Assembly: GCA_016873515.1 (NCBI GenBank)
Contig: VGXB01000004.1
Coordinates: 1 to 64,000, forward strand
Source: Nitrospira sp.
GTDB lineage: Bacteria; Nitrospirota; Nitrospiria; Nitrospirales; Nitrospiraceae
DNA length: 64,000 nt
Reading direction: 5' to 3'
Position numbers and translations under genes: made by a program. How positions within the stretch are numbered: the stretch's first letter is position 1; each line of letters begins with the position of its first letter. The notes beneath the pieces are model-generated. The model was given only the letters and a program-made list of their open reading frames with translations, did not search any database and was not told the origin of the DNA. Positions 1 through 64,000 of the stretch are shown here, one piece after another.

Positions 1-246
1 TTAAATTTACCGATGCTACATTTATGGCGGACGCCACCACCATCGCATATCCTTGGAAATGAATTGTTGCAGGTGACGGTACAGACGACTCATTGGGTGA
101 TCCTTGAGGAAAAGGCTAGGCCGACTGGGGAGAGGTGCCAAGGCGGGGCCTTTGTCGGCAGGCGGGTACCGGTAAAAAGGGAACCCGACGACTAGGCTGC
201 AAAATGAGTGGAGTGGTCGGCGGAGTGGCGTTGGGTACTCTCGACC
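1..246. other. Non-coding start of window, inside integrated element
   Basis: I see no convincing gene here. A 60-codon frame beginning near base 13 has no ribosome binding site and no recognisable protein character. The stretch precedes the 3' end of a minus-strand lipoprotein gene. It does not contain an obvious copy of the tRNA-Arg 3' end found at 7006-7082, so it is not visibly the other boundary of the element. Confidence 0.4.
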
Positions 247-525
247 CTATTTGTCAGCTTTACATTCAATGGCGAGATTGTGCCGTGGAGCAGCTATGAA
301 AGCCTTTCCGTATGGGATGGCGACTGTTCCAGACGCACGATCAATAATGTCATAACCGTCTGGGCATAGTTCTCCAGCCTTTTCGTAACAGGCATCCAGG
401 TTATTGCCACATCTCATGGAATAGGCGGTCCTACCGTTTGGCCCATTGAACTTCGTGGGCGTAATTCCGCACCCCCCGAGTACGAACAAGACCATTCCGC
501 AGGAAATCAAGGCCACAGTTCGCAT
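247..525 (-). CDS. Small secreted lipoprotein of unknown function
   Basis: The 92-residue product begins with a short hydrophobic stretch ending in LGGC, a lipobox whose Cys19 would be lipidated, so the mature protein should be anchored in the envelope. The rest is a small soluble domain with three further cysteines (in the segments MRCGN, ACYEK and LCPDG) and one near the end, which could form disulfides in the periplasm. A GGAGG ribosome binding site sits 7 bases before the ATG. I do not recognise the family. It lies on the cargo side of the element bounded by the integrase. Confidence 0.7.
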   Translation of the reverse strand: MRTVALISCGMVLFVLGGCGITPTKFNGPNGRTAYSMRCGNNLDACYEKAGELCPDGYDIIDRASGTVAIPYGKAFIAAPRHNLAIECKADK

Positions 526-755
526 TTGGGTACCTCCGTAACTAGAAGCGTCCCCACACTTACAGTAAGGCTAGGCTGACCGTGGGAGGGAGTCAAGCAG
601 CCTTGAGGAGACAAGCCGGGCGGCGTATGATGGCAGCATGCTGATTTGAACTGAACTGGGAGGCAACGGCGGGGCTTGATCACCCCGTCGGCGGGCCTAT
701 CCTGGCGCTCGTGCCTCCCCTCTCCACCCCACCAGGAACCCGACAGGAGGGGGAC

Positions 756-1712
756 ATGACGCAAAGCAAGCCCCCTGGCTCGACAGGGGAACCGGTTCTT
801 TACCTGAAAACCCTGGCCCTTCGAGATGACCCACTTGTTCCCAAATTTCGAGACATTCATTACCAGATCGTCATTGATTCTCTTCAAGCAAGTGGACAGC
901 GCATTGCGAGTGGAGAGCGGGTAGTTCCGCTCTCTGATGCTAAACGTACACGCCTCTTGAAGCAGCAAGCTGGTCTGTCGAAGCGAATCTGCAAGAAATA
1001 CAAAATTAACGGGTTTCATGGTGGCGACCCGTACCTCATAAAAAGCGGTGACTGGATAGCCACTCTCCGCGTGTCGGAGAACGAACTGCTACGAGTAGAA
1101 ACCAACTGGAAAACTTCTTTCTCTCCTGCCGTCCAATTTCATGTCCTCCCCAAAACCGCAAAGGTCTATCCTTCTGAGAGCGGAACTCTCTACCAACTTC
1201 CCAGTTTGCCTAAACGCCTCCAAACCTCTCCACCTCTCATGACGATTCACCTGGATCTCTCTCAGGTGAAGCCGAATGCCCTTACACCCTTGACGGAAGA
1301 GTTCAAAAAAGCCGTCACAGAATGTCTTAAGCAACTACCGCAAAGCCACCGGAAACCGTCGTCTATCTGGAAACAGAATGTCGAGCGGGACTATCGTCGT
1401 TTTCAACAGCATTTTGATCATGGTATTCCGTATCGTTGGATTGCGATCTACGAACGCTCGGGCGCAATGCCAAAACGCCGGGTTCAAGGTCCAGTGCCTA
1501 CAGAATCTTCCGTTCGCGAGTCCGTTGAACGGGTCCATCTCATCTTATTCCGAAAAAAGATCAGCACCTCCAGACGCTCTCATAAACCCATCGAGAGTAC
1601 GTTACTAGCTACCACCCTCAAGCAGTTCAACTGCCCTGACCATGGGCGCGAATGCCCCAATTCGTGCCCGTACGGTCAAGACTTTATCAAGAATCTTCAG
1701 CACATTCGCTAA
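756..1712 (+). CDS. Hypothetical island protein with Cys/His-rich C-terminus
   Basis: This gene encodes about 318 residues from the ATG at 756, chosen because AGGAGGG lies just upstream; an in-frame ATG at 711 has no such site. The protein is basic and rich in Ser, Lys and Arg. Near the C-terminus the segment FNCPDHGRECPNSCPYGQDF places Cys and His in a spacing that could bind zinc. No enzyme motif is evident and I do not recognise the family. It precedes the small helix-turn-helix gene and the primase-helicase, so it may belong to the element's accessory set. Confidence 0.6.
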   Translation: MTQSKPPGSTGEPVLYLKTLALRDDPLVPKFRDIHYQIVIDSLQASGQRIASGERVVPLSDAKRTRLLKQQAGLSKRICKKYKINGFHGGDPYLIKSGDWIATLRVSENELLRVETNWKTSFSPAVQFHVLPKTAKVYPSESGTLYQLPSLPKRLQTSPPLMTIHLDLSQVKPNALTPLTEEFKKAVTECLKQLPQSHRKPSSIWKQNVERDYRRFQQHFDHGIPYRWIAIYERSGAMPKRRVQGPVPTESSVRESVERVHLILFRKKISTSRRSHKPIESTLLATTLKQFNCPDHGRECPNSCPYGQDFIKNLQHIR

Positions 1713-1816
1713 CTTACATCGAGAACAAACTCCGCGACTTTGTCCGCTACTCCTTTTTACTAGAAGGATGTGCATCCGCACGCACGGCAAGTTACCCCGC
1801 ATGAAAGGAGGAGCGT

Positions 1817-2020
1817 ATGACTGGCGACCATCGCCTTGTTACGGCGGACGAACTTGAAAAACTTGGCGTCCTTCGGAAGGGAACGGCTTTTCGCATGTCG
1901 AAAGCAGGGATCATCCCCTCATACCAGTGTGGCGTTAAAGGCCGGGGAATCCGGTTTCGAGTTGAAGAGGTGCTCGCTGCGCTACGGCGTCCGGCGAAAT
2001 CGGAGGAGCAAACATCATGA
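1817..2020 (+). CDS. Small helix-turn-helix DNA-binding protein (excisionase/AlpA-like)
   Basis: The 67-residue protein starts at an ATG preceded by a strong AAGGAGGAG site. Its layout, a short helical segment (VTADELEKLGVLRKGT), then a turn and a basic beta-like stretch (GVKGRGIRFRVEEVLAAL), resembles the MerR/excisionase-type winged helix common in integrated elements. Its stop overlaps the start of the primase-helicase gene by 4 bases (ATGA), which suggests translational coupling. A role in excision or in controlling the replication gene is inferred from position, not shown by the sequence. Confidence 0.6.
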   Translation: MTGDHRLVTADELEKLGVLRKGTAFRMSKAGIIPSYQCGVKGRGIRFRVEEVLAALRRPAKSEEQTS

Positions 2021-4512
2021 CGCTAACACCACAAGACCTCAATACACTGGAGCATGACTCGTGGATCGACCAGGCCACGGCTGAGCGATTCGGCTTGCGG
2101 CGGGTCAATAGCATCGAGGGTGCGGATCTTGTCGGGCGAACAGCCCGCGAAGACTACGCGGGCATTGTGTTCCCGATCTACTGGCCGGGCGACTCAAAGC
2201 CCCGTGAGCACCACCTCAGGCGTGATCATCCGCCGATGGAAAACGGCAAGCCGAAGCAGAAGTATCTTGCCCCACCAGGCCGCCCAAACATGCTCTTGTT
2301 CGGGCCGGATGAATCGGCGGAAGCGTTGAACGATACCACTGTCCCAATTGTTCTTGTCGAGGGTCTCAAAAAGCTGGTGGCGTCGTATCGACTCGTACGG
2401 CACGACAGCGCGCAGCCTCGATTTCTCGCGTGTGCAATCTCCGGCGTGTGGAACTGGCGGGGCACGATCGGCAAGACGGTCGATCCCTCAGGGGCAAGGG
2501 TTGACGACAAGGGCGTCATTCCAGATTTTGATTGTGTGAAGTGGGATGGGCGCAAGGTCGTCGTGATCTTCGATAGCGATTGCGCCACCAATGACAGCGT
2601 GGCTGCTGCTCGGCGCGGTCTGAGGGCCGAATTGAAGAAACGCGGGGCTCGCGCTGTGGCGGTCGATCTTCCAATGCTGGGCGGACTGGACAAGACCGGT
2701 TTTGACGATTTGCTCGCCGCTTGGGGACCGGAGCGAGTGTTGGAATGGATGGCGACGGCTCCCGACGTGATGGCTGCGGCGCCGAATCCTGGACCGTTCC
2801 GGATCGAAGGTGGGCGAATCGTGCGCGTGAAGCAGACCAAAGACGGCCCCGTGACGGAACCCTTGTGCAATTTTTCGGCGACTGTGACGGAGGAAATCGC
2901 GCTCGATGATGGCGCGGAGGTGACGCGGGCGTTTCTCTTGAGTGGGCGCCTCAATACGGGCGAGGCCTTGCCTCCGGCGCGTGTCCCCGTTGCAAAATTC
3001 GCGTCAATGACGTGGGTGACGGAGCACTACGGGGTGCGGGCCATTGTTCGGGCCGGGTCAACGTGCAAGGACTACTTGCGCGAGGCGATTCAACATCTTT
3101 CGCCCGGTGCGCCTCGGCGCCAAGTGTTCACCCATACCGGGTGGCGCGAGATTGATGGACAGTTCCACTACCTGCATGCAGGCGGCGCGATCGGATGCGG
3201 TGCGGCGCCTCGCTGCGAGGTTGACCTTGGCCCGGACCTCGCGCGCTATGTGCTACCCGCCACACCATCGAATATCCGCGAGGCCGTTCGCGCATCCCTG
3301 AATCTGCTGCACGTCGCGCCGTTATCGGTGACGACGCTGCTGTGGGCAGGCACCTATCGCGCGCCGTTGGCATCTGCGAAGCCGCTCGACCTATCCCTGT
3401 GGATCGAAGGACAAACCGGGTCGCTGAAGTCCACCATAGTCGCCCTCTTCCTGTCCCACTTCGGCAATTTTGATCGCACGAACTTGACGCCCTGGAGCTC
3501 GACGGCGAACCAGTTGGAGCGGCGCGCCTTCCTCTTGAAAGATGCGCCGTTCGTGATTGACGACTGGGCTCCAAGCGCGCTCGATGCGCGGGAACTCGAC
3601 ACCAAAGCGGCGCGACTCTTGCGCGCGCAGGGCAACCTCGCGGGCCGCGGGCGATTGCGCGCGGATCTCTCCGAACGGCCAGGGTTTCCACCTCGCGGCA
3701 TGATTGTATCGACCGGCGAGCAGCACCCGGCTGGGCAGAGTCTCCTCGCGCGTGTGCTCTTCGTTGAACTGCACCGTGAAGGCGTCAATCTCCCTGCACT
3801 CACAGCCGCTCAGCACAACAAGCAGCTCTTGTCCCACGCGATGGCAGGCTACCTACAATGGCTGGCGCCACAAATGCCGAGCCTTCCGGCGCTGCTGGCC
3901 GATTCATTCGAGGCGGCGCGCGAACGGGCCACCTCGGCGGGTGAACACATGCGCGTATCTGAAGCCGTGGCCCATTGCTGGATCGGCTTCGACTGCGGGC
4001 TTCAGTTTGCGGAAGAAGTGGGCGCGGTGTCGCCCAGCGAGGCGGCGAAGATTCGAGAAGAGGGCTGGGCCGCGTTGTGCCACCTGGGCGCGGCGCAAGC
4101 TGGATTAGTTGAGGAACTGCGCCCGACGAGGCAGTTCTTGACCACGCTTGCGGCGGTGCTCGCGCAGGGTAAAGTCCGGCTGCGCTCGCGAGAGGATCCG
4201 TACCCGGCGGACATGGTGGGTGAGATTATCGGATGGGCCGACGTGGACTTCGTGTACCTGCTGCCAGAATCGAGCTATCGGGCCGTGGCGATGTTCTCGC
4301 GCGAGGCTGGGCATCCGTTTGCAACAAGCCTCGACCGGCTCAAGCGGGATTTTGCAAAGGAAGGCCTGTCCCAGTGCGAAGAGGGGCGGAACACGATCAC
4401 GTCCTGCATCGGCGGAAAAACCAAGCGTGTCTTGAAGCTCGACCGGCGGGCCGTTGAACAGGTCATCGAGCAAGATCTGCCCATCACCACTATCACCGGT
4501 GTTCAGGAGTAG
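2017..4512 (+). CDS. TOPRIM/DUF927-type primase-helicase of mobile element
   Basis: The 831-residue protein is a probable replication ATPase of the element. The N-terminal part (about residues 60-250) looks like a DUF3854/TOPRIM module: VPIVLVEGLKKL supplies the conserved acid and VVVIFDSD near residue 182-189 supplies the Asp-x-Asp. The central and C-terminal part resembles DUF927 ATPases, with a P-loop GQTGSLKST near residue 465 and an acidic Walker B-like VIDDW near residue 513. Known relatives synthesise primers and unwind DNA in phages and integrative elements. Its start overlaps the upstream helix-turn-helix gene by 4 bases. The family call rests on motifs only. Confidence 0.75.
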   Translation: MTLTPQDLNTLEHDSWIDQATAERFGLRRVNSIEGADLVGRTAREDYAGIVFPIYWPGDSKPREHHLRRDHPPMENGKPKQKYLAPPGRPNMLLFGPDESAEALNDTTVPIVLVEGLKKLVASYRLVRHDSAQPRFLACAISGVWNWRGTIGKTVDPSGARVDDKGVIPDFDCVKWDGRKVVVIFDSDCATNDSVAAARRGLRAELKKRGARAVAVDLPMLGGLDKTGFDDLLAAWGPERVLEWMATAPDVMAAAPNPGPFRIEGGRIVRVKQTKDGPVTEPLCNFSATVTEEIALDDGAEVTRAFLLSGRLNTGEALPPARVPVAKFASMTWVTEHYGVRAIVRAGSTCKDYLREAIQHLSPGAPRRQVFTHTGWREIDGQFHYLHAGGAIGCGAAPRCEVDLGPDLARYVLPATPSNIREAVRASLNLLHVAPLSVTTLLWAGTYRAPLASAKPLDLSLWIEGQTGSLKSTIVALFLSHFGNFDRTNLTPWSSTANQLERRAFLLKDAPFVIDDWAPSALDARELDTKAARLLRAQGNLAGRGRLRADLSERPGFPPRGMIVSTGEQHPAGQSLLARVLFVELHREGVNLPALTAAQHNKQLLSHAMAGYLQWLAPQMPSLPALLADSFEAARERATSAGEHMRVSEAVAHCWIGFDCGLQFAEEVGAVSPSEAAKIREEGWAALCHLGAAQAGLVEELRPTRQFLTTLAAVLAQGKVRLRSREDPYPADMVGEIIGWADVDFVYLLPESSYRAVAMFSREAGHPFATSLDRLKRDFAKEGLSQCEEGRNTITSCIGGKTKRVLKLDRRAVEQVIEQDLPITTITGVQE

Positions 4513-4518
4513 GGAGAG

Positions 4519-4929
4519 ATGGCCTACAGAACGTCTCTGCCACCGAGTCATCGGGATATGCAACACAATGAGCCGTCCTGCAACAACCCAATAATTTCAG
4601 GCAGCTCTCTTATCTTACAAACACCGGTGATACCGGTGATGCAACCGGACGCACCCCCGCAGCCCCCCATTTGCTCCGGTTGGCTTGTGGCCTATCGGGA
4701 CCGCACCGGCAAACTTCGTGGCGGGTGTGACGAGCGGGAAGCCGGAACCGTGAAGGAATGCCGATGGGATGAGGGGAAATGGACCGTCTGTCTTACGGAC
4801 GGCCAGCAGTTGCCGCTGTTGATCATCCTTGCAGTTGGAAAAACCGACGCGCACGGTCATGTTCTAGCAGCTTGGGACGTGAAACGACATGGATACGATG
4901 GCAGAAGACTGGAGGCCTCGCATGAATGA
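4519..4929 (+). CDS. Hypothetical island protein
   Basis: This 136-residue frame begins 6 bases after the primase-helicase stop, with a GGGAGAG site just before the ATG. The first 45 residues are rich in Pro, Ser and Asn and look disordered. The rest (from CSGWLVAYRDRTGKLRGG) alternates beta-like segments with charged turns and reads like a small folded domain. I do not recognise it. Its 3' end overlaps the next gene by 8 bases, so it appears to be part of the same operon as the replication gene. A start at the ATG at 4558 is possible. Confidence 0.6.
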   Translation: MAYRTSLPPSHRDMQHNEPSCNNPIISGSSLILQTPVIPVMQPDAPPQPPICSGWLVAYRDRTGKLRGGCDEREAGTVKECRWDEGKWTVCLTDGQQLPLLIILAVGKTDAHGHVLAAWDVKRHGYDGRRLEASHE

Positions 4930-5281
4930 CCGACCTGAGAACAAGCCAATACAGAGCCGGGTGCCAGCGACGGCCTGGCGGCCAGGGACCAGCGGAAATC
5001 CGGGCGGACGGCCTCGGGTGGCGGCTGAAGTCAAGGAACTCGCCCGCGAACATGGCCCAAGGGCAATTGAACGGTTACGGGAATTGTTGGAAAGCCAGAA
5101 CGAAGCGGTGGCGTGTCGGGCGGCAGAAAGTCTTCTTGATCGTGGATTCGGGCGTTCTCCGCAATCCTTGGAGCTCTATCGAGGCCGCGAGGTGCGAGTG
5201 ATTGTCGATCGCGGAGGAATCATGCCCCTGCGAGCAGAACCGCAGCAGGCCTTAGAAAGTCATTCCTTGCACGAGGGATAA
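4922..5281 (+). CDS. DUF5681-like protein, element-associated
   Basis: The start is placed at 4922 because GGAGG lies 6 bases upstream; an in-frame ATG at 4889 lacks one. The N-terminus contains WRPGTSGNPGGRPR, the hallmark of the DUF5681 family found in phages and integrated elements, where such genes often lie next to packaging or replication genes. A helical segment follows (VKELAREHGPRAIERLRELL, then repeats of Ala and Glu). The biochemical function is not established. It closes the plus-strand gene run of the element. Confidence 0.7.
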   Translation: MNDRPENKPIQSRVPATAWRPGTSGNPGGRPRVAAEVKELAREHGPRAIERLRELLESQNEAVACRAAESLLDRGFGRSPQSLELYRGREVRVIVDRGGIMPLRAEPQQALESHSLHEG

Positions 5282-5311
5282 ACGGGGGCTATTCGCGCTT
5301 GTCACGATTGG

Positions 5312-5497
5312 TTACTTGGACTTGGGCAGAATCCCTCTTCGCTCTAACTCCTGAAGTCTAGCCTCGGCTAGCTCAACCAAGAAGTCTTTGACGGTTTTCC
5401 CTTCGTAGGCTGCGGCCATCTTGACCCGATTCATCAGCCCTCGGGGGATGTCCCGGAAGTTCCAGGCTCCGGTGCCTTCTGGTGGGGTGCGTGCCAT
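5312..5497 (-). CDS. Ribbon-helix-helix-like small regulator
   Basis: This 61-residue protein reads WNFRDIPRGLMNRVKMAAAY then EGKTVKDFLVELAEARLQEL, a pattern of one beta strand followed by two helices typical of Arc/CopG-type DNA-binding proteins. Such proteins act as dimers that bind palindromes, often as antitoxins or as repressors of integrase genes. It is divergent from another ribbon-helix-helix gene at 5603, and a 12-bp palindrome lies between them. No toxin partner is visible next to it. Confidence 0.6.
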   Translation of the reverse strand: MARTPPEGTGAWNFRDIPRGLMNRVKMAAAYEGKTVKDFLVELAEARLQELERRGILPKSK

Positions 5498-5541
5498 ACC
5501 CGGAAAGCTAGCAGGATTCCGGCCTCAGCGTCAAATAGCAG

Positions 5542-5581
5542 TTGACATAGTTAAATATCATATGATAGTTATGCTTATCAT
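5542..5581. promoter_or_regulatory. Promoter/operator between divergent ribbon-helix-helix genes
   Basis: TTGACA at 5542-5547 is a perfect -35 hexamer reading toward the plus-strand gene. The perfect palindrome TATCATATGATA occupies 5556-5567 and its half-site TATCAT recurs at 5576-5581. A dimeric ribbon-helix-helix protein would be a natural ligand. The -10 element is uncertain (ATAGTT at 17 bases spacing, or the palindrome itself). Confidence 0.5.
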
Positions 5582-5602
5582 CCGAGGAAAGGGGGTGAGA
5601 AC

Positions 5603-5758
5603 ATGAAGATGGTGCGGTTGTTGATTCAGGTGCCGGAGCCGATCAAGGCCAAGCTCGATGCCTTGCGGCAGGAAGGTACGACGGCCAGCGGCTTCATTCG
5701 GTATTTGCTGGAGGCACATTTTAAACAGGCTCCGATGGTGAGCCGGAAAGGACGGTGA
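5603..5758 (+). CDS. Ribbon-helix-helix protein directly upstream of integrase
   Basis: This short gene encodes 51 residues beginning MKMVRLLIQVPEPIKAKLDA and is preceded by AAGGGGGTGAG. The beta-strand segment RLLIQV and the helices PIKAKLDALRQEG and ASGFIRYLLEAHF fit the ribbon-helix-helix fold. Only 3 bases separate its stop from the integrase ATG, so the two are surely cotranscribed. A role as autorepressor or directionality factor of the integrase operon is inferred. Confidence 0.65.
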   Translation: MKMVRLLIQVPEPIKAKLDALRQEGTTASGFIRYLLEAHFKQAPMVSRKGR

Positions 5759-5761
5759 GCG

Positions 5762-7027
5762 ATGGCGCGAGCAGGGCGCAAAGATCGGGGCTTGCTGAGT
5801 AGGCCGGACTCGACCGGTAAGTTGGTGTGGTATGTGCGGCTCTATCATGACGGCAGGGAGCGACGCTTTGGGAGTTTTCCCAACAAGACCAAAGCGCGGG
5901 AGTTTTACGAGAAAGCCAAGCTGGAGCAGAAAGAAGGCCGGTTCTTTCCTGAACGGTATCAGCATGGCGGGTATGAGTTGGTTGACGCGGTGATTGACCG
6001 GTATCTGTTGACGATCACGGCAAAGAAGCCCAAGTCCCAGGTGGAAGAGCAGTACTTCGGAGCCTGGTGGAAGCAGTATTTCCAGAGCAGACGGCTCAAT
6101 GCGGTGACGGTGACGGCTCTGGAGGAGGCCCGGCAATCCCTGTTGGCCACGGTGATTGCTGAGGGAAAGGCCGGAGAGCCGGACAAAGTGATGACGCCGC
6201 AGCGGGTGAATCGGTATATGGCCTGGTTGCGCCATGTGCTCAATCTCGTGGTGAGAGAGGGGAAGCTGGTGAGTAATCCCGTCTCGAAGCTGAAGATGTT
6301 CAAGGAGCCGAAGGGAAAGACCCGGTTCCTCTCGATGGAGGAGGAAGCGTTGTTGCTGGATAAGCTCGGGCCGGTTCATGGGCCATGGGCACGGCTGGCG
6401 ATTTTGACTGGCCTGCGCCAGGCGGAACAATTCCGCTTGCAATGGAAAGAAGTGGATCTGGAGCGGGGCATTCTGACCTTGCCGACAACGAAAGCCGGTG
6501 GGGTGCAATATGCCCATGTGAATGAAGAAGCCAAGGCGATTCTGCGAAGCCTGGATTCCTGGCAGCGGTCGAAGTGGGTGTTCCCATCGGAGAATCCCGC
6601 CACGCCCCTGGATGCCCGGAACTTCTATTCGCGTGTCTGGATGCCAGCGGTTGAGAAGGCCGGGATTGAATGGGCCACCTGGCATGATCTCCGGCATACC
6701 TTCGCCAGTCGGTTGGCGATGACAGGGCACAACGAGAGTACCATTGCAGCCCTGTTGCGGCATTCGACGACGGCCTTGGTGAAACGCTATGCCCACCTGA
6801 GCCCATCGCACCTGAAGGCCGCGGTGGAAGGTGTGGCTGGGTTTGGGAAAGGGGTGCTGGAGAACGGTGAACGAAAAGCTCCAGGGGTGAAACCGGAGTC
6901 GGTTTCCAACGGAACCGTGACAGAAACCGTGACTGTGGGTTCGGTGGGAGAGAGGAACGGCAAGCCTGAGATTGCGGAAGTCGGCGTCAGTGAAGGGGAG
7001 AAGTTTGGTGCCCCCGATACGAATTGA
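5762..7027 (+). CDS. Tyrosine recombinase / integrase of tRNA-Arg island
   Basis: The 421-residue protein is a phage-type integrase. An N-terminal DUF-type arm-binding part (about 1-80) and a SAM-like core-binding domain precede the catalytic domain, in which R219 (TGLRQAEQF), H308 and R311 (WHDLRHTFAS), H334 (LLRHSTT) and the nucleophile Y343 (KRYAHLS) are all present. The C-terminal 60 residues after the catalytic domain are rich in Gly, Thr, Val and Glu. The last six codons and stop lie within the tRNA-Arg gene on the other strand, so the crossover site is at or beyond the 3' end of this gene. All catalytic residues are intact, so the enzyme may be active. Confidence 0.93.
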   Translation: MARAGRKDRGLLSRPDSTGKLVWYVRLYHDGRERRFGSFPNKTKAREFYEKAKLEQKEGRFFPERYQHGGYELVDAVIDRYLLTITAKKPKSQVEEQYFGAWWKQYFQSRRLNAVTVTALEEARQSLLATVIAEGKAGEPDKVMTPQRVNRYMAWLRHVLNLVVREGKLVSNPVSKLKMFKEPKGKTRFLSMEEEALLLDKLGPVHGPWARLAILTGLRQAEQFRLQWKEVDLERGILTLPTTKAGGVQYAHVNEEAKAILRSLDSWQRSKWVFPSENPATPLDARNFYSRVWMPAVEKAGIEWATWHDLRHTFASRLAMTGHNESTIAALLRHSTTALVKRYAHLSPSHLKAAVEGVAGFGKGVLENGERKAPGVKPESVSNGTVTETVTVGSVGERNGKPEIAEVGVSEGEKFGAPDTN

Positions 7028-7050
7028 ACGTACGACCCGCGGTTTAGGAA
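7006..7050. other. Candidate attachment site in tRNA-Arg 3' half
   Basis: The integrase gene terminates at 7027 inside the tRNA gene. Tyrosine recombinases of this kind usually recombine within the tRNA 3' half and restore it, so the core is expected here. No second copy of this sequence was seen within the window, which places the other junction to the left of base 1. The exact limits of the core cannot be set from one junction. Confidence 0.55.
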
Positions 7051-7082
7051 ACCGCTGCTCTATCCAACTGAGCTACGGGGGC
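7006..7082 (-). tRNA. tRNA-Arg (anticodon CCU), with encoded CCA
   Basis: On the minus strand the acceptor stem GCCCCCG (7082-7076) pairs with CGGGGGC (7016-7010), followed by discriminator A and an encoded CCA at 7008-7006. The D-arm GCTCAGTTGGATAGAGC, the anticodon stem GCGGT/ACCGC around the loop TTCCTAA (anticodon CCT) and a T-arm with GTTCAATTC are all present. It decodes AGG arginine codons. The integrase gene runs into its 3' half from the other strand. Confidence 0.95.
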
Positions 7083-7135
7083 GTGCCCACACTGTAGCTC
7101 AGTGCCATGAGGATTGGAAGAGGAGGCACGCTCCG

Positions 7136-7318
7136 TTACCCGCAACAGCCCCCGGCAAAGACTTGCCGCTGCCGATAGGCATTCCAGCAGGCTGCGCAGA
7201 GCTGGACGGTCGAGTGAGTAAACCCGTCGATCGACTCGGCTCGCCGTTCAACAAACAGTCCGCAATCGGAACAAGGACCGGCCACCACAGATTCAATGCG
7301 AGATTCATGTAGTACCAT
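7136..7318 (-). CDS. Small zinc-ribbon-like protein
   Basis: The 60-residue protein has two Cys-x-x-Cys pairs, CSDC near residue 16 and CAAC near residue 41, a spacing suited to one zinc ion. A GGAAG site lies 8 bases before the ATG at 7318. Its start overlaps the end of the upstream coiled-coil gene by 14 bases, which suggests coupled translation. The family is unknown to me. It lies downstream of a LexA-like gene on the same strand. Confidence 0.6.
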   Translation of the reverse strand: MVLHESRIESVVAGPCSDCGLFVERRAESIDGFTHSTVQLCAACWNAYRQRQVFAGGCCG

Positions 7319-7553
7319 AAGGCACTTCCTTGGTGTTTGGGCGAATGCGTTGGTCGCAGATTGCCGACATGAAGAGACGATTGCGGCGCAGGCTGATCAC
7401 GTTGTTTCGCAGTTGCCCCTCAGCCGACCAGCTCTTGGCCTGCCGTAATTCCTTCTGTAAGGCATGGAGCTGTTCGTTCAGCATTTCCACGACTCGTTCT
7501 AAATCCATCAATCGGTTGCGTGCCAGTGTGAGGGGATGTTCCATTGTCGTCAT
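7305..7553 (-). CDS. Small coiled-coil protein
   Basis: This 82-residue protein has a helical first half (MEHPLTLARNRLMDLERVVE and onward) with heptad-like Leu/Val positions that predict a coiled coil, and a basic second half (NNVISLRRNRLFMSAICDQR). An AGGAGG site sits just before the ATG. It forms a two-gene unit with the overlapping zinc-ribbon gene. I do not recognise it and cannot assign a function. Confidence 0.6.
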   Translation of the reverse strand: MTTMEHPLTLARNRLMDLERVVEMLNEQLHALQKELRQAKSWSAEGQLRNNVISLRRNRLFMSAICDQRIRPNTKEVPYGTT

Positions 7554-7554
7554 A

Positions 7555-7769
7555 TCGACCTCCTGGTTAGCAAGATGCTGAAAATGTCTGCCAGCTGCGT
7601 TCTCGCATCGCTCAGAGGTTCAACGTACCGAAGCGTATGTCTCGCCTCTTCGTTTGTTGTGGCCTTGCCGGATAGCCATTTTGAGCATCCTGCTGTTCTG
7701 ACTGTTTGAAGGCTATCCAGTAAGATTCCTGTGGTGCTTTATGTCTACACTCAGTTGTTGTGCATCCGA
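7555..7769 (-). other. Structured intergenic segment downstream of LexA-like gene
   Basis: This segment lies between the LexA-like gene and the coiled-coil gene. On the minus strand an 8-bp inverted repeat, GGATAGCC (7718-7711) and GGCTATCC (7677-7670), encloses about 33 bases. Further along, ACATACGC-TTCG-GTACGT forms a short hairpin around a TTCG loop. It may be the leader of the two-gene unit, a weak terminator of the upstream gene, or a copy of a dispersed repeat. Nothing in it looks coding. Confidence 0.35.
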
Positions 7770-8315
7770 TTAAACTGCATAATGCCGGATCACGCCGATC
7801 AGTATGCCTTCGATGTGAAATTCATCCGAGGGCTGGACAATAATGGATTGCATCGCCGTATTGGCTGGATGCAGCTCAATGTGCCGGTCTTTCTTGAAAT
7901 AGGTCTTGATCGTGGCTTCCCGATTCACGAGTGCCACGACGGTTTGTCCGTTCCTTGCCGTCTCTTGTTTCCGTACCACCACCAGGTCACCCGGGAGAAT
8001 GCCATCGTCTTTCATGGACTCTCCCTTGACGCGGAGGGCAAAGATCTCGCCGCCCTGCAGCATGCTGGAAGGAATGTTAATCAGCTCTGATTGTGGGATG
8101 GGATCAATAGGAGAACCAGCTGCGACTATTCCGGCCATCGGGATCGTGGCCTTGTGTTGCAGTTGTTCCAGCACGACGGAAACGATACCGGGAATCCGCC
8201 TCATGCCGGCCTCATACCGTGCAACGGTGACGCGGGTGGTTTGGAGGGCATCCGCAAGCTGTTGCTGCGTGAGTCCTAATCTCTCTCGAATGCCTTTGAG
8301 ATCTAGCGATTTCAT
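7770..8315 (-). CDS. LexA-like self-cleaving repressor with XRE-type helix-turn-helix
   Basis: The 181-residue protein joins an N-terminal XRE helix-turn-helix (LTQQQLADALQTTRVTVARY, about residues 15-34) to a LexA/S24 peptidase domain. The cleavage site Ala66-Gly67 (IVAAGSPI), the nucleophile Ser100 (VKGESMKDDG) and the general base Lys137 (EATIKTYF) are all present. Relatives repress DNA-damage or prophage genes and cut themselves when bound to RecA filaments. Classical LexA has a winged helix instead of the XRE module, so this is either the host's LexA equivalent or a prophage-type repressor. A near-perfect palindrome touches its start codon, suggesting autoregulation. Confidence 0.85.
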   Translation of the reverse strand: MKSLDLKGIRERLGLTQQQLADALQTTRVTVARYEAGMRRIPGIVSVVLEQLQHKATIPMAGIVAAGSPIDPIPQSELINIPSSMLQGGEIFALRVKGESMKDDGILPGDLVVVRKQETARNGQTVVALVNREATIKTYFKKDRHIELHPANTAMQSIIVQPSDEFHIEGILIGVIRHYAV

Positions 8316-8336
8316 GATGTAACCAATGGATACATC
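8316..8336. promoter_or_regulatory. Palindromic operator abutting the LexA-like start codon
   Basis: The minus strand reads GATGTA-T-CCA-T-TGG-T-TACATC immediately before the ATG. The two half-sites match except at the centre and at one symmetric pair (positions 7 and 15). A TTGACA hexamer lies upstream on the same strand at 8356-8351, and an 18-base spacer would put TATCCA (8332-8327) as -10 inside the palindrome. There is no room for a ribosome binding site, so the message may be leaderless or nearly so. Confidence 0.6.
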
Positions 8337-8652
8337 ATTTAATATACTGCTGTCAAGCGGGATTTTTCATGTTTTCATGAAACATTCAAGGTGCCTGTGC
8401 ATAATTGGTAAGCCTAGTCCGGGATTTTTATCTCAGGATTTGTAGGGACGGCTCACACTGCGTTCCTATCTTCTAAGATTAAATGGTTTGATCTTCAATC
8501 GGAAAAATACCGCAACATAAAGTGGAAGGCGGAGAGTTTGTTTCTATGATCAATAATTAGGCAAGAAGGTCGTTATTGTGATGGTTACAACGATATTCTA
8601 CAGAGGAACGATCGTTGTACACAGAGATATCCACAGAAATTGGAAGAGGGGG
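8337..8652. other. Intergenic region between modC and the LexA-like gene
   Basis: No gene is apparent in these 316 bases. A 9-bp inverted repeat, TACAACGAT (8586-8594) and ATCGTTGTA (8611-8619), lies about 35 bases past the modC stop and could be part of a terminator or a binding site. A second, weaker dyad centred on CATG lies near 8368-8384. The right-hand part carries the promoter of the LexA-like gene described separately. Confidence 0.4.
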
Positions 8653-9744
8653 TTAGTCCGTGACCTCCTCGTTCAGCGCCACAGTCTTGATATAGGCAAA
8701 GACCGAGTCTCCGGGTTTAATTCCCAAGGTCATGAGGGATTTGCGAGTAATACCCGCGATGAGCGGTGCCCCGATATCCAAGAGGACCTCCACCGAGGAC
8801 TGGCTGATTTCACGGATCTCTTGAACGGTTGCCTCTAACACATTCAGCACACTAGTCGGGAGGGTGGATCTGCCAATCACGAGGCTGACATCGCTGGACA
8901 GGATATGCACACGCACCGGTTGTCCAATGGCTGATGGTTGAAGTGGCACTAAGAGTCGTTGACCTGAGAAATCGAGCTGTGTGAGTCCGTACTGTGGTTC
9001 ATGCCCGACAATCTTGGCATCTAAGACCGCGCCGACGCGGTGTGACCCAAAACTTCCGCGGAACTGCAAGGAGGTCAACATCTCGTTGAGCGTACCCACT
9101 CCCATGAGTGAGCCGTCTTTCAAGAGGACAAGTCGGTCCGCGAGTTGGAGAATTTCGCTGATGGCGTGGCTGACGTAGATCACCGGGATGGCCAGTTCGT
9201 GGTGAAGACGGTGGATGAAGGGGAGGATCTCTTGCTTGCGCTGAATATCCAGCGAGGCCAGTGGCTCATCGAGCAGGAGGAGGCTGGGACTGGTCAGTAG
9301 GGCTCGTCCAATTGCCACACGCTGTTGCTCGCCCCCGGAAAGCCGATGGGTGCGGCGTTCCAACAAAGGACCGATTCCCAGAATCTCCACCACCTGGTCG
9401 ATCGCAATGCGGCGCGTGTCGCGGCGGATGCGGTTGTAGCCGTACAAGAGATTTGAACGAACATTATAATGGGGAAAGAGGCGAGGCTCTTGGAAGACGT
9501 AGCCGATCGGTCTGGTCTGAAGGGGGAGATACCGCCCGGTGGTTTCATCTTGCCAGACCGTATCGCCAAATTGCATGAACCCATAGGGCGCACGTTCCAA
9601 CCCAGCCAAACATCGCAGCAAGGTCGTTTTGCCGGAACCGGAAGGCCCGAATAACACGGTGATGCCAGATGTCGGGATGTCCAGATCGAGGCGCAAGTGA
9701 AACGTCGGGTAGCGTACGTCGAATTGTGCGACGAGGCGACTCAT
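8653..9744 (-). CDS. modC: Molybdate ABC transporter ATP-binding protein
   Basis: This 363-residue ATPase energises molybdate import at the inner membrane. It has a Walker A motif GPSGSGKTT near residues 33-41, the ABC signature LSGGEQQR near residue 137 and Walker B LLLLDEP near residue 155. A C-terminal extension of about 70 residues (from LEATVQEIREIS) matches the molybdate-binding Mop/TOBE domain that distinguishes ModC from other ABC ATPases. Its ATG overlaps the modB stop by 4 bases. Molybdate would feed molybdopterin enzymes; a sulfite-oxidase-like one is encoded at 54 kb. Confidence 0.95.
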   Translation of the reverse strand: MSRLVAQFDVRYPTFHLRLDLDIPTSGITVLFGPSGSGKTTLLRCLAGLERAPYGFMQFGDTVWQDETTGRYLPLQTRPIGYVFQEPRLFPHYNVRSNLLYGYNRIRRDTRRIAIDQVVEILGIGPLLERRTHRLSGGEQQRVAIGRALLTSPSLLLLDEPLASLDIQRKQEILPFIHRLHHELAIPVIYVSHAISEILQLADRLVLLKDGSLMGVGTLNEMLTSLQFRGSFGSHRVGAVLDAKIVGHEPQYGLTQLDFSGQRLLVPLQPSAIGQPVRVHILSSDVSLVIGRSTLPTSVLNVLEATVQEIREISQSSVEVLLDIGAPLIAGITRKSLMTLGIKPGDSVFAYIKTVALNEEVTD

Positions 9745-10406
9745 GAGGCGTGAATGGGAAATCGGCGGTTGAGGATGTAGACGGTCAGCAGAACTACAAA
9801 CGAAAAGATCAGCAGGAACGCCGAGAGCGCATGGGCCTGGCCGTATTCCATGGCTTCGACATGCTCAAAGACGGTGGTGGAAAGCACTCGTGTCTGACCG
9901 GGAATGGAGCCGCCCACCATGAGGACGACTCCGAACTCTCCCATCGTATGGGCAAAGCCGAGCACAATGGCGCTGATATAGCCGCGCAATGCGATGGGGG
10001 ATATGACCGTCAGAAAGGCATCCCACTGTGACGCGCGGAGCGACCAGGCGGCCTCCAGTGGAGCCTTGCCGGCGGCTTCGAACGCGCCTTGAAGAGGCTG
10101 GATCACGAAGGGCATCGAGTAAAAGGCTGAGGCGATGACCAGACCTGTGAATGTGAAGGCTAGATTGAGCTGCATCAGCTGGCCGAGCGGTCCATGTGGG
10201 CCAAGCGCGATGAGGATGTAAAATCCAAGGACCGTGGGTGGCAACACGATCGGCAAGGCCACCAGCGCCTCCACGGCTGGCTTAAACGGCGAACGGGTAT
10301 GGGCTAGCCACCAGGCGAGGGGGGTGCCTACCAGTAGCAAGACGAGCACTGTCGTGGTTGCCAGTTGCACGCTGACCCACAGTGCACTGAGATCGAGATC
10401 TGTCAT
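9741..10406 (-). CDS. modB: Molybdate ABC transporter permease
   Basis: The 221-residue protein has about five membrane segments and the cytoplasmic coupling loop with EAAWSLRASQWDAFLTV followed by Pro and Ile, the EAA motif that contacts the ATPase. LPIVLPPTVLGFYIL and HTMGEFGVVLMVGG are typical of ModB. Gene order modA-modB-modC and the 4-base overlap with modC support the assignment. A 28-base gap separates it from modA. Confidence 0.95.
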   Translation of the reverse strand: MTDLDLSALWVSVQLATTTVLVLLLVGTPLAWWLAHTRSPFKPAVEALVALPIVLPPTVLGFYILIALGPHGPLGQLMQLNLAFTFTGLVIASAFYSMPFVIQPLQGAFEAAGKAPLEAAWSLRASQWDAFLTVISPIALRGYISAIVLGFAHTMGEFGVVLMVGGSIPGQTRVLSTTVFEHVEAMEYGQAHALSAFLLIFSFVVLLTVYILNRRFPIHAS

Positions 10407-10434
10407 ACTGTCCCTCTTACGTACACGAGGCTCG

Positions 10435-11190
10435 CTATTTCAAGAGATAGCCATACCGGGCAATAATGTTCTTCGCCTGCGTTCCAGTGACAAACTCCAT
10501 CAGTGATTTGGCAGCCGGATTGTCTTTTCCCTTCACTAGCAAAATTACGTCTTGGGTAATCGGTGCATGCGCATCAGTCGGAACCTCCCAGCGACTGCCC
10601 GTTCCCTTGATCTTTGGGTCCAGCACCTGGGAGAGCGCGACAAATCCCAACTGTGCATTGCCGGATTCGATAAACCCCATGGTCTGACCGAGACTCTCCC
10701 CCATGACCAGCTGGGACTTGAGGCTGTCCCAGAGTCCCAGATTTTGCATCGTCTGCATGGCTGCCACACCGTAGGGTGCGGTCTTGGGATTGGCCACGGC
10801 TAGCCGCTTGAAGGTCTTGGAGCGCAACGTCTCTCCTCCCTTGATCAGAGCGGCATTGGGGCTCCACAGGACGAGACGGCCGATAGCATAGGTGAAGCGG
10901 AAATCCTTGACTCCAAGACCCTCCTCTTCTAAGAGTTTGGGTCGATCCCTATCGGCGGAGAAGAACACGTCGAAGGGTGCGCCGTTTTTGATCTGCGCAT
11001 AGAACGCACCGCTGGCGCCCGAGACCACACGGACCTGATGACCAGTTGCCCGTTCAAATTCCGTTGCGATCTCACGAAAGGGCAGATTGAAATTGGCCGC
11101 CACGGCCACAAGAACATGCTCGGCACACACCGGGGGGGCCGCTATTGTGGCGATAACGAACAGACACCATGCCACAGATTTCTGTATCAT
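10435..11190 (-). CDS. modA: Periplasmic molybdate-binding protein
   Basis: The 251-residue precursor has a signal peptide ending near VCA (residue 23) and then the ModA fold: VAVAANFNLPFREIA, GASGAFYAQIKNGAPFDVFFSAD and PYGVAAMQTMQ line the oxyanion pocket. It captures molybdate in the periplasm and passes it to ModB. The gene begins 12 bases after the porin stop, so the two are probably cotranscribed. Confidence 0.95.
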   Translation of the reverse strand: MIQKSVAWCLFVIATIAAPPVCAEHVLVAVAANFNLPFREIATEFERATGHQVRVVSGASGAFYAQIKNGAPFDVFFSADRDRPKLLEEEGLGVKDFRFTYAIGRLVLWSPNAALIKGGETLRSKTFKRLAVANPKTAPYGVAAMQTMQNLGLWDSLKSQLVMGESLGQTMGFIESGNAQLGFVALSQVLDPKIKGTGSRWEVPTDAHAPITQDVILLVKGKDNPAAKSLMEFVTGTQAKNIIARYGYLLK

Positions 11191-11202
11191 AACGAACCCT
11201 TT

Positions 11203-12747
11203 CTAGATCCTGATCTGCATTTGAACATAAAAGTAATCGCTATCGTTGTTCCCGCTGGGTGGCATTTGGCTCAGGATGGCGGGACTGTCGAAATATGAGC
11301 CCTTGAACCAATGGACGTACCCGACATCGAAGTCCAGGTTCGCGCTCATTGCATACTGGGTCTGAAGTTCGACATCGTGTCCAAGAGCACTACCAGAGTT
11401 TCCGGTAATATCCCGCAGACCAGAACTGCCGAAGAAATCCTTGCTTTGCGCGAGATGCCAGACGCGATGTTTTACTTGCACGATGACGTTTGGCGCCGGT
11501 GTGACGACCAGCCGCCATCCGGGGGAAATGAGATTCGTTCTGAAAAACGGAAGGAAGATCCCGGTCGGCCCGTACTCCCATCGTCGGGCGCCGAATAAGG
11601 TGTCGAACCCGTCGTTCTGGCTATCGCCGGGCTTGTGATCTCCGCTGGCATAGTCGAACTGAAACAGGAGTCGAGGGGTCCACCGAGCATTGAGGGTATA
11701 ACCGAGTTCCACATGTTGAAAATGCGCGAAGTGATCGGTCGCGCCTTTGGTCCCAATCTGCCAAGCGGTCTCGATCTCGTAATCCGGTTCTCCCGGCTTG
11801 GGGTCTTTGTAGAGACGGCCTCCGAACGTCGAGTAGGTCCGGTGGGTGGCGACATTCGCCAATCGAATATCGTTGAGCCCGAGGTAATATGCGTCAAGTT
11901 GAAGCCAGGGGAAATGCCGGCTTTCCACATAGGTGCCCCAAAAGAGCGACTTGTTGTTTTGCCGGTCGAGGGTTACGAAATCTCGGATGACGGGTTCCAC
12001 CAAAAAGGCTCGGAGCAGCCACGTTTGATCTTGTTTGAGTTGCCAATGGAGCCCATCAAATGCATTCGAGGTATTCCGAAAATCATTTCGCGCGATCAGC
12101 CGACGCTGCCCGAAGTTCATCGTCATACGTCCGAAATGGACGTCGGTTCGCAGTCCGGTTCCCAGGACATTCTTCACAGTTAACGAGCCCAGTAATTGAA
12201 GGATGTCGAATTCATTGACGGTTGTCGTATCTCGAAAATCTCCTCGGTCTCCGTTCAGTAGAGAACGCGAATCCTGACCTTCAAAGAGAAACCGGAACGG
12301 GCCGTCGCCTCCTAAGCCGACTCGCAGCCGAGATCGGAGCGCGACTTGAGCGTCCGTTGCGCCATTGCCGACCACCTGGTCAGCGCGCCATGGACGGCCG
12401 ACCGACTCAAATCGGGTTCGGTTTTCGAGGGCGAGATCGATCCAGTCCGGCAAGTGCAACCCAGTTTTGAGGTGGCAGTTCCATTTACTATTCTGTCGCC
12501 GATTGAGGACGGCATCAGCCGGTTCGATCCAGTTTTTTTCGGTGCGTTCCGTGGCTTTAAAAGAGCCTTCGTCGGTGATCAAGTGCTTGTCATGCATGAA
12601 TTTGAGCACCGGGTCGTCTGTGTTCTTGAACTCCCATTTCCCTTCCTTCTGAACCAGTTCACCACATTCGACGGCGTGGACTAAACCGATTTCTGGGACG
12701 ATGAACATGGCTAACAGAAGGGTGCAGTAAAGATGTTTCCTCGCCAT
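11203..12747 (-). CDS. Outer-membrane porin of the alginate-export (AlgE-like) family
   Basis: The 514-residue precursor has a signal peptide (about residues 1-25) and then alternating amphipathic strands rich in Tyr, Trp and Phe with an aromatic end (YFYVQMQIRI), as in 16- or 18-strand barrels. RTRFESVGRPWRADQVVGNG and RFLFEGQDSRSL resemble the alginate-export porin family, which in non-alginate producers seems to serve as general or anion porins. Its place between the regulator and modA suggests it admits molybdate or a molybdenum-containing ligand across the outer membrane. The substrate is inferred from context only. Confidence 0.8.
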   Translation of the reverse strand: MARKHLYCTLLLAMFIVPEIGLVHAVECGELVQKEGKWEFKNTDDPVLKFMHDKHLITDEGSFKATERTEKNWIEPADAVLNRRQNSKWNCHLKTGLHLPDWIDLALENRTRFESVGRPWRADQVVGNGATDAQVALRSRLRVGLGGDGPFRFLFEGQDSRSLLNGDRGDFRDTTTVNEFDILQLLGSLTVKNVLGTGLRTDVHFGRMTMNFGQRRLIARNDFRNTSNAFDGLHWQLKQDQTWLLRAFLVEPVIRDFVTLDRQNNKSLFWGTYVESRHFPWLQLDAYYLGLNDIRLANVATHRTYSTFGGRLYKDPKPGEPDYEIETAWQIGTKGATDHFAHFQHVELGYTLNARWTPRLLFQFDYASGDHKPGDSQNDGFDTLFGARRWEYGPTGIFLPFFRTNLISPGWRLVVTPAPNVIVQVKHRVWHLAQSKDFFGSSGLRDITGNSGSALGHDVELQTQYAMSANLDFDVGYVHWFKGSYFDSPAILSQMPPSGNNDSDYFYVQMQIRI

Positions 12748-12826
12748 TGACGTTCCCTTCTTTTCTGCAGTCGCAAGTTAAGATCGGCCTCTCTCGTGAT
12801 CATGTTCTGTCTGACGCCATAAGCGA

Positions 12827-14008
12827 TCAGCCACCGCGCAAGGCTTGGACCTTTCCCATTTCGCTGGTGTCATAGCCGCCAAGTGATTCAATTTCCTTTC
12901 TGAATGGACGACTCGCCAGTGTGTCAAATAAGTGCATCAATGCCGGGTGGCATTTTAGGTAGGCCTTGGGCACCACCAAGTCGTAACGCGCCGCTTGAAG
13001 TGGAACGAAGTCCAATTCGAAATATTGCGCCGCGGATCGAATGCCGATTCCGACATCGACGTGGCGTTCTGCGATGGCTCTCGCAACGTCAAAATGCGTC
13101 GAGACGATCCGGTCGTACCCTCGAACTTGCGTGTGTGTCACCCCGGCGGCTCGTAACCGCTGATCGAGCAACAGTCTGGCCCCGGAGCCTTCTTCCCGAT
13201 TGACGAGCGTCACGCTTGGTTCGGCAAGATCAGCAGCTGAGCGAATAGACAACGGATTGCCGGGGCGAACGAGGAATCCTTCTTCCCACAGTGCAAACGT
13301 CACCACCTCGTAGCGTGATTTGTTCAGTGCCTGCCTGAGAAATGGCAGGTTTGATTCGCCGCTCACTGGGTCAAAGAGATGCATCCCCGCCACATGCACT
13401 TCGCCGCGCTGCAAAGATTGCAGGGCCGCCATGCTCCCCATCATCCAGCCGACGACGGTGGTCCGGTCTTTGTGACGACGAAGGTGTTCGCCGGCCAGAA
13501 AAATCGCTGGGTCGCATCCTGCCACGCAGATTTCCTGCTGGATGGCCATCCGGTCGCGCGAGAGTGTGACGCGGACGGTGGTGCCGGACAATTGGCCGTG
13601 CCCGTCCGTAACATATCCATCGGCAGGTACGGTGAAAGAGAATTGCGCGCCCAAGTCGATGACGGGGCGAACGATCGTCCGCTTTCCAACAGTTGAGACT
13701 TTGACGCGGATGGGCTGAATTTTGTCTCGAGTTTGGGGGAGGTGACCAATCAGCGTGCCCTCAATACTGTCGTTGATCGAAGCAAGACTGAAAAGGTCTT
13801 CGACGCGGCATGATAAGACGGACGCAAGCCGGAGCGCGACAGCCGTAGTCGGCAAGTAGCGGTTTGACTCGATGGAAGACACGGCTTGTCTGGTCATGCC
13901 CGCTCGGCCGGCGAGTTCTCCCTGTGAGAAGTTCCTCGCAGTGCGGAACGATTTCAGGTGATTGGAAAACTGGGGTGAGGCCTCAGGTTGTTGGCGTGGA
14001 TGTCTCAT
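12827..14008 (-). CDS. Helix-turn-helix regulator with periplasmic-binding-protein-like sensor domain
   Basis: The 393-residue protein has an XRE helix-turn-helix at about residues 16-70 (NFSQGELAGRAGMTRQAVSS) and, after a linker, a PBP-like domain (about 165-380) with GWMMGSMAALQSLQRGEVHV and VNREEGSGARLLLDQRL. The PBP-like part resembles ModA-type oxyanion binders, and related proteins regulate molybdate genes. It is first in the operon with the porin and modABC, 79 bases upstream of the porin. It lacks a signal peptide, so it should sense ligand in the cytoplasm. Repression of the mod operon by molybdate is inferred. Confidence 0.8.
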   Translation of the reverse strand: MRHPRQQPEASPQFSNHLKSFRTARNFSQGELAGRAGMTRQAVSSIESNRYLPTTAVALRLASVLSCRVEDLFSLASINDSIEGTLIGHLPQTRDKIQPIRVKVSTVGKRTIVRPVIDLGAQFSFTVPADGYVTDGHGQLSGTTVRVTLSRDRMAIQQEICVAGCDPAIFLAGEHLRRHKDRTTVVGWMMGSMAALQSLQRGEVHVAGMHLFDPVSGESNLPFLRQALNKSRYEVVTFALWEEGFLVRPGNPLSIRSAADLAEPSVTLVNREEGSGARLLLDQRLRAAGVTHTQVRGYDRIVSTHFDVARAIAERHVDVGIGIRSAAQYFELDFVPLQAARYDLVVPKAYLKCHPALMHLFDTLASRPFRKEIESLGGYDTSEMGKVQALRGG

Positions 14009-14146
14009 GCCGTCATGTCTAGCAATAATACTATACTTATGTCAATTATAATGTCTCATGACACTGTGGTTGACTGAGATGTCAACTTTCTTGGGGTTTA
14101 GTCTATTTTCTGCTGAAATAGCTGTAGTTATTTCTAAATGTGCGTG

Positions 14147-14176
14147 TTGACAAAGTAATACAGGATTACGTATAAC
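14147..14176 (+). promoter_or_regulatory. Sigma-70-type promoter of the divergent ABC transporter operon
   Basis: TTGACA at 14147-14152 and TATAAC at 14171-14176 are separated by 18 bases. They precede the substrate-binding-protein gene by about 60 bases. The surrounding 14009-14230 stretch is AT-rich and also serves the minus-strand regulator gene; ATGTCAA occurs twice there (14039-14045 and 14079-14085), but no convincing operator is seen. Confidence 0.6.
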
Positions 14177-14239
14177 TAAATCTATTGAATACAGATCGAA
14201 ATAGTCAGGTATATATTTTATTGGAAAGGATTGAAGGCG

Positions 14240-15220
14240 ATGCGGGTAAGTAAATGGCAACGTTCTCTAGCGATTCTTGGAGTAGTGGCGATTGTCAGCA
14301 CGACCCAATCGATTGCAGTCGCGGACACAATCAGAGTTGGCCATTTCCCGAACGTCACTCATGTGCAAGGAGTGGTGGCGCACCATCTTTCCCGCACAGG
14401 AAAGGGATGGTTTGAAGAGCGTCTCGGCAAAGATGTCAAAATTGAATGGTATGTCTACAATGCCGGTCCGAGTGCTATCGAGGCGATCTTAGCCGGTTCG
14501 ATCGATCTGACATATGTGGGGCCGAATCCTGCGTTGAATGCTTACACAAAGTCGAATGGAGAGGAGATTCGATTTCTGGCCGGTGCTGCGGCAGGCGGCG
14601 CGGCATTAGTGGTCCAAGGGGACTCTCAGCTCAAACAGCCGGCAGATTTTCGAGGGAAGACGATCGCGACGCCCCAACTTGGGAACACCCAAGACATTGC
14701 CTGCCGTGCCTGGCTAGCCAACGGCGGATTGAGGATTACGCAAACCGGCGGGGACGCCGTTGTCATTCCAACACCTAATCCGGATCAGATCGCGCTCTTT
14801 CAACAGCGCAAGCTCGACGCGGTCTGGACGATTGAGCCCTGGGTGTCCCGCCTTGAAGGTGAAGCAGGAGGTAAGGTGCTGGTTGAACAGTCGAAGGACA
14901 GTGTCACAGTTCTTATGTCAGGGGTGAAGTTCGTCAAGGCCAAATCAGAAGTGGTGAGGAAGTTTGTCCAAGCCCACCGAGAGCTCACGCAATGGATTCT
15001 CGCGCATCCCAAGGAGGCCCAAAAGATGGTGCTGGAAGAGCTGTCCGTAGAAACACAGGCCAAGATGTCAGCAGAGTTGATTGCGCACGCGTGGAACCGT
15101 ATCATGCTGCGCTCGGATGTGTCGACCGAGGAGTTTCAACAATTGATGAACAACGCGCAGCGTGCGGGGTTTATGCGTACCACGCCGGATTTAGCGCGGC
15201 TCATTGAAAGGCTGCAATGA
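14240..15220 (+). CDS. Periplasmic substrate-binding protein of SsuA/TauA/NrtA-type ABC transporter
   Basis: The ATG at 14240 is chosen because GGAAAGGA lies 9 bases upstream; an in-frame TTG at 14231 abuts that site. The 326-residue precursor has a signal peptide ending near IAVAD. GHFPNVTHVQGVVAHHL, YNAGPSAIEAILAGSIDLTY and GPNPALNAY are typical of the aliphatic-sulfonate/taurine/nitrate binding family. The ligand cannot be told from sequence alone. It is the first gene of a three-gene import operon divergent from the molybdate operon. Confidence 0.85.
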   Translation: MRVSKWQRSLAILGVVAIVSTTQSIAVADTIRVGHFPNVTHVQGVVAHHLSRTGKGWFEERLGKDVKIEWYVYNAGPSAIEAILAGSIDLTYVGPNPALNAYTKSNGEEIRFLAGAAAGGAALVVQGDSQLKQPADFRGKTIATPQLGNTQDIACRAWLANGGLRITQTGGDAVVIPTPNPDQIALFQQRKLDAVWTIEPWVSRLEGEAGGKVLVEQSKDSVTVLMSGVKFVKAKSEVVRKFVQAHRELTQWILAHPKEAQKMVLEELSVETQAKMSAELIAHAWNRIMLRSDVSTEEFQQLMNNAQRAGFMRTTPDLARLIERLQ

Positions 15221-16026
15221 GGATGGAGAGTCCAGCCCCTTCTACGGAGGCAGTTCCCACGAAACTTGTGTTGGAACATATCTCGAAGTCATTTCAAACC
15301 AGTTCGCTGCATGTGCAGGCGCTTGATGACGTGACGCTTCGCATTGCCGAAGGCGAGTTTGTGTGTCTGGTTGGTCCGAGCGGCTGCGGCAAGTCTACTC
15401 TCTTGAATTTGATCGCAGGGCTCGACCGGCCAGACGGTGGAACGGTCCAAGCAGATGGCCAGCCTATCAGTGGGCCGGGCCCGCATCGACTGATGATGTT
15501 TCAGGAGGCGGCGCTGTTTCCATGGCTGACAGTACTGGGAAATGTCTTGTTCGGACTCAAGCTTGTCAATGGATTGAGTTCCGCGGAGCGCCATGAAAAG
15601 GCCGAGTATTTTTTGGAACTCGTCGGGCTGAAGCGATTCATGCACTCGAACGTGCATGAGCTCTCCGGTGGCATGAGACAACGCGTGGCCTTGGCCAGGT
15701 CGCTGGCGCCGAACCCCGGGGTGCTCTTGATGGACGAGCCCTTCGGGGCACTGGACGCACTGACCCGCGAACAGCTGTACGGAGACATTCAGCGTATTTG
15801 GACCCAGCATCGCAAGACGATCGTGTTTGTCACGCATAACGTGCGTGAAGCTGTGTGCCTCGGCGATCGGGTTATCTTGTTCTCGCCGAATCCCGGACGA
15901 ATCAGGGAAGAGTTCTCAATTCCTCTGCCTCGCCCACGCGACATCAACAGTGTAGATCTCGCCCGGTATTCAACGGAGATCACCCGCGTTTTGAAAGGCT
16001 ACGTGCAAAGCGAGGTTGCGGGATGA
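15217..16026 (+). CDS. ABC transporter ATP-binding protein (SsuB/TauB/NrtD type)
   Basis: The 269-residue ATPase has Walker A GPSGCGKST near residue 54, a Q-loop MMFQEAALFPWLTV, signature LSGGMRQR near residue 149 and Walker B VLLMDEPFGALDALTR. The switch His is in FVTHNVREAV. The sequence GMRQRVALARSLAP and the DALTR segment are typical of sulfonate/nitrate importers. Its start overlaps the upstream gene by 4 bases (ATGA) and its end overlaps the permease start by 4. Confidence 0.92.
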   Translation: MRMESPAPSTEAVPTKLVLEHISKSFQTSSLHVQALDDVTLRIAEGEFVCLVGPSGCGKSTLLNLIAGLDRPDGGTVQADGQPISGPGPHRLMMFQEAALFPWLTVLGNVLFGLKLVNGLSSAERHEKAEYFLELVGLKRFMHSNVHELSGGMRQRVALARSLAPNPGVLLMDEPFGALDALTREQLYGDIQRIWTQHRKTIVFVTHNVREAVCLGDRVILFSPNPGRIREEFSIPLPRPRDINSVDLARYSTEITRVLKGYVQSEVAG

Positions 16027-16793
16027 TTGCACGTTGGGCGGTGGCCTCCATCTTTTTTGCATGTCTGATTGGTATGTGGCAACTGGCTGTGAACGCACAC
16101 ATCTGGTCTCCACTGTTGCTACCATCGCCGTCGAGCGTCTTCATCTACCTCTGGTCTTCTCTTGAAGACGGGACGATGCTGGAATCCACCCTTGTAACGG
16201 TACGCCGCCTTCTGATTGGATACGGACTGGGAATTTTCATTGGCCTTCCATTGGGCCTTCTGACCGCGTCGTTCAGATGGTCACAAGATACGATCGGGGT
16301 TCTCGCATTGGGCCTTCAAACGCTTCCAAGCGTGTGCTGGGTGCCCCTAGCGCTACTCTGGTTTGGACAGACAGAAGCAGCCATGCTGTTCGTTGTGGTG
16401 ATGGGAACGTTATGGTCTCTCATCATCGCCACAGATACCGGCGTACGGACGATTCCCCCGATTTATAGCCGCGCAGCCCGTAGCATGGGATCGTCCGGGT
16501 TCCACACCTGGACTCATGTGATTCTGCCTGCCGCACTTCCCTTTCTCTTGAGCGGCATGAAGCAGGGCTGGGCGTTTGCCTGGCGATCGCTGATGGCGGC
16601 GGAAATTTATGTGACGATCCTCACCGGATTCGGTTTGGGCCACTTACTCCATTATGGACGGGAATTGAATGCGATGGATCAGGTGATCGGGGTGATGTTG
16701 GTCATCGTCATGATCGGGCTGGCCGTGGATAAGACGCTCTTTGCACCCGTAGAACGGTTTCTCCATCGTCGATGGGGCACAGGGCGGCAATAG
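16023..16793 (+). CDS. ABC transporter permease (SsuC/TauC/NrtB type)
   Basis: The ATG at 16023 overlaps the ATPase stop, which decides the start over longer in-frame alternatives. The 256-residue protein has about six membrane segments and the EAA-loop region IYSRAARSMGSSGFHTWTHV. LPSPSSVFIYLWSSLEDG and LLGFGQTEAAMLF-type segments match the sulfonate/nitrate permease family. Together with the two upstream genes it forms a complete importer. The operon ends here; galE is convergent. Confidence 0.92.
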   Translation: MIARWAVASIFFACLIGMWQLAVNAHIWSPLLLPSPSSVFIYLWSSLEDGTMLESTLVTVRRLLIGYGLGIFIGLPLGLLTASFRWSQDTIGVLALGLQTLPSVCWVPLALLWFGQTEAAMLFVVVMGTLWSLIIATDTGVRTIPPIYSRAARSMGSSGFHTWTHVILPAALPFLLSGMKQGWAFAWRSLMAAEIYVTILTGFGLGHLLHYGRELNAMDQVIGVMLVIVMIGLAVDKTLFAPVERFLHRRWGTGRQ

Positions 16794-16878
16794 GGTCTCT
16801 TCAGTCGGACTAGTCGGTCCCTGTACCATAAACTCTACGACCGGCTCGACAATTGTTGGGTGCAATGATGGAGTGCTG

Positions 16879-17919
16879 TCACAGCTTACGCCGGTTGGGG
16901 GATGAATGGTACCCTTGTGGATTGAGACTCTGCCAACGCCAGGTGTCGGCGCACATCTCTGAAAGCCCACGCGTTGCCCGCCAATCAAGGAGTGTCGAGG
17001 CCTTGCTGGGATCGGCATAACAGACAGCGACATCGCCGGACCGGCGAGGCGCGATCTTGTAAGGGACCTGTTTCCCGCTGGCTTGTTCAAACGCCCGCAC
17101 GATATCCAGCACGCTATAGCCTTTACCGGTGCCGAGATTCACCGTCAGGCATTCAGTCGGTTGTGTCCATCGTCCGAGTGCTTCGAGCGCTTTGAGATGT
17201 CCGATGGCAAGATCGACGACATGAATGTAGTCACGCACCCCGGTGCCGTCAGGAGTGGCGTAGTCGTTGCCAAATACGTTCACATGAGGGCGGCGGCCGA
17301 TCGCCACCTGTGCCACGAAGGGCATTAAGTTGTTAGGTGTACCTTGAGGATCTTCACCGATCAATCCGCTCGCATGCGCACCAACGGGATTAAAATAACG
17401 GAGAATTCCAATGCGCCATGAGGTGTCGCTGCGTAGCATGGCGCGAAGCATGTGCTCGATCGTCAATTTGGTCTGTCCATAAGGACTGGCTGCGGAGAGT
17501 GGGTGATCTTCCGTCACAGGCAACTGTTGCGGATTCCCGTACACTGTGCAAGATGAGCTGAAGACCAAGGCTTTGATTCCACAGATACTCATTGCTTCCA
17601 GCAGGCGTAATGAGCCCATGACATTATTGTCGTAGTAGGGCAGCGGCTGCTGGACTGACTCGCCGACGGCTTTGAGGCCAGCAAAATGGATCACCGCGTG
17701 CGCGCCGCTGTTGCGCAGCGCGGTCACCAGTGCCGGTTGGTCTCGGATGTCGCCACGAATCAGGCAGAGCGGCTTTCCGGCGATCCGCTGCACAACTTCG
17801 AGCGACTCGGGATGGCTGGTGCTGAAATTGTCGAAGACGGTCACGGCATGTCCAGCCTGAAGCAGTTCGACACAAGTGTGAGATCCGATATAGCCAGCGC
17901 CGCCCGTCACGAAAATCAC
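16879..17919 (-). CDS. galE: UDP-glucose 4-epimerase
   Basis: The 346-residue enzyme interconverts UDP-glucose and UDP-galactose for cell-surface polysaccharides. The NAD-binding motif GGAGYIGSH spans residues 6-14. The catalytic Ser of FSSSCTVYG (121-123), Tyr147 and Lys151 (SPYGQTK) form the short-chain dehydrogenase triad. RYFNPVGAHASGLIGEDP is characteristic of GalE. Length and motifs are standard. It is a single minus-strand gene convergent with the ABC transporter operon. Confidence 0.96.
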   Translation of the reverse strand: MIFVTGGAGYIGSHTCVELLQAGHAVTVFDNFSTSHPESLEVVQRIAGKPLCLIRGDIRDQPALVTALRNSGAHAVIHFAGLKAVGESVQQPLPYYDNNVMGSLRLLEAMSICGIKALVFSSSCTVYGNPQQLPVTEDHPLSAASPYGQTKLTIEHMLRAMLRSDTSWRIGILRYFNPVGAHASGLIGEDPQGTPNNLMPFVAQVAIGRRPHVNVFGNDYATPDGTGVRDYIHVVDLAIGHLKALEALGRWTQPTECLTVNLGTGKGYSVLDIVRAFEQASGKQVPYKIAPRRSGDVAVCYADPSKASTLLDWRATRGLSEMCADTWRWQSLNPQGYHSSPNRRKL

Positions 17920-18025
17920 GCTGTATCTCCCATGATATGGCCGACCGAAGTTGTTGTGATGTCAGAGTAGCAGATCAGGCGTTGTGGTCAAGAAAGAAAG
18001 GCAAACACGGGAAGCCGCCCTCGCG

Positions 18026-18490
18026 CTATCGGCAATCTCCAAATTTAATCTGCCGCAATGCTTCATAGATCACCACAGCCGCAGCATTCGAGAGATTCAA
18101 GCTGCGGCTGTGGGGCTGCATGGGCAGCCGGAGACGCCGTTCCGTGGGAAAGAATTCGAGTAAGGCTACCGGCAACCCTTTCGTTTCTGGACCAAACACA
18201 AAGCCATCATCTTTCGCGTACTCGGCCAGATCGTAGCGCTGTGTGCCTTTGGTTGAAATGGCGAACAAGCGTCGATTCTTGAAACGATCTAAACACTCGG
18301 TCCAACTGTTATGGACACTGATCGTAGCGAATTCGTGATAGTCCAATCCTGCCCGCACCAGTTGTTTATCATCCAACGAAAAGCTCAGCGGTTTGACGAG
18401 ATGGAGCCTTACGCCGGTATTGGCGCAGAGGCGGATGATATTGCCGGTATTGGGCGGAATTTCTGGCTGGTAGAGGATAATGTCAAACAT
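18026..18490 (-). CDS. trmL: tRNA (cytidine(34)-2'-O)-methyltransferase
   Basis: The start at 18490 gives 154 residues beginning MFDIILYQPEIPPNTGNIIR, the normal family length; a longer frame to 18625 adds 45 residues without family character. The SpoU/TrmH knot motifs are present: NTGNIIRLCANTG, FGPETKGLP and LRLPMQPHSRSLNLSNA. The enzyme methylates the wobble ribose of tRNA-Leu species using S-adenosylmethionine. Confidence 0.93.
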   Translation of the reverse strand: MFDIILYQPEIPPNTGNIIRLCANTGVRLHLVKPLSFSLDDKQLVRAGLDYHEFATISVHNSWTECLDRFKNRRLFAISTKGTQRYDLAEYAKDDGFVFGPETKGLPVALLEFFPTERRLRLPMQPHSRSLNLSNAAAVVIYEALRQIKFGDCR

Positions 18491-18650
18491 GACAGAATCA
18501 GGACCGTATGGCTGATAGCATAGAGCCAATTGAACGAGCAAGGGAAATTCTGAGGGTGAGTTTGATACGTATAAAGAGTTGCTTCTTGGTATAGTGAGTT
18601 CCGACAGATGTGTGGCATGATGCAAACACGTAGATGGCTTTCAAGCTGAT

Positions 18651-20387
18651 ATGCACAGTCCTCTCAGACGACAAGGCATTTCATTTTTTATTGTGTCCCT
18701 CGCCGTCGCTCTGGCGCTGGTTGTGACAATGGCATCGCTCGCCTCAGCAGAAGGGGCGCCTATCCTGTCTGCAGAACAAATCGCCGACCAGGCCCAAACT
18801 GTGTGGGAGAGTGGGGCGCCGCTGGCGGCGCTGGAACTTTTGCAGCGAGTGATTGAGGTTAATCCGGCTAGTCCGGAATCGATGAGGTTGCATAAGTTAC
18901 GGGGCGATATCTTGGCCACATTTCGAGGACCCAAGGAAGCCGTGCAAGCTTACGATCTAATTCTCTCCACACAGCCTGCGATGATGGATGTTCGTTGGGC
19001 GAAGTGGAGTGTCTTGGTGTGGTGGGGGCAGGACAGTGAGGCAATTGCGGAACTGCGCCACATGGCCCAAATTGATCTCCACGATCCACTGGTCCATTTT
19101 CGGTTAGCTCAAGATCTTCGGAAGATCGATCGGCTCGAAGAATCACTCGAGTCATTCAAACAGGCCGTTCAATTGATGCCGGATATTCTGAGCTGGCGAT
19201 TAGCTCTGGCGCGGGCGAAGTTCGATGTTTTGGATTATCAAGGGGCGGAGGCCGAAGTACAAACTGTGTTGCAACGGCTGCCGCCTGGGTCCCCATTGGA
19301 GATTCCGGCAAGGAATCAATTGGCGCAGCTGTATGAATCGATGGAGCGGGGGCGGCGGTTTACGCCAGTGTTGACACCTGGTACGACGTCGGAGCAGCTC
19401 AGAGAATGGTCAGAAATTCGGGCGGGTGCCTGGAAATTATTCGTTGCTGGCCGATATCAGGAGGCCGAGCCGATCTATCGCAAGATGCTGGAGCTGAACC
19501 CTAAGGACGCGCTGGCCACGCACCAGCTAGGACTTACTCTCATGCAACTGGACCGGTGTGAAGAGGCGTTGGCTGTCTTTGGGAACATGTCCAATCTTGA
19601 TTTGAGCGAAGAAAATTATGCGGATAGTACCTATCGAATGGGTCAGTGTTTGGTTGAATTGAAACGGTGGGAGGACGCGTTCTTGCACTTTCAAGCACTC
19701 TACGATGCGGCCGTCGAATTCGAAGAGACGAACAAGGGCATTGTGTTGCCAGTCGGCATCAAGGTGTTGTCGAAAGAGAAGATTGCGCGATGGCTCGATA
19801 AAGTCCGCCCTCACATTCCTGAGTTGGCCACGTTGCAAGCGGAGGCAACGAAAGCGGGTGGAGATTCCGATAAGCCGGTACCGTCGGCTGAGCCTTCAGC
19901 AGAGACGTTGTACGCCAAAGCAATTGCACCCGTGAAGCCGCAACATGTGGTGGACACCAGTGCAGCCCTCATGGGACGTGATTCCGATTTCAGCTGGTTT
20001 CGGTTTGTGATTCCGGCGGTTAAAGTTGTCCGAGACGATTTCCCGACCGGGGCGCATGACTTTATCCCAGTGAGCCCTGGAGATACGTTTTCCTCCATTC
20101 AAGGGGAGATTTATCTGGTGTTTAAGCTGGTATCGGAATCGTTTGATGCCGTGCCGCTGGCCGCGCGTTGCATGTTGGAAACAGCTGATTCGACAGCGTC
20201 ACAGCAGGTCATTGCTCAGGATCAGGTACTGACATCAATGAACGACCAGTCCGGCTACTTTATGCTCAGTCGCCCCACAGGTGGCTGGCCGGTGGGACTC
20301 TACCGCTGTGGGCTTTTTGCTGGCGAGCACTCTTCCGCCTATACGCTAGCTGATGACGTGCGGTTCAGAATAGTCGGGGCTCGATAG
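18651..20387 (+). CDS. Secreted TPR-repeat protein
   Basis: The 578-residue precursor has a signal peptide ending near ASLASAEG (about residue 34). From residue 40 to about 350 it is built of tetratricopeptide repeats, for example GPKEAVQAYDLILSTQPAM, LEESLESFKQAVQLMPD and YQEAEPIYRKMLELNPKD. The last 150 residues (FSWFRFVIPAVKVVRDDFPT onward) form a beta-rich domain without repeats. It may act as a periplasmic assembly platform; no partner is indicated by neighbours. I do not recognise a named family. Confidence 0.8.
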   Translation: MHSPLRRQGISFFIVSLAVALALVVTMASLASAEGAPILSAEQIADQAQTVWESGAPLAALELLQRVIEVNPASPESMRLHKLRGDILATFRGPKEAVQAYDLILSTQPAMMDVRWAKWSVLVWWGQDSEAIAELRHMAQIDLHDPLVHFRLAQDLRKIDRLEESLESFKQAVQLMPDILSWRLALARAKFDVLDYQGAEAEVQTVLQRLPPGSPLEIPARNQLAQLYESMERGRRFTPVLTPGTTSEQLREWSEIRAGAWKLFVAGRYQEAEPIYRKMLELNPKDALATHQLGLTLMQLDRCEEALAVFGNMSNLDLSEENYADSTYRMGQCLVELKRWEDAFLHFQALYDAAVEFEETNKGIVLPVGIKVLSKEKIARWLDKVRPHIPELATLQAEATKAGGDSDKPVPSAEPSAETLYAKAIAPVKPQHVVDTSAALMGRDSDFSWFRFVIPAVKVVRDDFPTGAHDFIPVSPGDTFSSIQGEIYLVFKLVSESFDAVPLAARCMLETADSTASQQVIAQDQVLTSMNDQSGYFMLSRPTGGWPVGLYRCGLFAGEHSSAYTLADDVRFRIVGAR

Positions 20388-20494
20388 GGGAAGAACGATA
20401 GGGAATAGCAGGGTGATGTGCCCCCCGTTGATTTGATCACGCATATAAAGCAGTGTCGATGAGACTTCCAGACGCTCTATTGAAGGTCGTGCTT

Positions 20495-20948
20495 ATGATA
20501 CGCACAATTGTCCGACGAGTTGTATGGTTACCCATTACGCTCGTTGTGGCAGTGGGCTGCGCCCAGTTTGGCATCTAGGGAGATACGACACAGGAACATC
20601 TGGAGAAAGGGGGTGTCGCCAGGACCTTGGGCGAGCAACCGTGGGTGGCTTTGTATGCCGGCGAGCCGTCTTCTCTTTCAGTGGTCGGCCACGTGCTATC
20701 TGGGTTCTCCCCCCTCGATAGCGAGTCTGACACGGCTTCAGCCATCCAACTGTGTGTGCCCACCGTGCGCCTTGCAAATGTTCTATCCAAGAGCATGCTG
20801 ATGTCAGCTCGTCTGGTGACGAGATCTTTACGGTCAACGGCAGGTGCTGTACCGTGTGACGCGATACCATTCAACAAATGCGGATGCGGCACGCTCTTGC
20901 ATCGGTGAAGCCAATGAGATTGGTGGCGATTTGGCGCTAATGCTATAA
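20495..20948 (+). pseudogene. Decayed small lipoprotein gene
   Basis: An ATG at 20495 opens a lipoprotein signal peptide (MIRTIVRRVVWLPITLVVAV then GC) that runs into a TAG after only 27 codons. The same frame continues open with GDTTQEHLEKGGVARTLGEQ and beyond to about 20830, after which protein-like sequence shifts to the neighbouring frame (QVLYRVTRYHSTNADAARSC) and ends at TAA 20946-20948. At least one nonsense codon and one frameshift separate the parts. This reads as a lost small lipoprotein gene, but a short real peptide cannot be excluded. Confidence 0.45.
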
Positions 20949-20949
20949 T
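20920..20949 (+). promoter_or_regulatory. Promoter before the 20988 membrane-protein gene
   Basis: A perfect TATAAT lies at 20944-20949, with TTGGTG at 20920-20925 and an 18-base spacer. Transcription would begin near 20956, about 30 bases before the ATG at 20988. The hexamers lie at the tail of the decayed lipoprotein gene. Confidence 0.5.
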
Positions 20950-20987
20950 ACAGTTTGTGTCCGACGCTGGTACGCAACCATAGAACA

Positions 20988-21602
20988 ATGACGACGCTGT
21001 CACTCTTTGCGATCATTTTTATTTTCAATTGTTTGCCCGCATTTGCGCCGCCGACGTGGATGGTGGTGTCTACGGTGACTGTGTTCCGCCCCGGCGTGAA
21101 CTTATGGCTTACTGTCCTCACGGCTGCTACCGCGGCGACTGCAGGGAGACTGGCCCTTGCGAAAATGGCATATCTTCTTGTCAGGAAGCGCTGGTTGAGC
21201 GCGCGCACCCAAGAGAATGTTGATTTGGTGAAAGCTCGTCTGGAAAAGCATCGTGCGTTGACGTTTGGGGCTGTCCTCGCGTATACCTGCAGCCCCTTGC
21301 CATCGAACTCGCTGTTTATCGCCTATGGGCTCACCTCATTGCCCCTGGCCCCGGTGGCGGCCGCCTCCTTCATCGGTCGGTTTCTGACCTATAGCGTGTG
21401 GGTGATCATGGCGATGGAAGTGGCACAGAAGGTCGTTGTCGATGAGGGGTCAGTGTTTGCTTATCTCGGAGGCTATTTTGTGGTGACGCAAGTCCTCATG
21501 CTTGCGCTGGTGGGGCTCTTCACGAAACTGGACTGGAGAGCTTGGTTTGCGACCAAGACCGTTCAACTTATGAATCGAATAGAACCTTCCTGTCGGAAGT
21601 AA
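20988..21602 (+). CDS. Multi-spanning membrane protein, VTT/DedA-like
   Basis: From the ATG at 20988 the protein has 204 residues with four or five hydrophobic segments: MTTLSLFAIIFIFNCLPAFA, a segment around TVLTAATAATAGRLALA, and two after residue 100. AYTCSPLPSNSLFIAYGLTS followed by VAAASFIGRFLTYSVWV resembles the re-entrant loop and helix of VTT/DedA-type proteins, though the match is loose. An in-frame TTG at 20955 is a less likely start because it coincides with the predicted transcription start. Function is unknown. Confidence 0.65.
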   Translation: MTTLSLFAIIFIFNCLPAFAPPTWMVVSTVTVFRPGVNLWLTVLTAATAATAGRLALAKMAYLLVRKRWLSARTQENVDLVKARLEKHRALTFGAVLAYTCSPLPSNSLFIAYGLTSLPLAPVAAASFIGRFLTYSVWVIMAMEVAQKVVVDEGSVFAYLGGYFVVTQVLMLALVGLFTKLDWRAWFATKTVQLMNRIEPSCRK

Positions 21603-21788
21603 CTCCGCATCATCCAGCGCTGGGTACCTTAGATCGGAGCAAAGCTTTTAGTTCGTGAAGAGAGTACCTCACAAGAACATCAACGGACATCCAGTTCGGT
21701 ATGCCTGGTTAGGGGGGAGAGGTATTCTGAATGTCTCGGTGCGCGGCAATAAATTCTGGATATCGCCTGATTGTTCTCGCCGAACGGG

Positions 21789-22784
21789 TCAGCCGGCTAC
21801 AGGTTGCCGGTAATCGACTTCAATTGTGAAGCCCAGGTCTTGAATCATGCTCCAAACTTCTGGGGCCGGGGCGCCTGGTGTCGTCAAGTAGCCATTGACG
21901 AACAGGGAATCGGCCGGATAGAGCGCCAACGGTTGGAGACTGCGGAGGTTGTGTTCACGTCCTCCGGCGATGCGGAGCTCGGTTCTTGGATGGAGGAATC
22001 TGAACAGGCAAAGGACTTTTAAACAACGCTGCGGTGTCAGGTGATTGGCTTGTTCCAATGGTGTGCCGGCAACTGGGTTCAGCATGTTCAAGGGAATAGA
22101 ATCTGGTTTCACCTCGCGCAAGGCCATGGCCAGATCGATGAGGTCAGCATCCTGTTCGCCCATCCCCACAATGCCACCAGAACAAATTTCTAGTCCAGCC
22201 GCCCGCACGTTCTTGATCGTCGTCAAGCGGTCTCGAAAGGTGTGGGTGGTGCAGATCGAGGTGTGAAAGGCTTCGCTCGTATTTAAATTGTGGTTCACCC
22301 GATCAACGCCTGCGGCTTTGAGCCGTCGTGCCTGAGGTTCGTTCATCAAGCCGAGTGAACAGCAAATCTGGATTGGGATCTCTTGCTTGATGGCGCGCAC
22401 CGCACCGGCGATCTCGTCAATTTCGTGGTCAAGCGGACTTCTCCCACTGATGACGATGCAATACCGCTGAGCCTTCGAGGCGGCAGCCCGGCGGGCTCCC
22501 TCGATCATTTGTGGCCGAGGCAGCAGACTGTAGCGGTCAATTGGAGCCGTCGACACTGCCGATTGCGAGCAATAGTGGCAATCTTCTTGACAGGATCCGC
22601 TTTTGGCATTTTGCAGCATCTGCAGGCGAACCGTATAGCCAAAGTACGTGGATCGCACAGCAAATGCGGCGTGGAGCAGAGGTAAGAGGTCGTGGTCGGG
22701 AGCCTGCAGCACGGCAAGTGCGTCGTCGTTGGTGAGGAGTTCGTCGCGAAGAGCTTTTTGCGCAAACAGCATGTAATCGGTCAT
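21789..22784 (-). CDS. bioB: Biotin synthase
   Basis: The 331-residue radical-SAM enzyme inserts sulfur into dethiobiotin. C65, C69 and C72 in SGSCQEDCHYCSQ hold the [4Fe-4S] cluster, and QICCSLG, EICSGGIVGMGE and RIAGGREHN provide the Cys and Arg ligands of the auxiliary [2Fe-2S] cluster. The gene follows lapB on the same strand after a 96-base gap. bioD lies apart at 41 kb, so the biotin pathway is scattered. Confidence 0.97.
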   Translation of the reverse strand: MTDYMLFAQKALRDELLTNDDALAVLQAPDHDLLPLLHAAFAVRSTYFGYTVRLQMLQNAKSGSCQEDCHYCSQSAVSTAPIDRYSLLPRPQMIEGARRAAASKAQRYCIVISGRSPLDHEIDEIAGAVRAIKQEIPIQICCSLGLMNEPQARRLKAAGVDRVNHNLNTSEAFHTSICTTHTFRDRLTTIKNVRAAGLEICSGGIVGMGEQDADLIDLAMALREVKPDSIPLNMLNPVAGTPLEQANHLTPQRCLKVLCLFRFLHPRTELRIAGGREHNLRSLQPLALYPADSLFVNGYLTTPGAPAPEVWSMIQDLGFTIEVDYRQPVAG

Positions 22785-22880
22785 TGCAAAGTTCCTTTTC
22801 CAGATCGTACGGGTGACGGAACTAGATTGCTTGGTCCAGATTGTACGAAGGTATGGTGTCAGGGATATCGGCAGGGGAAC

Positions 22881-24281
22881 CTACACGGTTTCAATCGGAG
22901 AAGCAATGCTTTGGTAGGGGATGGCACGCATGGATGGAGAGATTCTGTCCGTGCTGATGGGCACGTGACTGGTTTCGAGCCAGGGGAGCGCGGTGAGTGT
23001 GTTCCAGCGGGTACAATGCCGACACCGGCCGGACCATTCCGTGGCTTCATATTGGCACTGTGTACAGATGTAGGGGACGACAACTCGCTTTTTGAAACTT
23101 AACGCTTTCTTGAGTTCGATAATGGCCTGCTCGAATTGCTGCTTGCGCAAGTACAGATTGGCCATGATCTTGTGATAGTCGAGCAAATGATCCTGTGAGC
23201 CTTCGATCGTCGACAGCTGGTCGAATGCTTCATCGATCATTTCGAGTCGGTAATAGAGTTTGCCCAAGTAAAATTGAAGCACCGGGTTCTGTGGATCATT
23301 CTGGATCGCGTCCTGATACACACGGATGATTTCCCCCGGTTCTCCCTGGTCCAGAAGTAGCTCTTCCAGCCGATGGAGGATAATGACACTGCGTGTCTTT
23401 GTATAAACCTTCTTCAAAATCTTGACGGCGTCCTTCATCTTACCCTCATGAAGAAGAATCTCGCCGAGCCCGATATAGGCCGGCAGGAAGCTGCGGTCCT
23501 TCTTGATGGCGCCACGGAAATATCGGCGGGCTTTATCAGAATGGCCACGTTCCAGCAGTTGCCGTCCGACTTCGTACATGCATCCGAGGAGGAGCGCTTG
23601 TTCGGCTTGTTTTTCAGGGTCGGGCAAGCGTGCTTTGGCGAGGCGGTGCTGGATCTCGAGCGCCTCGCTCCACTTTTCCAGCTTGATATTCAAATCTCGC
23701 TTGCGAATCATGGCCGTCAGGTTATCCGGATCGATTTTCAGCATCTTTTGGTAGGCCTGGAGCGCTTCTTCGTAGCGCTTGGCCCCTTCGAGATCTTTGC
23801 CCAATTCCAGCAAGATTTCGATGGTTCGCTCGTCCACTCGATGAGCGTGTTGATGCAGCCGGATCGCCTCGGAAAAGTTCTCCTCGGACCGGTAGATGTT
23901 TCCCAGCCACAATAAGGAATCGACGTGGTTTGGGTCGATCGCCAGCGCTTTTTCGAAGAGGGTAATCGCCTCAACGATGCGCCGAGACATGAAGGCATGG
24001 GTGCCGTCACGGTGTAGCGTATCCAGTTTTTCTTTTCGGCGCACCAGCCGAGTGCTGCGCCAATTCACAATGACGTGCGCCGTTTGTTGCAGGCCGATGG
24101 CAAACGCGACAAAGACGGCTCCGGCGGACATGGAAATCAAGACGAGAGTGACAGGGCTCAGGTCAAATTCTGCGGTCGAGCTGGTGTGGATGATGATGGT
24201 GCCGGGATTGAGTTCTCGGAAATAGCTGTAGATGAAGACGCCGGCACTGACGAAGAAGATGGTAATCAGTAGTCTGAGCAT
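22881..24281 (-). CDS. LapB/YciM-like TPR protein with N-terminal LapA-like membrane region
   Basis: The 466-residue protein starts with two membrane helices (LLITIFFVSAGVFIYSY, and a second around VTLVLISMSAGAVFVAFAIG), like a LapA domain, then carries tetratricopeptide repeats from about residue 90 to 385 and ends in a rubredoxin-like zinc site, CTQC and CRHC within about 18 residues. In Proteobacteria LapB controls LpxC turnover and so lipopolysaccharide synthesis, and LapA is a separate small protein. Here both appear fused. It is the last gene of the rplU-to-rsfS run, 3 bases from rsfS. Confidence 0.75.
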   Translation of the reverse strand: MLRLLITIFFVSAGVFIYSYFRELNPGTIIIHTSSTAEFDLSPVTLVLISMSAGAVFVAFAIGLQQTAHVIVNWRSTRLVRRKEKLDTLHRDGTHAFMSRRIVEAITLFEKALAIDPNHVDSLLWLGNIYRSEENFSEAIRLHQHAHRVDERTIEILLELGKDLEGAKRYEEALQAYQKMLKIDPDNLTAMIRKRDLNIKLEKWSEALEIQHRLAKARLPDPEKQAEQALLLGCMYEVGRQLLERGHSDKARRYFRGAIKKDRSFLPAYIGLGEILLHEGKMKDAVKILKKVYTKTRSVIILHRLEELLLDQGEPGEIIRVYQDAIQNDPQNPVLQFYLGKLYYRLEMIDEAFDQLSTIEGSQDHLLDYHKIMANLYLRKQQFEQAIIELKKALSFKKRVVVPYICTQCQYEATEWSGRCRHCTRWNTLTALPWLETSHVPISTDRISPSMRAIPYQSIASPIETV

Positions 24282-24284
24282 AGC

Positions 24285-24788
24285 CTAGACCGTTTTGGGG
24301 GAGGCAGTTCGCTTCACGATGATCCGCCGCTTCGGCGCAGTGATGGGAGCGGGTACCGTTGCGGGAATCAGGACCTCCGTTGCGTCACTCCACAGTCGTT
24401 CTAATGCATAGTGCGCCCGGGCATCTTGCCGAAAAATGTGGGCGACGACGTCTCCGAAATCAAGCAGGATCCACTGCCCGGATTTGGTGCCTTCGATACT
24501 CAAGGGCCGCTGGCCCATGTGGGAAAGCGTGCCGTCGATATGGTCGGCAATCGCCAGCGTTTGTCTGTCGGACTCCGACGATGCGATCACAAGGTAGTCG
24601 GCCACAGAAGTGAGGGGGGCGATGTGCAGCACCTGAACATCGCTGGCCTTCTTGTCGAGCATGGCTTTGCCGACGGCGAGGGCAGTAGCCTGGGCTGTTT
24701 GTGTGATCTTACTCCTCCTGATACAAGTGATGCTGCAGTATATAAGATCCGACCAGGGGCGGCAACAGCTTTGCCAGCGTCGTCCCAT
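24285..24788 (-). CDS. rsfS: Ribosomal silencing factor RsfS (start uncertain)
   Basis: The RsfS/Iojap core is clear: ALAVGKAMLDKKASDVQVLH, SVADYLVIASSESDRQTLAI and GQWILLDFGDVVAHIFRQDA. It binds ribosomal protein uL14 and blocks subunit joining in starvation. The start is a problem. The ATG at 24788 gives a 28-residue stretch that only reflects the overlapping nadD gene. The best ribosome binding site, AGGAGG, lies 6 bases before an ATC codon at 24707, right where homology begins, and there is no ATG, GTG or TTG between. Initiation at ATC is therefore possible. A C-terminal tail (APKRRIIVKRTASPKTV) is extra. Confidence 0.88.
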   Translation of the reverse strand: MGRRWQSCCRPWSDLIYCSITCIRRSKITQTAQATALAVGKAMLDKKASDVQVLHIAPLTSVADYLVIASSESDRQTLAIADHIDGTLSHMGQRPLSIEGTKSGQWILLDFGDVVAHIFRQDARAHYALERLWSDATEVLIPATVPAPITAPKRRIIVKRTASPKTV

Positions 24789-25377
24789 GTCTGATCCGTT
24801 GTCGGATGTCAGAGGCGGAGATTGAGCAGAGAGGAATAGGAAGGCAGACAATGCCTCGGCACGAGGGTGTGGCTATGTCCAGCCGGAGCGATTCTCCGGT
24901 ATCAAGTTGCACGAGTGTCTGGGGGGAGAGGGCTGGCAACAGTGGCATTGTCGCCAGTGATTGAAAGGACTGTCCTGGCCTGGGAACGACGATAAATCGG
25001 CAGCGGTGTAGCAACTCGCAAGGATTCTTCCAATTGGGAAGGTCAAGAAACGCATCGAGTCCGATCAAAAGATGCAAGTCGGTTGAGGAGCCAAATTGGT
25101 ACTGGAGGGTTTGAACGGTATCGATCGTATAGGATTTTCCGGTCCGTCGTATTTCCATGTCGGACAGGCCCAAAGTTGGTCTGTCGGCAATGGCGAGTCG
25201 GAGCATTTCGTATCGGTGTGCGGCAGGGGCCAAAGATCCGTCTCGCTTGTGGGGTGGGTCGCCGGTCGGAATGAACAGGACGTGGTCCAGTTGGAGCTTG
25301 TCGAGGACATGGCCTGCAAGAGCCAAGTGACCATTGTGAATGGGATTGAAACTGCCACCGAAAATTCCCAACCGCAT
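24709..25377 (-). CDS. nadD: Nicotinate-nucleotide adenylyltransferase
   Basis: The 222-residue enzyme makes deamido-NAD from nicotinate mononucleotide and ATP. The start at 25377 begins MRLGIFGGSFNPIHNGHLAL, containing the nucleotidyltransferase GSFNPIHNGH motif at the normal place. SISASDIRQRI near the C-terminus is the family ISST/R-type motif. The ATG lacks an obvious ribosome binding site. It lies between proB and rsfS, a common bacterial order. Confidence 0.95.
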   Translation of the reverse strand: MRLGIFGGSFNPIHNGHLALAGHVLDKLQLDHVLFIPTGDPPHKRDGSLAPAAHRYEMLRLAIADRPTLGLSDMEIRRTGKSYTIDTVQTLQYQFGSSTDLHLLIGLDAFLDLPNWKNPCELLHRCRFIVVPRPGQSFQSLATMPLLPALSPQTLVQLDTGESLRLDIATPSCRGIVCLPIPLCSISASDIRQRIRHGTTLAKLLPPLVGSYILQHHLYQEE

Positions 25378-25384
25378 GAGTACA

Positions 25385-25463
25385 ATGGTCGATGGTCGAT
25401 GGTCGATGACACGGAAAGAATCTGCTTCCAATTCCGGTTATTTACCATGTAACCATCGACCAT
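25385..25463. repeat. ATGGTCG triplet repeat with inverted copy between nadD and proB
   Basis: ATGGTCG occurs three times in tandem at 25385-25405, and the complementary CCATCGACCAT occurs at 25453-25463. The inverted copies could pair across about 45 bases of non-coding sequence upstream of nadD. It may be a dispersed intergenic repeat or a leader structure. Confidence 0.5.
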
Positions 25464-25470
25464 GCTCCCT

Positions 25471-26592
25471 TCAGAGAAGGACCAGATTGTCCCTATGGAT
25501 GACTTCTTTGTATTCTTGTGGCCCAATCAGCCGGTGAATCTCCTGAGTTTTGAGGCCTTTCATGCGCTTCAGGATCTCGGAAGGAAAATTGACGAGACCC
25601 TTGGCGAATTCTTTTCCATCCGGATCAAGGCATCCGACTGGATCTCCCGTCTCAAATTGTCCGGTGACGTTGGTGATCCCGGAAGCCAGTAGGCTCTTGC
25701 CGCGGGTCGTCAATGCCTCGACCGCTCCCTGGTCCAGGTGAACATGGCCTCGGGGGCGAAGAGTAAACGCGATCCAGTGTTTGCGACTGTTCAGGCGGCG
25801 TTCATGTGCGAGAAAGAGGCTGCCGCCGGGCCCTCCGGAAAGAACCGTGGGGAGCAGTCCACCTCGTTCGCCATTGATGATCAACGTGGAAACGCCGTAC
25901 TCGCCCACTTTCTTGGCCGCGCGAACTTTGGTGGCCATGCCTCCCGTACCCTCAAAGGTGCTGGTGGCTCCGGCCCGGCGTTCGATGTCTTCGGTGACGT
26001 CGGGAATCAGCGCAATCAGCGTTGCGGCGGGATTCTTGCGCGGATCTTCCGTGTAGAGCCCATCGACGTCGGACAAAATCACCAGCAAATCCGCATCGAC
26101 CAGATGGGCCACCTCGCTGGCAAGCGTGTCGTTGTCGCCGACACGGATTTCTTCAACGGCGACCGTGTCGTTTTCATTAATAATCGGTAGCACATCGAAT
26201 CCGATCAAGGCTGTGAGCGTGTAGCGGGCGTTCAAGAACCGCCGTCGGTCTGCGAGGTCTTGATGGGTGAGGAGAATCTGGGCAACTTGAACTCCCAGCC
26301 GCCCGAACGCCTTCTCATAGGCCCACATGAGCCGGCTCTGTCCGACAGCTGCGGCGGCTTGCTTGACCGGCAGGTCTTTGGGGTACTCCTTGAGCCCCAA
26401 TTTCTTGATGCCGGACACAATGGCACCTGACGAGACGACCAGAACTTCTCGGCCGCCGGATCGGAGGACGGCTATCTCGTTGGCCAGGCGCTCGATTTGC
26501 TCGACGCGCAAGCCGGTTGATCGGGACGTGATCAGACTGCTGCCGATCTTCACGACGATGCGCTTGGCCTGAGTTAGAGTTTCGTTTCGCAT
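25471..26592 (-). CDS. proB: Glutamate 5-kinase
   Basis: The start at 26592 yields 373 residues beginning MRNETLTQAKRIVVKIGSSL. The amino-acid-kinase domain has VVKIGSSL, VSSGAIVSG, INENDTVAVEEI and DNDTLASEVAHL. The C-terminal third (HVHLDQGAVEALTTRGKSLL) is the PUA domain found in full-length ProB. It phosphorylates glutamate as the first step of proline synthesis. The gene overlaps the end of obgE by 19 bases, suggesting coupled translation. Confidence 0.96.
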   Translation of the reverse strand: MRNETLTQAKRIVVKIGSSLITSRSTGLRVEQIERLANEIAVLRSGGREVLVVSSGAIVSGIKKLGLKEYPKDLPVKQAAAAVGQSRLMWAYEKAFGRLGVQVAQILLTHQDLADRRRFLNARYTLTALIGFDVLPIINENDTVAVEEIRVGDNDTLASEVAHLVDADLLVILSDVDGLYTEDPRKNPAATLIALIPDVTEDIERRAGATSTFEGTGGMATKVRAAKKVGEYGVSTLIINGERGGLLPTVLSGGPGGSLFLAHERRLNSRKHWIAFTLRPRGHVHLDQGAVEALTTRGKSLLASGITNVTGQFETGDPVGCLDPDGKEFAKGLVNFPSEILKRMKGLKTQEIHRLIGPQEYKEVIHRDNLVLL

Positions 26593-27599
26593 GGCGCGAT
26601 TCTCAGCGTATCCACCTGTTGCCCAACGAACGCGATCAACTCGTCGAGGCCTGTTCTTGTTGCGGAAGATACTGGGAAGCATCTGTACTTGTGGCGCTTA
26701 CAGTAAGCTTGCAGTTGCGTGAGCCGATTGCAGGTTCCGCTGATGTCAATCTTTGTGGCGACGACAGCAAAATGGCGGTCCTTCAGCGTGTTGTCGTAGG
26801 CTGCGAGCTCCTGTCGCATCACCGCGAGGCTCGGGATCGGTTCGTCGGGGGCCCACTCAGACACATCGATCAGGTGGAGCAGAAAGGCCGTGCGTTCAAT
26901 ATGCCGAAGAAACTGGAATCCAAGTCCTCTCCCTTCATGGGCACCCTCGATGAGGCCGGGGATATCGGCGACGACAAAACTGCGGTCCGATTCCCAGCGT
27001 ACGACACCAAGGTTTGGAGTCAGTGTGGTGAAGGGATAGTCGGCAATTTTCGGTCTGGCCGACGAGATGGCCGCAATCAGTGTGGATTTCCCGGCGTTTG
27101 GAAGGCCGACCAGCCCAACATCTGCGAGCAGTTTGAGTTTGAGCCGTAATGTCCGCTCTTCGCCGGCAGTTCCCAGAGTGCACCGTGTGGGCGTCCGATT
27201 CGTGGATGTGGCGAAATTGCTGTTGCCCCGGCCGCCACGCCCACCGTGTGCAATTACCACTGGTTTCCCCTCGGTGACCAGATCGGCTAGCATCTCGCCG
27301 GTGGCATCATCATAGACCATGGTGCCGATAGGGAGCGTAATGAGCGTGTCTTTGCCAGTCCGTCCGGTGCAGTTCGATCCGCCGCCAGGCCGTCCATCCT
27401 CCGCTTCATAGTGTTTCTGGTAGCGAAGATCCAAGAGGGTTGTGAGCCGGTGAGAGGCTGTCAGGACCATATTGCCGCCGTGGCCTCCGTCTCCTCCGTC
27501 AGGTCCTCCACGCGGCACGAACATTTCTCGACGGAAACTGCAAATGCCGTCTCCACCTCGTCCTGCTTGAACGGTGATCTGGGCTTCGTCGACAAACAT
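26574..27599 (-). CDS. obgE: GTPase Obg/CgtA
   Basis: The ATG at 27599 has GGAAAGAG just upstream, so it is preferred to an in-frame TTG at 27611. The 341-residue protein has the glycine-rich Obg fold (GGPDGGDGGHGGN, GGRGGRGNSNFATS) and then a GTPase domain with GLPNAGKST, the switch DIPGLIEGA, and TKID. It supports large-subunit assembly and links growth to nucleotide levels. The order rplU-rpmA-obgE is widely conserved. Confidence 0.96.
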   Translation of the reverse strand: MFVDEAQITVQAGRGGDGICSFRREMFVPRGGPDGGDGGHGGNMVLTASHRLTTLLDLRYQKHYEAEDGRPGGGSNCTGRTGKDTLITLPIGTMVYDDATGEMLADLVTEGKPVVIAHGGRGGRGNSNFATSTNRTPTRCTLGTAGEERTLRLKLKLLADVGLVGLPNAGKSTLIAAISSARPKIADYPFTTLTPNLGVVRWESDRSFVVADIPGLIEGAHEGRGLGFQFLRHIERTAFLLHLIDVSEWAPDEPIPSLAVMRQELAAYDNTLKDRHFAVVATKIDISGTCNRLTQLQAYCKRHKYRCFPVSSATRTGLDELIAFVGQQVDTLRIAPCETKL

Positions 27600-27713
27600 T
27601 ACTCTTTCCAAAGATGAGGTTAAGATGACTGGAGTATACCCGATCAGCCCTGAGGAGGGGAGGGGGGAGTTCCTAGTTTATTGTGCCGATGTGAACGAGT
27701 GCGAGGGGGAGAA

Positions 27714-27977
27714 TCAAGATTCAGCGGGAGCAGGATAGACGCTGACTTTCCGTCTTGCGCGCCTACCTTCGAACTTGACCGTGCCGGTCACCCGCGCGAA
27801 CAAGGTATGATCCCGCCCTAGGTCGACATTGAAGCCGGGGAAAAACTTCGTGCCACGCTGACGAACAATGATGCTGCCGGCTGTGACGGTTTGTCCGCCA
27901 TAAGCCTTGACGCCAAGATATTGGGGATTGCTATCCCGACCGTTACGTGAAGATCCGCCGCCTTTGTTTGTTGCCAT
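27714..27977 (-). CDS. rpmA: 50S ribosomal protein L27
   Basis: The 87-residue protein starts [20 protein letters not shown], with no N-terminal extension, so it needs no processing of the Firmicutes kind. [21 protein letters not shown] is diagnostic. The N-terminal tail reaches the peptidyl-transferase centre. It follows rplU by 21 bases. Confidence 0.98.
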
Positions 27978-27998
27978 GGGAAATCTTTCTCCTGCTGG

Positions 27999-28313
27999 CT
28001 ACGCGGTGGCAATCCCCTTCACGAGCAGTCTCGTGAAGCCTTGCCGGTGTCCGCGAGTCCGGCGGTAGTTTTTTCGCCGTTTTTTCTTGAAGACGGTTAT
28101 CGATCTGGTGCGGCCCTGCCGCACAATTTCAGCGGTAACTTTCGCGCCCTGTACGAGGGGTTGTCCAATGACAGGACCCGCCGCACCATGCACGAGATGT
28201 ACCCGATCGAGCTCGATCACGGCTCCGACATCACCGGGCAATTTTTCGACCTGGATGGTCGAACCGGCTTCAACCCGATATTGCTTTCCACCCGTTTCGA
28301 TAATTGCGTACAT
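27999..28313 (-). CDS. rplU: 50S ribosomal protein L21
   Basis: The 104-residue protein begins MYAIIETGGKQYRVEAGSTI and ends with the RNA-binding RTRGHRQGFTRLLVKGI segment, the L21 signature. A GGAG site precedes the ATG. It is the first gene of the long minus-strand run to lapB. A TTGACA hexamer lies upstream on the minus strand at 28371-28366, but its -10 partner is poor. Confidence 0.98.
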   Translation of the reverse strand: MYAIIETGGKQYRVEAGSTIQVEKLPGDVGAVIELDRVHLVHGAAGPVIGQPLVQGAKVTAEIVRQGRTRSITVFKKKRRKNYRRTRGHRQGFTRLLVKGIATA

Positions 28314-28609
28314 GTCTCATTTTCTCCACATGTAACTGACGTGTGTAACATGCTGTTTTATAAGTTGTCAAGTGAGATTTCGCAGGGCCGTTCGGCCATG
28401 GCCAGAGATGATGAATGCGTGTGCCCGGCTTCCCCTCTTCATGCGGGTTTGGAGAACCGAAGTGAACCACGTATTCTCGCCTCACTGGTTCACACTGATT
28501 TTGCGAGACGATTCCCAAGTATCTGCTCCTGCATCGATTAACGGAGCCGCTGTACCGACAACTCGCTGTATCATCTGGACCTAATCATCAAATTCCTCTT
28601 CGCTGTGAG

Positions 28610-28894
28610 ATGTCTGACATGGGGGAAGGATTTCTTGGGAAAGGGACGCTCATTAATCTATTCCGCAACGAGTTTCGTGTTCTTGGCAACTGTTTGGTCG
28701 TGCCGAGAATGGAACTGGTTGTGCGACTGTCTCGTCCAGATCGCGATGAGTCGGTTGAGATTCAACGGGGCGTGGTCCGCTGGCTTCGCGATCTGATGTT
28801 CGGCGTCAAGGTGATGAAGGTGAAGCCGGAGAGTGAGGATCGGATCGGCACCTTCCTCAGTGCTCGCATGCGGACCTATTGCGCCTTGTCCTAA
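28610..28894 (+). CDS. Hypothetical short protein
   Basis: This 94-codon frame (alternative ATG at 28619) lies between the divergent rplU and the ilvE gene. Codon third positions are GC-rich as in neighbouring genes, and the sequence (LRNEFRVL, VPRMELVVRLSRPDRDESVE, RGVVRWLRDLMFGVKVMKVK) looks like a folded protein with an alpha-beta pattern. There is no clear ribosome binding site. I do not recognise it. The preceding part of the 28314-28609 interval shows nothing else. Confidence 0.4.
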   Translation: MSDMGEGFLGKGTLINLFRNEFRVLGNCLVVPRMELVVRLSRPDRDESVEIQRGVVRWLRDLMFGVKVMKVKPESEDRIGTFLSARMRTYCALS

Positions 28895-28952
28895 GTAGTG
28901 TTCTTCTCTCAACTCTTCGTGCGCACGTTCTCGCCGTACCGTGCCCAATCGC

Positions 28953-28981
28953 TTGACGGGTATCCAGCACCACGTTATAGT
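28953..28981 (+). promoter_or_regulatory. Promoter of ilvE
   Basis: TTGACG at 28953-28958 and TATAGT at 28976-28981 are spaced by exactly 17 bases, each one mismatch from consensus. Transcription would start near 28988, giving a leader of about 50 bases before the ATG at 29039. Confidence 0.65.
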
Positions 28982-29038
28982 TCGCCCAGATTGCACAGTG
29001 GGAATCAGTGACTGTGCTTGTCGGAAAAGGTGTGGAAC

Positions 29039-29953
29039 ATGCTGGAGCCGGTTGAGAAAATTTGGATGGACGGGAAACTCGTTCCGTGGCAGGACGCAAA
29101 CGTCCACATATTGACGCATTCGCTGCATTATGGGCTGGCGGCGTTTGAAGGGATTCGGTGCTACAAAGGGATGTCTGGATCTGCGATCTTTCGGCTTCAA
29201 GAGCATGTCGATCGGCTCTTTGACTCTGCCCATATCGGCCTGATGGCTATACCCTATGATAAGAAACAGATCGCCGACGCCATCATTGAAACGGTACGCG
29301 TCAATCGGGTCGACGCCTGTTATATCCGTCCGCTGGTGTATATCGGCTACGGATCGATGGGGGTGCATCCGGGGAACAACCCGATCCGTGTCGCTATCGC
29401 GGTATGGAAGTGGGGCGCCTACTTGGGGGATGATGCGCTGGCGAACGGGATGCGTGCCTGTGTCTCATCGTTTACCAGGCACCATGTCAATGTGTCGATG
29501 ACCAGAGGGAAAATATCGGGCTACTACGTCAATTCGATCCTGGCCAAGCAGGACGCCAAGTCTAACGGATTCGATGAAGCAATCTTGCTGGATGCCGAAG
29601 GGTACGTGTCCGAGGGATCAGGCGAAAACGTCTTCATTGTTCGCAAGGGGAAATTAAAAACGACGCCGCTCACATCGGTTCTCGAAGGGATCACGAGAAA
29701 CTCCGTGATCGAATTGGCCAGGGAACGGATGATTCAGGTGGTCGAGGAGCGGTTTACGCGGGATGAAATGTATATCGCCGACGAAGTTTTCGTCACGGGT
29801 ACGGCCGCCGAACTAACTCCTGTGCGTGAAATCGACCATCGAACGATTGGAACCGGCAAGCCGGGGCCAGTCACGCGTGCCTTGCAGGAAGCCTTTTTCT
29901 CCATCGTGCGCGGTGAAGATCTCGCGCATGCCTCCTGGCTCACCAGAGTCTAG
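29039..29953 (+). CDS. ilvE: Branched-chain amino acid aminotransferase
   Basis: The ATG at 29039 gives 304 residues beginning MLEPVEKIWMDGKLVPWQDA. The class-IV PLP fold is shown by ANVHILTHSLHYGLAAFEGI, the PLP lysine in TRGKISGYYVNSILAK, and the phosphate-binding EGYVSEGSGENVFIV. It makes leucine, isoleucine and valine from their keto acids. It is monocistronic, with its own promoter, and convergent with the secG end of the glycolytic operon. Confidence 0.95.
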   Translation: MLEPVEKIWMDGKLVPWQDANVHILTHSLHYGLAAFEGIRCYKGMSGSAIFRLQEHVDRLFDSAHIGLMAIPYDKKQIADAIIETVRVNRVDACYIRPLVYIGYGSMGVHPGNNPIRVAIAVWKWGAYLGDDALANGMRACVSSFTRHHVNVSMTRGKISGYYVNSILAKQDAKSNGFDEAILLDAEGYVSEGSGENVFIVRKGKLKTTPLTSVLEGITRNSVIELARERMIQVVEERFTRDEMYIADEVFVTGTAAELTPVREIDHRTIGTGKPGPVTRALQEAFFSIVRGEDLAHASWLTRV

Positions 29954-30047
29954 CGAAACCTCGACAGTCGAAGCTTAAGGCTGATAGAGGACGTGTCCGC
30001 AACCTTCTCACACGTGCGGCGCTCTGCCAATCAAAACTTATAAGAGA

Positions 30048-30398
30048 CTACTTGCCGGCAGGTTCGGTGCTGTCCGAGGAGCCGGATTCCGTTTCATGGT
30101 GACCAGAAGTTGCGGGAGCGGCCGAGTTGCTTTTCTTATTCAGATCAATGACGGTCGAAGAAAAATTCTGTTGCTTGGCTAAGATTGCCAATGTGAGCGA
30201 GGTCAGCATAAACACGGCGGCGACCGCCACGGTCAGCTTGCTCAGAAAGTTGGCTGGCCCCCGACTGCCGAATACGGTTTGGCTTGACCCGCCAAACGCG
30301 GCGCCGATTTCCGCGCCTTTGCCGGATTGGAGCAGGATCGCTCCGATCATCAGAAAACAAATGAAAACATGCACGATAATGATGAGTGTGTAGATCAT
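30048..30398 (-). CDS. secG: Preprotein translocase subunit SecG
   Basis: The 116-residue protein has two membrane helices (IYTLIIIVHVFICFLMIGAI and a second around LTVAVAAVFMLTSLTLAI) flanking the conserved LLQSGKGAEIGAAFGGSSQT loop. The tail is Ser/Glu-rich and disordered. It assists SecYE in protein export. Its ATG immediately abuts the stop of tpiA, the usual bacterial order. Confidence 0.96.
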   Translation of the reverse strand: MIYTLIIIVHVFICFLMIGAILLQSGKGAEIGAAFGGSSQTVFGSRGPANFLSKLTVAVAAVFMLTSLTLAILAKQQNFSSTVIDLNKKSNSAAPATSGHHETESGSSDSTEPAGK

Positions 30399-31175
30399 TT
30401 ATTGCCTGGCTCCAATCGATTGGGCAACGTGCGCGATTGTAACAAAGGCGTCTGCTTGGAGACAAGCCCCGCCGATCAATGCGCCATCGATCTGATCCGA
30501 TCGCAACAAAGTGTCGATATTTTGCGGCGTCACACTGCCTCCGTACAAAATTCGCGTGGCTTCCGCGACATCCGCAGACCACATCTTGGCGAGAAAGGCT
30601 CGAATGGTCCGGTGTGCGGCGACAGCTTGGTCAGTCGTGGCCGCTTTTCCGGTTCCGATGGCCCACACCGGTTCGTAGGCAATGGTCAGGGCGGTTACGG
30701 AGTGAAGCGAATGGCCGACCAGTGCTCCGTGTAATTGCTGCCGAAGCACCTCCTCTGTCTTTCCCTCTTCCCGTTGGAGGAGCGATTCTCCGATACACAG
30801 AATCGGTCTAAGTTCATGAGCGAGAGCGGCGTGGAGTTTTTTCTGAATCGCGTCTTCCTGTTCGCCACAAAGCGTACGGCGTTCCGAATGGCCGATGATG
30901 ACGTATCGGCAGCCGAGATCTTTGAGCATCGGTGCAGAAATTTCTCCTGTATACGCACCGCGATCTTCCCAGAAGAGGTTCTGCGCGCCAAGTTGAATGG
31001 TTGATGAGGAGCCGAGTGCCGCGCGGACCGACTCGATCGCCGTGAAGGGGGGTACGATCACGCATTCCATTGTCGAGGAGGCGGGGAGTCTGTGGGTAAT
31101 GGTGTGGATGAAGGCCGCCGCTTCTGTGGCGGTCTTGTTCATTTTCCAATTGCCGACGATAAGGATTCTACGCAC
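30399..31175 (-). CDS. tpiA: Triosephosphate isomerase
   Basis: The GTG at 31175 gives 258 residues beginning with (M)[14 protein letters not shown], which matches family starts; the frame extends further upstream only into the pgk end. The catalytic segments are NWKMN (Lys), GHSERR (His) and [14 protein letters not shown] (Glu), and the phosphate loop is YGGSV. It interconverts dihydroxyacetone phosphate and glyceraldehyde 3-phosphate. It follows pgk by 40 bases. Confidence 0.96.
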
Positions 31176-31215
31176 GATTTCTCTTGTCGAGTGTATGTGA
31201 GGATAGAGAGAGCGG

Positions 31216-32415
31216 CTAATCCGCGCGTTCCGGCAAGGCGACCAGTCCGGGCAGCTTCTTGCCTTCGAGTAATTCCAGGGCAGCTCCGCCGCCGGTGGAA
31301 ATGAAAGAAATATTTTCGGATTCACCGGCTCGGTGGACCGCCAGCGCCGTTTCTCCTCCCCCGACGATCGTGAGGGCATAGGCATCGGCAATGGCGTGGG
31401 CCATGGCCAGTGTCCCCCTCGCGTAGGCGTCGATTTCAAATACTCCCATCGGGCCGTTCCAGAGAATAGTCTTCGCGTTTTGTACCGCTTCAGTGAACAG
31501 TTTGACGGAAGCTGGGCCGATGTCGAGTGCATACCACCCCTTGGGGATTTCTTGAACAGGGACGATTTTAGATTCCGCACCAGGCTCACGGCTGGCCGCG
31601 ACGACGCAATCGACCGGCAGGTAGAATTTGACGCCGCGGGACACGGCATGGTCTTCGATGCCTTTGGCAAAGTCCAGCATATCGTCTTCGACCAAGGAGT
31701 TGCCGATCTCCATGCCTTTCGCCTTCAAGAAGGTGAAAGCCATGCCTCCGCCGATGATAACCTTATCCACTTTTTTGCCCAAGTTTTCGATGACATCGAT
31801 CTTTCCAGAGACTTTCGCGCCACCCAGCACGGCGGCAAATGGACGAACGGGGTTCGCGACGGCCCCTTCGAGATACTCGATTTCTTTCTTGAGCAGCGCG
31901 CCCGCCGCAGAGTTCTTGATGAACTTGGTGATGCCAACGGTTGAGGCGTGGGCGCGGTGTGCGGTTCCGAAGGCGTCGTTGATAAAGACATCGCCCAAGG
32001 ATGCGAGGGCTTTGGAGAACGCCTCGTCATTTTTCTCTTCACCGGTATGGAAACGCAGGTTTTCCAAGAGAAGCACATCACCCGCAGTCATCTTGGCGAC
32101 AAGTTTCTCGACGGCCGGGCCAATACAATCAGGAGCAAAGATGACTTCTTTTCCCAGCAGCCGCCCCAATCGTTTTGCCACCGGCGCCAAACTGTATTTG
32201 GGATCGAAGGTGCCTTTGGGCCTGCCAAGGTGAGAGCACAGGATGACCTTCGCGCCTTCGTCCACGACGCGGTTGATAGTCGGTAAGGTGGATCGGATAC
32301 GGGTATCGTCGGTGATTTGTAGCGCTTCGTCGAGCGGTACGTTGAAGTCCGCCCGGATGATCACCCGGTTGCCACGGAGCGGCACATCGTTGATGGTTGT
32401 TTTGTGCAAGTTCAT
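31216..32415 (-). CDS. pgk: Phosphoglycerate kinase
   Basis: The 399-residue enzyme has the substrate-binding RADFNVPL near residue 21 and SHLGRPKG, the hinge region, and the nucleotide-binding WNGPMGVFE and IVGGGETA. It transfers phosphate between 1,3-bisphosphoglycerate and ADP. The length is normal. It sits between gap and tpiA in a complete lower-glycolysis/gluconeogenesis operon. Confidence 0.97.
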   Translation of the reverse strand: MNLHKTTINDVPLRGNRVIIRADFNVPLDEALQITDDTRIRSTLPTINRVVDEGAKVILCSHLGRPKGTFDPKYSLAPVAKRLGRLLGKEVIFAPDCIGPAVEKLVAKMTAGDVLLLENLRFHTGEEKNDEAFSKALASLGDVFINDAFGTAHRAHASTVGITKFIKNSAAGALLKKEIEYLEGAVANPVRPFAAVLGGAKVSGKIDVIENLGKKVDKVIIGGGMAFTFLKAKGMEIGNSLVEDDMLDFAKGIEDHAVSRGVKFYLPVDCVVAASREPGAESKIVPVQEIPKGWYALDIGPASVKLFTEAVQNAKTILWNGPMGVFEIDAYARGTLAMAHAIADAYALTIVGGGETALAVHRAGESENISFISTGGGAALELLEGKKLPGLVALPERAD

Positions 32416-32462
32416 GAATGTTCCTTGGGATAGCGTGTCAAGGCGTGACGGTCAGTCGCCGC

Positions 32463-33575
<1,113 letters not shown>

Positions 33576-33736
33576 CTATGTCAAGGTATACCGGCAGGTG
33601 AAATTCGACGGGATTGTGTCACTAACCGCATGACGTTTGAACCGGTTCTCGTCGGATATCATGATGAGGATAGCACCTTGCTTCCAGCCCATGCTCTTGT
33701 CTACAGTCTGACCCAGGAATCGTTCAGGAGTTTCCG

Positions 33737-36145
33737 ATGCATGACACGGCTTCGAGTGCTTCCCAGGTGCTGGAGTGGCCGCGGTTGTTGGACCTGCTGG
33801 CGCAGCAGGCCCAATCGTCATTAGGGGCGGCACGGTGCCGCGCTCTTTCGCTGACGGAAGAATTGGCCGTGGCACATCGGCGTCAGCAGGAAACGACCGA
33901 GATGGTGAGACTGCTCCAAGGAGATGAGCCGATGCCCGCTCTGTCATTTCCGGATATTCGCGAGTCTGTGGTCCGCGCGGGTAAGGGAGGGGCGTTGGAG
34001 GCGCAAGACTTGAAGGAGTGTGCCGTGGCGTTGGCGCACATGGAAGAACTCAAACAGTACATGGTGCAGGCTCACATCGATGCGCAGATGTTGGCGCAGA
34101 TCGTGGCCCCCCTGCACGGGATCAAATGGATCCGGCCGGTTCGGTCAGCTATCGACGCGGCGATTCAGCAGGACGGCACAATCAATGAGTCGGCAACACC
34201 GGAATTGAGGAGACTGACGCACCATGCCCAAGAGTTGAAGCAGGAAATGCGGGAGCATCTCGAACAGATTCTGCATTCGCGGCGGTACGAAGAGGTTCTC
34301 CAGGAATCCTATTTCGCGCAACGTGAGGGGCGGTATGTCGTGCCGGTGAAGGCCGACATGCGGGGCCGGATCCCTGGCATCGTGCATGACGTTTCGGCCA
34401 GTGGGGCCACCGTATTTCTCGAGCCGCGTGAGTTAGTGGAGCTGAACAATTCCATCAAAGTGGCAGATCTGGATGTCGAACGAGAAGTCCGTCGAATTTT
34501 GCGCGAACTCACGGCCTTGATTGCTGATAAGTCGGACCAGATTCGACAGGGGATCGAGGTACTAACGGAGTTCGATTGCCTCAGAGCCAAGGCGGAGTTA
34601 AGCCGCAAGTTAAGATGCAACCCTGTGCATGTAAACGAACGTGGACGTGTGGTGTTGAAGGAGGCCCGGCACCCATTGCTCATGGTCACCCAAAAGCAGG
34701 TCGTGCCGAATGACATTGTGGCGGATGAGACCATACGTGTGCTGGTGATTTCCGGTCCCAATACCGGAGGAAAGACGGTGACGCTGAAGATCGTCGGGCT
34801 CTATGCGCTCATGATCCGAGCGGGCCTCCATCTGCCCTGTGCCCCGGAATCAGAGATGGCGCTCTTCACGCAGTGCTACGCCGATATCGGTGATGCGCAG
34901 GACTTGAGCCGAAGCCTCTCCAGTTTCTCCGCCCACATGACGCAAATGGTTCAGTTCCTGTCCGACGCCGGTAAGAGGGCTGAAGCGGGTGAGTCCGTTG
35001 TGCCTCGATCGCTGGTGCTGCTTGATGAGCCGGTGACCTCGACTGATCCACCGGAAGGGGCGGCGTTGGCCGAGGCGCTACTCTGCCGGCTTGCGTCGCT
35101 CAATATGAAGGTCGTGGCAACGACTCATTATAATCAGCTCAAGGAGCTGGCGCAGACCATGCCTGGCTTTGCCAATGCGAGTGTGGAATTCGATGTGGCA
35201 CGGTTAGCGCCGACGTATCGATTGTTCATGGGCATCCCTGGCGGGTCGTCCGCCTTGGAGATCGCGGGACGGCTCGGTATGGATGAAGCGATTGTGAACG
35301 ATGCTCGGCGGCGATTGCGCCACGAGGATCGGCGGCTGGAACAACTGATGGCGGACTTGCAGCAGAAGCAGCGGCAGTTGACGGAGGATGTTGAACGAGC
35401 GCAGCGAGCGAGGGAAGAAGCCGAACAGTCCGCTACTGAAGCCAAAGCATTGCAAGAAAAGCTAGAGCAGGCTGAGCAAGACGCTCGCAAGGGGATCAAG
35501 AAAAAACTCGGCGAACAGTTTCAACGCGCCCGGGCCGAAGTGCAGGCCACCGTCGATGCCGTCAAACGCGAGCAGAAACTCATCAAGGCCAAAGAGGCCA
35601 AGCAACGGCTCACCGAGATGGAGGTACAGGTACGGAAGGAGTTGGCACTGGCCAGCGAACCGATTCCGATCGAGCGGCTGAATAGCGGCGACCTTGTGGA
35701 GATTGCAGGACTTGGGATGAGCGGGAGTTTGCTTGAGGCGCCTCAGGGGAAGAAGCACGTGCGTGTCAAAGTGGGGGAGGGGGAAGTGCTGGCGACCGTT
35801 GCGAATCTGATCGGATTGGCGGTTGAGACGAGTTCCACGCCGTCTGCTAGTCTAACGGAACGTCCCCATCAGTTTACGACTAGTGGTGGTTTCGGTCTTG
35901 ATGAACAGACAGTGGTGGATGTCCGGGGTCAGACAGCCGACGACGCACTGGATCACGTCGTGAGGGCTCTGGATCGGGCCGCGTTAACAGGCGAGCGATT
36001 TGTCCGTATCATCCATGGCCACGGCACGGGCCGGCTTAAAGTATCCTTACGCGAGTACCTGAAAGATTCACCTTATGTGGAAGAGTTCCACCCCGGCGAC
36101 CGGTCCGAAGGCGGCGATGGAGTGACGGTGGCGAAAATACGGTAG
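33737..36145 (+). CDS. mutS2: MutS2 family ATPase/endonuclease
   Basis: The 802-residue protein has the MutS core and clamp, an ATPase with P-loop GPNTGGKT near residue 340, a long coiled coil (about 510-640) and a C-terminal Smr domain (about 725-800) with DVRGQTADDALDHV and the HGHGTG motif. MutS2 suppresses recombination or rescues collided ribosomes in other bacteria. The Walker B region reads LLDEPVTSTDPPEGAA, whereas the family normally has LLDELGxGTDPxEGAA, a notable deviation near residues 428-443. AGGAG lies 6 bases before the ATG. Confidence 0.94.
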   Translation: MHDTASSASQVLEWPRLLDLLAQQAQSSLGAARCRALSLTEELAVAHRRQQETTEMVRLLQGDEPMPALSFPDIRESVVRAGKGGALEAQDLKECAVALAHMEELKQYMVQAHIDAQMLAQIVAPLHGIKWIRPVRSAIDAAIQQDGTINESATPELRRLTHHAQELKQEMREHLEQILHSRRYEEVLQESYFAQREGRYVVPVKADMRGRIPGIVHDVSASGATVFLEPRELVELNNSIKVADLDVEREVRRILRELTALIADKSDQIRQGIEVLTEFDCLRAKAELSRKLRCNPVHVNERGRVVLKEARHPLLMVTQKQVVPNDIVADETIRVLVISGPNTGGKTVTLKIVGLYALMIRAGLHLPCAPESEMALFTQCYADIGDAQDLSRSLSSFSAHMTQMVQFLSDAGKRAEAGESVVPRSLVLLDEPVTSTDPPEGAALAEALLCRLASLNMKVVATTHYNQLKELAQTMPGFANASVEFDVARLAPTYRLFMGIPGGSSALEIAGRLGMDEAIVNDARRRLRHEDRRLEQLMADLQQKQRQLTEDVERAQRAREEAEQSATEAKALQEKLEQAEQDARKGIKKKLGEQFQRARAEVQATVDAVKREQKLIKAKEAKQRLTEMEVQVRKELALASEPIPIERLNSGDLVEIAGLGMSGSLLEAPQGKKHVRVKVGEGEVLATVANLIGLAVETSSTPSASLTERPHQFTTSGGFGLDEQTVVDVRGQTADDALDHVVRALDRAALTGERFVRIIHGHGTGRLKVSLREYLKDSPYVEEFHPGDRSEGGDGVTVAKIR

Positions 36146-36333
36146 CATCGGTAGTTATTAATGATAGGCTACACTTTTTCACCTGATGAGGCAAAGGAGG
36201 GTAGGGTGAGGTAACGCTAACGAGTAGAAGCAAAAGGCGAGGACTGGATGTGTGTTGAACGGCGGGCTTGGTTGCGGGTATTGGGCTTCTTCCCAGCCGG
36301 CCGTCAACGTATACGGAGGGGCAATTTTGATCG

Positions 36334-36789
36334 TTACTCGTCTTTACAGAAGGTTCGTTCGTAGGCGATGAGTTGCCAGGCTTCTTCCTCGGTCAGGACA
36401 TTGCCCTTCACAAGCGCCGGCATACCGGTTCCGGGACTGCCGTTCTTGATGACCCAGAAGAGCTCTCCATCGTTACGTTTCTTGTGAAACTTGCAATTCG
36501 TAAGATTTCGTGGACCTGGAGTGAGCAGCATTCCACCAGCACCATCCCCCTCACCACTTTGACCGTGACAGTTTGCGCAGGTGCCCTTGCCTTCATAGAG
36601 GTCTTTCCCCTTGGCGATGACCTCAGGCGTGACCGTGATTGGACTTTTCAGTTTTCGTGCTTCACCCCGTTCAGCTTCCGGAACGCGCGGTTTCAGCGGA
36701 TCAGATTCGGGGCCAGACCAACCTGCCGTACTGCACAAGGTAACGGCGAGAATGCCGCACAATGCCACAACCACACGGTTCCCTCTCAT
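36334..36789 (-). CDS. Periplasmic monohaem cytochrome c
   Basis: The 151-residue precursor has a signal peptide (about residues 1-25) and one haem-binding motif CANCH at residues 71-75, with Met123 in TGMPAL as the likely sixth ligand. The domain KGKDLYEGKGTCANCHGQSG is a class I cytochrome. It is upstream, in position, of the nirK operon on the same strand but separated by about 300 bases and a terminator. It could donate electrons to NirK; this is inferred from proximity. Confidence 0.9.
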   Translation of the reverse strand: MRGNRVVVALCGILAVTLCSTAGWSGPESDPLKPRVPEAERGEARKLKSPITVTPEVIAKGKDLYEGKGTCANCHGQSGEGDGAGGMLLTPGPRNLTNCKFHKKRNDGELFWVIKNGSPGTGMPALVKGNVLTEEEAWQLIAYERTFCKDE

Positions 36790-37003
36790 GGTTCCTCCTT
36801 GGTGGGACTACTCAATTGCGGATTTTTCGGTTTTTCATATTTTGCTGGTGAAACACCTGCATCGGCTTGTTCGTGGCCACATGATACCACGAGATGTGTC
36901 AGAACAATACTGACCATCCGAGGAAAATTCTGGTTTCAACAGAAGAGCGACATCTTGGAGTATCGTGGGAGTGGGGGGTATGATCAGGACTTGGGAAGAA
37001 ACC
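36790..37003. other. Upstream region of the cytochrome c gene
   Basis: This interval lies between the cytochrome c start and the terminator of the nirK operon. It contains the AT-rich 36820-36845 stretch expected for the cytochrome promoter. I see no gene and no clear hexamers. Confidence 0.35.
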
Positions 37004-37032
37004 CTGGCCCGGACCAATACGGTCCGGGCCAG
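37004..37032 (-). terminator. Hairpin terminator of nirK/truncated haemoglobin operon
   Basis: CTGGCCCGGACC (37004-37015) and GGTCCGGGCCAG (37021-37032) form a perfect 12-bp stem around a 5-base loop. On the minus strand the stem is followed by a short T-containing run (GGTTTCTTCC). It lies about 58 bases past the truncated-haemoglobin stop. Confidence 0.75.
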
Positions 37033-37089
37033 CACACCGTGGGGATTTCGTTCGACTAAGTATTGGTCGACCGCATCCGCGATGAAACG

Positions 37090-37533
37090 TTATGGAACTT
37101 CGACGATGTCATTCTTCATCCCACCCAAGGCCCCGAGCAGTTCGTTCTGTTCTTTTTGCGGCACGTTGAAGGTATTCAACGCGCTGATCAGATCTTCGAC
37201 GAGGGCGTTGAATGCGGCGCTGGTGACCTTCATGCCCTTGTGGGCCGTCTTCATGTCACGGCCGGGATAGGTGCAGGGGCCGCCGGTTGCCTGGCACACC
37301 TGTTCGACCAGGAGCGAATTGAGCTTCTTGAGGTCGGTCTTGGCGAAATAGCCATTGATCCGGGCGTCACCGCCCACGTTGCTGATGAACTTGGTGACGA
37401 CGGCTTGAATCGCGCCCTTTCCGCCCAGTCTGTCGTAGAGGGAGGCATCGGCGGCAAAGGACGTGGCGCCGCTGAGCGTCCACGTCGCGGCGACGGCAAC
37501 AGTAATTCCGACAATTTTCTTACTTAGAGACAT
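37090..37533 (-). CDS. Secreted group I truncated haemoglobin
   Basis: The ATG at 37533 has AAGGAG 8 bases upstream. The 147-residue precursor has a signal peptide ending near ATSFAADA and then a truncated globin: SLYDRLGGKGAIQAVVTKFI, the FAKTD region, and the proximal haem His98 in MKTAHKGMKV. Such globins bind O2 or NO. A periplasmic form directly behind nirK, 60 bases away, suggests handling of the nitric oxide made by NirK. The length is longer than cytoplasmic group I globins because of the signal and a C-terminal tail. Confidence 0.88.
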   Translation of the reverse strand: MSLSKKIVGITVAVAATWTLSGATSFAADASLYDRLGGKGAIQAVVTKFISNVGGDARINGYFAKTDLKKLNSLLVEQVCQATGGPCTYPGRDMKTAHKGMKVTSAAFNALVEDLISALNTFNVPQKEQNELLGALGGMKNDIVEVP

Positions 37534-37593
37534 AACATCTACTCCTTTGTGTGAGAATGAATTGATTATAAAACCGCTGTCCCCGCTCATTCC

Positions 37594-38544
37594 TTACGGA
37601 TTCCAGGGGGTGTTCGGCATCAGCTGGTCATATTTCTTAGGGTTTTGGTTGGCGATCACCACCGCAATCGCCCCGCGCAGGGCGCTTGTCAGGGAGTGGG
37701 TCACAACAGGATAGGCTCCTGGCTCATCTGCGATCATATCGAAGGTGGCTGCGCTGCCTGGACCAACCACATAGGTCTGAACTCCCGTGAACTTGTTGGC
37801 CGGATTGCCGCTCTCGTACACGTTATCCCAGATTTCAGCAATGGGATGCAGCGCAGAGAATTCGTTCGGGCCGGCATTCACGAAATAGATGCGCACCCGC
37901 TCGCCAACCTTGACCTCCAATGGCTCGCCTCCCGGAAAGAATGGGTGGTACTTGAAGATTCCACCGTTAAAAATCGTATTGTCAAACTTCCGATCAAACA
38001 TCCCTTGCACATTGTCCGGATTCTTCCAGAACTCCGACTGCACCAGGACAAACTCACGGTCAGCCTTGGGCCAGACACTGGCGTCTTTCGGATCCACGAT
38101 GATCGCTCCGAACATGCCACGGGCGACGTGCTGGATCATGGGGCTCGCTCCGCAGTGGTAGAAAAACACACCGGGCTTCTTTGCCACGAAGGAATACTTA
38201 TGTGTGTCTCCAGGTCCAACTGTCTTGTGATAGTTCTTCAAGAAGTCAAGCTCGGCCGCATGAAAGTCCATCGAATGCGGGAATGCATTATTCTTATCGC
38301 CGATGAGCGTGAAGTTGACGGTGTCCCCCTCGGTCACTCGCACGACCGGGCCCGGCATCTGGCCGTTAAACGTCCATGCTTTGTATTTTGTCCCGTTGCC
38401 ATCGATGACGATCTCTGATTCAGTTGCGGTGAACGTCACATCATGGACCTTGGCCCCTGCCGAGCCGGGCAGAGTGATAGATGTACTGGCCCCAAGAAGG
38501 ATGGCAAGTCCTAGAGCCGAATTAAACATACGAGCCCCCCGCAT
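37594..38544 (-). CDS. nirK: Copper-containing nitrite reductase (NO-forming)
   Basis: The 316-residue precursor has a signal peptide ending near SAGA and two cupredoxin domains. Type 1 copper ligands are H90, C131, H139 and M144; type 2 ligands are H95, H130 and H283. The catalytic Asp93 (HSMDFHAAE) and His233 (LHPIAEIWD) are present. It reduces nitrite to nitric oxide in the periplasm. GAGGAGG lies 6 bases before the ATG. It is the first gene of a two-gene operon with the truncated haemoglobin. Confidence 0.95.
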   Translation of the reverse strand: MRGARMFNSALGLAILLGASTSITLPGSAGAKVHDVTFTATESEIVIDGNGTKYKAWTFNGQMPGPVVRVTEGDTVNFTLIGDKNNAFPHSMDFHAAELDFLKNYHKTVGPGDTHKYSFVAKKPGVFFYHCGASPMIQHVARGMFGAIIVDPKDASVWPKADREFVLVQSEFWKNPDNVQGMFDRKFDNTIFNGGIFKYHPFFPGGEPLEVKVGERVRIYFVNAGPNEFSALHPIAEIWDNVYESGNPANKFTGVQTYVVGPGSAATFDMIADEPGAYPVVTHSLTSALRGAIAVVIANQNPKKYDQLMPNTPWNP

Positions 38545-38804
38545 AATTTCCTCCTCGTTTTAGTTATGACAAATGGCTGTTAGGGAAATAAACGGTCAAC
38601 AGTATATTCTTCCTCTTACGGCTCGTCAATATTTTCTGGGAGTATTTTTCAGGAAGAAGGTGGCGGCACAATTAACTGCTTCCTATATCATCTCAAACCC
38701 CTGTCAGATGGGCTGGGAGGGGGAGTATTGTCGTGAACATATCCGAATCGATGCGTATGGAAATCGATTCACGCCATGATGTACGCTACGATCAACTCGC
38801 AGCA

Positions 38805-39812
38805 TTAGCAAGATTTCTGGTTGCGCTGAGCGATGCCGACATTCCGGCGAAGGCCCTCAGGTTTCGCCCGCCGAATCGGGCTCTGCCGGAACTCACGTGA
38901 GAAATCTGCTTCACTCATCTGGGCTAGCACATCCAGCTGAGGTGCGAGTGTCAGTGCGTTCGGCTGGAAGGCCGACTCCTGCGTCGGTTGGGTCCGCAAG
39001 TTGAATGGACATACATCAAGGCAATCATCGCACCCAAAGATCTTGTTCCCCATGCCTCGCTGGAGTTCAGGTGAGATAGAGCTGGCTTCGCCGCGCCATT
39101 CGATGGTCAAATAGGAAATGCAGCGGGTGGCATCGACCACATAGGGCTCGACGATTGCGCCGGTTGGACAGGCTTGAATGCAGAGCGTGCAACTACCGCA
39201 AAGATCAGCGCCCGGTTCATCGGGTTCCAGCTCCAACGTGGTTAAAATTTCACCGAGTAGCAGCCACGAACCGTGGTCCGTGGAGACCAAATTGGAATGT
39301 TTGCCGATCCACCCCAGCCCTGCCCGTTCGGCCCAGGCCTTCTCCATGATCGGGCCGGTATCGGTGTAGGAACGAGTGACCGCATCCGATGCCAGGCGGT
39401 GAATGGCCTGCTCGAGTTGCGTGAGCCGCTCACCGAGGACGTTGTGGTAATCCCTGCCCCAGGCATAGCGCGCGATTCGGCCGTAACTGGGCCGTTCATC
39501 GGCACGATGGTCAGTCAGATAATTGAGGCCGACGGAAATGACCGAACGGCATCCACGAAGCACATGCTGAGGATCCACGCGTTTTTCTGGTGTTCGCCCC
39601 ATCCAGGCCATTGTGCCCTGGTAGCCTCGGCGGAGCCATTCCGTCAGACGTTCATACAGCAACGAGGAGACTCGGGTTGGGACTGGCATTGGACCGGGGT
39701 ACGGCTGGCTGCTGACAGCCGATAGCGGATTGCGTTCAGCAACTCGCGCAATACCGACCGCATCGAACCCCAGCACACGGGCCTCTCGTTTGATCGATTC
39801 AGTCAGAGACAT
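38805..39812 (-). CDS. queG: Epoxyqueuosine reductase
   Basis: The start at 39812 gives 335 residues beginning MSLTESIKREARVLGFDAVG. The cobalamin-binding N-terminal part has MEKAWAERAGLGWIGKHSNL, and two [4Fe-4S] motifs follow: CGSCTLCIQACPTGAI and CDDCLDVCPFN. It completes queuosine in tRNA anticodons. The C-terminus ends in RRAKPEGLRRNVGIAQRNQ, typical of the family. The gap 38545-38804 upstream of nirK holds no convincing gene. Confidence 0.95.
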   Translation of the reverse strand: MSLTESIKREARVLGFDAVGIARVAERNPLSAVSSQPYPGPMPVPTRVSSLLYERLTEWLRRGYQGTMAWMGRTPEKRVDPQHVLRGCRSVISVGLNYLTDHRADERPSYGRIARYAWGRDYHNVLGERLTQLEQAIHRLASDAVTRSYTDTGPIMEKAWAERAGLGWIGKHSNLVSTDHGSWLLLGEILTTLELEPDEPGADLCGSCTLCIQACPTGAIVEPYVVDATRCISYLTIEWRGEASSISPELQRGMGNKIFGCDDCLDVCPFNLRTQPTQESAFQPNALTLAPQLDVLAQMSEADFSREFRQSPIRRAKPEGLRRNVGIAQRNQKSC

Positions 39813-39930
39813 GGTTATGCAAAGCTGTTTGAGGGTAGCACAGTCTCTTTTCTTGCGGCCATGTGGGTGTGCGCGTAGAATCCGTGATGTTCCGAGCAGA
39901 GGAAAGGAGAGCGCTAGGCTCGCGGCTCGC

Positions 39931-40529
39931 ATGAGGCAGATAGACGACGCGGTATCACACGTAGGATTGGGATGGCTGTTTGTGTTCCTGCCCCTGCTGT
40001 TCGCGGCCCTGTGACCGTCGGCCGGGTATGCGATGTCCAGTGTCGATACGTTGGAAATCACGACCAACTCTGCTGGCGGTGTGTACGCGAGGGCCCGCGT
40101 GATATTTCCGGCGACGATCGAGGTGATTCAAGGACTGTTGACCGATTATCCACATTGGCCAGATCTCTTCGAGGTGTGCATGAGACTGGCTGAATGACAT
40201 GTGTGGGATGCTGTCGCCACGATTGACCTACGACTTGAGCACGCACTGCTCTCAGGAGAGCGTCGCCTGGTCACAGAGTCGCGTACGTTGCCGAACAGTG
40301 GATTGGTGACCGATCTGAAAGGCGGGAACTTTAAGCGCTATCATCGTGTATGGACGCTGCGGTCAGCCGGTGAGGGTACTCAGACAGCCGCCGAATGTGA
40401 CTTGCTGTTTGAATTGGACTTGCTTGTCCCTGACTGGATCATAGCCCTCGCCGTACGACAGGAACTGGAATCACACTTTCGTATCGTGAAGCAGAAAGCG
40501 CGTGAGTATTCTGGACATCGGCTGCTCCC

Positions 40530-40533
<4 letters not shown>
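39931..40533 (+). pseudogene. Secreted SRPBCC-type protein with two in-frame TGA codons
   Basis: One frame from ATG 39931 to the TGA at 40531-40533 encodes a signal peptide (WLFVFLPLLFAAL), then protein-like sequence through DTLEITTNSAGGVYARARVI, FPATIEVIQGLLTDYPHWPD, HALLSGERRLVTESRTL and CDLLFELDLLVPDWIIALAV, the pattern of an SRPBCC/START-like lipid- or ligand-binding protein. It is broken by TGA at 40012-40014 and at 40195-40197. Both could arise from CGA by a single transition. No other break is seen. Either a recent pseudogene or UGA readthrough; I favour a pseudogene. Its end overlaps the thiE start by 4 bases. Confidence 0.7.
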
Positions 40534-41877
<1,344 letters not shown>

Positions 41878-41975
41878 TTAGAGCGTGTAGCGTATAGCGT
41901 ATGGCCCAGGAATGATTCAATGGAAGCGGTAAGCAATCAGCCTCCGGCTATCAGCTATAAGCCATATGCTCTTCT

Positions 41976-42752
41976 TCACAGATTCCTGCTGTCACAGTTC
42001 CACACTTGTCCGGAGACATTCTTCAGTTGTGCGAGATGCACGATCGTCCATGCCGCCTCTTCCAACGACGAAGGGCGGTGCAACGCATGGTCAGGCCATT
42101 CGGTACCTTCAGGAAAGATGTCTGTGGTCAACCCGGTTTTTTGCCATCCTGGCAGCACGAGATTGACCCGGACGTTTTGCGGGCCCCATTCCCACGCCGC
42201 GCTCTTAACCAATCCAATCAGCCCGGCTTTTGACGTCGCATAGGCAGCCTGACCGGTGGATCCATGGAATCCCGTGTGGGACCCGATCACGATGATCGAG
42301 CCTCCTTCACGAGCAAGTAACAGTGGAGCCATGGCGCGCAGACAGTGAAAGGTGCCGGTCAAATTCGTTGCGATCACCTCGTGCCAGGTCCGTTCGGTTT
42401 GGCGTACCAGCAGACTGCGTCCAGCGATCCCCGCGTTGCAGATGAATGCCGCTGTGGTGGGCACGCAGGTACCCCATGCGTCGATCATGTGCTGGACCGA
42501 ATCCCACTTTCGGATGTCCGCTTGGTAGAGATCACCGGTACCCCCCGCTGCTCGAACTTGCCTGAGGGTGGATTCTGCCGCGGGCTTGTTCTGGCTATAG
42601 TGGATACCGACATGCCAGCCAATCGCACCGAACGCCAGGCTGATCGCGCGGCCAATGCCCCCTGATGCGCCGGTGACGAACACTGCCGGCCGGGCTCTTG
42701 GTGGAATTAGCCGGGGGCGAGCCGTCGGCGTGTTCGATAATGGGCGTGTCAT
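41976..42752 (-). CDS. FabG-like short-chain dehydrogenase
   Basis: The ATG at 42752 is the likely start; the cofactor motif TGASGGIGRAIS lies near residue 26. The catalytic Ser (VIGSHTGFHG), Tyr and Lys (YATSKAGLI) and the NAG motif (CNAGIAG) are present in a 258-residue protein. The pattern is close to 3-oxoacyl-ACP reductases. Its place next to bioD suggests a role in making the pimeloyl chain, but this is inferred from neighbourhood. It is divergent from the secreted protein gene at 42878. Confidence 0.85.
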   Translation of the reverse strand: MTRPLSNTPTARPRLIPPRARPAVFVTGASGGIGRAISLAFGAIGWHVGIHYSQNKPAAESTLRQVRAAGGTGDLYQADIRKWDSVQHMIDAWGTCVPTTAAFICNAGIAGRSLLVRQTERTWHEVIATNLTGTFHCLRAMAPLLLAREGGSIIVIGSHTGFHGSTGQAAYATSKAGLIGLVKSAAWEWGPQNVRVNLVLPGWQKTGLTTDIFPEGTEWPDHALHRPSSLEEAAWTIVHLAQLKNVSGQVWNCDSRNL

Positions 42753-42877
42753 GCGTGCCTGGATTATGCGAGGACGCGTACGTGAACGCAAGCGAGGGGA
42801 AGAGTCGGTTACTTGCCGCCCTTGCAGGTCCTATGGTACCGTTCAAGTACGTTCATGACCGGAGATCCTTTGTCACG

Positions 42878-43762
42878 ATGCAGTCCACGACCATAAAATC
42901 GCTTCTTGTAGGGAGTGTGTTGTTGGCAGGGGGGCTAGGCCCGGCATCGCTGGGCGCGGAAGAGCCTCTGACGATCGCCGCATCCGCCGACTACTTTCCC
43001 GATACCTTTGGTAGCCGCTGGACCTACCGTGGGCAGCTGTCGGAAGGTCCGCTTCAGACGATTGAGAACAAGTTTTTCACCAACGTCTCGACGGTTACCG
43101 GAACTAAGACGATCAAGGGTGTCGCGGTGACCATTTTTCATGACACGAATCCTGCCAATCACGGTCCTTCGGATAGTTACTATCGCCGGGATATCGTCGG
43201 CATTGTCTATTATGGGGCTGATCCGGGGACGCCGCTGGAAAAACAAATTATTCCGTACCAAATCTTTCGTTTCCCCTTGAAGGTGCCCTCCTCATTCCAA
43301 CAGTTCGATCGGACGGGAATCGATTTTGGCACGGATCTAGACCGCGACGGTACCGATGAGAAGACAGATGTAAAAGGGTGGAGTACGGTGCTCAGCCGCG
43401 AGTCTGTCACCGTGCCAGCAGGGACGTTTGCGGACGTCATCAAGGTCGAAGCCAAGATGACCATGCGCATCCACTTGTCGGCCAGCCGACGCACGATTGC
43501 AGGCTTGGATATTATGACGGCGTGGTTTGCGAAAGGGGTTGGTCTCATAAAATATTTGGAGCGGCAAGAACTGGGCGGTGTTAAAGAAGACCGGGGAGTG
43601 GTGGTGGAGCTTTCCGAAGAGCTGGAATCATACGAGATCAAGCCGGCGAAAGGATCAGTCAGCGGCCTCGAATCCCCGTCGGAGGGTATTCTCGCTGATC
43701 ACGCGGGCGATCATGAACTGGGTCAGGTAGTCCTCGCCGCTGGCCTTCGCACCCATCCCTGA
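42878..43762 (+). CDS. Secreted protein of unknown function, C-terminus possibly altered
   Basis: The ATG at 42878 opens a signal peptide (MQSTTIKSLLVGSVLLAGGL, cleavage near SLGAEE). The mature part is beta-rich (YFPDTFGSRWTYRGQL, GVAVTIFHDTNPANHG, KGWSTVLSRESVTVPAGTFA) and is about 290 residues in total. I do not recognise it. The last 36 codons run antisense through the end of a truncated P5C-dehydrogenase fragment, so the natural stop may have been lost by rearrangement near 43655. Low-complexity acid-rich sequence (ELSEELESYEIKPAKGS) marks the probable original end. Confidence 0.65.
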   Translation: MQSTTIKSLLVGSVLLAGGLGPASLGAEEPLTIAASADYFPDTFGSRWTYRGQLSEGPLQTIENKFFTNVSTVTGTKTIKGVAVTIFHDTNPANHGPSDSYYRRDIVGIVYYGADPGTPLEKQIIPYQIFRFPLKVPSSFQQFDRTGIDFGTDLDRDGTDEKTDVKGWSTVLSRESVTVPAGTFADVIKVEAKMTMRIHLSASRRTIAGLDIMTAWFAKGVGLIKYLERQELGGVKEDRGVVVELSEELESYEIKPAKGSVSGLESPSEGILADHAGDHELGQVVLAAGLRTHP

Positions 43763-44182
43763 GAGTCGATGTCCTCCGAAAGGCTGGCGTCCCACGAGGG
43801 CGCCGGTAATCGGTCGGTTCAAGTAGAGATTCCCAACATCAAACTGTTTCCTCGCCAGCGTAAGATTGGCTGGATTCCTGGCATAGACGCCTCCCGTCAG
43901 CGCATAGGCGGTTCCGTTGGCCAGATGCAGCGCCGTCTGCCGCATCACTGCCAGCACGGGGCCGAAGATTTCTTCCTGCGCCAGCTGATGATGGGACTCC
44001 ACGTCAATGAACACGGTTGGACCGACGAGATGGCTGCCGCCCTTCACCGGGCACTGTACGAGCAGCCGGCTTTCCCGCTGCCCCTCGATCATGAACTGTT
44101 GGATCGAGGCCTGAGCGCGCGCATCGATGACCGGTCCCACCCTGGTGCCTGGTTCTGCCGGATCACCGATCTGCAAGCTCAC
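43655..44182 (-). pseudogene. C-terminal fragment of L-glutamate-gamma-semialdehyde dehydrogenase
   Basis: The frame encodes only the last third of a PutA/PruA-type aldehyde dehydrogenase: QIGDPAEPGTRVGPVID, QEEIFGPVLAVMRQ, TGGVYARNPANLTLARKQFD and GRQPFGGHRLSGMGAKASGE. The NAD-binding part and the catalytic Cys and Glu are missing. Homology begins abruptly near 44182, so the 5' two thirds were deleted. No proline dehydrogenase gene remains nearby. It overlaps the 3' end of the plus-strand secreted protein gene. Confidence 0.8.
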
Positions 44183-44371
44183 CGGCTGTCGCCCAAAGCT
44201 GCAGGGTCAGTATACTTCAAGCTTCCGGTATGAGTCCTATCCGAGAGTCAATCGCGCACAGATATCGGTTGAAAACGCGAGCCGGTTTCGATAAAGTGTG
44301 ATCTTTGCGATACGTTCACCGGAGCTAGTTTGCCATGGTGGACCTCGATTTAGACAAGCAAACGAGTATCC

Positions 44372-45235
44372 ATGGCCGAGACGAGACGGATCGCCCAGCC
44401 TCTGACGATAGAATTTTCCTACGGTACGTGCATCTTCTTCTGCACCCTTAGTATCATCACGATCGCTGGTGTTCCCCTCTATGGATACTACATCGGCTAC
44501 ACGTTGTTTGACTGGATACACTTTGCGGTCATGTATATCGTGACGGGGATGGGGATTACGGTCGGCTATCACCGGCTGGTGGCGCACCGAAGTTTCGACT
44601 GTCCCGATTGGGTGAAGCGCCTAGCCTTGATCGCTGGAGGATGGGCGCTACAAAACTCGGCGCTGGTCTGGGGCGCGGACCATATCCGCCACCACGCCCG
44701 CACGGACACGGACGAAGACCCGTACAATGCGACCAGAGGATTTTGGCACAGTCACTGCGGCTGGCTCTTCTACGAGACGCCGTATCGACTTGGAAAATAT
44801 GAAATCCGACTGCGCCGCGACCCGGTGATACTCTGGCAACATCAGTACTACTGGCTGATCGTCGTCTCCGGTCTGGTAATCCCTTTTTGCGTGGGACTCT
44901 GGTGGTACGGCACTCTTCAGGGTGGCATCAGCGGCCTCCTCATGGGTGGCCTGTTCCGCATGTTCATGGTGCTCAACTCAACCTTCACTATCAATTCCCT
45001 CTGCCATATGTTTGGTAGCCAGCCTCACGGTATGCAGGACAGCAGCCGAGACAGTTGGCTGATTTCCTTTATCAGCTTCGGCGAAGGCTATCATAACTAC
45101 CATCACACCTATGCCAGGGATTATCGGAACGGCCCGCAGTGGTACAACTTCGACCCGTCGAAATGGACTATCTACGCACTCTCGCTGACCGGTTTGGCCA
45201 CCAATCTGCGCCGCCTAGACCCCTCGGTCTTTTGA
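44372..45235 (+). CDS. Acyl-CoA/fatty-acid desaturase
   Basis: The 287-residue membrane enzyme has the three His boxes of delta-9-type desaturases: HRLVAH at residues 67-72, HIRHH near 104-108 and HNYHH near 240. Four membrane segments flank them (around residues 20-60, 85-100 and 155-205). It introduces a double bond in membrane acyl chains using O2 and a diiron centre. The spacing and WGADHIRHHARTDTDEDPY are typical. It has no operon partner. Confidence 0.93.
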   Translation: MAETRRIAQPLTIEFSYGTCIFFCTLSIITIAGVPLYGYYIGYTLFDWIHFAVMYIVTGMGITVGYHRLVAHRSFDCPDWVKRLALIAGGWALQNSALVWGADHIRHHARTDTDEDPYNATRGFWHSHCGWLFYETPYRLGKYEIRLRRDPVILWQHQYYWLIVVSGLVIPFCVGLWWYGTLQGGISGLLMGGLFRMFMVLNSTFTINSLCHMFGSQPHGMQDSSRDSWLISFISFGEGYHNYHHTYARDYRNGPQWYNFDPSKWTIYALSLTGLATNLRRLDPSVF

Positions 45236-45396
45236 CCCGCATGCCAGTTCCCCAGGTGGCATGTCACGGATGGCTTGCCGGCCCATTTCATTTCCCGTGT
45301 TGCATCGCTTATGATGATGCGATGGATACGAAATATTCGTTGCGGATGGAGGTAACGAGCAGCAGTGAAATTGTGTGTCTGATGGAGGACTGAGTC

Positions 45397-46278
45397 ATGG
45401 CCGAAGAACATTCACACGTGTATGGCGAGCCGCAGCCACAAACAGCCGCCAATTTCGTGCCAGGCGTCAAACATGTGATCGCGATCAGTAGCGGCAAAGG
45501 TGGGGTCGGTAAATCGACCGTCGCATCGAACCTGGCCTGCGCGCTGGCCCAGACCGGCGCCACGGTGGGTTTATTAGATGCCGATCTCTATGGCCCCAAT
45601 ATTCCGATGATGATGGGCAGTACGAAAGGGCCAGAACAACGAGACGGTAAAATTATTCCGGTCGAAAACCATGGAGTCAAACTCATTTCGATGGCCTTTT
45701 TGGTGCCGGAAGATACGCCGCTTGTCTGGCGTGGTCCAATGGTCCACCAGTACCTCCAGGCATTTTTCCGCGACGTCCTCTGGGGGGAACTGGATTATCT
45801 ACTGATCGATTTGCCGCCCGGCACCGGCGATGTGCAGCTTTCGCTGTCTCAAATGGTTCCGTTGGTTGGCGCCATTACCGTGACAACACCCCAGGAAGTG
45901 GCACTCTATGATGTGCGCAAGGGTATGGCCATGTTTCAGAAAGTGAATGTGCCATTATTGGGTATCATCGAAAATATGAGTTTCTTTGTGTGCGGGCACT
46001 GTGGCGAGCGGACAGAAATTTTTTCGCATGGTGGCGGCGAGCGGGCAGCCGAAAAAATTGGTGTGCCATTTCTCGGATATATCCCGATCGATCCTGCCAT
46101 TCGGGATGGAGGAGATAGTGGTCATCCAATCGTGGTGGCTAACCCGGCATCGCCGCAAGCAGTGGCTTTCCGTGAGATCGCCAAGAAGGTCGTGGGGAAA
46201 CTTGGCGAGGCAGGAAAAAGCGGTCCATCGGTCGAGAGTTTGCTCAAAAAGATCAAGCAACCTTTTACGAGTAACTGA
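45397..46278 (+). CDS. apbC: Mrp/NBP35-type (ApbC) Fe-S cluster carrier ATPase
   Basis: The 293-residue protein has a deviant Walker A GKGGVGKST at residues 33-41, DADLYGPNIP, DLPPGTGDVQLSLSQ and a CxxC (CGHCGE) near residue 198 that carries a bridging [4Fe-4S] cluster between two subunits. It delivers clusters to apo-proteins. GGAGG precedes the ATG by 8 bases. A Rieske protein gene follows after 20 bases, suggesting cotranscription. Confidence 0.94.
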   Translation: MAEEHSHVYGEPQPQTAANFVPGVKHVIAISSGKGGVGKSTVASNLACALAQTGATVGLLDADLYGPNIPMMMGSTKGPEQRDGKIIPVENHGVKLISMAFLVPEDTPLVWRGPMVHQYLQAFFRDVLWGELDYLLIDLPPGTGDVQLSLSQMVPLVGAITVTTPQEVALYDVRKGMAMFQKVNVPLLGIIENMSFFVCGHCGERTEIFSHGGGERAAEKIGVPFLGYIPIDPAIRDGGDSGHPIVVANPASPQAVAFREIAKKVVGKLGEAGKSGPSVESLLKKIKQPFTSN

Positions 46279-46298
46279 TCACGTGATCGGAGGCAGCG

Positions 46299-46604
46299 AT
46301 GGCGGATTATGTGCGGGTGGCTGGAACGGGTGACGTGCAGCCTGGTCATGGTGTTGTAGCCGAAATTCATGGTAAGACGCTAGCCGTATTCAATGTCGAT
46401 GGGACCTTTCATGCAATCGATAACACGTGCGTGCATCGCGGTGGTCCGTTGGGCGAAGGAGAGACTGAAGGTACCGTCGTCACGTGTCCTTGGCACGGCT
46501 GGCAGTTCGATATAACCACCGGCGAATGCACTAAGAATCCTTCGGCGAAAGTTGCAGTGTATCAGGTCAAGGTTGAAGGGTCGGATGTGAAGGTATTGCT
46601 CTAG
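46299..46604 (+). CDS. Rieske [2Fe-2S] ferredoxin
   Basis: The 101-residue protein has the Rieske motifs C44-x-H46 (CVHRGGPLGEG) and C63-x-x-H66 (CPWHGWQFD). It resembles the NirD/BphF-type soluble electron carriers and lacks a signal peptide. It lies between apbC and an unknown gene. The electron partner cannot be told from context. Confidence 0.92.
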   Translation: MADYVRVAGTGDVQPGHGVVAEIHGKTLAVFNVDGTFHAIDNTCVHRGGPLGEGETEGTVVTCPWHGWQFDITTGECTKNPSAKVAVYQVKVEGSDVKVLL

Positions 46605-46616
46605 TTGTAATGCATC

Positions 46617-46988
46617 ATGATGGAGAGCGAGCTCGACAAACACCAACTCGCCGGATTCGATGACAGAGAACGTGGGTTTAGTCGGTCGGTCGAATTTGAG
46701 CGAGCCGAGGACCATTACCGAGCCAACCTTAGGTATGAGTTTGTCCGTGTCACAACCGACCCATATCCGACGCAGGATCATGCGTTGACCGTGCTGATCC
46801 AGACGTTACAACGCCAAGGCTATCGGCAGTTGCGAACCCAGAAGAGTTATTGCAACGGTATCTATCTTGGCTCTCAAGAACTCTGGGTCGAATATCCAGA
46901 TCCCCAGCGTGAGGAGCCAGTTAAGGGACTTCTGAAAACCATCATGGGTTGGTTTCGTCCAGAGAGAGCTGACGCCAATCATCCATGA
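46617..46988 (+). CDS. Hypothetical conserved-looking protein
   Basis: The 123-residue protein (start at 46617 or 46620) is acidic and soluble, with FERAEDHYRANLRYEFVRVT and QGYRQLRTQKSYCNGIYLGS. It starts 12 bases after the Rieske gene and its stop overlaps the lipA start by 4 bases. I do not recognise it. Its consistent spacing with neighbours argues it is a real gene in the same operon. Confidence 0.6.
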   Translation: MMESELDKHQLAGFDDRERGFSRSVEFERAEDHYRANLRYEFVRVTTDPYPTQDHALTVLIQTLQRQGYRQLRTQKSYCNGIYLGSQELWVEYPDPQREEPVKGLLKTIMGWFRPERADANHP

Positions 46989-47944
46989 GTTTGATTTCCA
47001 TTGATCAACGCCGTTCATCTTCGGCTGATAGCTGTCGGCCTTCAGTTATCAGCCCGTTACGTCTTCCTTCCTGGTTCAAAATAACGACCCGGACTGGTCC
47101 GGACTATCTTGAGATCAAACACACCATGGATCGGCTGAAATTACACACGATCTGTGAGGAGGCCCGCTGTCCCAACCGGTGGGAATGTTGGAACGCGCGC
47201 ACGGCGACGTTTCTAATTCTGGGGGGTATCTGCACCAGGCGCTGCCACTATTGCTCGGTGGAGACGGGACGGCCGGGCTTGGTGGATCAGGACGAGCCAA
47301 GCCGTGTGGCACGCGCGATCCAATCGCTTGACCTTCGCCATGCCGTGATTACTTCCGTGAATCGGGATGAATTACTGGATGGCGGCGCAGGGGTGTTTGC
47401 AGAAACGATCAGACAGGCCAGACGGCTGAGTCCAACATGCACCATCGAAGTGTTGATCCCGGATTTCGAGGGAAACGAGGCAGCTCTTATTACCGTGTGT
47501 GCCGAGAAACCGGAGATTCTCAATCACAACATCGAAACAGTCCATCGGCTCTTTCCGTCTATCAGGCCACAGGGAAAGTATAAGAGGTCAATTGAGCTGC
47601 TCCAACGAGCGAAAGAGCTGGGGATGACGACGAAATCTGGGTTGATTCTCGGCATGGGGGAGACGCTTGATGAAGCACGCGAGGTCATGCGCGATTTGCG
47701 AGCCGTCAAATGCGACAGCCTCACGATCGGCCAGTATCTCCAGCCGACCAGAGCGCATCTACCAGTGGCCAGATTCTATGATCCTTCCGAATTTGCCTTG
47801 TTGAAGGAAGAAGGCCTTGGCATGGGGTTTACCCATGTCGAATCAGGTCCACTTGTCCGTAGCTCGTACCATGCCGAGCGGCAAGTGATTTCCGGTAAAA
47901 ATGCACCTATTTCCGTCCTGACAGCACACAACGTTGCGCAATAA
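46985..47944 (+). CDS. lipA: Lipoyl synthase
   Basis: The 319-residue radical-SAM enzyme inserts two sulfurs into octanoyl-protein. C57, C62 and C68 (ICEEARCPNRWECW) hold the auxiliary cluster and C83, C87 and C90 (CTRRCHYC) the radical-SAM cluster. The first about 28 residues contain an intergenic-type inverted repeat (47025-47052) and have no family resemblance, so the N-terminus seems repeat-derived. The start overlaps the upstream gene by 4 bases. The 3' end overlaps the convergent methyltransferase gene by 38 bases. Confidence 0.96.
   Translation: MSLISIDQRRSSSADSCRPSVISPLRLPSWFKITTRTGPDYLEIKHTMDRLKLHTICEEARCPNRWECWNARTATFLILGGICTRRCHYCSVETGRPGLVDQDEPSRVARAIQSLDLRHAVITSVNRDELLDGGAGVFAETIRQARRLSPTCTIEVLIPDFEGNEAALITVCAEKPEILNHNIETVHRLFPSIRPQGKYKRSIELLQRAKELGMTTKSGLILGMGETLDEAREVMRDLRAVKCDSLTIGQYLQPTRAHLPVARFYDPSEFALLKEEGLGMGFTHVESGPLVRSSYHAERQVISGKNAPISVLTAHNVAQ
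47025..47052. repeat. Inverted repeat within the lipA 5' coding region
   Basis: CTGATAGCTG (47025-47034) and CAGTTATCAG (47043-47052) form a 10-bp stem with one wobble pair. A related ATCAGCC...GGCTATCAGC segment lies at 41936-41956 between bioD and the dehydrogenase gene, suggesting a dispersed palindromic repeat family. Confidence 0.5.
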
Positions 47945-48695
47945 GTGGTGTGAAGCTGTGTATGTTTCTGGATAGCGTTACCATGAATTCTTCGGCAAGG
48001 TACTGATCCTCGAAGCATTCGTACACGTCGTCGAGAAAGCCGCCGCGCAGAAGGGGATGGTAGAGAAATTCTCTTCCTGGCCCTGTTGCAACTTCCAAGG
48101 GGTATTCGCTCACGTCAATTTGTTTGAGCTGTAACTGTTCCAGCCAGCCGCGAACCTCGCTCGCTGACGGCCGTTCGTTTAGATAGGCCTGAAATCGTTC
48201 CCGTTCCTTCATCAGTCCCTGTTGGATCATGGCCTGATCCACTCGTTGCCACAGCGAGTCGAAGGTTCCATGGGACGGAAAGGTCAAAACCAACTGACCA
48301 CCCGGTTCGAGGTGTGGCACCAGCCCGCGAACGGCCTGGAACCTATCAGGACGAAAGAACATCACGGAAAGGTTTCCGGTGATACGATCGAAGCTCGGAA
48401 GATCAGATGGTAACGATCGCATGTCCATGCAATCAAAACGGAGCCATGGTAGTTGTGAGCCTTGAATGACCCTTGCACGAGCGACCTGCCCGGGACTCAC
48501 ATCGATTGCCAGCACTTCTCCGGTAGGACCAACGTGTTCGGCGAGATAGAAGGCTGGAATGCCGTGGCCGGATGCGACATCGAGAATGCGCAGACCCGGA
48601 CAAAGCTCCAAATGGCACAGAAGCGATTCGGCGAACGGTGTGGACCAATAGTCGTATTTGGGGAGAGGCCAGCGAAAGGCGGGTAGAGGGTCCAT
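47907..48695 (-). CDS. Class I SAM-dependent methyltransferase
   Basis: From the ATG at 48695 (an upstream in-frame ATG lies at 48779) the 262-residue protein has the SAM-binding motif ILDVASGHGIPAFYLA near residue 36, AIDVSPGQVARARV and FDCMDMRSLP. The pattern fits UbiE/COQ5-like small-molecule methyltransferases. The C-terminus (VYECFEDQYLAEEFMVTLSR) is helical. The substrate is unknown. It is convergent with lipA. Confidence 0.8.
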   Translation of the reverse strand: MDPLPAFRWPLPKYDYWSTPFAESLLCHLELCPGLRILDVASGHGIPAFYLAEHVGPTGEVLAIDVSPGQVARARVIQGSQLPWLRFDCMDMRSLPSDLPSFDRITGNLSVMFFRPDRFQAVRGLVPHLEPGGQLVLTFPSHGTFDSLWQRVDQAMIQQGLMKERERFQAYLNERPSASEVRGWLEQLQLKQIDVSEYPLEVATGPGREFLYHPLLRGGFLDDVYECFEDQYLAEEFMVTLSRNIHSFTPLIAQRCVLSGRK

Positions 48696-48753
48696 GATGG
48701 CGGCTACCGTGTAGACACGTCTTTTGTCCCGGATGGCCGGGCATAAATGGAAA

Positions 48754-49065
48754 TTATCCGATGATATCGACCCTAACATGCCGATTCCCTCGCCGGAATC
48801 GGTAGCGATTAAAGCCGGCTAGGTCGAGCGTAAAAATCTTGGTTGTTCGGAGCGATTCGCCAGCCACAATAAGAGATGCATCAGCTAAATCCATTAAATG
48901 GTCGCCGTATTGCTCCATCAACCAGAATACTTGCGATGCCACGCGCTGCTCTCTAATGGCAGGGTTTGGCTTTTGGGATAAGGATAAATAGGCGGCCAGC
49001 AGAGCAAGGATATCAACCAGCGTGAAAGACATAGGAGGGGCACTGGCAAGTGGATGAATAGCCAT
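48754..49065 (-). pseudogene. Truncated PIN-domain (VapC-like) fragment
   Basis: The C-terminal half of a PIN domain is recognisable: YGDHLMDLADASLIVAGESL followed by IFTLDLAGFNRYRFRRG, as in VapC-type nucleases. The N-terminal strand with Asp (FTLVDILALLAAYL) is followed at once by the later helix, so about 50 residues of the usual middle seem to be missing. No antitoxin gene is adjacent. It is probably a non-functional remnant. Confidence 0.55.
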
Positions 49066-49176
49066 AAAGACATGTAGCCTCTGAAATCATTGACTGTCAA
49101 TTCCGGAGTTTCTAGCTTTCACTCCAGTCTTTCGATAAGATGCCTTGGAGCAGTTACGTATTTTCAAGGAGATGGC

Positions 49177-52100
49177 GTGTCCATCTTGCATCGTGGTTTT
49201 ATCCTGATCCTCATCCTGGTCATATCCGGGGGTGCCTTCCTATTTTTCTTCAAGCCGTTGACCGGCGAGGACTATCTCAAGGAATTTGTGTTGCAACAGC
49301 TTGAGGAAAGCCTCGGGCGGAAACTCGACGTGCATCATGTCAAATTCGCGATTCTTCCCCGTCTGCGCGTGGAACTCTCCCAGGTGACGATTCACGATAT
49401 CGATTCGGAGCAGGTATTTTTGTCTGCCAAGCGGATTGATGTCGTCGTGCGTCTCCTGCCGCTCTTGCGCAAACAACTTATCGGCAAACGACTGGTAATT
49501 GAGGAGCCAATACTCACCCTGCGGCGCAACGAAGCAGGTAACTGGAATCTCCTGGAAGGGCTGAAGACGGACGCGAGCACGAGCCAGAACACTCTAGAAA
49601 CCCTGGACTGGATGTTTATGATTCAGGAGGTCACGCTCATCAATGGCGCCGTCACGGTCATCGATGCCTTCAGGACGGATGGCGTGCGTACGCTTCCTCT
49701 TGAGCGAGTCGATGCGAAATTGCTATTTCAGCCTAATCGAGGGCTGGCCAACCTCTATCTCTCAGCCGTTCATCCAAGTGCGGCAGGCCTGTCGGCGGTC
49801 TTCGTGAACGGGCTTATCAAACAAGCGGAAAAGCCGGTGACGCTCGCCAGCAATGCGTCACTTGCCACGGGTCCAGTGTTTCAATTTGACGGCCGGTTTG
49901 ACGCGTCCGATGTGAGTCTGCATGCCGCGGCGGATTTTTTCGGTGTTCGGCCGATTTCGGACCGACTGCAAGGTTTGGTGAATCTCCAAGGCGTGGTACG
50001 AGTGATACCCGGGGTGGCCGGGTATGACCTGGTGCTGTCAGATCTCTCGGCGCGCCTGAACGAGATGACCTTGAATGGCAAAGCCAGTCTGGCCGGGCTC
50101 ATGACACCACAACCGACGTTCGCTGTGACGATCAGTAGTTCGCTGGTGACGCTGCCACAATTGCTGCAGACAATTCCTCTGGAGTGGATCAATCCGCAGA
50201 TCCAGGCCTTATTAGAGGATCGGAAGATCGACGGCAAGGTGCAACTGATCGACGTCACTTTGACAGGGTCTCTGGCAGCCGGTGTGCTGCTGTCGACGAG
50301 CGGAGAGTTTAGAATCCAGGAGGCTCAGGGCTTGATCGGTCAGGACCGTGTCGCCGCGAAGGATCTTGCCGCCTCTGTGTTTGTAGAGCCTGGACGCATC
50401 CGTATTACTACCTTAACCGGAGTGTATGGTGCGATGCACCTGACGGACGGCAAGGCCGTCGTGTCGTTTCTTGAGTCAGGTCCGTGGCTCGAACTGGAAG
50501 TCACGGGCACCATGGCGGGATCCCAGTTGCTGGAATTTCTTGCCAAGACGATGAAGACCGAGCAAATGCTGCGAGTGCTCGCCGGAGTTCGTGACGTAGA
50601 GGGCGCGGCTCAGCCGACATTCCGGCTTGTTGGTCCATTGAATCAATCCCGTGGCATTACGTTTGCCGGCGGAACCATCGTGGTGCAATCGATCAGTCTT
50701 AGCCACACGGCATTACCGAGCCGGCTTACGGATCTGCAGGGCCGACTTGTTCTCGACAACGGCTCAACCAGATTTGAGCAAGTGACCGGCCATCTTGGGG
50801 ATACCGAGGTGCAGATCCAGGGGACGTTGACCAGCGGTGAAGCGAGCCAGTTTCAAAATTTCGGTGTGCGCGCACGCGGAAGGGCCATGTCGATGGCGCG
50901 ACTCGCGTCGCTTCCCGCCATCGCGCCGGAGACATTCGAAGGAATGGTGAGCGCGGATGTGACGGTGTCCGGTTCCATGGCCGTACCGCATGTTAGAGGG
51001 TTGGTGGTGCTCGACGAGGCCAAACTGATTGTGCCGGGGCTGGGTGAAAAGCCCGTCGGCGCGCCGGCTGCTCTTGAGTTCGATGGCGAGATCGCCAGAA
51101 CCAGCGGCGTAGCCATGCACCGGTTGGAAATCGTCCTGCCTTCGCTAAGGATTCCCGTTAAGGGGCATATCCTCATAGGCGAGCGCTTCAGCATTGATGT
51201 GTCGACGGCGATCGGCGCCGTCTCGCTGTCGAGAGTGCCGAAATGGATTTCCAAGGGCGGGCTTGAGGCCGGCAATCTCGAAGTTTCACTCGACCTGAAG
51301 GGAGAGGAGAAGGACTGGAACGCCTGGCTCATCACCGGGTGGTTGGCTCTCACCAACGGCTTGATGACAGTGGAAGGATTCGAGGACCCGCTTCAAGACA
51401 TATATGCCCGGGTAAAATTGGAACGAAGTAGGGCTGCAGTGAAGCGGATAGCTTTTAGGATTCGGGACAGTGACCTGGCGTTTGAGGGGACCGTCAGAAA
51501 TTGGACGACCAGACCGATCATCACCGGTACGATCGAGTCGAACCAGTTGGACTTGAGCCTGCTGATTCCCAAAGGGGACCGGTCGCCCATGCGGGACTTG
51601 CTCGAAACTTTGGCGGAAACCAGCCAGGTAGAGGTATCGGCCACGGCCGCACGCAGTCAATACAAACATTTCAAGTTTGCCTCGCTGTCGGCGCGTGTGA
51701 TCATGCAGGATCGCGCGCTCAACGTCGATCGGTTTTCCGCTGAATCGGCTCATGGCCAAGTCGCCGGCCGTCTCGTGGCCCATCTTCCCCGGAAAGAACC
51801 TGCTGACGTGGAGGTGTCGTTTCGCGCCACGGGCGTGCCGGTCGAGGAGCTCTTGCAGTCGACTAACACGCAGATACGTGGTGTGACCGGCGACATACGG
51901 TTGGTCGGCTCCATTCGCGGCCATGGGCGCAATCCAAATGGTATCTATCCGTCGCTGAGCGGAAAAGCCGAAGTGTTGTTGGAAAATGGGCGCATCCTCA
52001 AATCCAATGAGTGGGCGGTGTGGAAGATCATCGGTCTGTTGAATCTGCTCACCGTGCTGCAAGGGAAGGTGGATTTTGAAAAGGAAGGGCTGCCCTATGA

Positions 52101-52548
52101 CCGGATTTCCGGGACGTTTGCAGTCCAGCAGGGCTTGTTTCAGACCGAGAACGTCGTCATCGACAGTCCTATTCTAAAGATCACGGCTGCGGGCAACTAT
52201 GCCTTGCCGACTGATCAGCTCGATCTTGTGATGGCCGTGAGCCCGTTTGGGGCCTATTCGAAACTCCTGAAAGCCATTCCCCTCTTCGGTCGTATTTTGG
52301 CCGGTGAACGCAAGGGGTTGGCTACGGCGATGTTTGCTGTCAAGGGTGCCGTGGAAGATCCCGAAGTCACGTATATGCCGGTGAAGTCCTTCGCATACGG
52401 CGTGTCGGGATTAGCGCAGTTGGCGGTAGATGTACTGACGAATACCTTATTATTGCCGCTGGATCTTGTCATGCCTGACGGAGATGAAGATCAACCCGAT
52501 GTTCCTCGAACCATTTCGCCGGCTGAGCCGGTGCCGGCCAGACCCTGA
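49177..52548 (+). CDS. Large AsmA-family (YdbH/YhdP-class) envelope protein
   Basis: The GTG at 49177 has AAGGAG 5 bases upstream and directly precedes a membrane anchor (RGFILILILVISGGAFLFFF). The 1,123-residue protein then has an AsmA-like N-terminal module (EFVLQQLEESLGRKLDVHHV) and hundreds of residues of alternating beta strands, ending in an AsmA/YhdP-like C-terminal domain (GRILAGERKGLATAMFAVKG). In E. coli such proteins bridge the envelope and carry phospholipids to the outer membrane. Downstream YnbE-like and YdbL-like genes match the E. coli ydbH-ynbE-ydbL set, but here a broken epimerase gene intervenes. Confidence 0.8.
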   Translation: MSILHRGFILILILVISGGAFLFFFKPLTGEDYLKEFVLQQLEESLGRKLDVHHVKFAILPRLRVELSQVTIHDIDSEQVFLSAKRIDVVVRLLPLLRKQLIGKRLVIEEPILTLRRNEAGNWNLLEGLKTDASTSQNTLETLDWMFMIQEVTLINGAVTVIDAFRTDGVRTLPLERVDAKLLFQPNRGLANLYLSAVHPSAAGLSAVFVNGLIKQAEKPVTLASNASLATGPVFQFDGRFDASDVSLHAAADFFGVRPISDRLQGLVNLQGVVRVIPGVAGYDLVLSDLSARLNEMTLNGKASLAGLMTPQPTFAVTISSSLVTLPQLLQTIPLEWINPQIQALLEDRKIDGKVQLIDVTLTGSLAAGVLLSTSGEFRIQEAQGLIGQDRVAAKDLAASVFVEPGRIRITTLTGVYGAMHLTDGKAVVSFLESGPWLELEVTGTMAGSQLLEFLAKTMKTEQMLRVLAGVRDVEGAAQPTFRLVGPLNQSRGITFAGGTIVVQSISLSHTALPSRLTDLQGRLVLDNGSTRFEQVTGHLGDTEVQIQGTLTSGEASQFQNFGVRARGRAMSMARLASLPAIAPETFEGMVSADVTVSGSMAVPHVRGLVVLDEAKLIVPGLGEKPVGAPAALEFDGEIARTSGVAMHRLEIVLPSLRIPVKGHILIGERFSIDVSTAIGAVSLSRVPKWISKGGLEAGNLEVSLDLKGEEKDWNAWLITGWLALTNGLMTVEGFEDPLQDIYARVKLERSRAAVKRIAFRIRDSDLAFEGTVRNWTTRPIITGTIESNQLDLSLLIPKGDRSPMRDLLETLAETSQVEVSATAARSQYKHFKFASLSARVIMQDRALNVDRFSAESAHGQVAGRLVAHLPRKEPADVEVSFRATGVPVEELLQSTNTQIRGVTGDIRLVGSIRGHGRNPNGIYPSLSGKAEVLLENGRILKSNEWAVWKIIGLLNLLTVLQGKVDFEKEGLPYDRISGTFAVQQGLFQTENVVIDSPILKITAAGNYALPTDQLDLVMAVSPFGAYSKLLKAIPLFGRILAGERKGLATAMFAVKGAVEDPEVTYMPVKSFAYGVSGLAQLAVDVLTNTLLLPLDLVMPDGDEDQPDVPRTISPAEPVPARP

Positions 52549-52587
52549 CCATTCGCTACCATAGATGGAGACGCCGCAGGCCCTCAT

Positions 52588-53540
52588 TCATCGTGGTTGG
52601 ATGGTCGATAGATCTAACCCTGTGCCGGTCCATGGCTGAAGCATGGGGCCATCGTATCGATAACCTCCTTGAACCGGGTCTGCCGCGAGCAGCAAGAGCG
52701 TATTCAGGTCGAGCACGTCGAAGCCGTTGATCCCCAGGACAAGGCTGAACGAGCACCCCATCGCGATGCATGATTCGATCATGCCGCCGATCATGAGCTT
52801 GAGTCCGGCCTTCAGCGTAAACAAGGCGATCTCCAGTGCTTCGATCACGCCGGTTTTCATGCTTTCGATATTGATATAGCCCGCGGCGTGCTGTTCCACG
52901 ACGGTTCTGGGGTCGGCGAGAGAGCGTACCGATTCATCGGCTGCAACGGGAATGTCGGTGGTTCGCCGAATGTGGGCCAGGCTCTCCAGGTTGCCCCGTT
53001 CTACCGGTTGCTCCAGCAGCAGGAGCCTCCCACTGAAACGCCGGACACCGTCAGCAAAGGCGAGGCATTCTTGATACGAGAGCCCTTGATTGCTGTCGCC
53101 AATAAATGCCACGTTGGGAAGGGCGTGGTGCATGGCCTCCACACGACGGATATCCGTGTCTACATCCTTGCCGACCTTCATTTTGAAGAGGCGAAAGCCC
53201 TGTTGGTGCCAGTGACGTGCAAGAGTCAGGGTGTCATCGACCGTCGCGATAGGAATCGTAATACCGGTTTCCCAAGGGCGTACGGCAGCTCCGCCCCATA
53301 ATTGTCACATCGGGATACCGGCGGCATGGCAATAGGAGCAAGGAGCGCTATTTCCAGGCCGCAGTGCGCTACCGGTTGTCTCACGGCCTGGTTGCCCATC
53401 TGGCAGTAGTGCTGAATCGATCGCCCAACCAGCAATGGAACCAGTCGAGCAAGCGTGTTCAAGTAGGATGGATGGTCTTCACCGCCCACTTCGGGAAAGG
53501 GCGCCGCTTCTCCGAATTCGCAGACACCGCTTCAATCTGA
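52588..53540 (-). pseudogene. Broken dipeptide epimerase (enolase superfamily)
   Basis: Pieces of one enolase-superfamily gene lie in order on the minus strand. The N-terminal piece has CEFGEAAPFPEVGGEDHPSY and CGLEIALL; then, in another frame, AAGIPM, TGA (near 53310) and QLWGGAAVRP continue into TVDDTLTLARHWHQQGF and the intact barrel half from KMKVGKDVDTD through GDSNQGLSYQE, LLEQPVE, PVAADESV to the end. At least one frameshift and one nonsense codon separate them; an upstream TGA near 53535 may be a third lesion. The metal ligands D, E and D are retained in the intact half. It separates the AsmA-like gene from ynbE. Confidence 0.75.
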
Positions 53541-53644
53541 CGGCGCAAGAACATATCCTGACTCTTTTGAAGAGTCTGCGTGTAATTCGAGATATTCCGA
53601 GGGCTGTTGAAAAGAGACACGAGCGAAAATAACTGAAGTGATCG

Positions 53645-53856
53645 ATGACACAGCGCAAGGAGGTGTGGGGACTATGGATCAGTATGGCAGAGGTAGGAGT
53701 TGGGATCACGCTCGTGGCTGCACGCCACGAGTGGAAGTCGTTGCGCGGGATAAGCCTATTACCATAAACCTCAACATGAAGATTAATCATGAAGTGCTTG
53801 TGAAGGTTGATAAATATCTCGATAATGTGCTCTTAGGAGAGAGCGGCCTGTTCTAA
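53645..53856 (+). pseudogene. ynbE: YnbE-like outer-membrane lipoprotein gene with frameshift at the lipobox
   Basis: The mature sequence GCTPRVEVVARDKPITINLN and NHEVLVKVDKYLDNVLLGES is clearly YnbE-like. In that frame the preceding residues (MDQYGRGRSWDHAR, from ATG 53674) are not a signal peptide. In the neighbouring frame, ATG 53645 opens a good one (MTQRKEVWGLWISMAEVGVG then ITLV). A one-base loss in the GTGG run at 53714-53717 would account for this and rejoin them as ITLV-GC, a lipobox. The gene is thus broken, or needs frameshifting, or the base is a sequence error. AAGGAGGTG precedes ATG 53674. Confidence 0.7.
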
Positions 53857-53867
53857 GAGGAAATCAA

Positions 53868-54203
53868 ATGGCCATGTGGAGAAAAACCAATGTGTGTGGA
53901 GCAATCCTATGGAGCGTGGCTGGCATGCAGCCGCTGCTGGCGCTCACGCTTAACGAGGCAAAGTCGAAGCGATTGGTTGGCGAGAAGTCCAACGGCTATC
54001 TGGGTGTTGTGGCGGCAGGCAACAAAGAAGCGCAGGTTTTGGCGAGTGACATCAATCAGAAACGTCGTCAGGCGTATCAGGAGATTGCTCGCCGTGACGG
54101 AACGAACTTGAGTACGGTTAAGGCGTTGGCCGGAGAGAAAGCCATTGAAAAAACCAGGCCCGGCAATATGATCGAAGGCCCCGGAGGCTGGGTCAAGAAC
54201 TAG
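53868..54203 (+). CDS. ydbL: YdbL-like DUF1318 periplasmic protein
   Basis: The 111-residue precursor has a signal peptide (AILWSVAGMQPLLALTLNEA) and the DUF1318 pattern GEKSNGYLGVVAAG, QKRRQAYQEIARRDGTNLST, VKALAGEKAIEKTRPGNMIE and GGWVKN. In E. coli YdbL acts with YnbE and YdbH in lipid transport to the outer membrane. It starts 12 bases after the ynbE stop. The retention of this gene suggests the system was recently whole. Confidence 0.85.
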   Translation: MAMWRKTNVCGAILWSVAGMQPLLALTLNEAKSKRLVGEKSNGYLGVVAAGNKEAQVLASDINQKRRQAYQEIARRDGTNLSTVKALAGEKAIEKTRPGNMIEGPGGWVKN

Positions 54204-54208
54204 CCGCC

Positions 54209-54853
54209 TCACCCATACCGGTCGTTTTCCCAGGGTAAGGCGGTATTGGAATAGCCTCGGACTTCCCAGAATCCCTTCGCATCCTGATCGGCGAACGTGA
54301 TCTTTTTCACCCATTTCGCCCCCTTCCACGCATAGCGTTTCGGAATGATCACGCGTACAGGCCCTCCGTGGTCCTTGGACAGGGAATGGCCGTTCCATGT
54401 GCGGGCTAGCAACACGTCGTTATCATCGCAGGCATCAAGCGGAAGGTTGGTGGTGTAGTCGTCATACGACATAAATAGGACAAACTTGGCGAGGGGGAGG
54501 GGTTTCACGATCGACAGAATGTGTTTGAAGCTGACCCCTTCCCAGTCGTTGTCATAACGGCTCCATGATGTCACGCAATGGAAGTCAGACCGATCCGTGA
54601 ATGGTGGCTGTGCTTGGAATTGCTCCCATGTCCAAATCACAGGATGCGAGACGAATCCCCCAATGGTCAGCGTCCATTCTGATAAGGGGATGTCCGGTTT
54701 GGACCCCAGATCCAGCACGGGCCACGTTTCAACGAGATGCTGGCCCGGTGGAAGGCGGGAGTCTCCCTCATAAAAGACCTCACGTTCTTCTCCTCCCCGC
54801 CTGGCCTTGGCCCATTGCTCCTTTGTCTTGGTGAGTCGAGTAGGTTCGTCCAT
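54209..54853 (-). CDS. Sulfite-oxidase-like molybdopterin oxidoreductase (YedY-type domain)
   Basis: The ATG at 54853 has GGAGG a few bases upstream and gives 214 residues with a SUOX-type molybdenum domain: TLTIGGFVSHPVIWTWEQFQ, the Mo-ligating Cys in FHCVTSWSRYDNDWEGVSF and HGGPVRVIIPKRYAWKGAKW. There is no twin-arginine signal, so it appears cytoplasmic. The frame stays open upstream into a DsbA remnant, so a fused protein of 361 residues is possible. It would use the molybdate taken up by ModABC. The substrate is unknown. Confidence 0.85.
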   Translation of the reverse strand: MDEPTRLTKTKEQWAKARRGGEEREVFYEGDSRLPPGQHLVETWPVLDLGSKPDIPLSEWTLTIGGFVSHPVIWTWEQFQAQPPFTDRSDFHCVTSWSRYDNDWEGVSFKHILSIVKPLPLAKFVLFMSYDDYTTNLPLDACDDNDVLLARTWNGHSLSKDHGGPVRVIIPKRYAWKGAKWVKKITFADQDAKGFWEVRGYSNTALPWENDRYG

Positions 54854-55294
54854 TCCAGCCTCCAGCCCACAGAATAGGGTAATCCATGATGCGCTGCAAG
54901 GAGCGTGAGGAGAGAGGGGGTAATACGATGAAGTCTTCGGTGTGAGTAGGTGGTCGATCATTGTTTGGAATTCAGACCGGGGGCGAGCACCGACCAAGGG
55001 GCGGCCATTGATGAAAAATGTCGGGGTACTCGTGATCCCCAGCGCGATCCCATCTTGCAGGTCTTTGAGAACAGCCTGGCGGTACCGGCTGGTTTGCAGG
55101 CACTGGAGGAAGGGGTCCTGTTGGAGACGGAATTCTTGCGCAAGACTGGCATAGTCCCAGCAGGTTCCTGGGGATTGCCGCTCAAACAGTAGGTTATGAT
55201 ACTCCCAGAATTTGCCCTGTTCACCGGCGCAGCGGGCTACCTCAGCCGTGTCTGTGCATGCGAGTGAGTCGGCTCTGAGTAATCCTGTAGACAT
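54854..55294 (-). pseudogene. N-terminally truncated DsbA-like thioredoxin remnant
   Basis: The frame encodes the helical insert and C-terminal part of a DsbA/thioredoxin_4 protein: ARCAGEQGKFWEYHNLLFER, QTSRYRQAVLKDLQDGIALG and the cis-Pro loop ITSTPTFFINGRPLVGARPR. The first strand and the CxxC active site are missing, so it cannot act as an oxidase. It reads in frame, without stop, into the sulfite-oxidase-like gene, an accidental or real fusion. Confidence 0.7.
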
Positions 55295-55371
55295 GCCAAC
55301 ACTTCATTCAAAATTCAACGGACTTCTATATAACTCCCATTCGACATTGACAGGTCACTGGAAGACTCCCC

Positions 55372-56109
55372 ATGATACGTGAGCCAATCGCCATGTCTAA
55401 TGAAATGCCCATAGTCCAGTCGGCGAACAAGACTTATGCCGGGAAGGTGGTCATTGCCGCCGTCATTGTGGCCGTCATTGCCGCCTTCTTCTATTTTGAC
55501 CTGGGTCGCTATCTCTCCTTGGAGGGGCTGAAACAGCACCGTGATCAACTGTTGCTGTTCACGGACACACACTACGCAGCTTCGATTCTGTTCTTCATCG
55601 GCACGTATATCGTGGTGGCGGGGCTAGCGCTTCCTGGTGCCGTGATTCTCACGCTGGTCGGCGGGTTTCTGTTTGGAAGTGTGTTGGGCACGCTCTTCGT
55701 GAATCTTGGCGCCACGACAGGAGCGATATTGGCCTTTCTTGCCTCGCGCTATCTCTTGCATGACACAGTTGAGCAGAAGTTCGGTAAATGGCTCGGACCG
55801 TTCCAAGAAGGCTTTGCCAAGAATGCGCTCAGCTACTTGCTGACCTTGCGATTGATACCGCTTTTTCCGTTCTTTGTCGTCAATCTTGTCTCAGGGCTTA
55901 CGCGTGTCAGTGTGGGGACCTATGCCATTGCCACGGCCATCGGGATCATTCCAGGCTCCTTCGTCTTTGCCTATGCCGGCCGCCAGCTTGGATCCATCAA
56001 TACGCTGAAGGAAATCGCGTCGCCGAATGTGATCGGAGCCTTTGTGTTATTGGGATTGTTCGCACTGATTCCCGTTGTCTATAAGAAATTTAAGGCAAAA
56101 CGGGCGTGA
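55372..56109 (+). CDS. TVP38/TMEM64 (VTT/DedA-type) membrane protein
   Basis: The 245-residue protein has five or six membrane segments, with the VTT motif region GLALPGAVILTLVGGFLFG, LGATTGAILAFLASRYL and LRLIPLFPFFVVNLVSGLT. Such proteins scramble or recycle lipids or carriers in other bacteria. An alternative start is the ATG at 55393. It has no operon partner and is divergent from the sulfite-oxidase-like gene. Confidence 0.9.
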   Translation: MIREPIAMSNEMPIVQSANKTYAGKVVIAAVIVAVIAAFFYFDLGRYLSLEGLKQHRDQLLLFTDTHYAASILFFIGTYIVVAGLALPGAVILTLVGGFLFGSVLGTLFVNLGATTGAILAFLASRYLLHDTVEQKFGKWLGPFQEGFAKNALSYLLTLRLIPLFPFFVVNLVSGLTRVSVGTYAIATAIGIIPGSFVFAYAGRQLGSINTLKEIASPNVIGAFVLLGLFALIPVVYKKFKAKRA

Positions 56110-56255
56110 TGGTTTTGGGGTGTGTTGGATGAGCGAAAGGCAGACCCATGATCATGTCGAGGAGCCACTCTCATGGCTGTGAAGTTAGGCGGCTAGGATT
56201 CGTTCTTGTTGTGTAAACCGCGTGGTCGCAAATTGATTTCATTGCATGAAGAAGC

Positions 56256-57483
56256 TTATACATACCCCACAGGGATGGCATCGACACCAGCAGTGATCGC
56301 TGCGAGCGTTTTCGTTAGGCATACCAGCCCACCATGCCCGATGAGCCTGTTCAGCGTTGTCAGCATGCCGAATCCCTTGAACCCGATATTCTGGATAGAC
56401 GCCGTCTTTTTGATCTCGATGAGATAGAGCGTCCCACTCTCTTCAATCAGTAGATCAACTTCCTGCTTTTCCTTGTTGTGGTAGAAAAAGACGTGAGGAG
56501 TGCGTCCCTGATGGAGATAGGATTTGATGATTTCCGAGACGACCCAGGTTTCCAGCATGGCTCTTGACATCGCTCCGCGTTCCAGCACATCGGCACTCAG
56601 CCGTCCGGTCAGATAAGTGCACAGTCCTGTATCCATGAAGTACAGTTTCAGTGTTTTGATCAGCCACTTGGTGCGGTTATTGAAATAAAGCTGCAGTTGA
56701 TAGACGATGCCTGAGGCATGATGGACGTGCCAACATGTTTTGACCGTCACTTCGCTCACGCTGACGTTCCTCGCCATATCCGCATAGTTGATCAACTGGC
56801 CGGTTCTGGCCGCCGCGATCTGCATAAATGTATGAAAGGCGGCGGTATCATTGATATTCAAATACTCCCTGACGTCGCGCTGTATGTAGGTGGCCACGTA
56901 GGAGCTGTAAAATCGTTCCCAGTTGTTGTCATTGTTCTGTGCGACCATATCAGAGTAAGAGCCGCGCCAGATCTTGTGATAAACCTCCGGCAAGGTCATA
57001 GGTTTCGCGGTCTTTTGTCGGGATTTGAGTAACGGCACATCTGTGAGGAAAGGCGGATCGTCGGCATGGCCTTGTTTTTCGGCCAAGGCAATGCCTTGCA
57101 GGTGTAAGATCGCTACACGTCCAGCCAGCGGCTCCGTGACGGTTTTCATCATGCTGAGTTGCTGCGATTCAGTGAGCCAGAACAGCCCATTTTGTTTTTC
57201 CGATCCACACCATTGTCATGTAAGAGAACAGGTTCGGCACATATTGGGCCTCATCGATCAGGACGGGGAGTTCCAGTCTATCCAGGAAACTAACCAGATC
57301 TTGTTGTGCCGCCCGCCGCATATTGAGATCGTCCAGCGTCACATAGGAACGGGATTGTTTTTGCACTTCCTGCAAGAGCGTGGTTTTCCCGACTTGGCGA
57401 GGTCCTGTCAGCAAGACGGCCTTGAAACTGGCGCTGACCTCCAGGATTGCTTTCTTTAAAGTGCGTGGTACGGTCTTGCGTAT
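56256..57483 (-). pseudogene. DUF4143-type ATPase gene, frameshifted and without normal start
   Basis: The N-terminal AAA part (IRKTVPRTLKKAILEVSASF, LLTGPRQVGKTTLLQEV, Walker B ELPVLIDEAQYVPNLFSY) and the C-terminal part (QNGLFWLTESQQLSMMKTVT, then the DUF4143 end LETWVVSEIIKSYLHQG and VDLLIEESGTLYLIEIKKTA) lie in different frames that switch near 57185-57200, beside an A/T run. The expected start codon at 57483-57481 reads ATA. The protein family is a mobile P-loop ATPase of unknown role. It is most likely inactive, though the frameshift could be a sequencing slip. Confidence 0.75.
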
Positions 57484-57726
57484 GGGACGACTAATCCAAA
57501 GTGTAGGTTTAGAATAGTCGCAATAGATTTGGTGTCAATGTTTCACGAGCCTGCATGAGATCTTGCCGCACGCCATCACATGGCACCACGATCTGCTCAC
57601 CATCCGATGCTTGTAAGACTGTCCCCCGGGGTCTAACTAACAGCCGAACCGTGTATTGTATTGACAGACCGAAGAGAGGCCACCATGATACCGATGCATT
57701 ACACAAACATGGAGAAGGTTGAAACG

Positions 57727-59280
57727 ATGAGCTTGCGCGAGGACAATCTTGTGCGTCCCAACGATGAGCACAATCAGCAGCTGCTTGCCAATGTCCATCC
57801 AGCCGACTGGGTCAATCCTGAGCCGACGGGCCAGTACAATATTGTGGTCCTCGGCGCTGGGACCGCCGGACTGATTACGGCGATCGTGGCGGCACGCCTT
57901 GGGGCCAAAGTGGCGCTGATCGAAAAACATTTGATGGGCGGGGATTGTCTGAACGTCGGGTGTGTGCCATCAAAAGGCATCATCCGAGCCGCGAGGGCTT
58001 GGGCTGACTTGAGAAAGGCGACCGAGTTCGGCCTCTCGATTCCCCCCGGCGTGACGTATGATTTTGGCGCCGTTATGGCACGCATGAGGAAGCTGCAGAC
58101 TCGCATCAGCCAAAACGATTCCGTTCAGCGGTATACGAAACTTGGCGTGGATGTCTATATCGGCAGCGGGCGGTTTCTTGGAACTGACCGGATTCAAGTG
58201 GAAGGGTCGGCAGGTGATCGGCAGCTGGCGTTCGCCAGGGCGGCGATCTGCACCGGGGGGAGAGCATCGGTGCCAACAATCCCTGGATTGCAGGAGGCCG
58301 GGTACCGCACGAATGAAACAGTCTTTTCACTGACGGCGCTGCCACAAAGGCTGGGGGTCATCGGCGCAGGGCCGATCGGCTGCGAGCTAGCGCAGGCCTT
58401 TGCCCGTTTTGGAAGCCAAGTGTATCTGATCGAAGTCATGCACGGCATCATGCCGAATGAAGATCGCGATGCTGCGGAGATTGTTGAGCAGCAGATGATT
58501 CGAGATGGCGTGAAGCTCCTCTGCTGCGGGAAAGACCTGCGAATCGAGAGGGTTGAAGGCGGTAAACGACTGATCCTCGACTCGCATGATCAGCAGTATG
58601 ACGTGACGGTTGATGAAATCCTTGTCGGGGTAGGACGGCTTCCAAACGTGGAACGAATCGGGCTGGAAGCGGCCGGCGTCGCGTATGACACAAGGGGAAT
58701 TCAGGTGAACGGCAAGTTACAGACCACAAATCCCAAGGTGTTTGCTGCTGGCGATGTCTGCTCTCGGTACAAATTTACCCATGCGGCCGATGCCATGGCC
58801 CAGATCGTCATTCAGAACGCGTTGTTTCCGCATCCATTGGGTTTGGGTTATGCCAATGTGGAGTCCTTGAACATGCCCTGGTGTACCTTTACCGATCCAG
58901 AGGTCGCGCATGTGGGGCTGTACGAGAAAGATGCCAAGGAGAAAGGCATCGAGCTGGAAACCTATACGTGCAAATTGAACGAAGTGGATCGGGCGATCCT
59001 GGATGGAGAGGAAGAAGGGTTCGCACGCGTGCACATTCAAAGAGGGACAGATAAGATCCTTGGCGCAACCATCGTCGCGGCCCATGCCGGCGATTTGATC
59101 AATGAATTTTCCGTGGCGATGAAAGCGGGAGCCGGCGCCAAAACAATTGCCAGCACGATCCATCCGTATCCGACTCAGGCTGAGGTGAATAAAAAAGTCA
59201 TCAATCTGTGGCGCAAGGCCCACTTCTCGCAAGGCACGAAGAATTTCCTTGTCAAAGTTTTTGCGTGGATGAGGCGCTAA
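57727..59280 (+). CDS. Flavin-dependent disulfide reductase (mercuric reductase-like)
   Basis: The ATG at 57727 has AGAAGG 8 bases upstream; in-frame ATGs at 57685 and 57697 are alternatives. The 517-residue protein has FAD-binding VVLGAGTAGLITAI near residue 41, the redox pair C74/C79 in GGDCLNVGCVPSKG, NAD-binding GVIGAGPIGCELAQAFARFG and the C-terminal HPYPTQAEV with catalytic His. It belongs to the mercuric-reductase/dihydrolipoamide-dehydrogenase family. The C-terminal vicinal CC of true MerA is absent, and no mer genes are near, so the substrate is unclear. Confidence 0.9.
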   Translation: MSLREDNLVRPNDEHNQQLLANVHPADWVNPEPTGQYNIVVLGAGTAGLITAIVAARLGAKVALIEKHLMGGDCLNVGCVPSKGIIRAARAWADLRKATEFGLSIPPGVTYDFGAVMARMRKLQTRISQNDSVQRYTKLGVDVYIGSGRFLGTDRIQVEGSAGDRQLAFARAAICTGGRASVPTIPGLQEAGYRTNETVFSLTALPQRLGVIGAGPIGCELAQAFARFGSQVYLIEVMHGIMPNEDRDAAEIVEQQMIRDGVKLLCCGKDLRIERVEGGKRLILDSHDQQYDVTVDEILVGVGRLPNVERIGLEAAGVAYDTRGIQVNGKLQTTNPKVFAAGDVCSRYKFTHAADAMAQIVIQNALFPHPLGLGYANVESLNMPWCTFTDPEVAHVGLYEKDAKEKGIELETYTCKLNEVDRAILDGEEEGFARVHIQRGTDKILGATIVAAHAGDLINEFSVAMKAGAGAKTIASTIHPYPTQAEVNKKVINLWRKAHFSQGTKNFLVKVFAWMRR

Positions 59281-59288
59281 GACGTGTG

Positions 59289-60047
59289 ATGCACGGTCGA
59301 ACTCGCGTATTCAGCATAGTATTGTATAGCGTATGGTTGATGGGGCCTAGCGAGGTGCCGTTGACATCAGCCCAAGTAAGTACGGTGATCGAAGTCGCTA
59401 GGTTTTCCAGTGCCACACTTGGACAGACGGTGCCGGATGGGTGGAAGCCCCTTTCGTTTAAGAACATTCCACGCTCGACGACATACGAAGTGGTGAAGGA
59501 CGGGGATAAGACCGTCGTCAAGGCCGACAGCAATGTCTCGGCCTCAGGCTTAATCAAAGAAGTCAGAATCAATCCTCGGGACTATCCAATCATACGTTGG
59601 CGCTGGAAAGTCAACAATCTAGTTCAAAAGAGTGATACGACTCGAAAAGATGGGGATGATTATCCGGCCAGGGTATATGTGACCTTCGAGTATGATCAGG
59701 ACAAGGTCAGTGTCGGCAAGAAGCTCAAATACAAGGCCGGTCGGGTCTTGTTCGGAGATATTCCGATCGGCGCCATCAATTACGTATGGGAAACTAAGGC
59801 TCCCATTGGGGTGATTCTCGACAATGCGTACACGGATTTCGTGAAAATGATCGTGGTGCAGAGCGGGCCGAACCGCGTCGGGTTGTGGATCGATGAAACC
59901 CGGAATATCTATGACGACTACAAGATGGCCTTTGGCGAAGAGCCGCCGATGATCAATGGCGTGGCCATTATGAGCGATACTGACAATACAAAAGAACGAG
60001 CCGTTGCCTATTACGGAGACATTGTGTTTGAGAAACGGACACCATAG
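59289..60047 (+). CDS. Secreted DUF3047 protein
   Basis: The ATG at 59289 follows the reductase stop by 8 bases and opens a signal peptide (RVFSIVLYSVWLMGPSEV). The 252-residue protein matches DUF3047: GWKPLSFKNIPRSTTYEVVK, IIRWRWKVNNLVQKSDTTRK and RVGLWIDETRNIYDDYKMAF. The role of this family is unknown. Tight spacing suggests it is cotranscribed with the reductase. Confidence 0.85.
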   Translation: MHGRTRVFSIVLYSVWLMGPSEVPLTSAQVSTVIEVARFSSATLGQTVPDGWKPLSFKNIPRSTTYEVVKDGDKTVVKADSNVSASGLIKEVRINPRDYPIIRWRWKVNNLVQKSDTTRKDGDDYPARVYVTFEYDQDKVSVGKKLKYKAGRVLFGDIPIGAINYVWETKAPIGVILDNAYTDFVKMIVVQSGPNRVGLWIDETRNIYDDYKMAFGEEPPMINGVAIMSDTDNTKERAVAYYGDIVFEKRTP

Positions 60048-60591
60048 CGTAGTGCTGAGATTCCTATTCACATGAAGAGGGCCGGTCTGTACAGGACTGG
60101 CTCTCGGAGACACCCTGCGCTTCGTCAGCGGCTGCGCAGATTCATGGAATCGTGCCGGAGCCATGGCGGTGGCCTGTGTGGCTGTGCTTGTGGTGAACGC
60201 AGCGATAAGCTGTTCGGTGAGGACCGAAGCGGGTCCGGAGGCGGTGATCGGGGCAATCGCAGCGACTGCGGGGATCGCGGCAGTTGTGGCGATTGGAGCG
60301 ATTCCTGGTGCGACCGGTCCGATCACTAAGACCGTTCCGGGAGTAGTGACAGGCTCGATCGGACCGATTGTCGGGAAAAGGTAGACCGTCAGGACCGCCC
60401 TGACAAAGTAGAGTGCCAGGATCAGTCGGAATGTCCTGAGCGCTTCGACCGCTTAGACCGTTCGGGCAGAGGACGGGACTGACCTTCCACCGATTACGTT
60501 ATCTCAGATCTTCCTTCTGCATATCTGCACATATAATGTTCGGCCATCGGTCATTCGTCATCGGGCGTCAGCATTCTGCTAAAATGCTTGC
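60048..60591. repeat. Gene-poor interval with degenerate 9-bp tandem repeat
   Basis: Seven 9-bp units of the type GCGGCGATY run head to tail from 60241 to 60303 (for example GCGGTGATC, GGGGCAATC, GCGGGGATC, GTGGCGATT), and GACCG-rich sequence follows to about 60470. One frame (60163-60384) reads as a small hydrophobic Ala/Gly/Ile protein whose repeats are tripeptides; another (60072-60329) reads as Gly/Asp/Cys-rich. Neither has a ribosome binding site. I see no confident gene here. Confidence 0.5.
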
Positions 60592-63234
60592 ATGGAAGTC
60601 ATCGCCACTCATAGCAATGCGGATTTCGACGGCCTGGCCTCCATGGTTGCGGCACGCAAACTCTTTCCGGACGCCAAGCTGGTCATCCCAGCCGGTGCTC
60701 AAGAAACGTTGCGAAATTTTCTTGCCCTTCATGACCTCGGTCTCACGAAGCTCAAAGACATCGATGTGACCCACGTCAGTCGACTGGTCTTGGTGGATAC
60801 CCAGGAGCCTGACCAGATCGGTGGTCTCAAAGTCTGTCTTGCCAATCCGACGGTCGACGTCGTCGTGTTTGACCACCACGTCAGAGCTAACTTGGCCTGC
60901 GCGAGACGCTCCGACCTATCCATTGTTGAATCGGTGGGGGCGACTATAACGCTTCTTATCGGGCAACTCCGAGAACGACAGATTCCAGTCACGTCATTCG
61001 AAGCAACGGTGATGGCTTTGGGTCTGTATGAAAAAACCAGCTCGTTCGCCTTTGCCTCCACGACCAACCGGGATTTCGAGGCCGGGGCGTTTCTCGTCAC
61101 CGCCGGGGCGGATCTGAATCTGGTGATGGACACGCTCCGCCGTCCACTCGATCCCGATGCGATCACGTTGTTGAACGATTTTCTGGAACACAGTGAACTG
61201 CATTACCTGAACGGCCGGAAGGTCTTGGTGGCGACCAGCACGATCGACTGTTGCCGTGGAGAAGCGGCTGGTGTGGTGCATATCCTTGCCAAGTTGCAGG
61301 GAGTCGATGCCGTCGTCGTCGCGGTCATGATAGACGATCGAGTCGAAGTGATCGGGAGAAGCTGCAGGCCCGAGATCGACGTCGAATGGATCGCGAGGGA
61401 GTTCGGAGGTGGAGGCCATGCCGTGTCGGCGGCTGCCACGGTGAAAGGGCGGCCGCTTGAGGAGATCAAAGAGACACTGGTCCGGCTACTGACTACCCAC
61501 TATTACCCGACCCTGTTGGCCCAGGACGTCATGACTCGCCCGGTGAAAGCGATTGAGAAGGACACAGCGGTCACGGAGGTCGGGGAACGGATGACGGCGT
61601 ATGGACTCAATGTGTTTCCGATCCTGGATGCGCAGGGCCACTATGCCGGACAGGTCAGCCGGGAGTTGATTCAAAAAGCGCTGTTTCATCGGCTTGGCAA
61701 AATGGCGGTGCGGGAGATCATGCAGACCGACGCGTATCAGGCGCAGCCGGAGACACCGTTCCACGATGTGGAAACCGCGATGATCGAGCGGAACCAGCGA
61801 TGTGTGCCGGTCATCAAAGACGCCAAGGTTGTCGGCGTCATTACCAGAACGGATTTGCTGCGGACTGTGCACGACGATGTGCTGAAGAGCGCCAGAATAA
61901 AAAACCTACGCCTCAGCGCGGCCGAGGCGGAGATCGCAGGACCACACCGCAATGTCCGAAGACTGTTACGGAGCCGGTTGCCCCATCACCTTGTCACGCT
62001 GTTAGAAGAAGCTGGCCAATTGGCTGACCGGTCCGGAGTGTCGCTCTTTGTCGTTGGAGGCTGTGTGCGAGATCTGCTCTTGGGCATCAACAATCTCGAT
62101 CTAGATCTTGTGGTCGAGGGCGACGGCATCGCCTTCGCGCGAAAGTTGGGTGAACTGTTGCGCGCGCGCGTCAAGACGCACAAACGGTTTGGAACCGCGA
62201 TCGTGCTCCTGCCGGACGGATTCAAACTCGACGTCGCCACCGCGAGGACGGAGTATTACGAGTATCCCACCGCCTTGCCCACGGTCGAACAAGGCTCGAT
62301 CAAGAAGGATCTTTACCGGCGCGATTTCACAATCAATGCGCTAGCTGTCCGATTGAATGGAGAAGGCTTTGGCGATGTTCTGGATTTCTGCGGCGGACAA
62401 CGTGATCTGAACGACAAAGTTCTACGTGTGTTGCACGGATTGAGTTTTGTCGAAGATCCCACTCGCGTCTTTCGAGCCATTCGATTTGAGACCCGTTTTG
62501 GCTTTCATCTCGGCAAGGACACAGCGGGGTTGATCGCCGGTGCCGTGAAGATAAATTTATTTCACCGGCTCTCCGGCCATCGGCTGTTGGAAGAACTCAA
62601 ACTGCTGTTGAGTGAGCGTGAGCCGAAGCACGCCGTCAAGCGGCTGGCTGATCTGGCCTTGCTCCAATTCATCCATCCGAAGTTGAAGTGGTCTGACCGG
62701 CTGCAAGTTCTCTTGAGTGCTATCGAGGAAGCAGTCAATTGGTACCATCTGTTGTATTTGGACCGGAAAATTGAGGTCTGGCTGGTCTACATGATGGGAT
62801 TCTTGGAAGTTCTGCCTGGACGGGCCGTGACGGATATACTCAAGCGGTTTCCGTTTTCCGAGATGGAAGCACGCACCCTCAAGTCTGCACGGTCCGGCTT
62901 CCAGGGGATCATGCGCCAGCTCGGCAGAAAATCGAGGCTCAAGCCGTACGAAACGTATCGCTTACTGTCAGGCCTATCCGACGAAACCCTACTTGGCTTC
63001 ATGGCCAAGAGTAAAGGAGATTCAATGAAACGCCAAGTCTCGGCGTTCCTAATGACCTATCAGCACGTGAAGTCGATCCTGACCGGTGCTGATCTGAAAG
63101 CGATGGGGCTCAAGCCGGGACCGAAATTTAAGCAGATTCTTGATCACTTGCTCGAGATGAGACTCAACGGAGAGGTCAAGACAGAGACGGAGGAACGAGC
63201 GCTCGTTCATCGTATGGCGAATCTCTCCGGTTGA
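60592..63234 (+). CDS. DHH-CBS-tRNA nucleotidyltransferase fusion (CCA/A-adding type)
   Basis: The 880-residue protein joins three modules: an N-terminal DHH/DHHA1 phosphoesterase (VVFDHHVR near residue 96 and GGGGHAVSAAA near residue 275), two CBS domains (about 318-430: QDVMTRPVKAIEKDTAVTEV, VREIMQTDAYQ) and a class II tRNA nucleotidyltransferase from about residue 470 (VVGGCVRDLLLGINNLDLDL near residue 486, then RRDFTINALAV and EDPTRVFRAIRFE). Related enzymes add A or CCA to tRNA 3' ends. The CBS part may bind adenine nucleotides and the DHH part may cleave nucleotides. It begins at an ATG without strong upstream site. Confidence 0.9.
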   Translation: MEVIATHSNADFDGLASMVAARKLFPDAKLVIPAGAQETLRNFLALHDLGLTKLKDIDVTHVSRLVLVDTQEPDQIGGLKVCLANPTVDVVVFDHHVRANLACARRSDLSIVESVGATITLLIGQLRERQIPVTSFEATVMALGLYEKTSSFAFASTTNRDFEAGAFLVTAGADLNLVMDTLRRPLDPDAITLLNDFLEHSELHYLNGRKVLVATSTIDCCRGEAAGVVHILAKLQGVDAVVVAVMIDDRVEVIGRSCRPEIDVEWIAREFGGGGHAVSAAATVKGRPLEEIKETLVRLLTTHYYPTLLAQDVMTRPVKAIEKDTAVTEVGERMTAYGLNVFPILDAQGHYAGQVSRELIQKALFHRLGKMAVREIMQTDAYQAQPETPFHDVETAMIERNQRCVPVIKDAKVVGVITRTDLLRTVHDDVLKSARIKNLRLSAAEAEIAGPHRNVRRLLRSRLPHHLVTLLEEAGQLADRSGVSLFVVGGCVRDLLLGINNLDLDLVVEGDGIAFARKLGELLRARVKTHKRFGTAIVLLPDGFKLDVATARTEYYEYPTALPTVEQGSIKKDLYRRDFTINALAVRLNGEGFGDVLDFCGGQRDLNDKVLRVLHGLSFVEDPTRVFRAIRFETRFGFHLGKDTAGLIAGAVKINLFHRLSGHRLLEELKLLLSEREPKHAVKRLADLALLQFIHPKLKWSDRLQVLLSAIEEAVNWYHLLYLDRKIEVWLVYMMGFLEVLPGRAVTDILKRFPFSEMEARTLKSARSGFQGIMRQLGRKSRLKPYETYRLLSGLSDETLLGFMAKSKGDSMKRQVSAFLMTYQHVKSILTGADLKAMGLKPGPKFKQILDHLLEMRLNGEVKTETEERALVHRMANLSG

Positions 63235-63241
63235 TGCGCCT

Positions 63242-63931
63242 TTAGTTCATCAGCCTGATGGTGGTCGAGACTTCGTTGGGCAGCAGCAGGGTGGCTATCG
63301 CCCGGTTCTGTTCGTCCGGTTGAATTAGCGCGAACAACGGCACCGGTTGCGGCACCCCGCCGGATGGCAAGGGCAGCATCGCGAGGAAGTCGATTAACGG
63401 CGAGAGGGTCGTCTGACCAGCTAAGCGGAGACGAAAGGCCATCAGCACATCGCGAAGCCGTTCAGCCGTATCTTGTTCTGACAGTCCATTGATCGGCGCG
63501 ATCCCGATGTCCCAAAGCGGTTTGGTGATGGTGATCGGGAAGGTCAGGCCCAATTTCTTCGCATCCTCTGTGACGTCGATCAGAATCCCTGCCTGAATGG
63601 CTTGCTGACGATTGGCGATCAGTTGAACGGGTGAACCTTGGGCCTCTGTCTCCGATGGCTCATCTGCTTTTTCGAAATTCTGTGCCTTGGATTCTGGCAC
63701 AGTAGGTAATGCAGGCATGGGTGCCGCTTCCTCTGGTTCAAGCATGTCAGGCTCTGTCTGCTGGTTGAGTGGAGAGTCCTCTGGTAACGCAGGCAAGACG
63801 TGAATCAGCCCCTCATAGACTTTCTTGGCGGATTCAGACCAGTCCGAGTTGAAGGGTCTTCCTGCAAAGGCCGCCTCGGCCGCTTTTCGTTCATCGTAGG
63901 TGAGGATCCGTGGGGTGCGTGTCGTTTCCAT
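63242..63931 (-). CDS. Hypothetical protein with conserved-looking C-terminal domain
   Basis: The 229-residue protein has a short helical N-terminus, a Pro/Glu/Ala-rich linker from about residue 45 to 105, and a compact C-terminal domain (FPITITKPLWDIGIAPINGL, RLRDVLMAFRLRLAGQTTLS, PVPLFALIQPDEQNRAIATL). I do not know its function. It is convergent with the DHH-CBS fusion gene, 7 bases apart at their 3' ends. The last 69 bases of the window, beyond its start, show no gene. Confidence 0.7.
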   Translation of the reverse strand: METTRTPRILTYDERKAAEAAFAGRPFNSDWSESAKKVYEGLIHVLPALPEDSPLNQQTEPDMLEPEEAAPMPALPTVPESKAQNFEKADEPSETEAQGSPVQLIANRQQAIQAGILIDVTEDAKKLGLTFPITITKPLWDIGIAPINGLSEQDTAERLRDVLMAFRLRLAGQTTLSPLIDFLAMLPLPSGGVPQPVPLFALIQPDEQNRAIATLLLPNEVSTTIRLMN

Positions 63932-64000
63932 GGCTGGAAGATAAGCCGCAGAGATGTGAAGTCAAGACGGTACCTGCATCATTTTGAGGATCTATCGGGT

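Follow-up and report, generated by a model that had tools for sequence, protein, structure and literature searches.

The locus at positions 49177 to 54203 of the DNA stretch analysed here (64,000 nucleotides of the Nitrospira sp. assembly GCA_016873515.1, hereafter the window) is very probably what is left of a decaying ydbH-ynbE-ydbL operon, in a Nitrospira with a reduced genome. Its ydbH has been deleted except for the last 33 codons, its ynbE carries a one-base frameshift at the lipobox, and the remnant genes taken together show an excess of amino-acid change. YdbH is described as interacting with the outer-membrane lipoprotein YnbE (PMC12977461), and YdbH-YnbE as moving phospholipid to the outer membrane (PMC11784454).

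The genome holding the window comprises 1,979,228 bases in 83 contigs and is 99.84% complete, and the locus is known from this one assembly of the species. At 1.98 Mb it is very small, similarly to the planktonic freshwater Nitrospira of the Great Lakes (NspiraGL, median genome 1.83 Mb), for which streamlined genomes without pili, transport and sensing genes and with fewer pseudogenes were reported in a paper where the outer membrane goes unmentioned (PMC9239080). The closest relative available is G071 (2.7 Mb, Lake Tanganyika MAG M_DeepCast_65m_mx_150), which shares 86% identity in a giant AsmA-superfamily protein encoded beside the operon remnant; G063 and the isolate YR-XLJ-2 (G005) come next, with 80-81% identity in the same protein.

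The E. coli K-12 operon (b1381-b1383, checked in NC_000913) has the order ydbH-ynbE-ydbL. Intact Nitrospira relatives have the same order and the same families (PF11739, PF13617 and PF07027), with ydbH immediately before ynbE and ydbL immediately after it, which bears out the original prediction of a YdbH/YnbE/YdbL system outside Proteobacteria, here in Nitrospirota. In most relatives, ynbE is immediately preceded by an open frame of about 930-1,020 codons that matches PF11739. The gene order in G005 is the giant, two genes, an epimerase on the minus strand and then the divergent ydbH (a 992-codon frame, PF11739 E=9.8e-73), ynbE and ydbL, the probable ydbH start lying ~159 bp from the epimerase start; G063 has the same order, also with ydbH between the epimerase and ynbE. 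The ydbH gene is likewise intact in G071, but the contigs of this genome break between the epimerase and ydbH. The two genes separating the giant and the epimerase in G005 are already missing from G071, so their loss is older. The window differs from the E. coli operon in having ydbH cut to 33 codons and ynbE frameshifted, and nowhere in it are all three genes intact together.

Relative to both G005 and G063, 2,972 bp are absent from the window (blastn), and both alignments give the same single junction at window base 53531 (scar at 53530..53531; G005 9382 to 12355, G063 9140 to 12113), with approximately one base common to the two sides of the join. The removed stretch took in the beginning of the epimerase gene, the intergenic region between the two divergent units and ydbH save its last 33 codons (FNLTAQEHILTLLKSLRVIRDIPRAVEKRHERK, followed by the stop; 53531..53632, plus strand). 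This stub, the sole part left, keeps its frame up to the stop and forms the end of an open frame of 65 aa (53435-53632); residues 32-61 of that frame match positions 862-891 of the 893 in PF11739 with E=0.0044, below the cut-off. Its assignment also follows from alignment to G071, with 87% nucleotide identity over the ydbH 3' end, ynbE and the ydbL start. A PF11739 search of the whole 99.84%-complete genome found nothing, and in particular no whole-protein match above the cut-off.

On the other side of the scar lies an enolase-superfamily epimerase pseudogene (52588..53530, minus strand; PF13378), the counterpart of which is intact in G071 (359 aa). Alignment to G071 revealed the deletion of the first 129 bp, a 12-bp deletion and a 1-bp deletion, and the gene is dead because the ydbH deletion also took its first 129 bp. 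The broken minus-strand gene had been noticed in the original prediction and was thought to split the operon; however, in intact relatives the epimerase lies upstream of ydbH in divergent orientation, and therefore it never did so.

The three genes had been taken to stand in the E. coli order, with the giant as YdbH; this held for YnbE and YdbL but not for the giant. The latter (49177..52548, plus strand, about 1123 aa, in an open frame of 1,152 codons) is an intact protein of the YhdP/AsmA type. It matches PF13116 (YhdP) with E=2.5e-37 and 128.9 bits against a cut-off of 46 and, in its N-terminal part, PF05170 (AsmA) with E=4.7e-27 and 95.5 bits, as well as DUF748 (PF05359), while PF11739 gives no match to it at E<=1. 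These YhdP/AsmA profile matches, together with the lack of a PF11739 match in the giant or the whole genome, rule it out as YdbH, the true ydbH being the deleted gene. Weak BLAST similarity to E. coli YhdP (b4472, a phospholipid transport protein of the AsmA superfamily; E=0.009) makes that protein a candidate orthologue, with the giant being ~140 aa shorter. A low-confidence AlphaFold model built on 7 sequences only (pLDDT 43, pTM 0.30) suggests an N-terminal helix and many strands, and a sequence search of solved structures with the giant and with YdbH gave no meaningful match. Giant-like matches, a few of them weak, occur in 78 of the 79 Nitrospira genomes, mostly distant from ynbE, and hence the giant and ynbE are not one operon; they are close to each other solely in the clade of the window genome. 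The giant never belonged to the ydbH-ynbE-ydbL operon, and it forms with YnbE the wrong pair for the predicted beta-strand bridge.

The ynbE gene is present in two parts on the plus strand. The signal-peptide part (53645..53718, with the ATG at 53645), MTQRKEVWGLWISMAEVGVGITLV, corresponds to MTQSKRVWGLWISMVGVGVGIALGAC in G071; a shift of one base separates its frame from that of the mature part (53719..53856), which is open from the lipobox cysteine and has no in-frame signal peptide. The mature part was recognised by eye in the original prediction, which named a profile search as the test; it matches PF13617 with E=1.1e-13 and 51.7 bits (cut-off 25.8) and, over 44 aa, shares 52% identity with the E. 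coli protein. The frameshift proposed at the lipobox is likewise in the assembly: one base is missing relative to G071, at about 53716-53719, and the window thus encodes no YnbE lipoprotein in which signal peptide, lipobox and mature part share one frame. The intact ynbE that had been called for in relatives was found in all 40 that were read, each gene keeping a single open frame across the lipobox, from the upstream sequence to the mature part, save that in one of them (G034) Ns after the lipobox interrupt the reading. Among 26 strongly conserved positions (the same in 23 or more of 25 relatives), the window YnbE differs at four, while 23 of the 25 relatives differ at two or fewer.

The downstream ydbL (53874..54203, plus strand) is open. 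Its product has a signal peptide, matches PF07027 (DUF1318) with E=1.9e-25 and 89.7 bits (cut-off 27), lies directly downstream of ynbE and is 36% identical to E. coli YdbL, whose crystal structure 28oj, filed as a "probable chaperone-like protein", it also matches by sequence (E=4.6e-13).

Branch-specific changes, defined with the help of an outgroup as those found only in the window or only in G071, were counted for the remnant genes. The window and G071 branches carry, respectively, 9 and 2 amino-acid and 2 and 2 synonymous changes in the mature part of ynbE, 7 and 0 amino-acid and 5 and 9 synonymous changes in ydbL, and 20 and 2 amino-acid and 8 and 3 synonymous changes in the epimerase. 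In 33 other intact frames of the window, the baseline is 438 amino-acid to 696 synonymous changes on the window branch and 199 to 489 on the G071 branch. With substitutions treated as independent and with one sister and one outgroup, the tests are indicative: ynbE and ydbL together exceed the window baseline (Fisher p=0.004), as does ynbE by itself (p=0.005), ydbL by itself shows no significant relaxation (p=0.23), and the epimerase, ynbE and ydbL together differ from the 33 other intact genes with p=7e-6. The suggestion that the system is being lost here is thus upheld by the deletion of ydbH and by the excess of amino-acid change in the three remnants taken together.

It is unlikely, although more plausible than the other alternatives, that only ydbH and ynbE are lost and that ydbL still has a function of its own, such as chaperoning another client. 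The gene keeps its start, signal peptide and full DUF1318 domain, and its excess of amino-acid change taken singly is the non-significant one. However, all seven amino-acid changes specific to one of the two branches fall on the window side, and three positions invariant in 25 relatives are altered (G33R, E83K and K109N), one of them a glycine conserved as far as E. coli; moreover, YdbL is gone from nine other genomes without YdbH, and the likely promoter region was within the deleted stretch.

An assembly artefact, with ydbH and an in-frame ynbE present in the cell and the region collapsed and a base dropped by the assembler, appears very improbable. The single-base loss in ynbE, considered separately, could be an assembly error, and the fragmentation into 83 contigs and the single assembly of the species leave room for this. 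However, the base or so shared at the join is far too little for overlap joining by an assembler, the single-base losses in ynbE and in the epimerase are both outside homopolymers, PF11739 is absent throughout the genome, and the excess of substitutions in the remnant genes is not expected from assembly error.

Expression by programmed -1 frameshifting, which would yield a functional YnbE with the giant replacing YdbH as its partner, has scarcely any credibility: slipping by -1 after CTC GTG would produce an L-V-G-C lipobox resembling that of E. coli, and the frames of mature YnbE and of YdbL remain open, but no slippery heptamer was found in the ynbE frame overlap, all readable relatives encode ynbE in a single frame, the changes at four strongly conserved positions exceed those in nearly all relatives, the known partner of E. 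coli YnbE is YdbH (PMC12977461), and two 99% complete YdbH-less genomes have lost YnbE though the giant remains. With ydbH gone, no slippery heptamer and the relatives' ynbE in one frame, the frameshift-dependent expression raised in the original prediction is not supported.

Decay of the operon is ordinary in its mechanism. The ancestor very probably had two divergent units separated by about 160 bp, the minus-strand epimerase and the plus-strand ydbH-ynbE-ydbL. A single deletion of ~3 kb took the start of the epimerase, the intergenic region and ydbH bar its last 33 codons, and with the intergenic region the likely promoters of both the epimerase and the operon were probably lost. YnbE docks on YdbH, the bridge of the inner membrane, and YnbE and YdbL would have been purposeless once YdbH was gone. 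Most likely, ynbE then dropped a base at the lipobox as a neutral second hit, the deletion presumably coming first, and further changes gathered in ynbE and the epimerase.

The distribution of the genes was surveyed in 79 Nitrospira genomes for co-occurrence and in 246 genomes of the phylum for YnbE. Within the genus, YdbH occurs in 69 genomes, YnbE in 67 and YdbL in 67. Nine of the ten YdbH-less genomes are also without YnbE and YdbL, which indicates that the three genes travel together, and the window genome is the only one of the ten still with ynbE and ydbL. Two of the nine (G092 and G094, 99% complete) have no YdbH, YnbE or YdbL and keep the giant; since they are near complete, other members of the genus have lost the entire module as well. 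Beyond Nitrospira, YnbE was found in other Nitrospirales, and its distribution across the phylum is patchy (42 of 246 genomes).

Several congeners differ from the E. coli operon in another respect, namely in having ynbE and ydbL fused. The in-frame YnbE-YdbL fusion occurs in seven Nitrospira genomes (G001, G010, G012, G016, G018, G024 and G031), of which G024 is a single contig. The fusion genes have neither a ynbE stop nor a spacer nor a YdbL signal peptide, and the chain runs from the lipoprotein signal through YnbE to the DUF1318 domain; in G024 and G016 the frame ends ~13 residues early. In the model of the G031 fusion, the C-terminal helix of YnbE runs into a well-predicted DUF1318 domain (block means 92-97), which matches E. 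coli YdbL (28oj) with E=1.6e-7 and TM 0.86 by target; the YnbE strand segment has low confidence, as might be expected for a model without the YdbH partner. A literature search of partial coverage found no paper on such a fusion. These natural fusions favour the view of YdbL acting on YnbE at the outer membrane.

The AsmA-type repertoire differs among the close relatives. G005 and G063 have the giant, YdbH, an AsmA protein of 570-620 aa and a 984-aa DUF748 protein; all of these but the last are present in G071; and in the window genome, whole-genome searches detected the giant as the only AsmA-superfamily open frame. TamB (PF04357), considered as a back-up bridge, was sought in ten Nitrospira genomes and found in none. 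Given this apparent absence, YdbH and the YhdP-like giant are the large bridges of Nitrospira, and the lineage of the window shows YdbH being discarded. The giant presumably carries inner-to-outer-membrane phospholipid transport alone in this genome.

The giant itself has changed unusually quickly, with 105 amino-acid changes on the window branch and 30 on the G071 branch (72 and 64 synonymous), distributed along the whole protein and above the window's own baseline in the same indicative test (p=2.9e-7); both relaxation and adaptation are compatible with these data. We tentatively suggest, with considerable doubt, that outer-membrane phospholipid is supplied by the YhdP-like giant alone after a stepwise loss of its paralogues, and that its amino-acid burst represents adaptation to the sole role. 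E. coli cells with YhdP only are viable, though their inner membrane accumulates phospholipid (PMC8912898), so a single bridge can sustain a cell. If the suggestion is true, this Nitrospira would be a natural parallel to the "YhdP-only" E. coli strain. The natural series of four, three and one AsmA-type proteins may help to show how few bridges an outer membrane needs.

An excess of amino-acid change relative to G071 is seen across the whole window. Across its 33 intact genes, the ratio of amino-acid to synonymous changes is higher on the window branch than in G071, the closest available relative (438/696 versus 199/489 changes unique to each, judged against an outgroup; p = 2.6e-5), as expected of a lineage under weaker selection. 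The giant YhdP/AsmA-type gene (49177-52548, + strand) has 105 unique amino-acid changes on the window branch versus 30 in G071, an excess even when compared with the 33 other genes (p = 2.9e-7), despite which its reading frame is intact.

A gene for 548 aa, phosphoglucomutase-like judging from its start and present in G071 and another Nitrospira genome, G005, is deleted from the window, and its place is taken by ~260 bp of unrelated sequence (48674-48936), which may be the tail of a gene for a PIN-domain toxin. A single open frame at 54209-55294 encodes a DsbA-like thioredoxin domain together with a molybdopterin protein resembling sulfite oxidase; in several relatives this thioredoxin domain lies in a separate adjoining stretch. 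The ~1.6 kb at 56112-57757, absent from G071, G005, and the further relative G063, contains fragments of one ATPase, by eye of the AAA/DUF4143 type.

YdbH, YnbE, and YdbL are all missing from two other Nitrospira genomes, G092 and G094 (each 99% complete), so the genus has lost this module on more than one occasion. In seven Nitrospira genomes, YnbE and YdbL are joined in one frame as a natural fusion (L047:5773-6240, L052:4766-5233, L055:5271-5738, L060:12315-12782, L061:14881-15348, and also in loci L051 and L056). The YdbL signal peptide is absent from these fusions, which suggests that, at the outer membrane, YdbL acts on YnbE.
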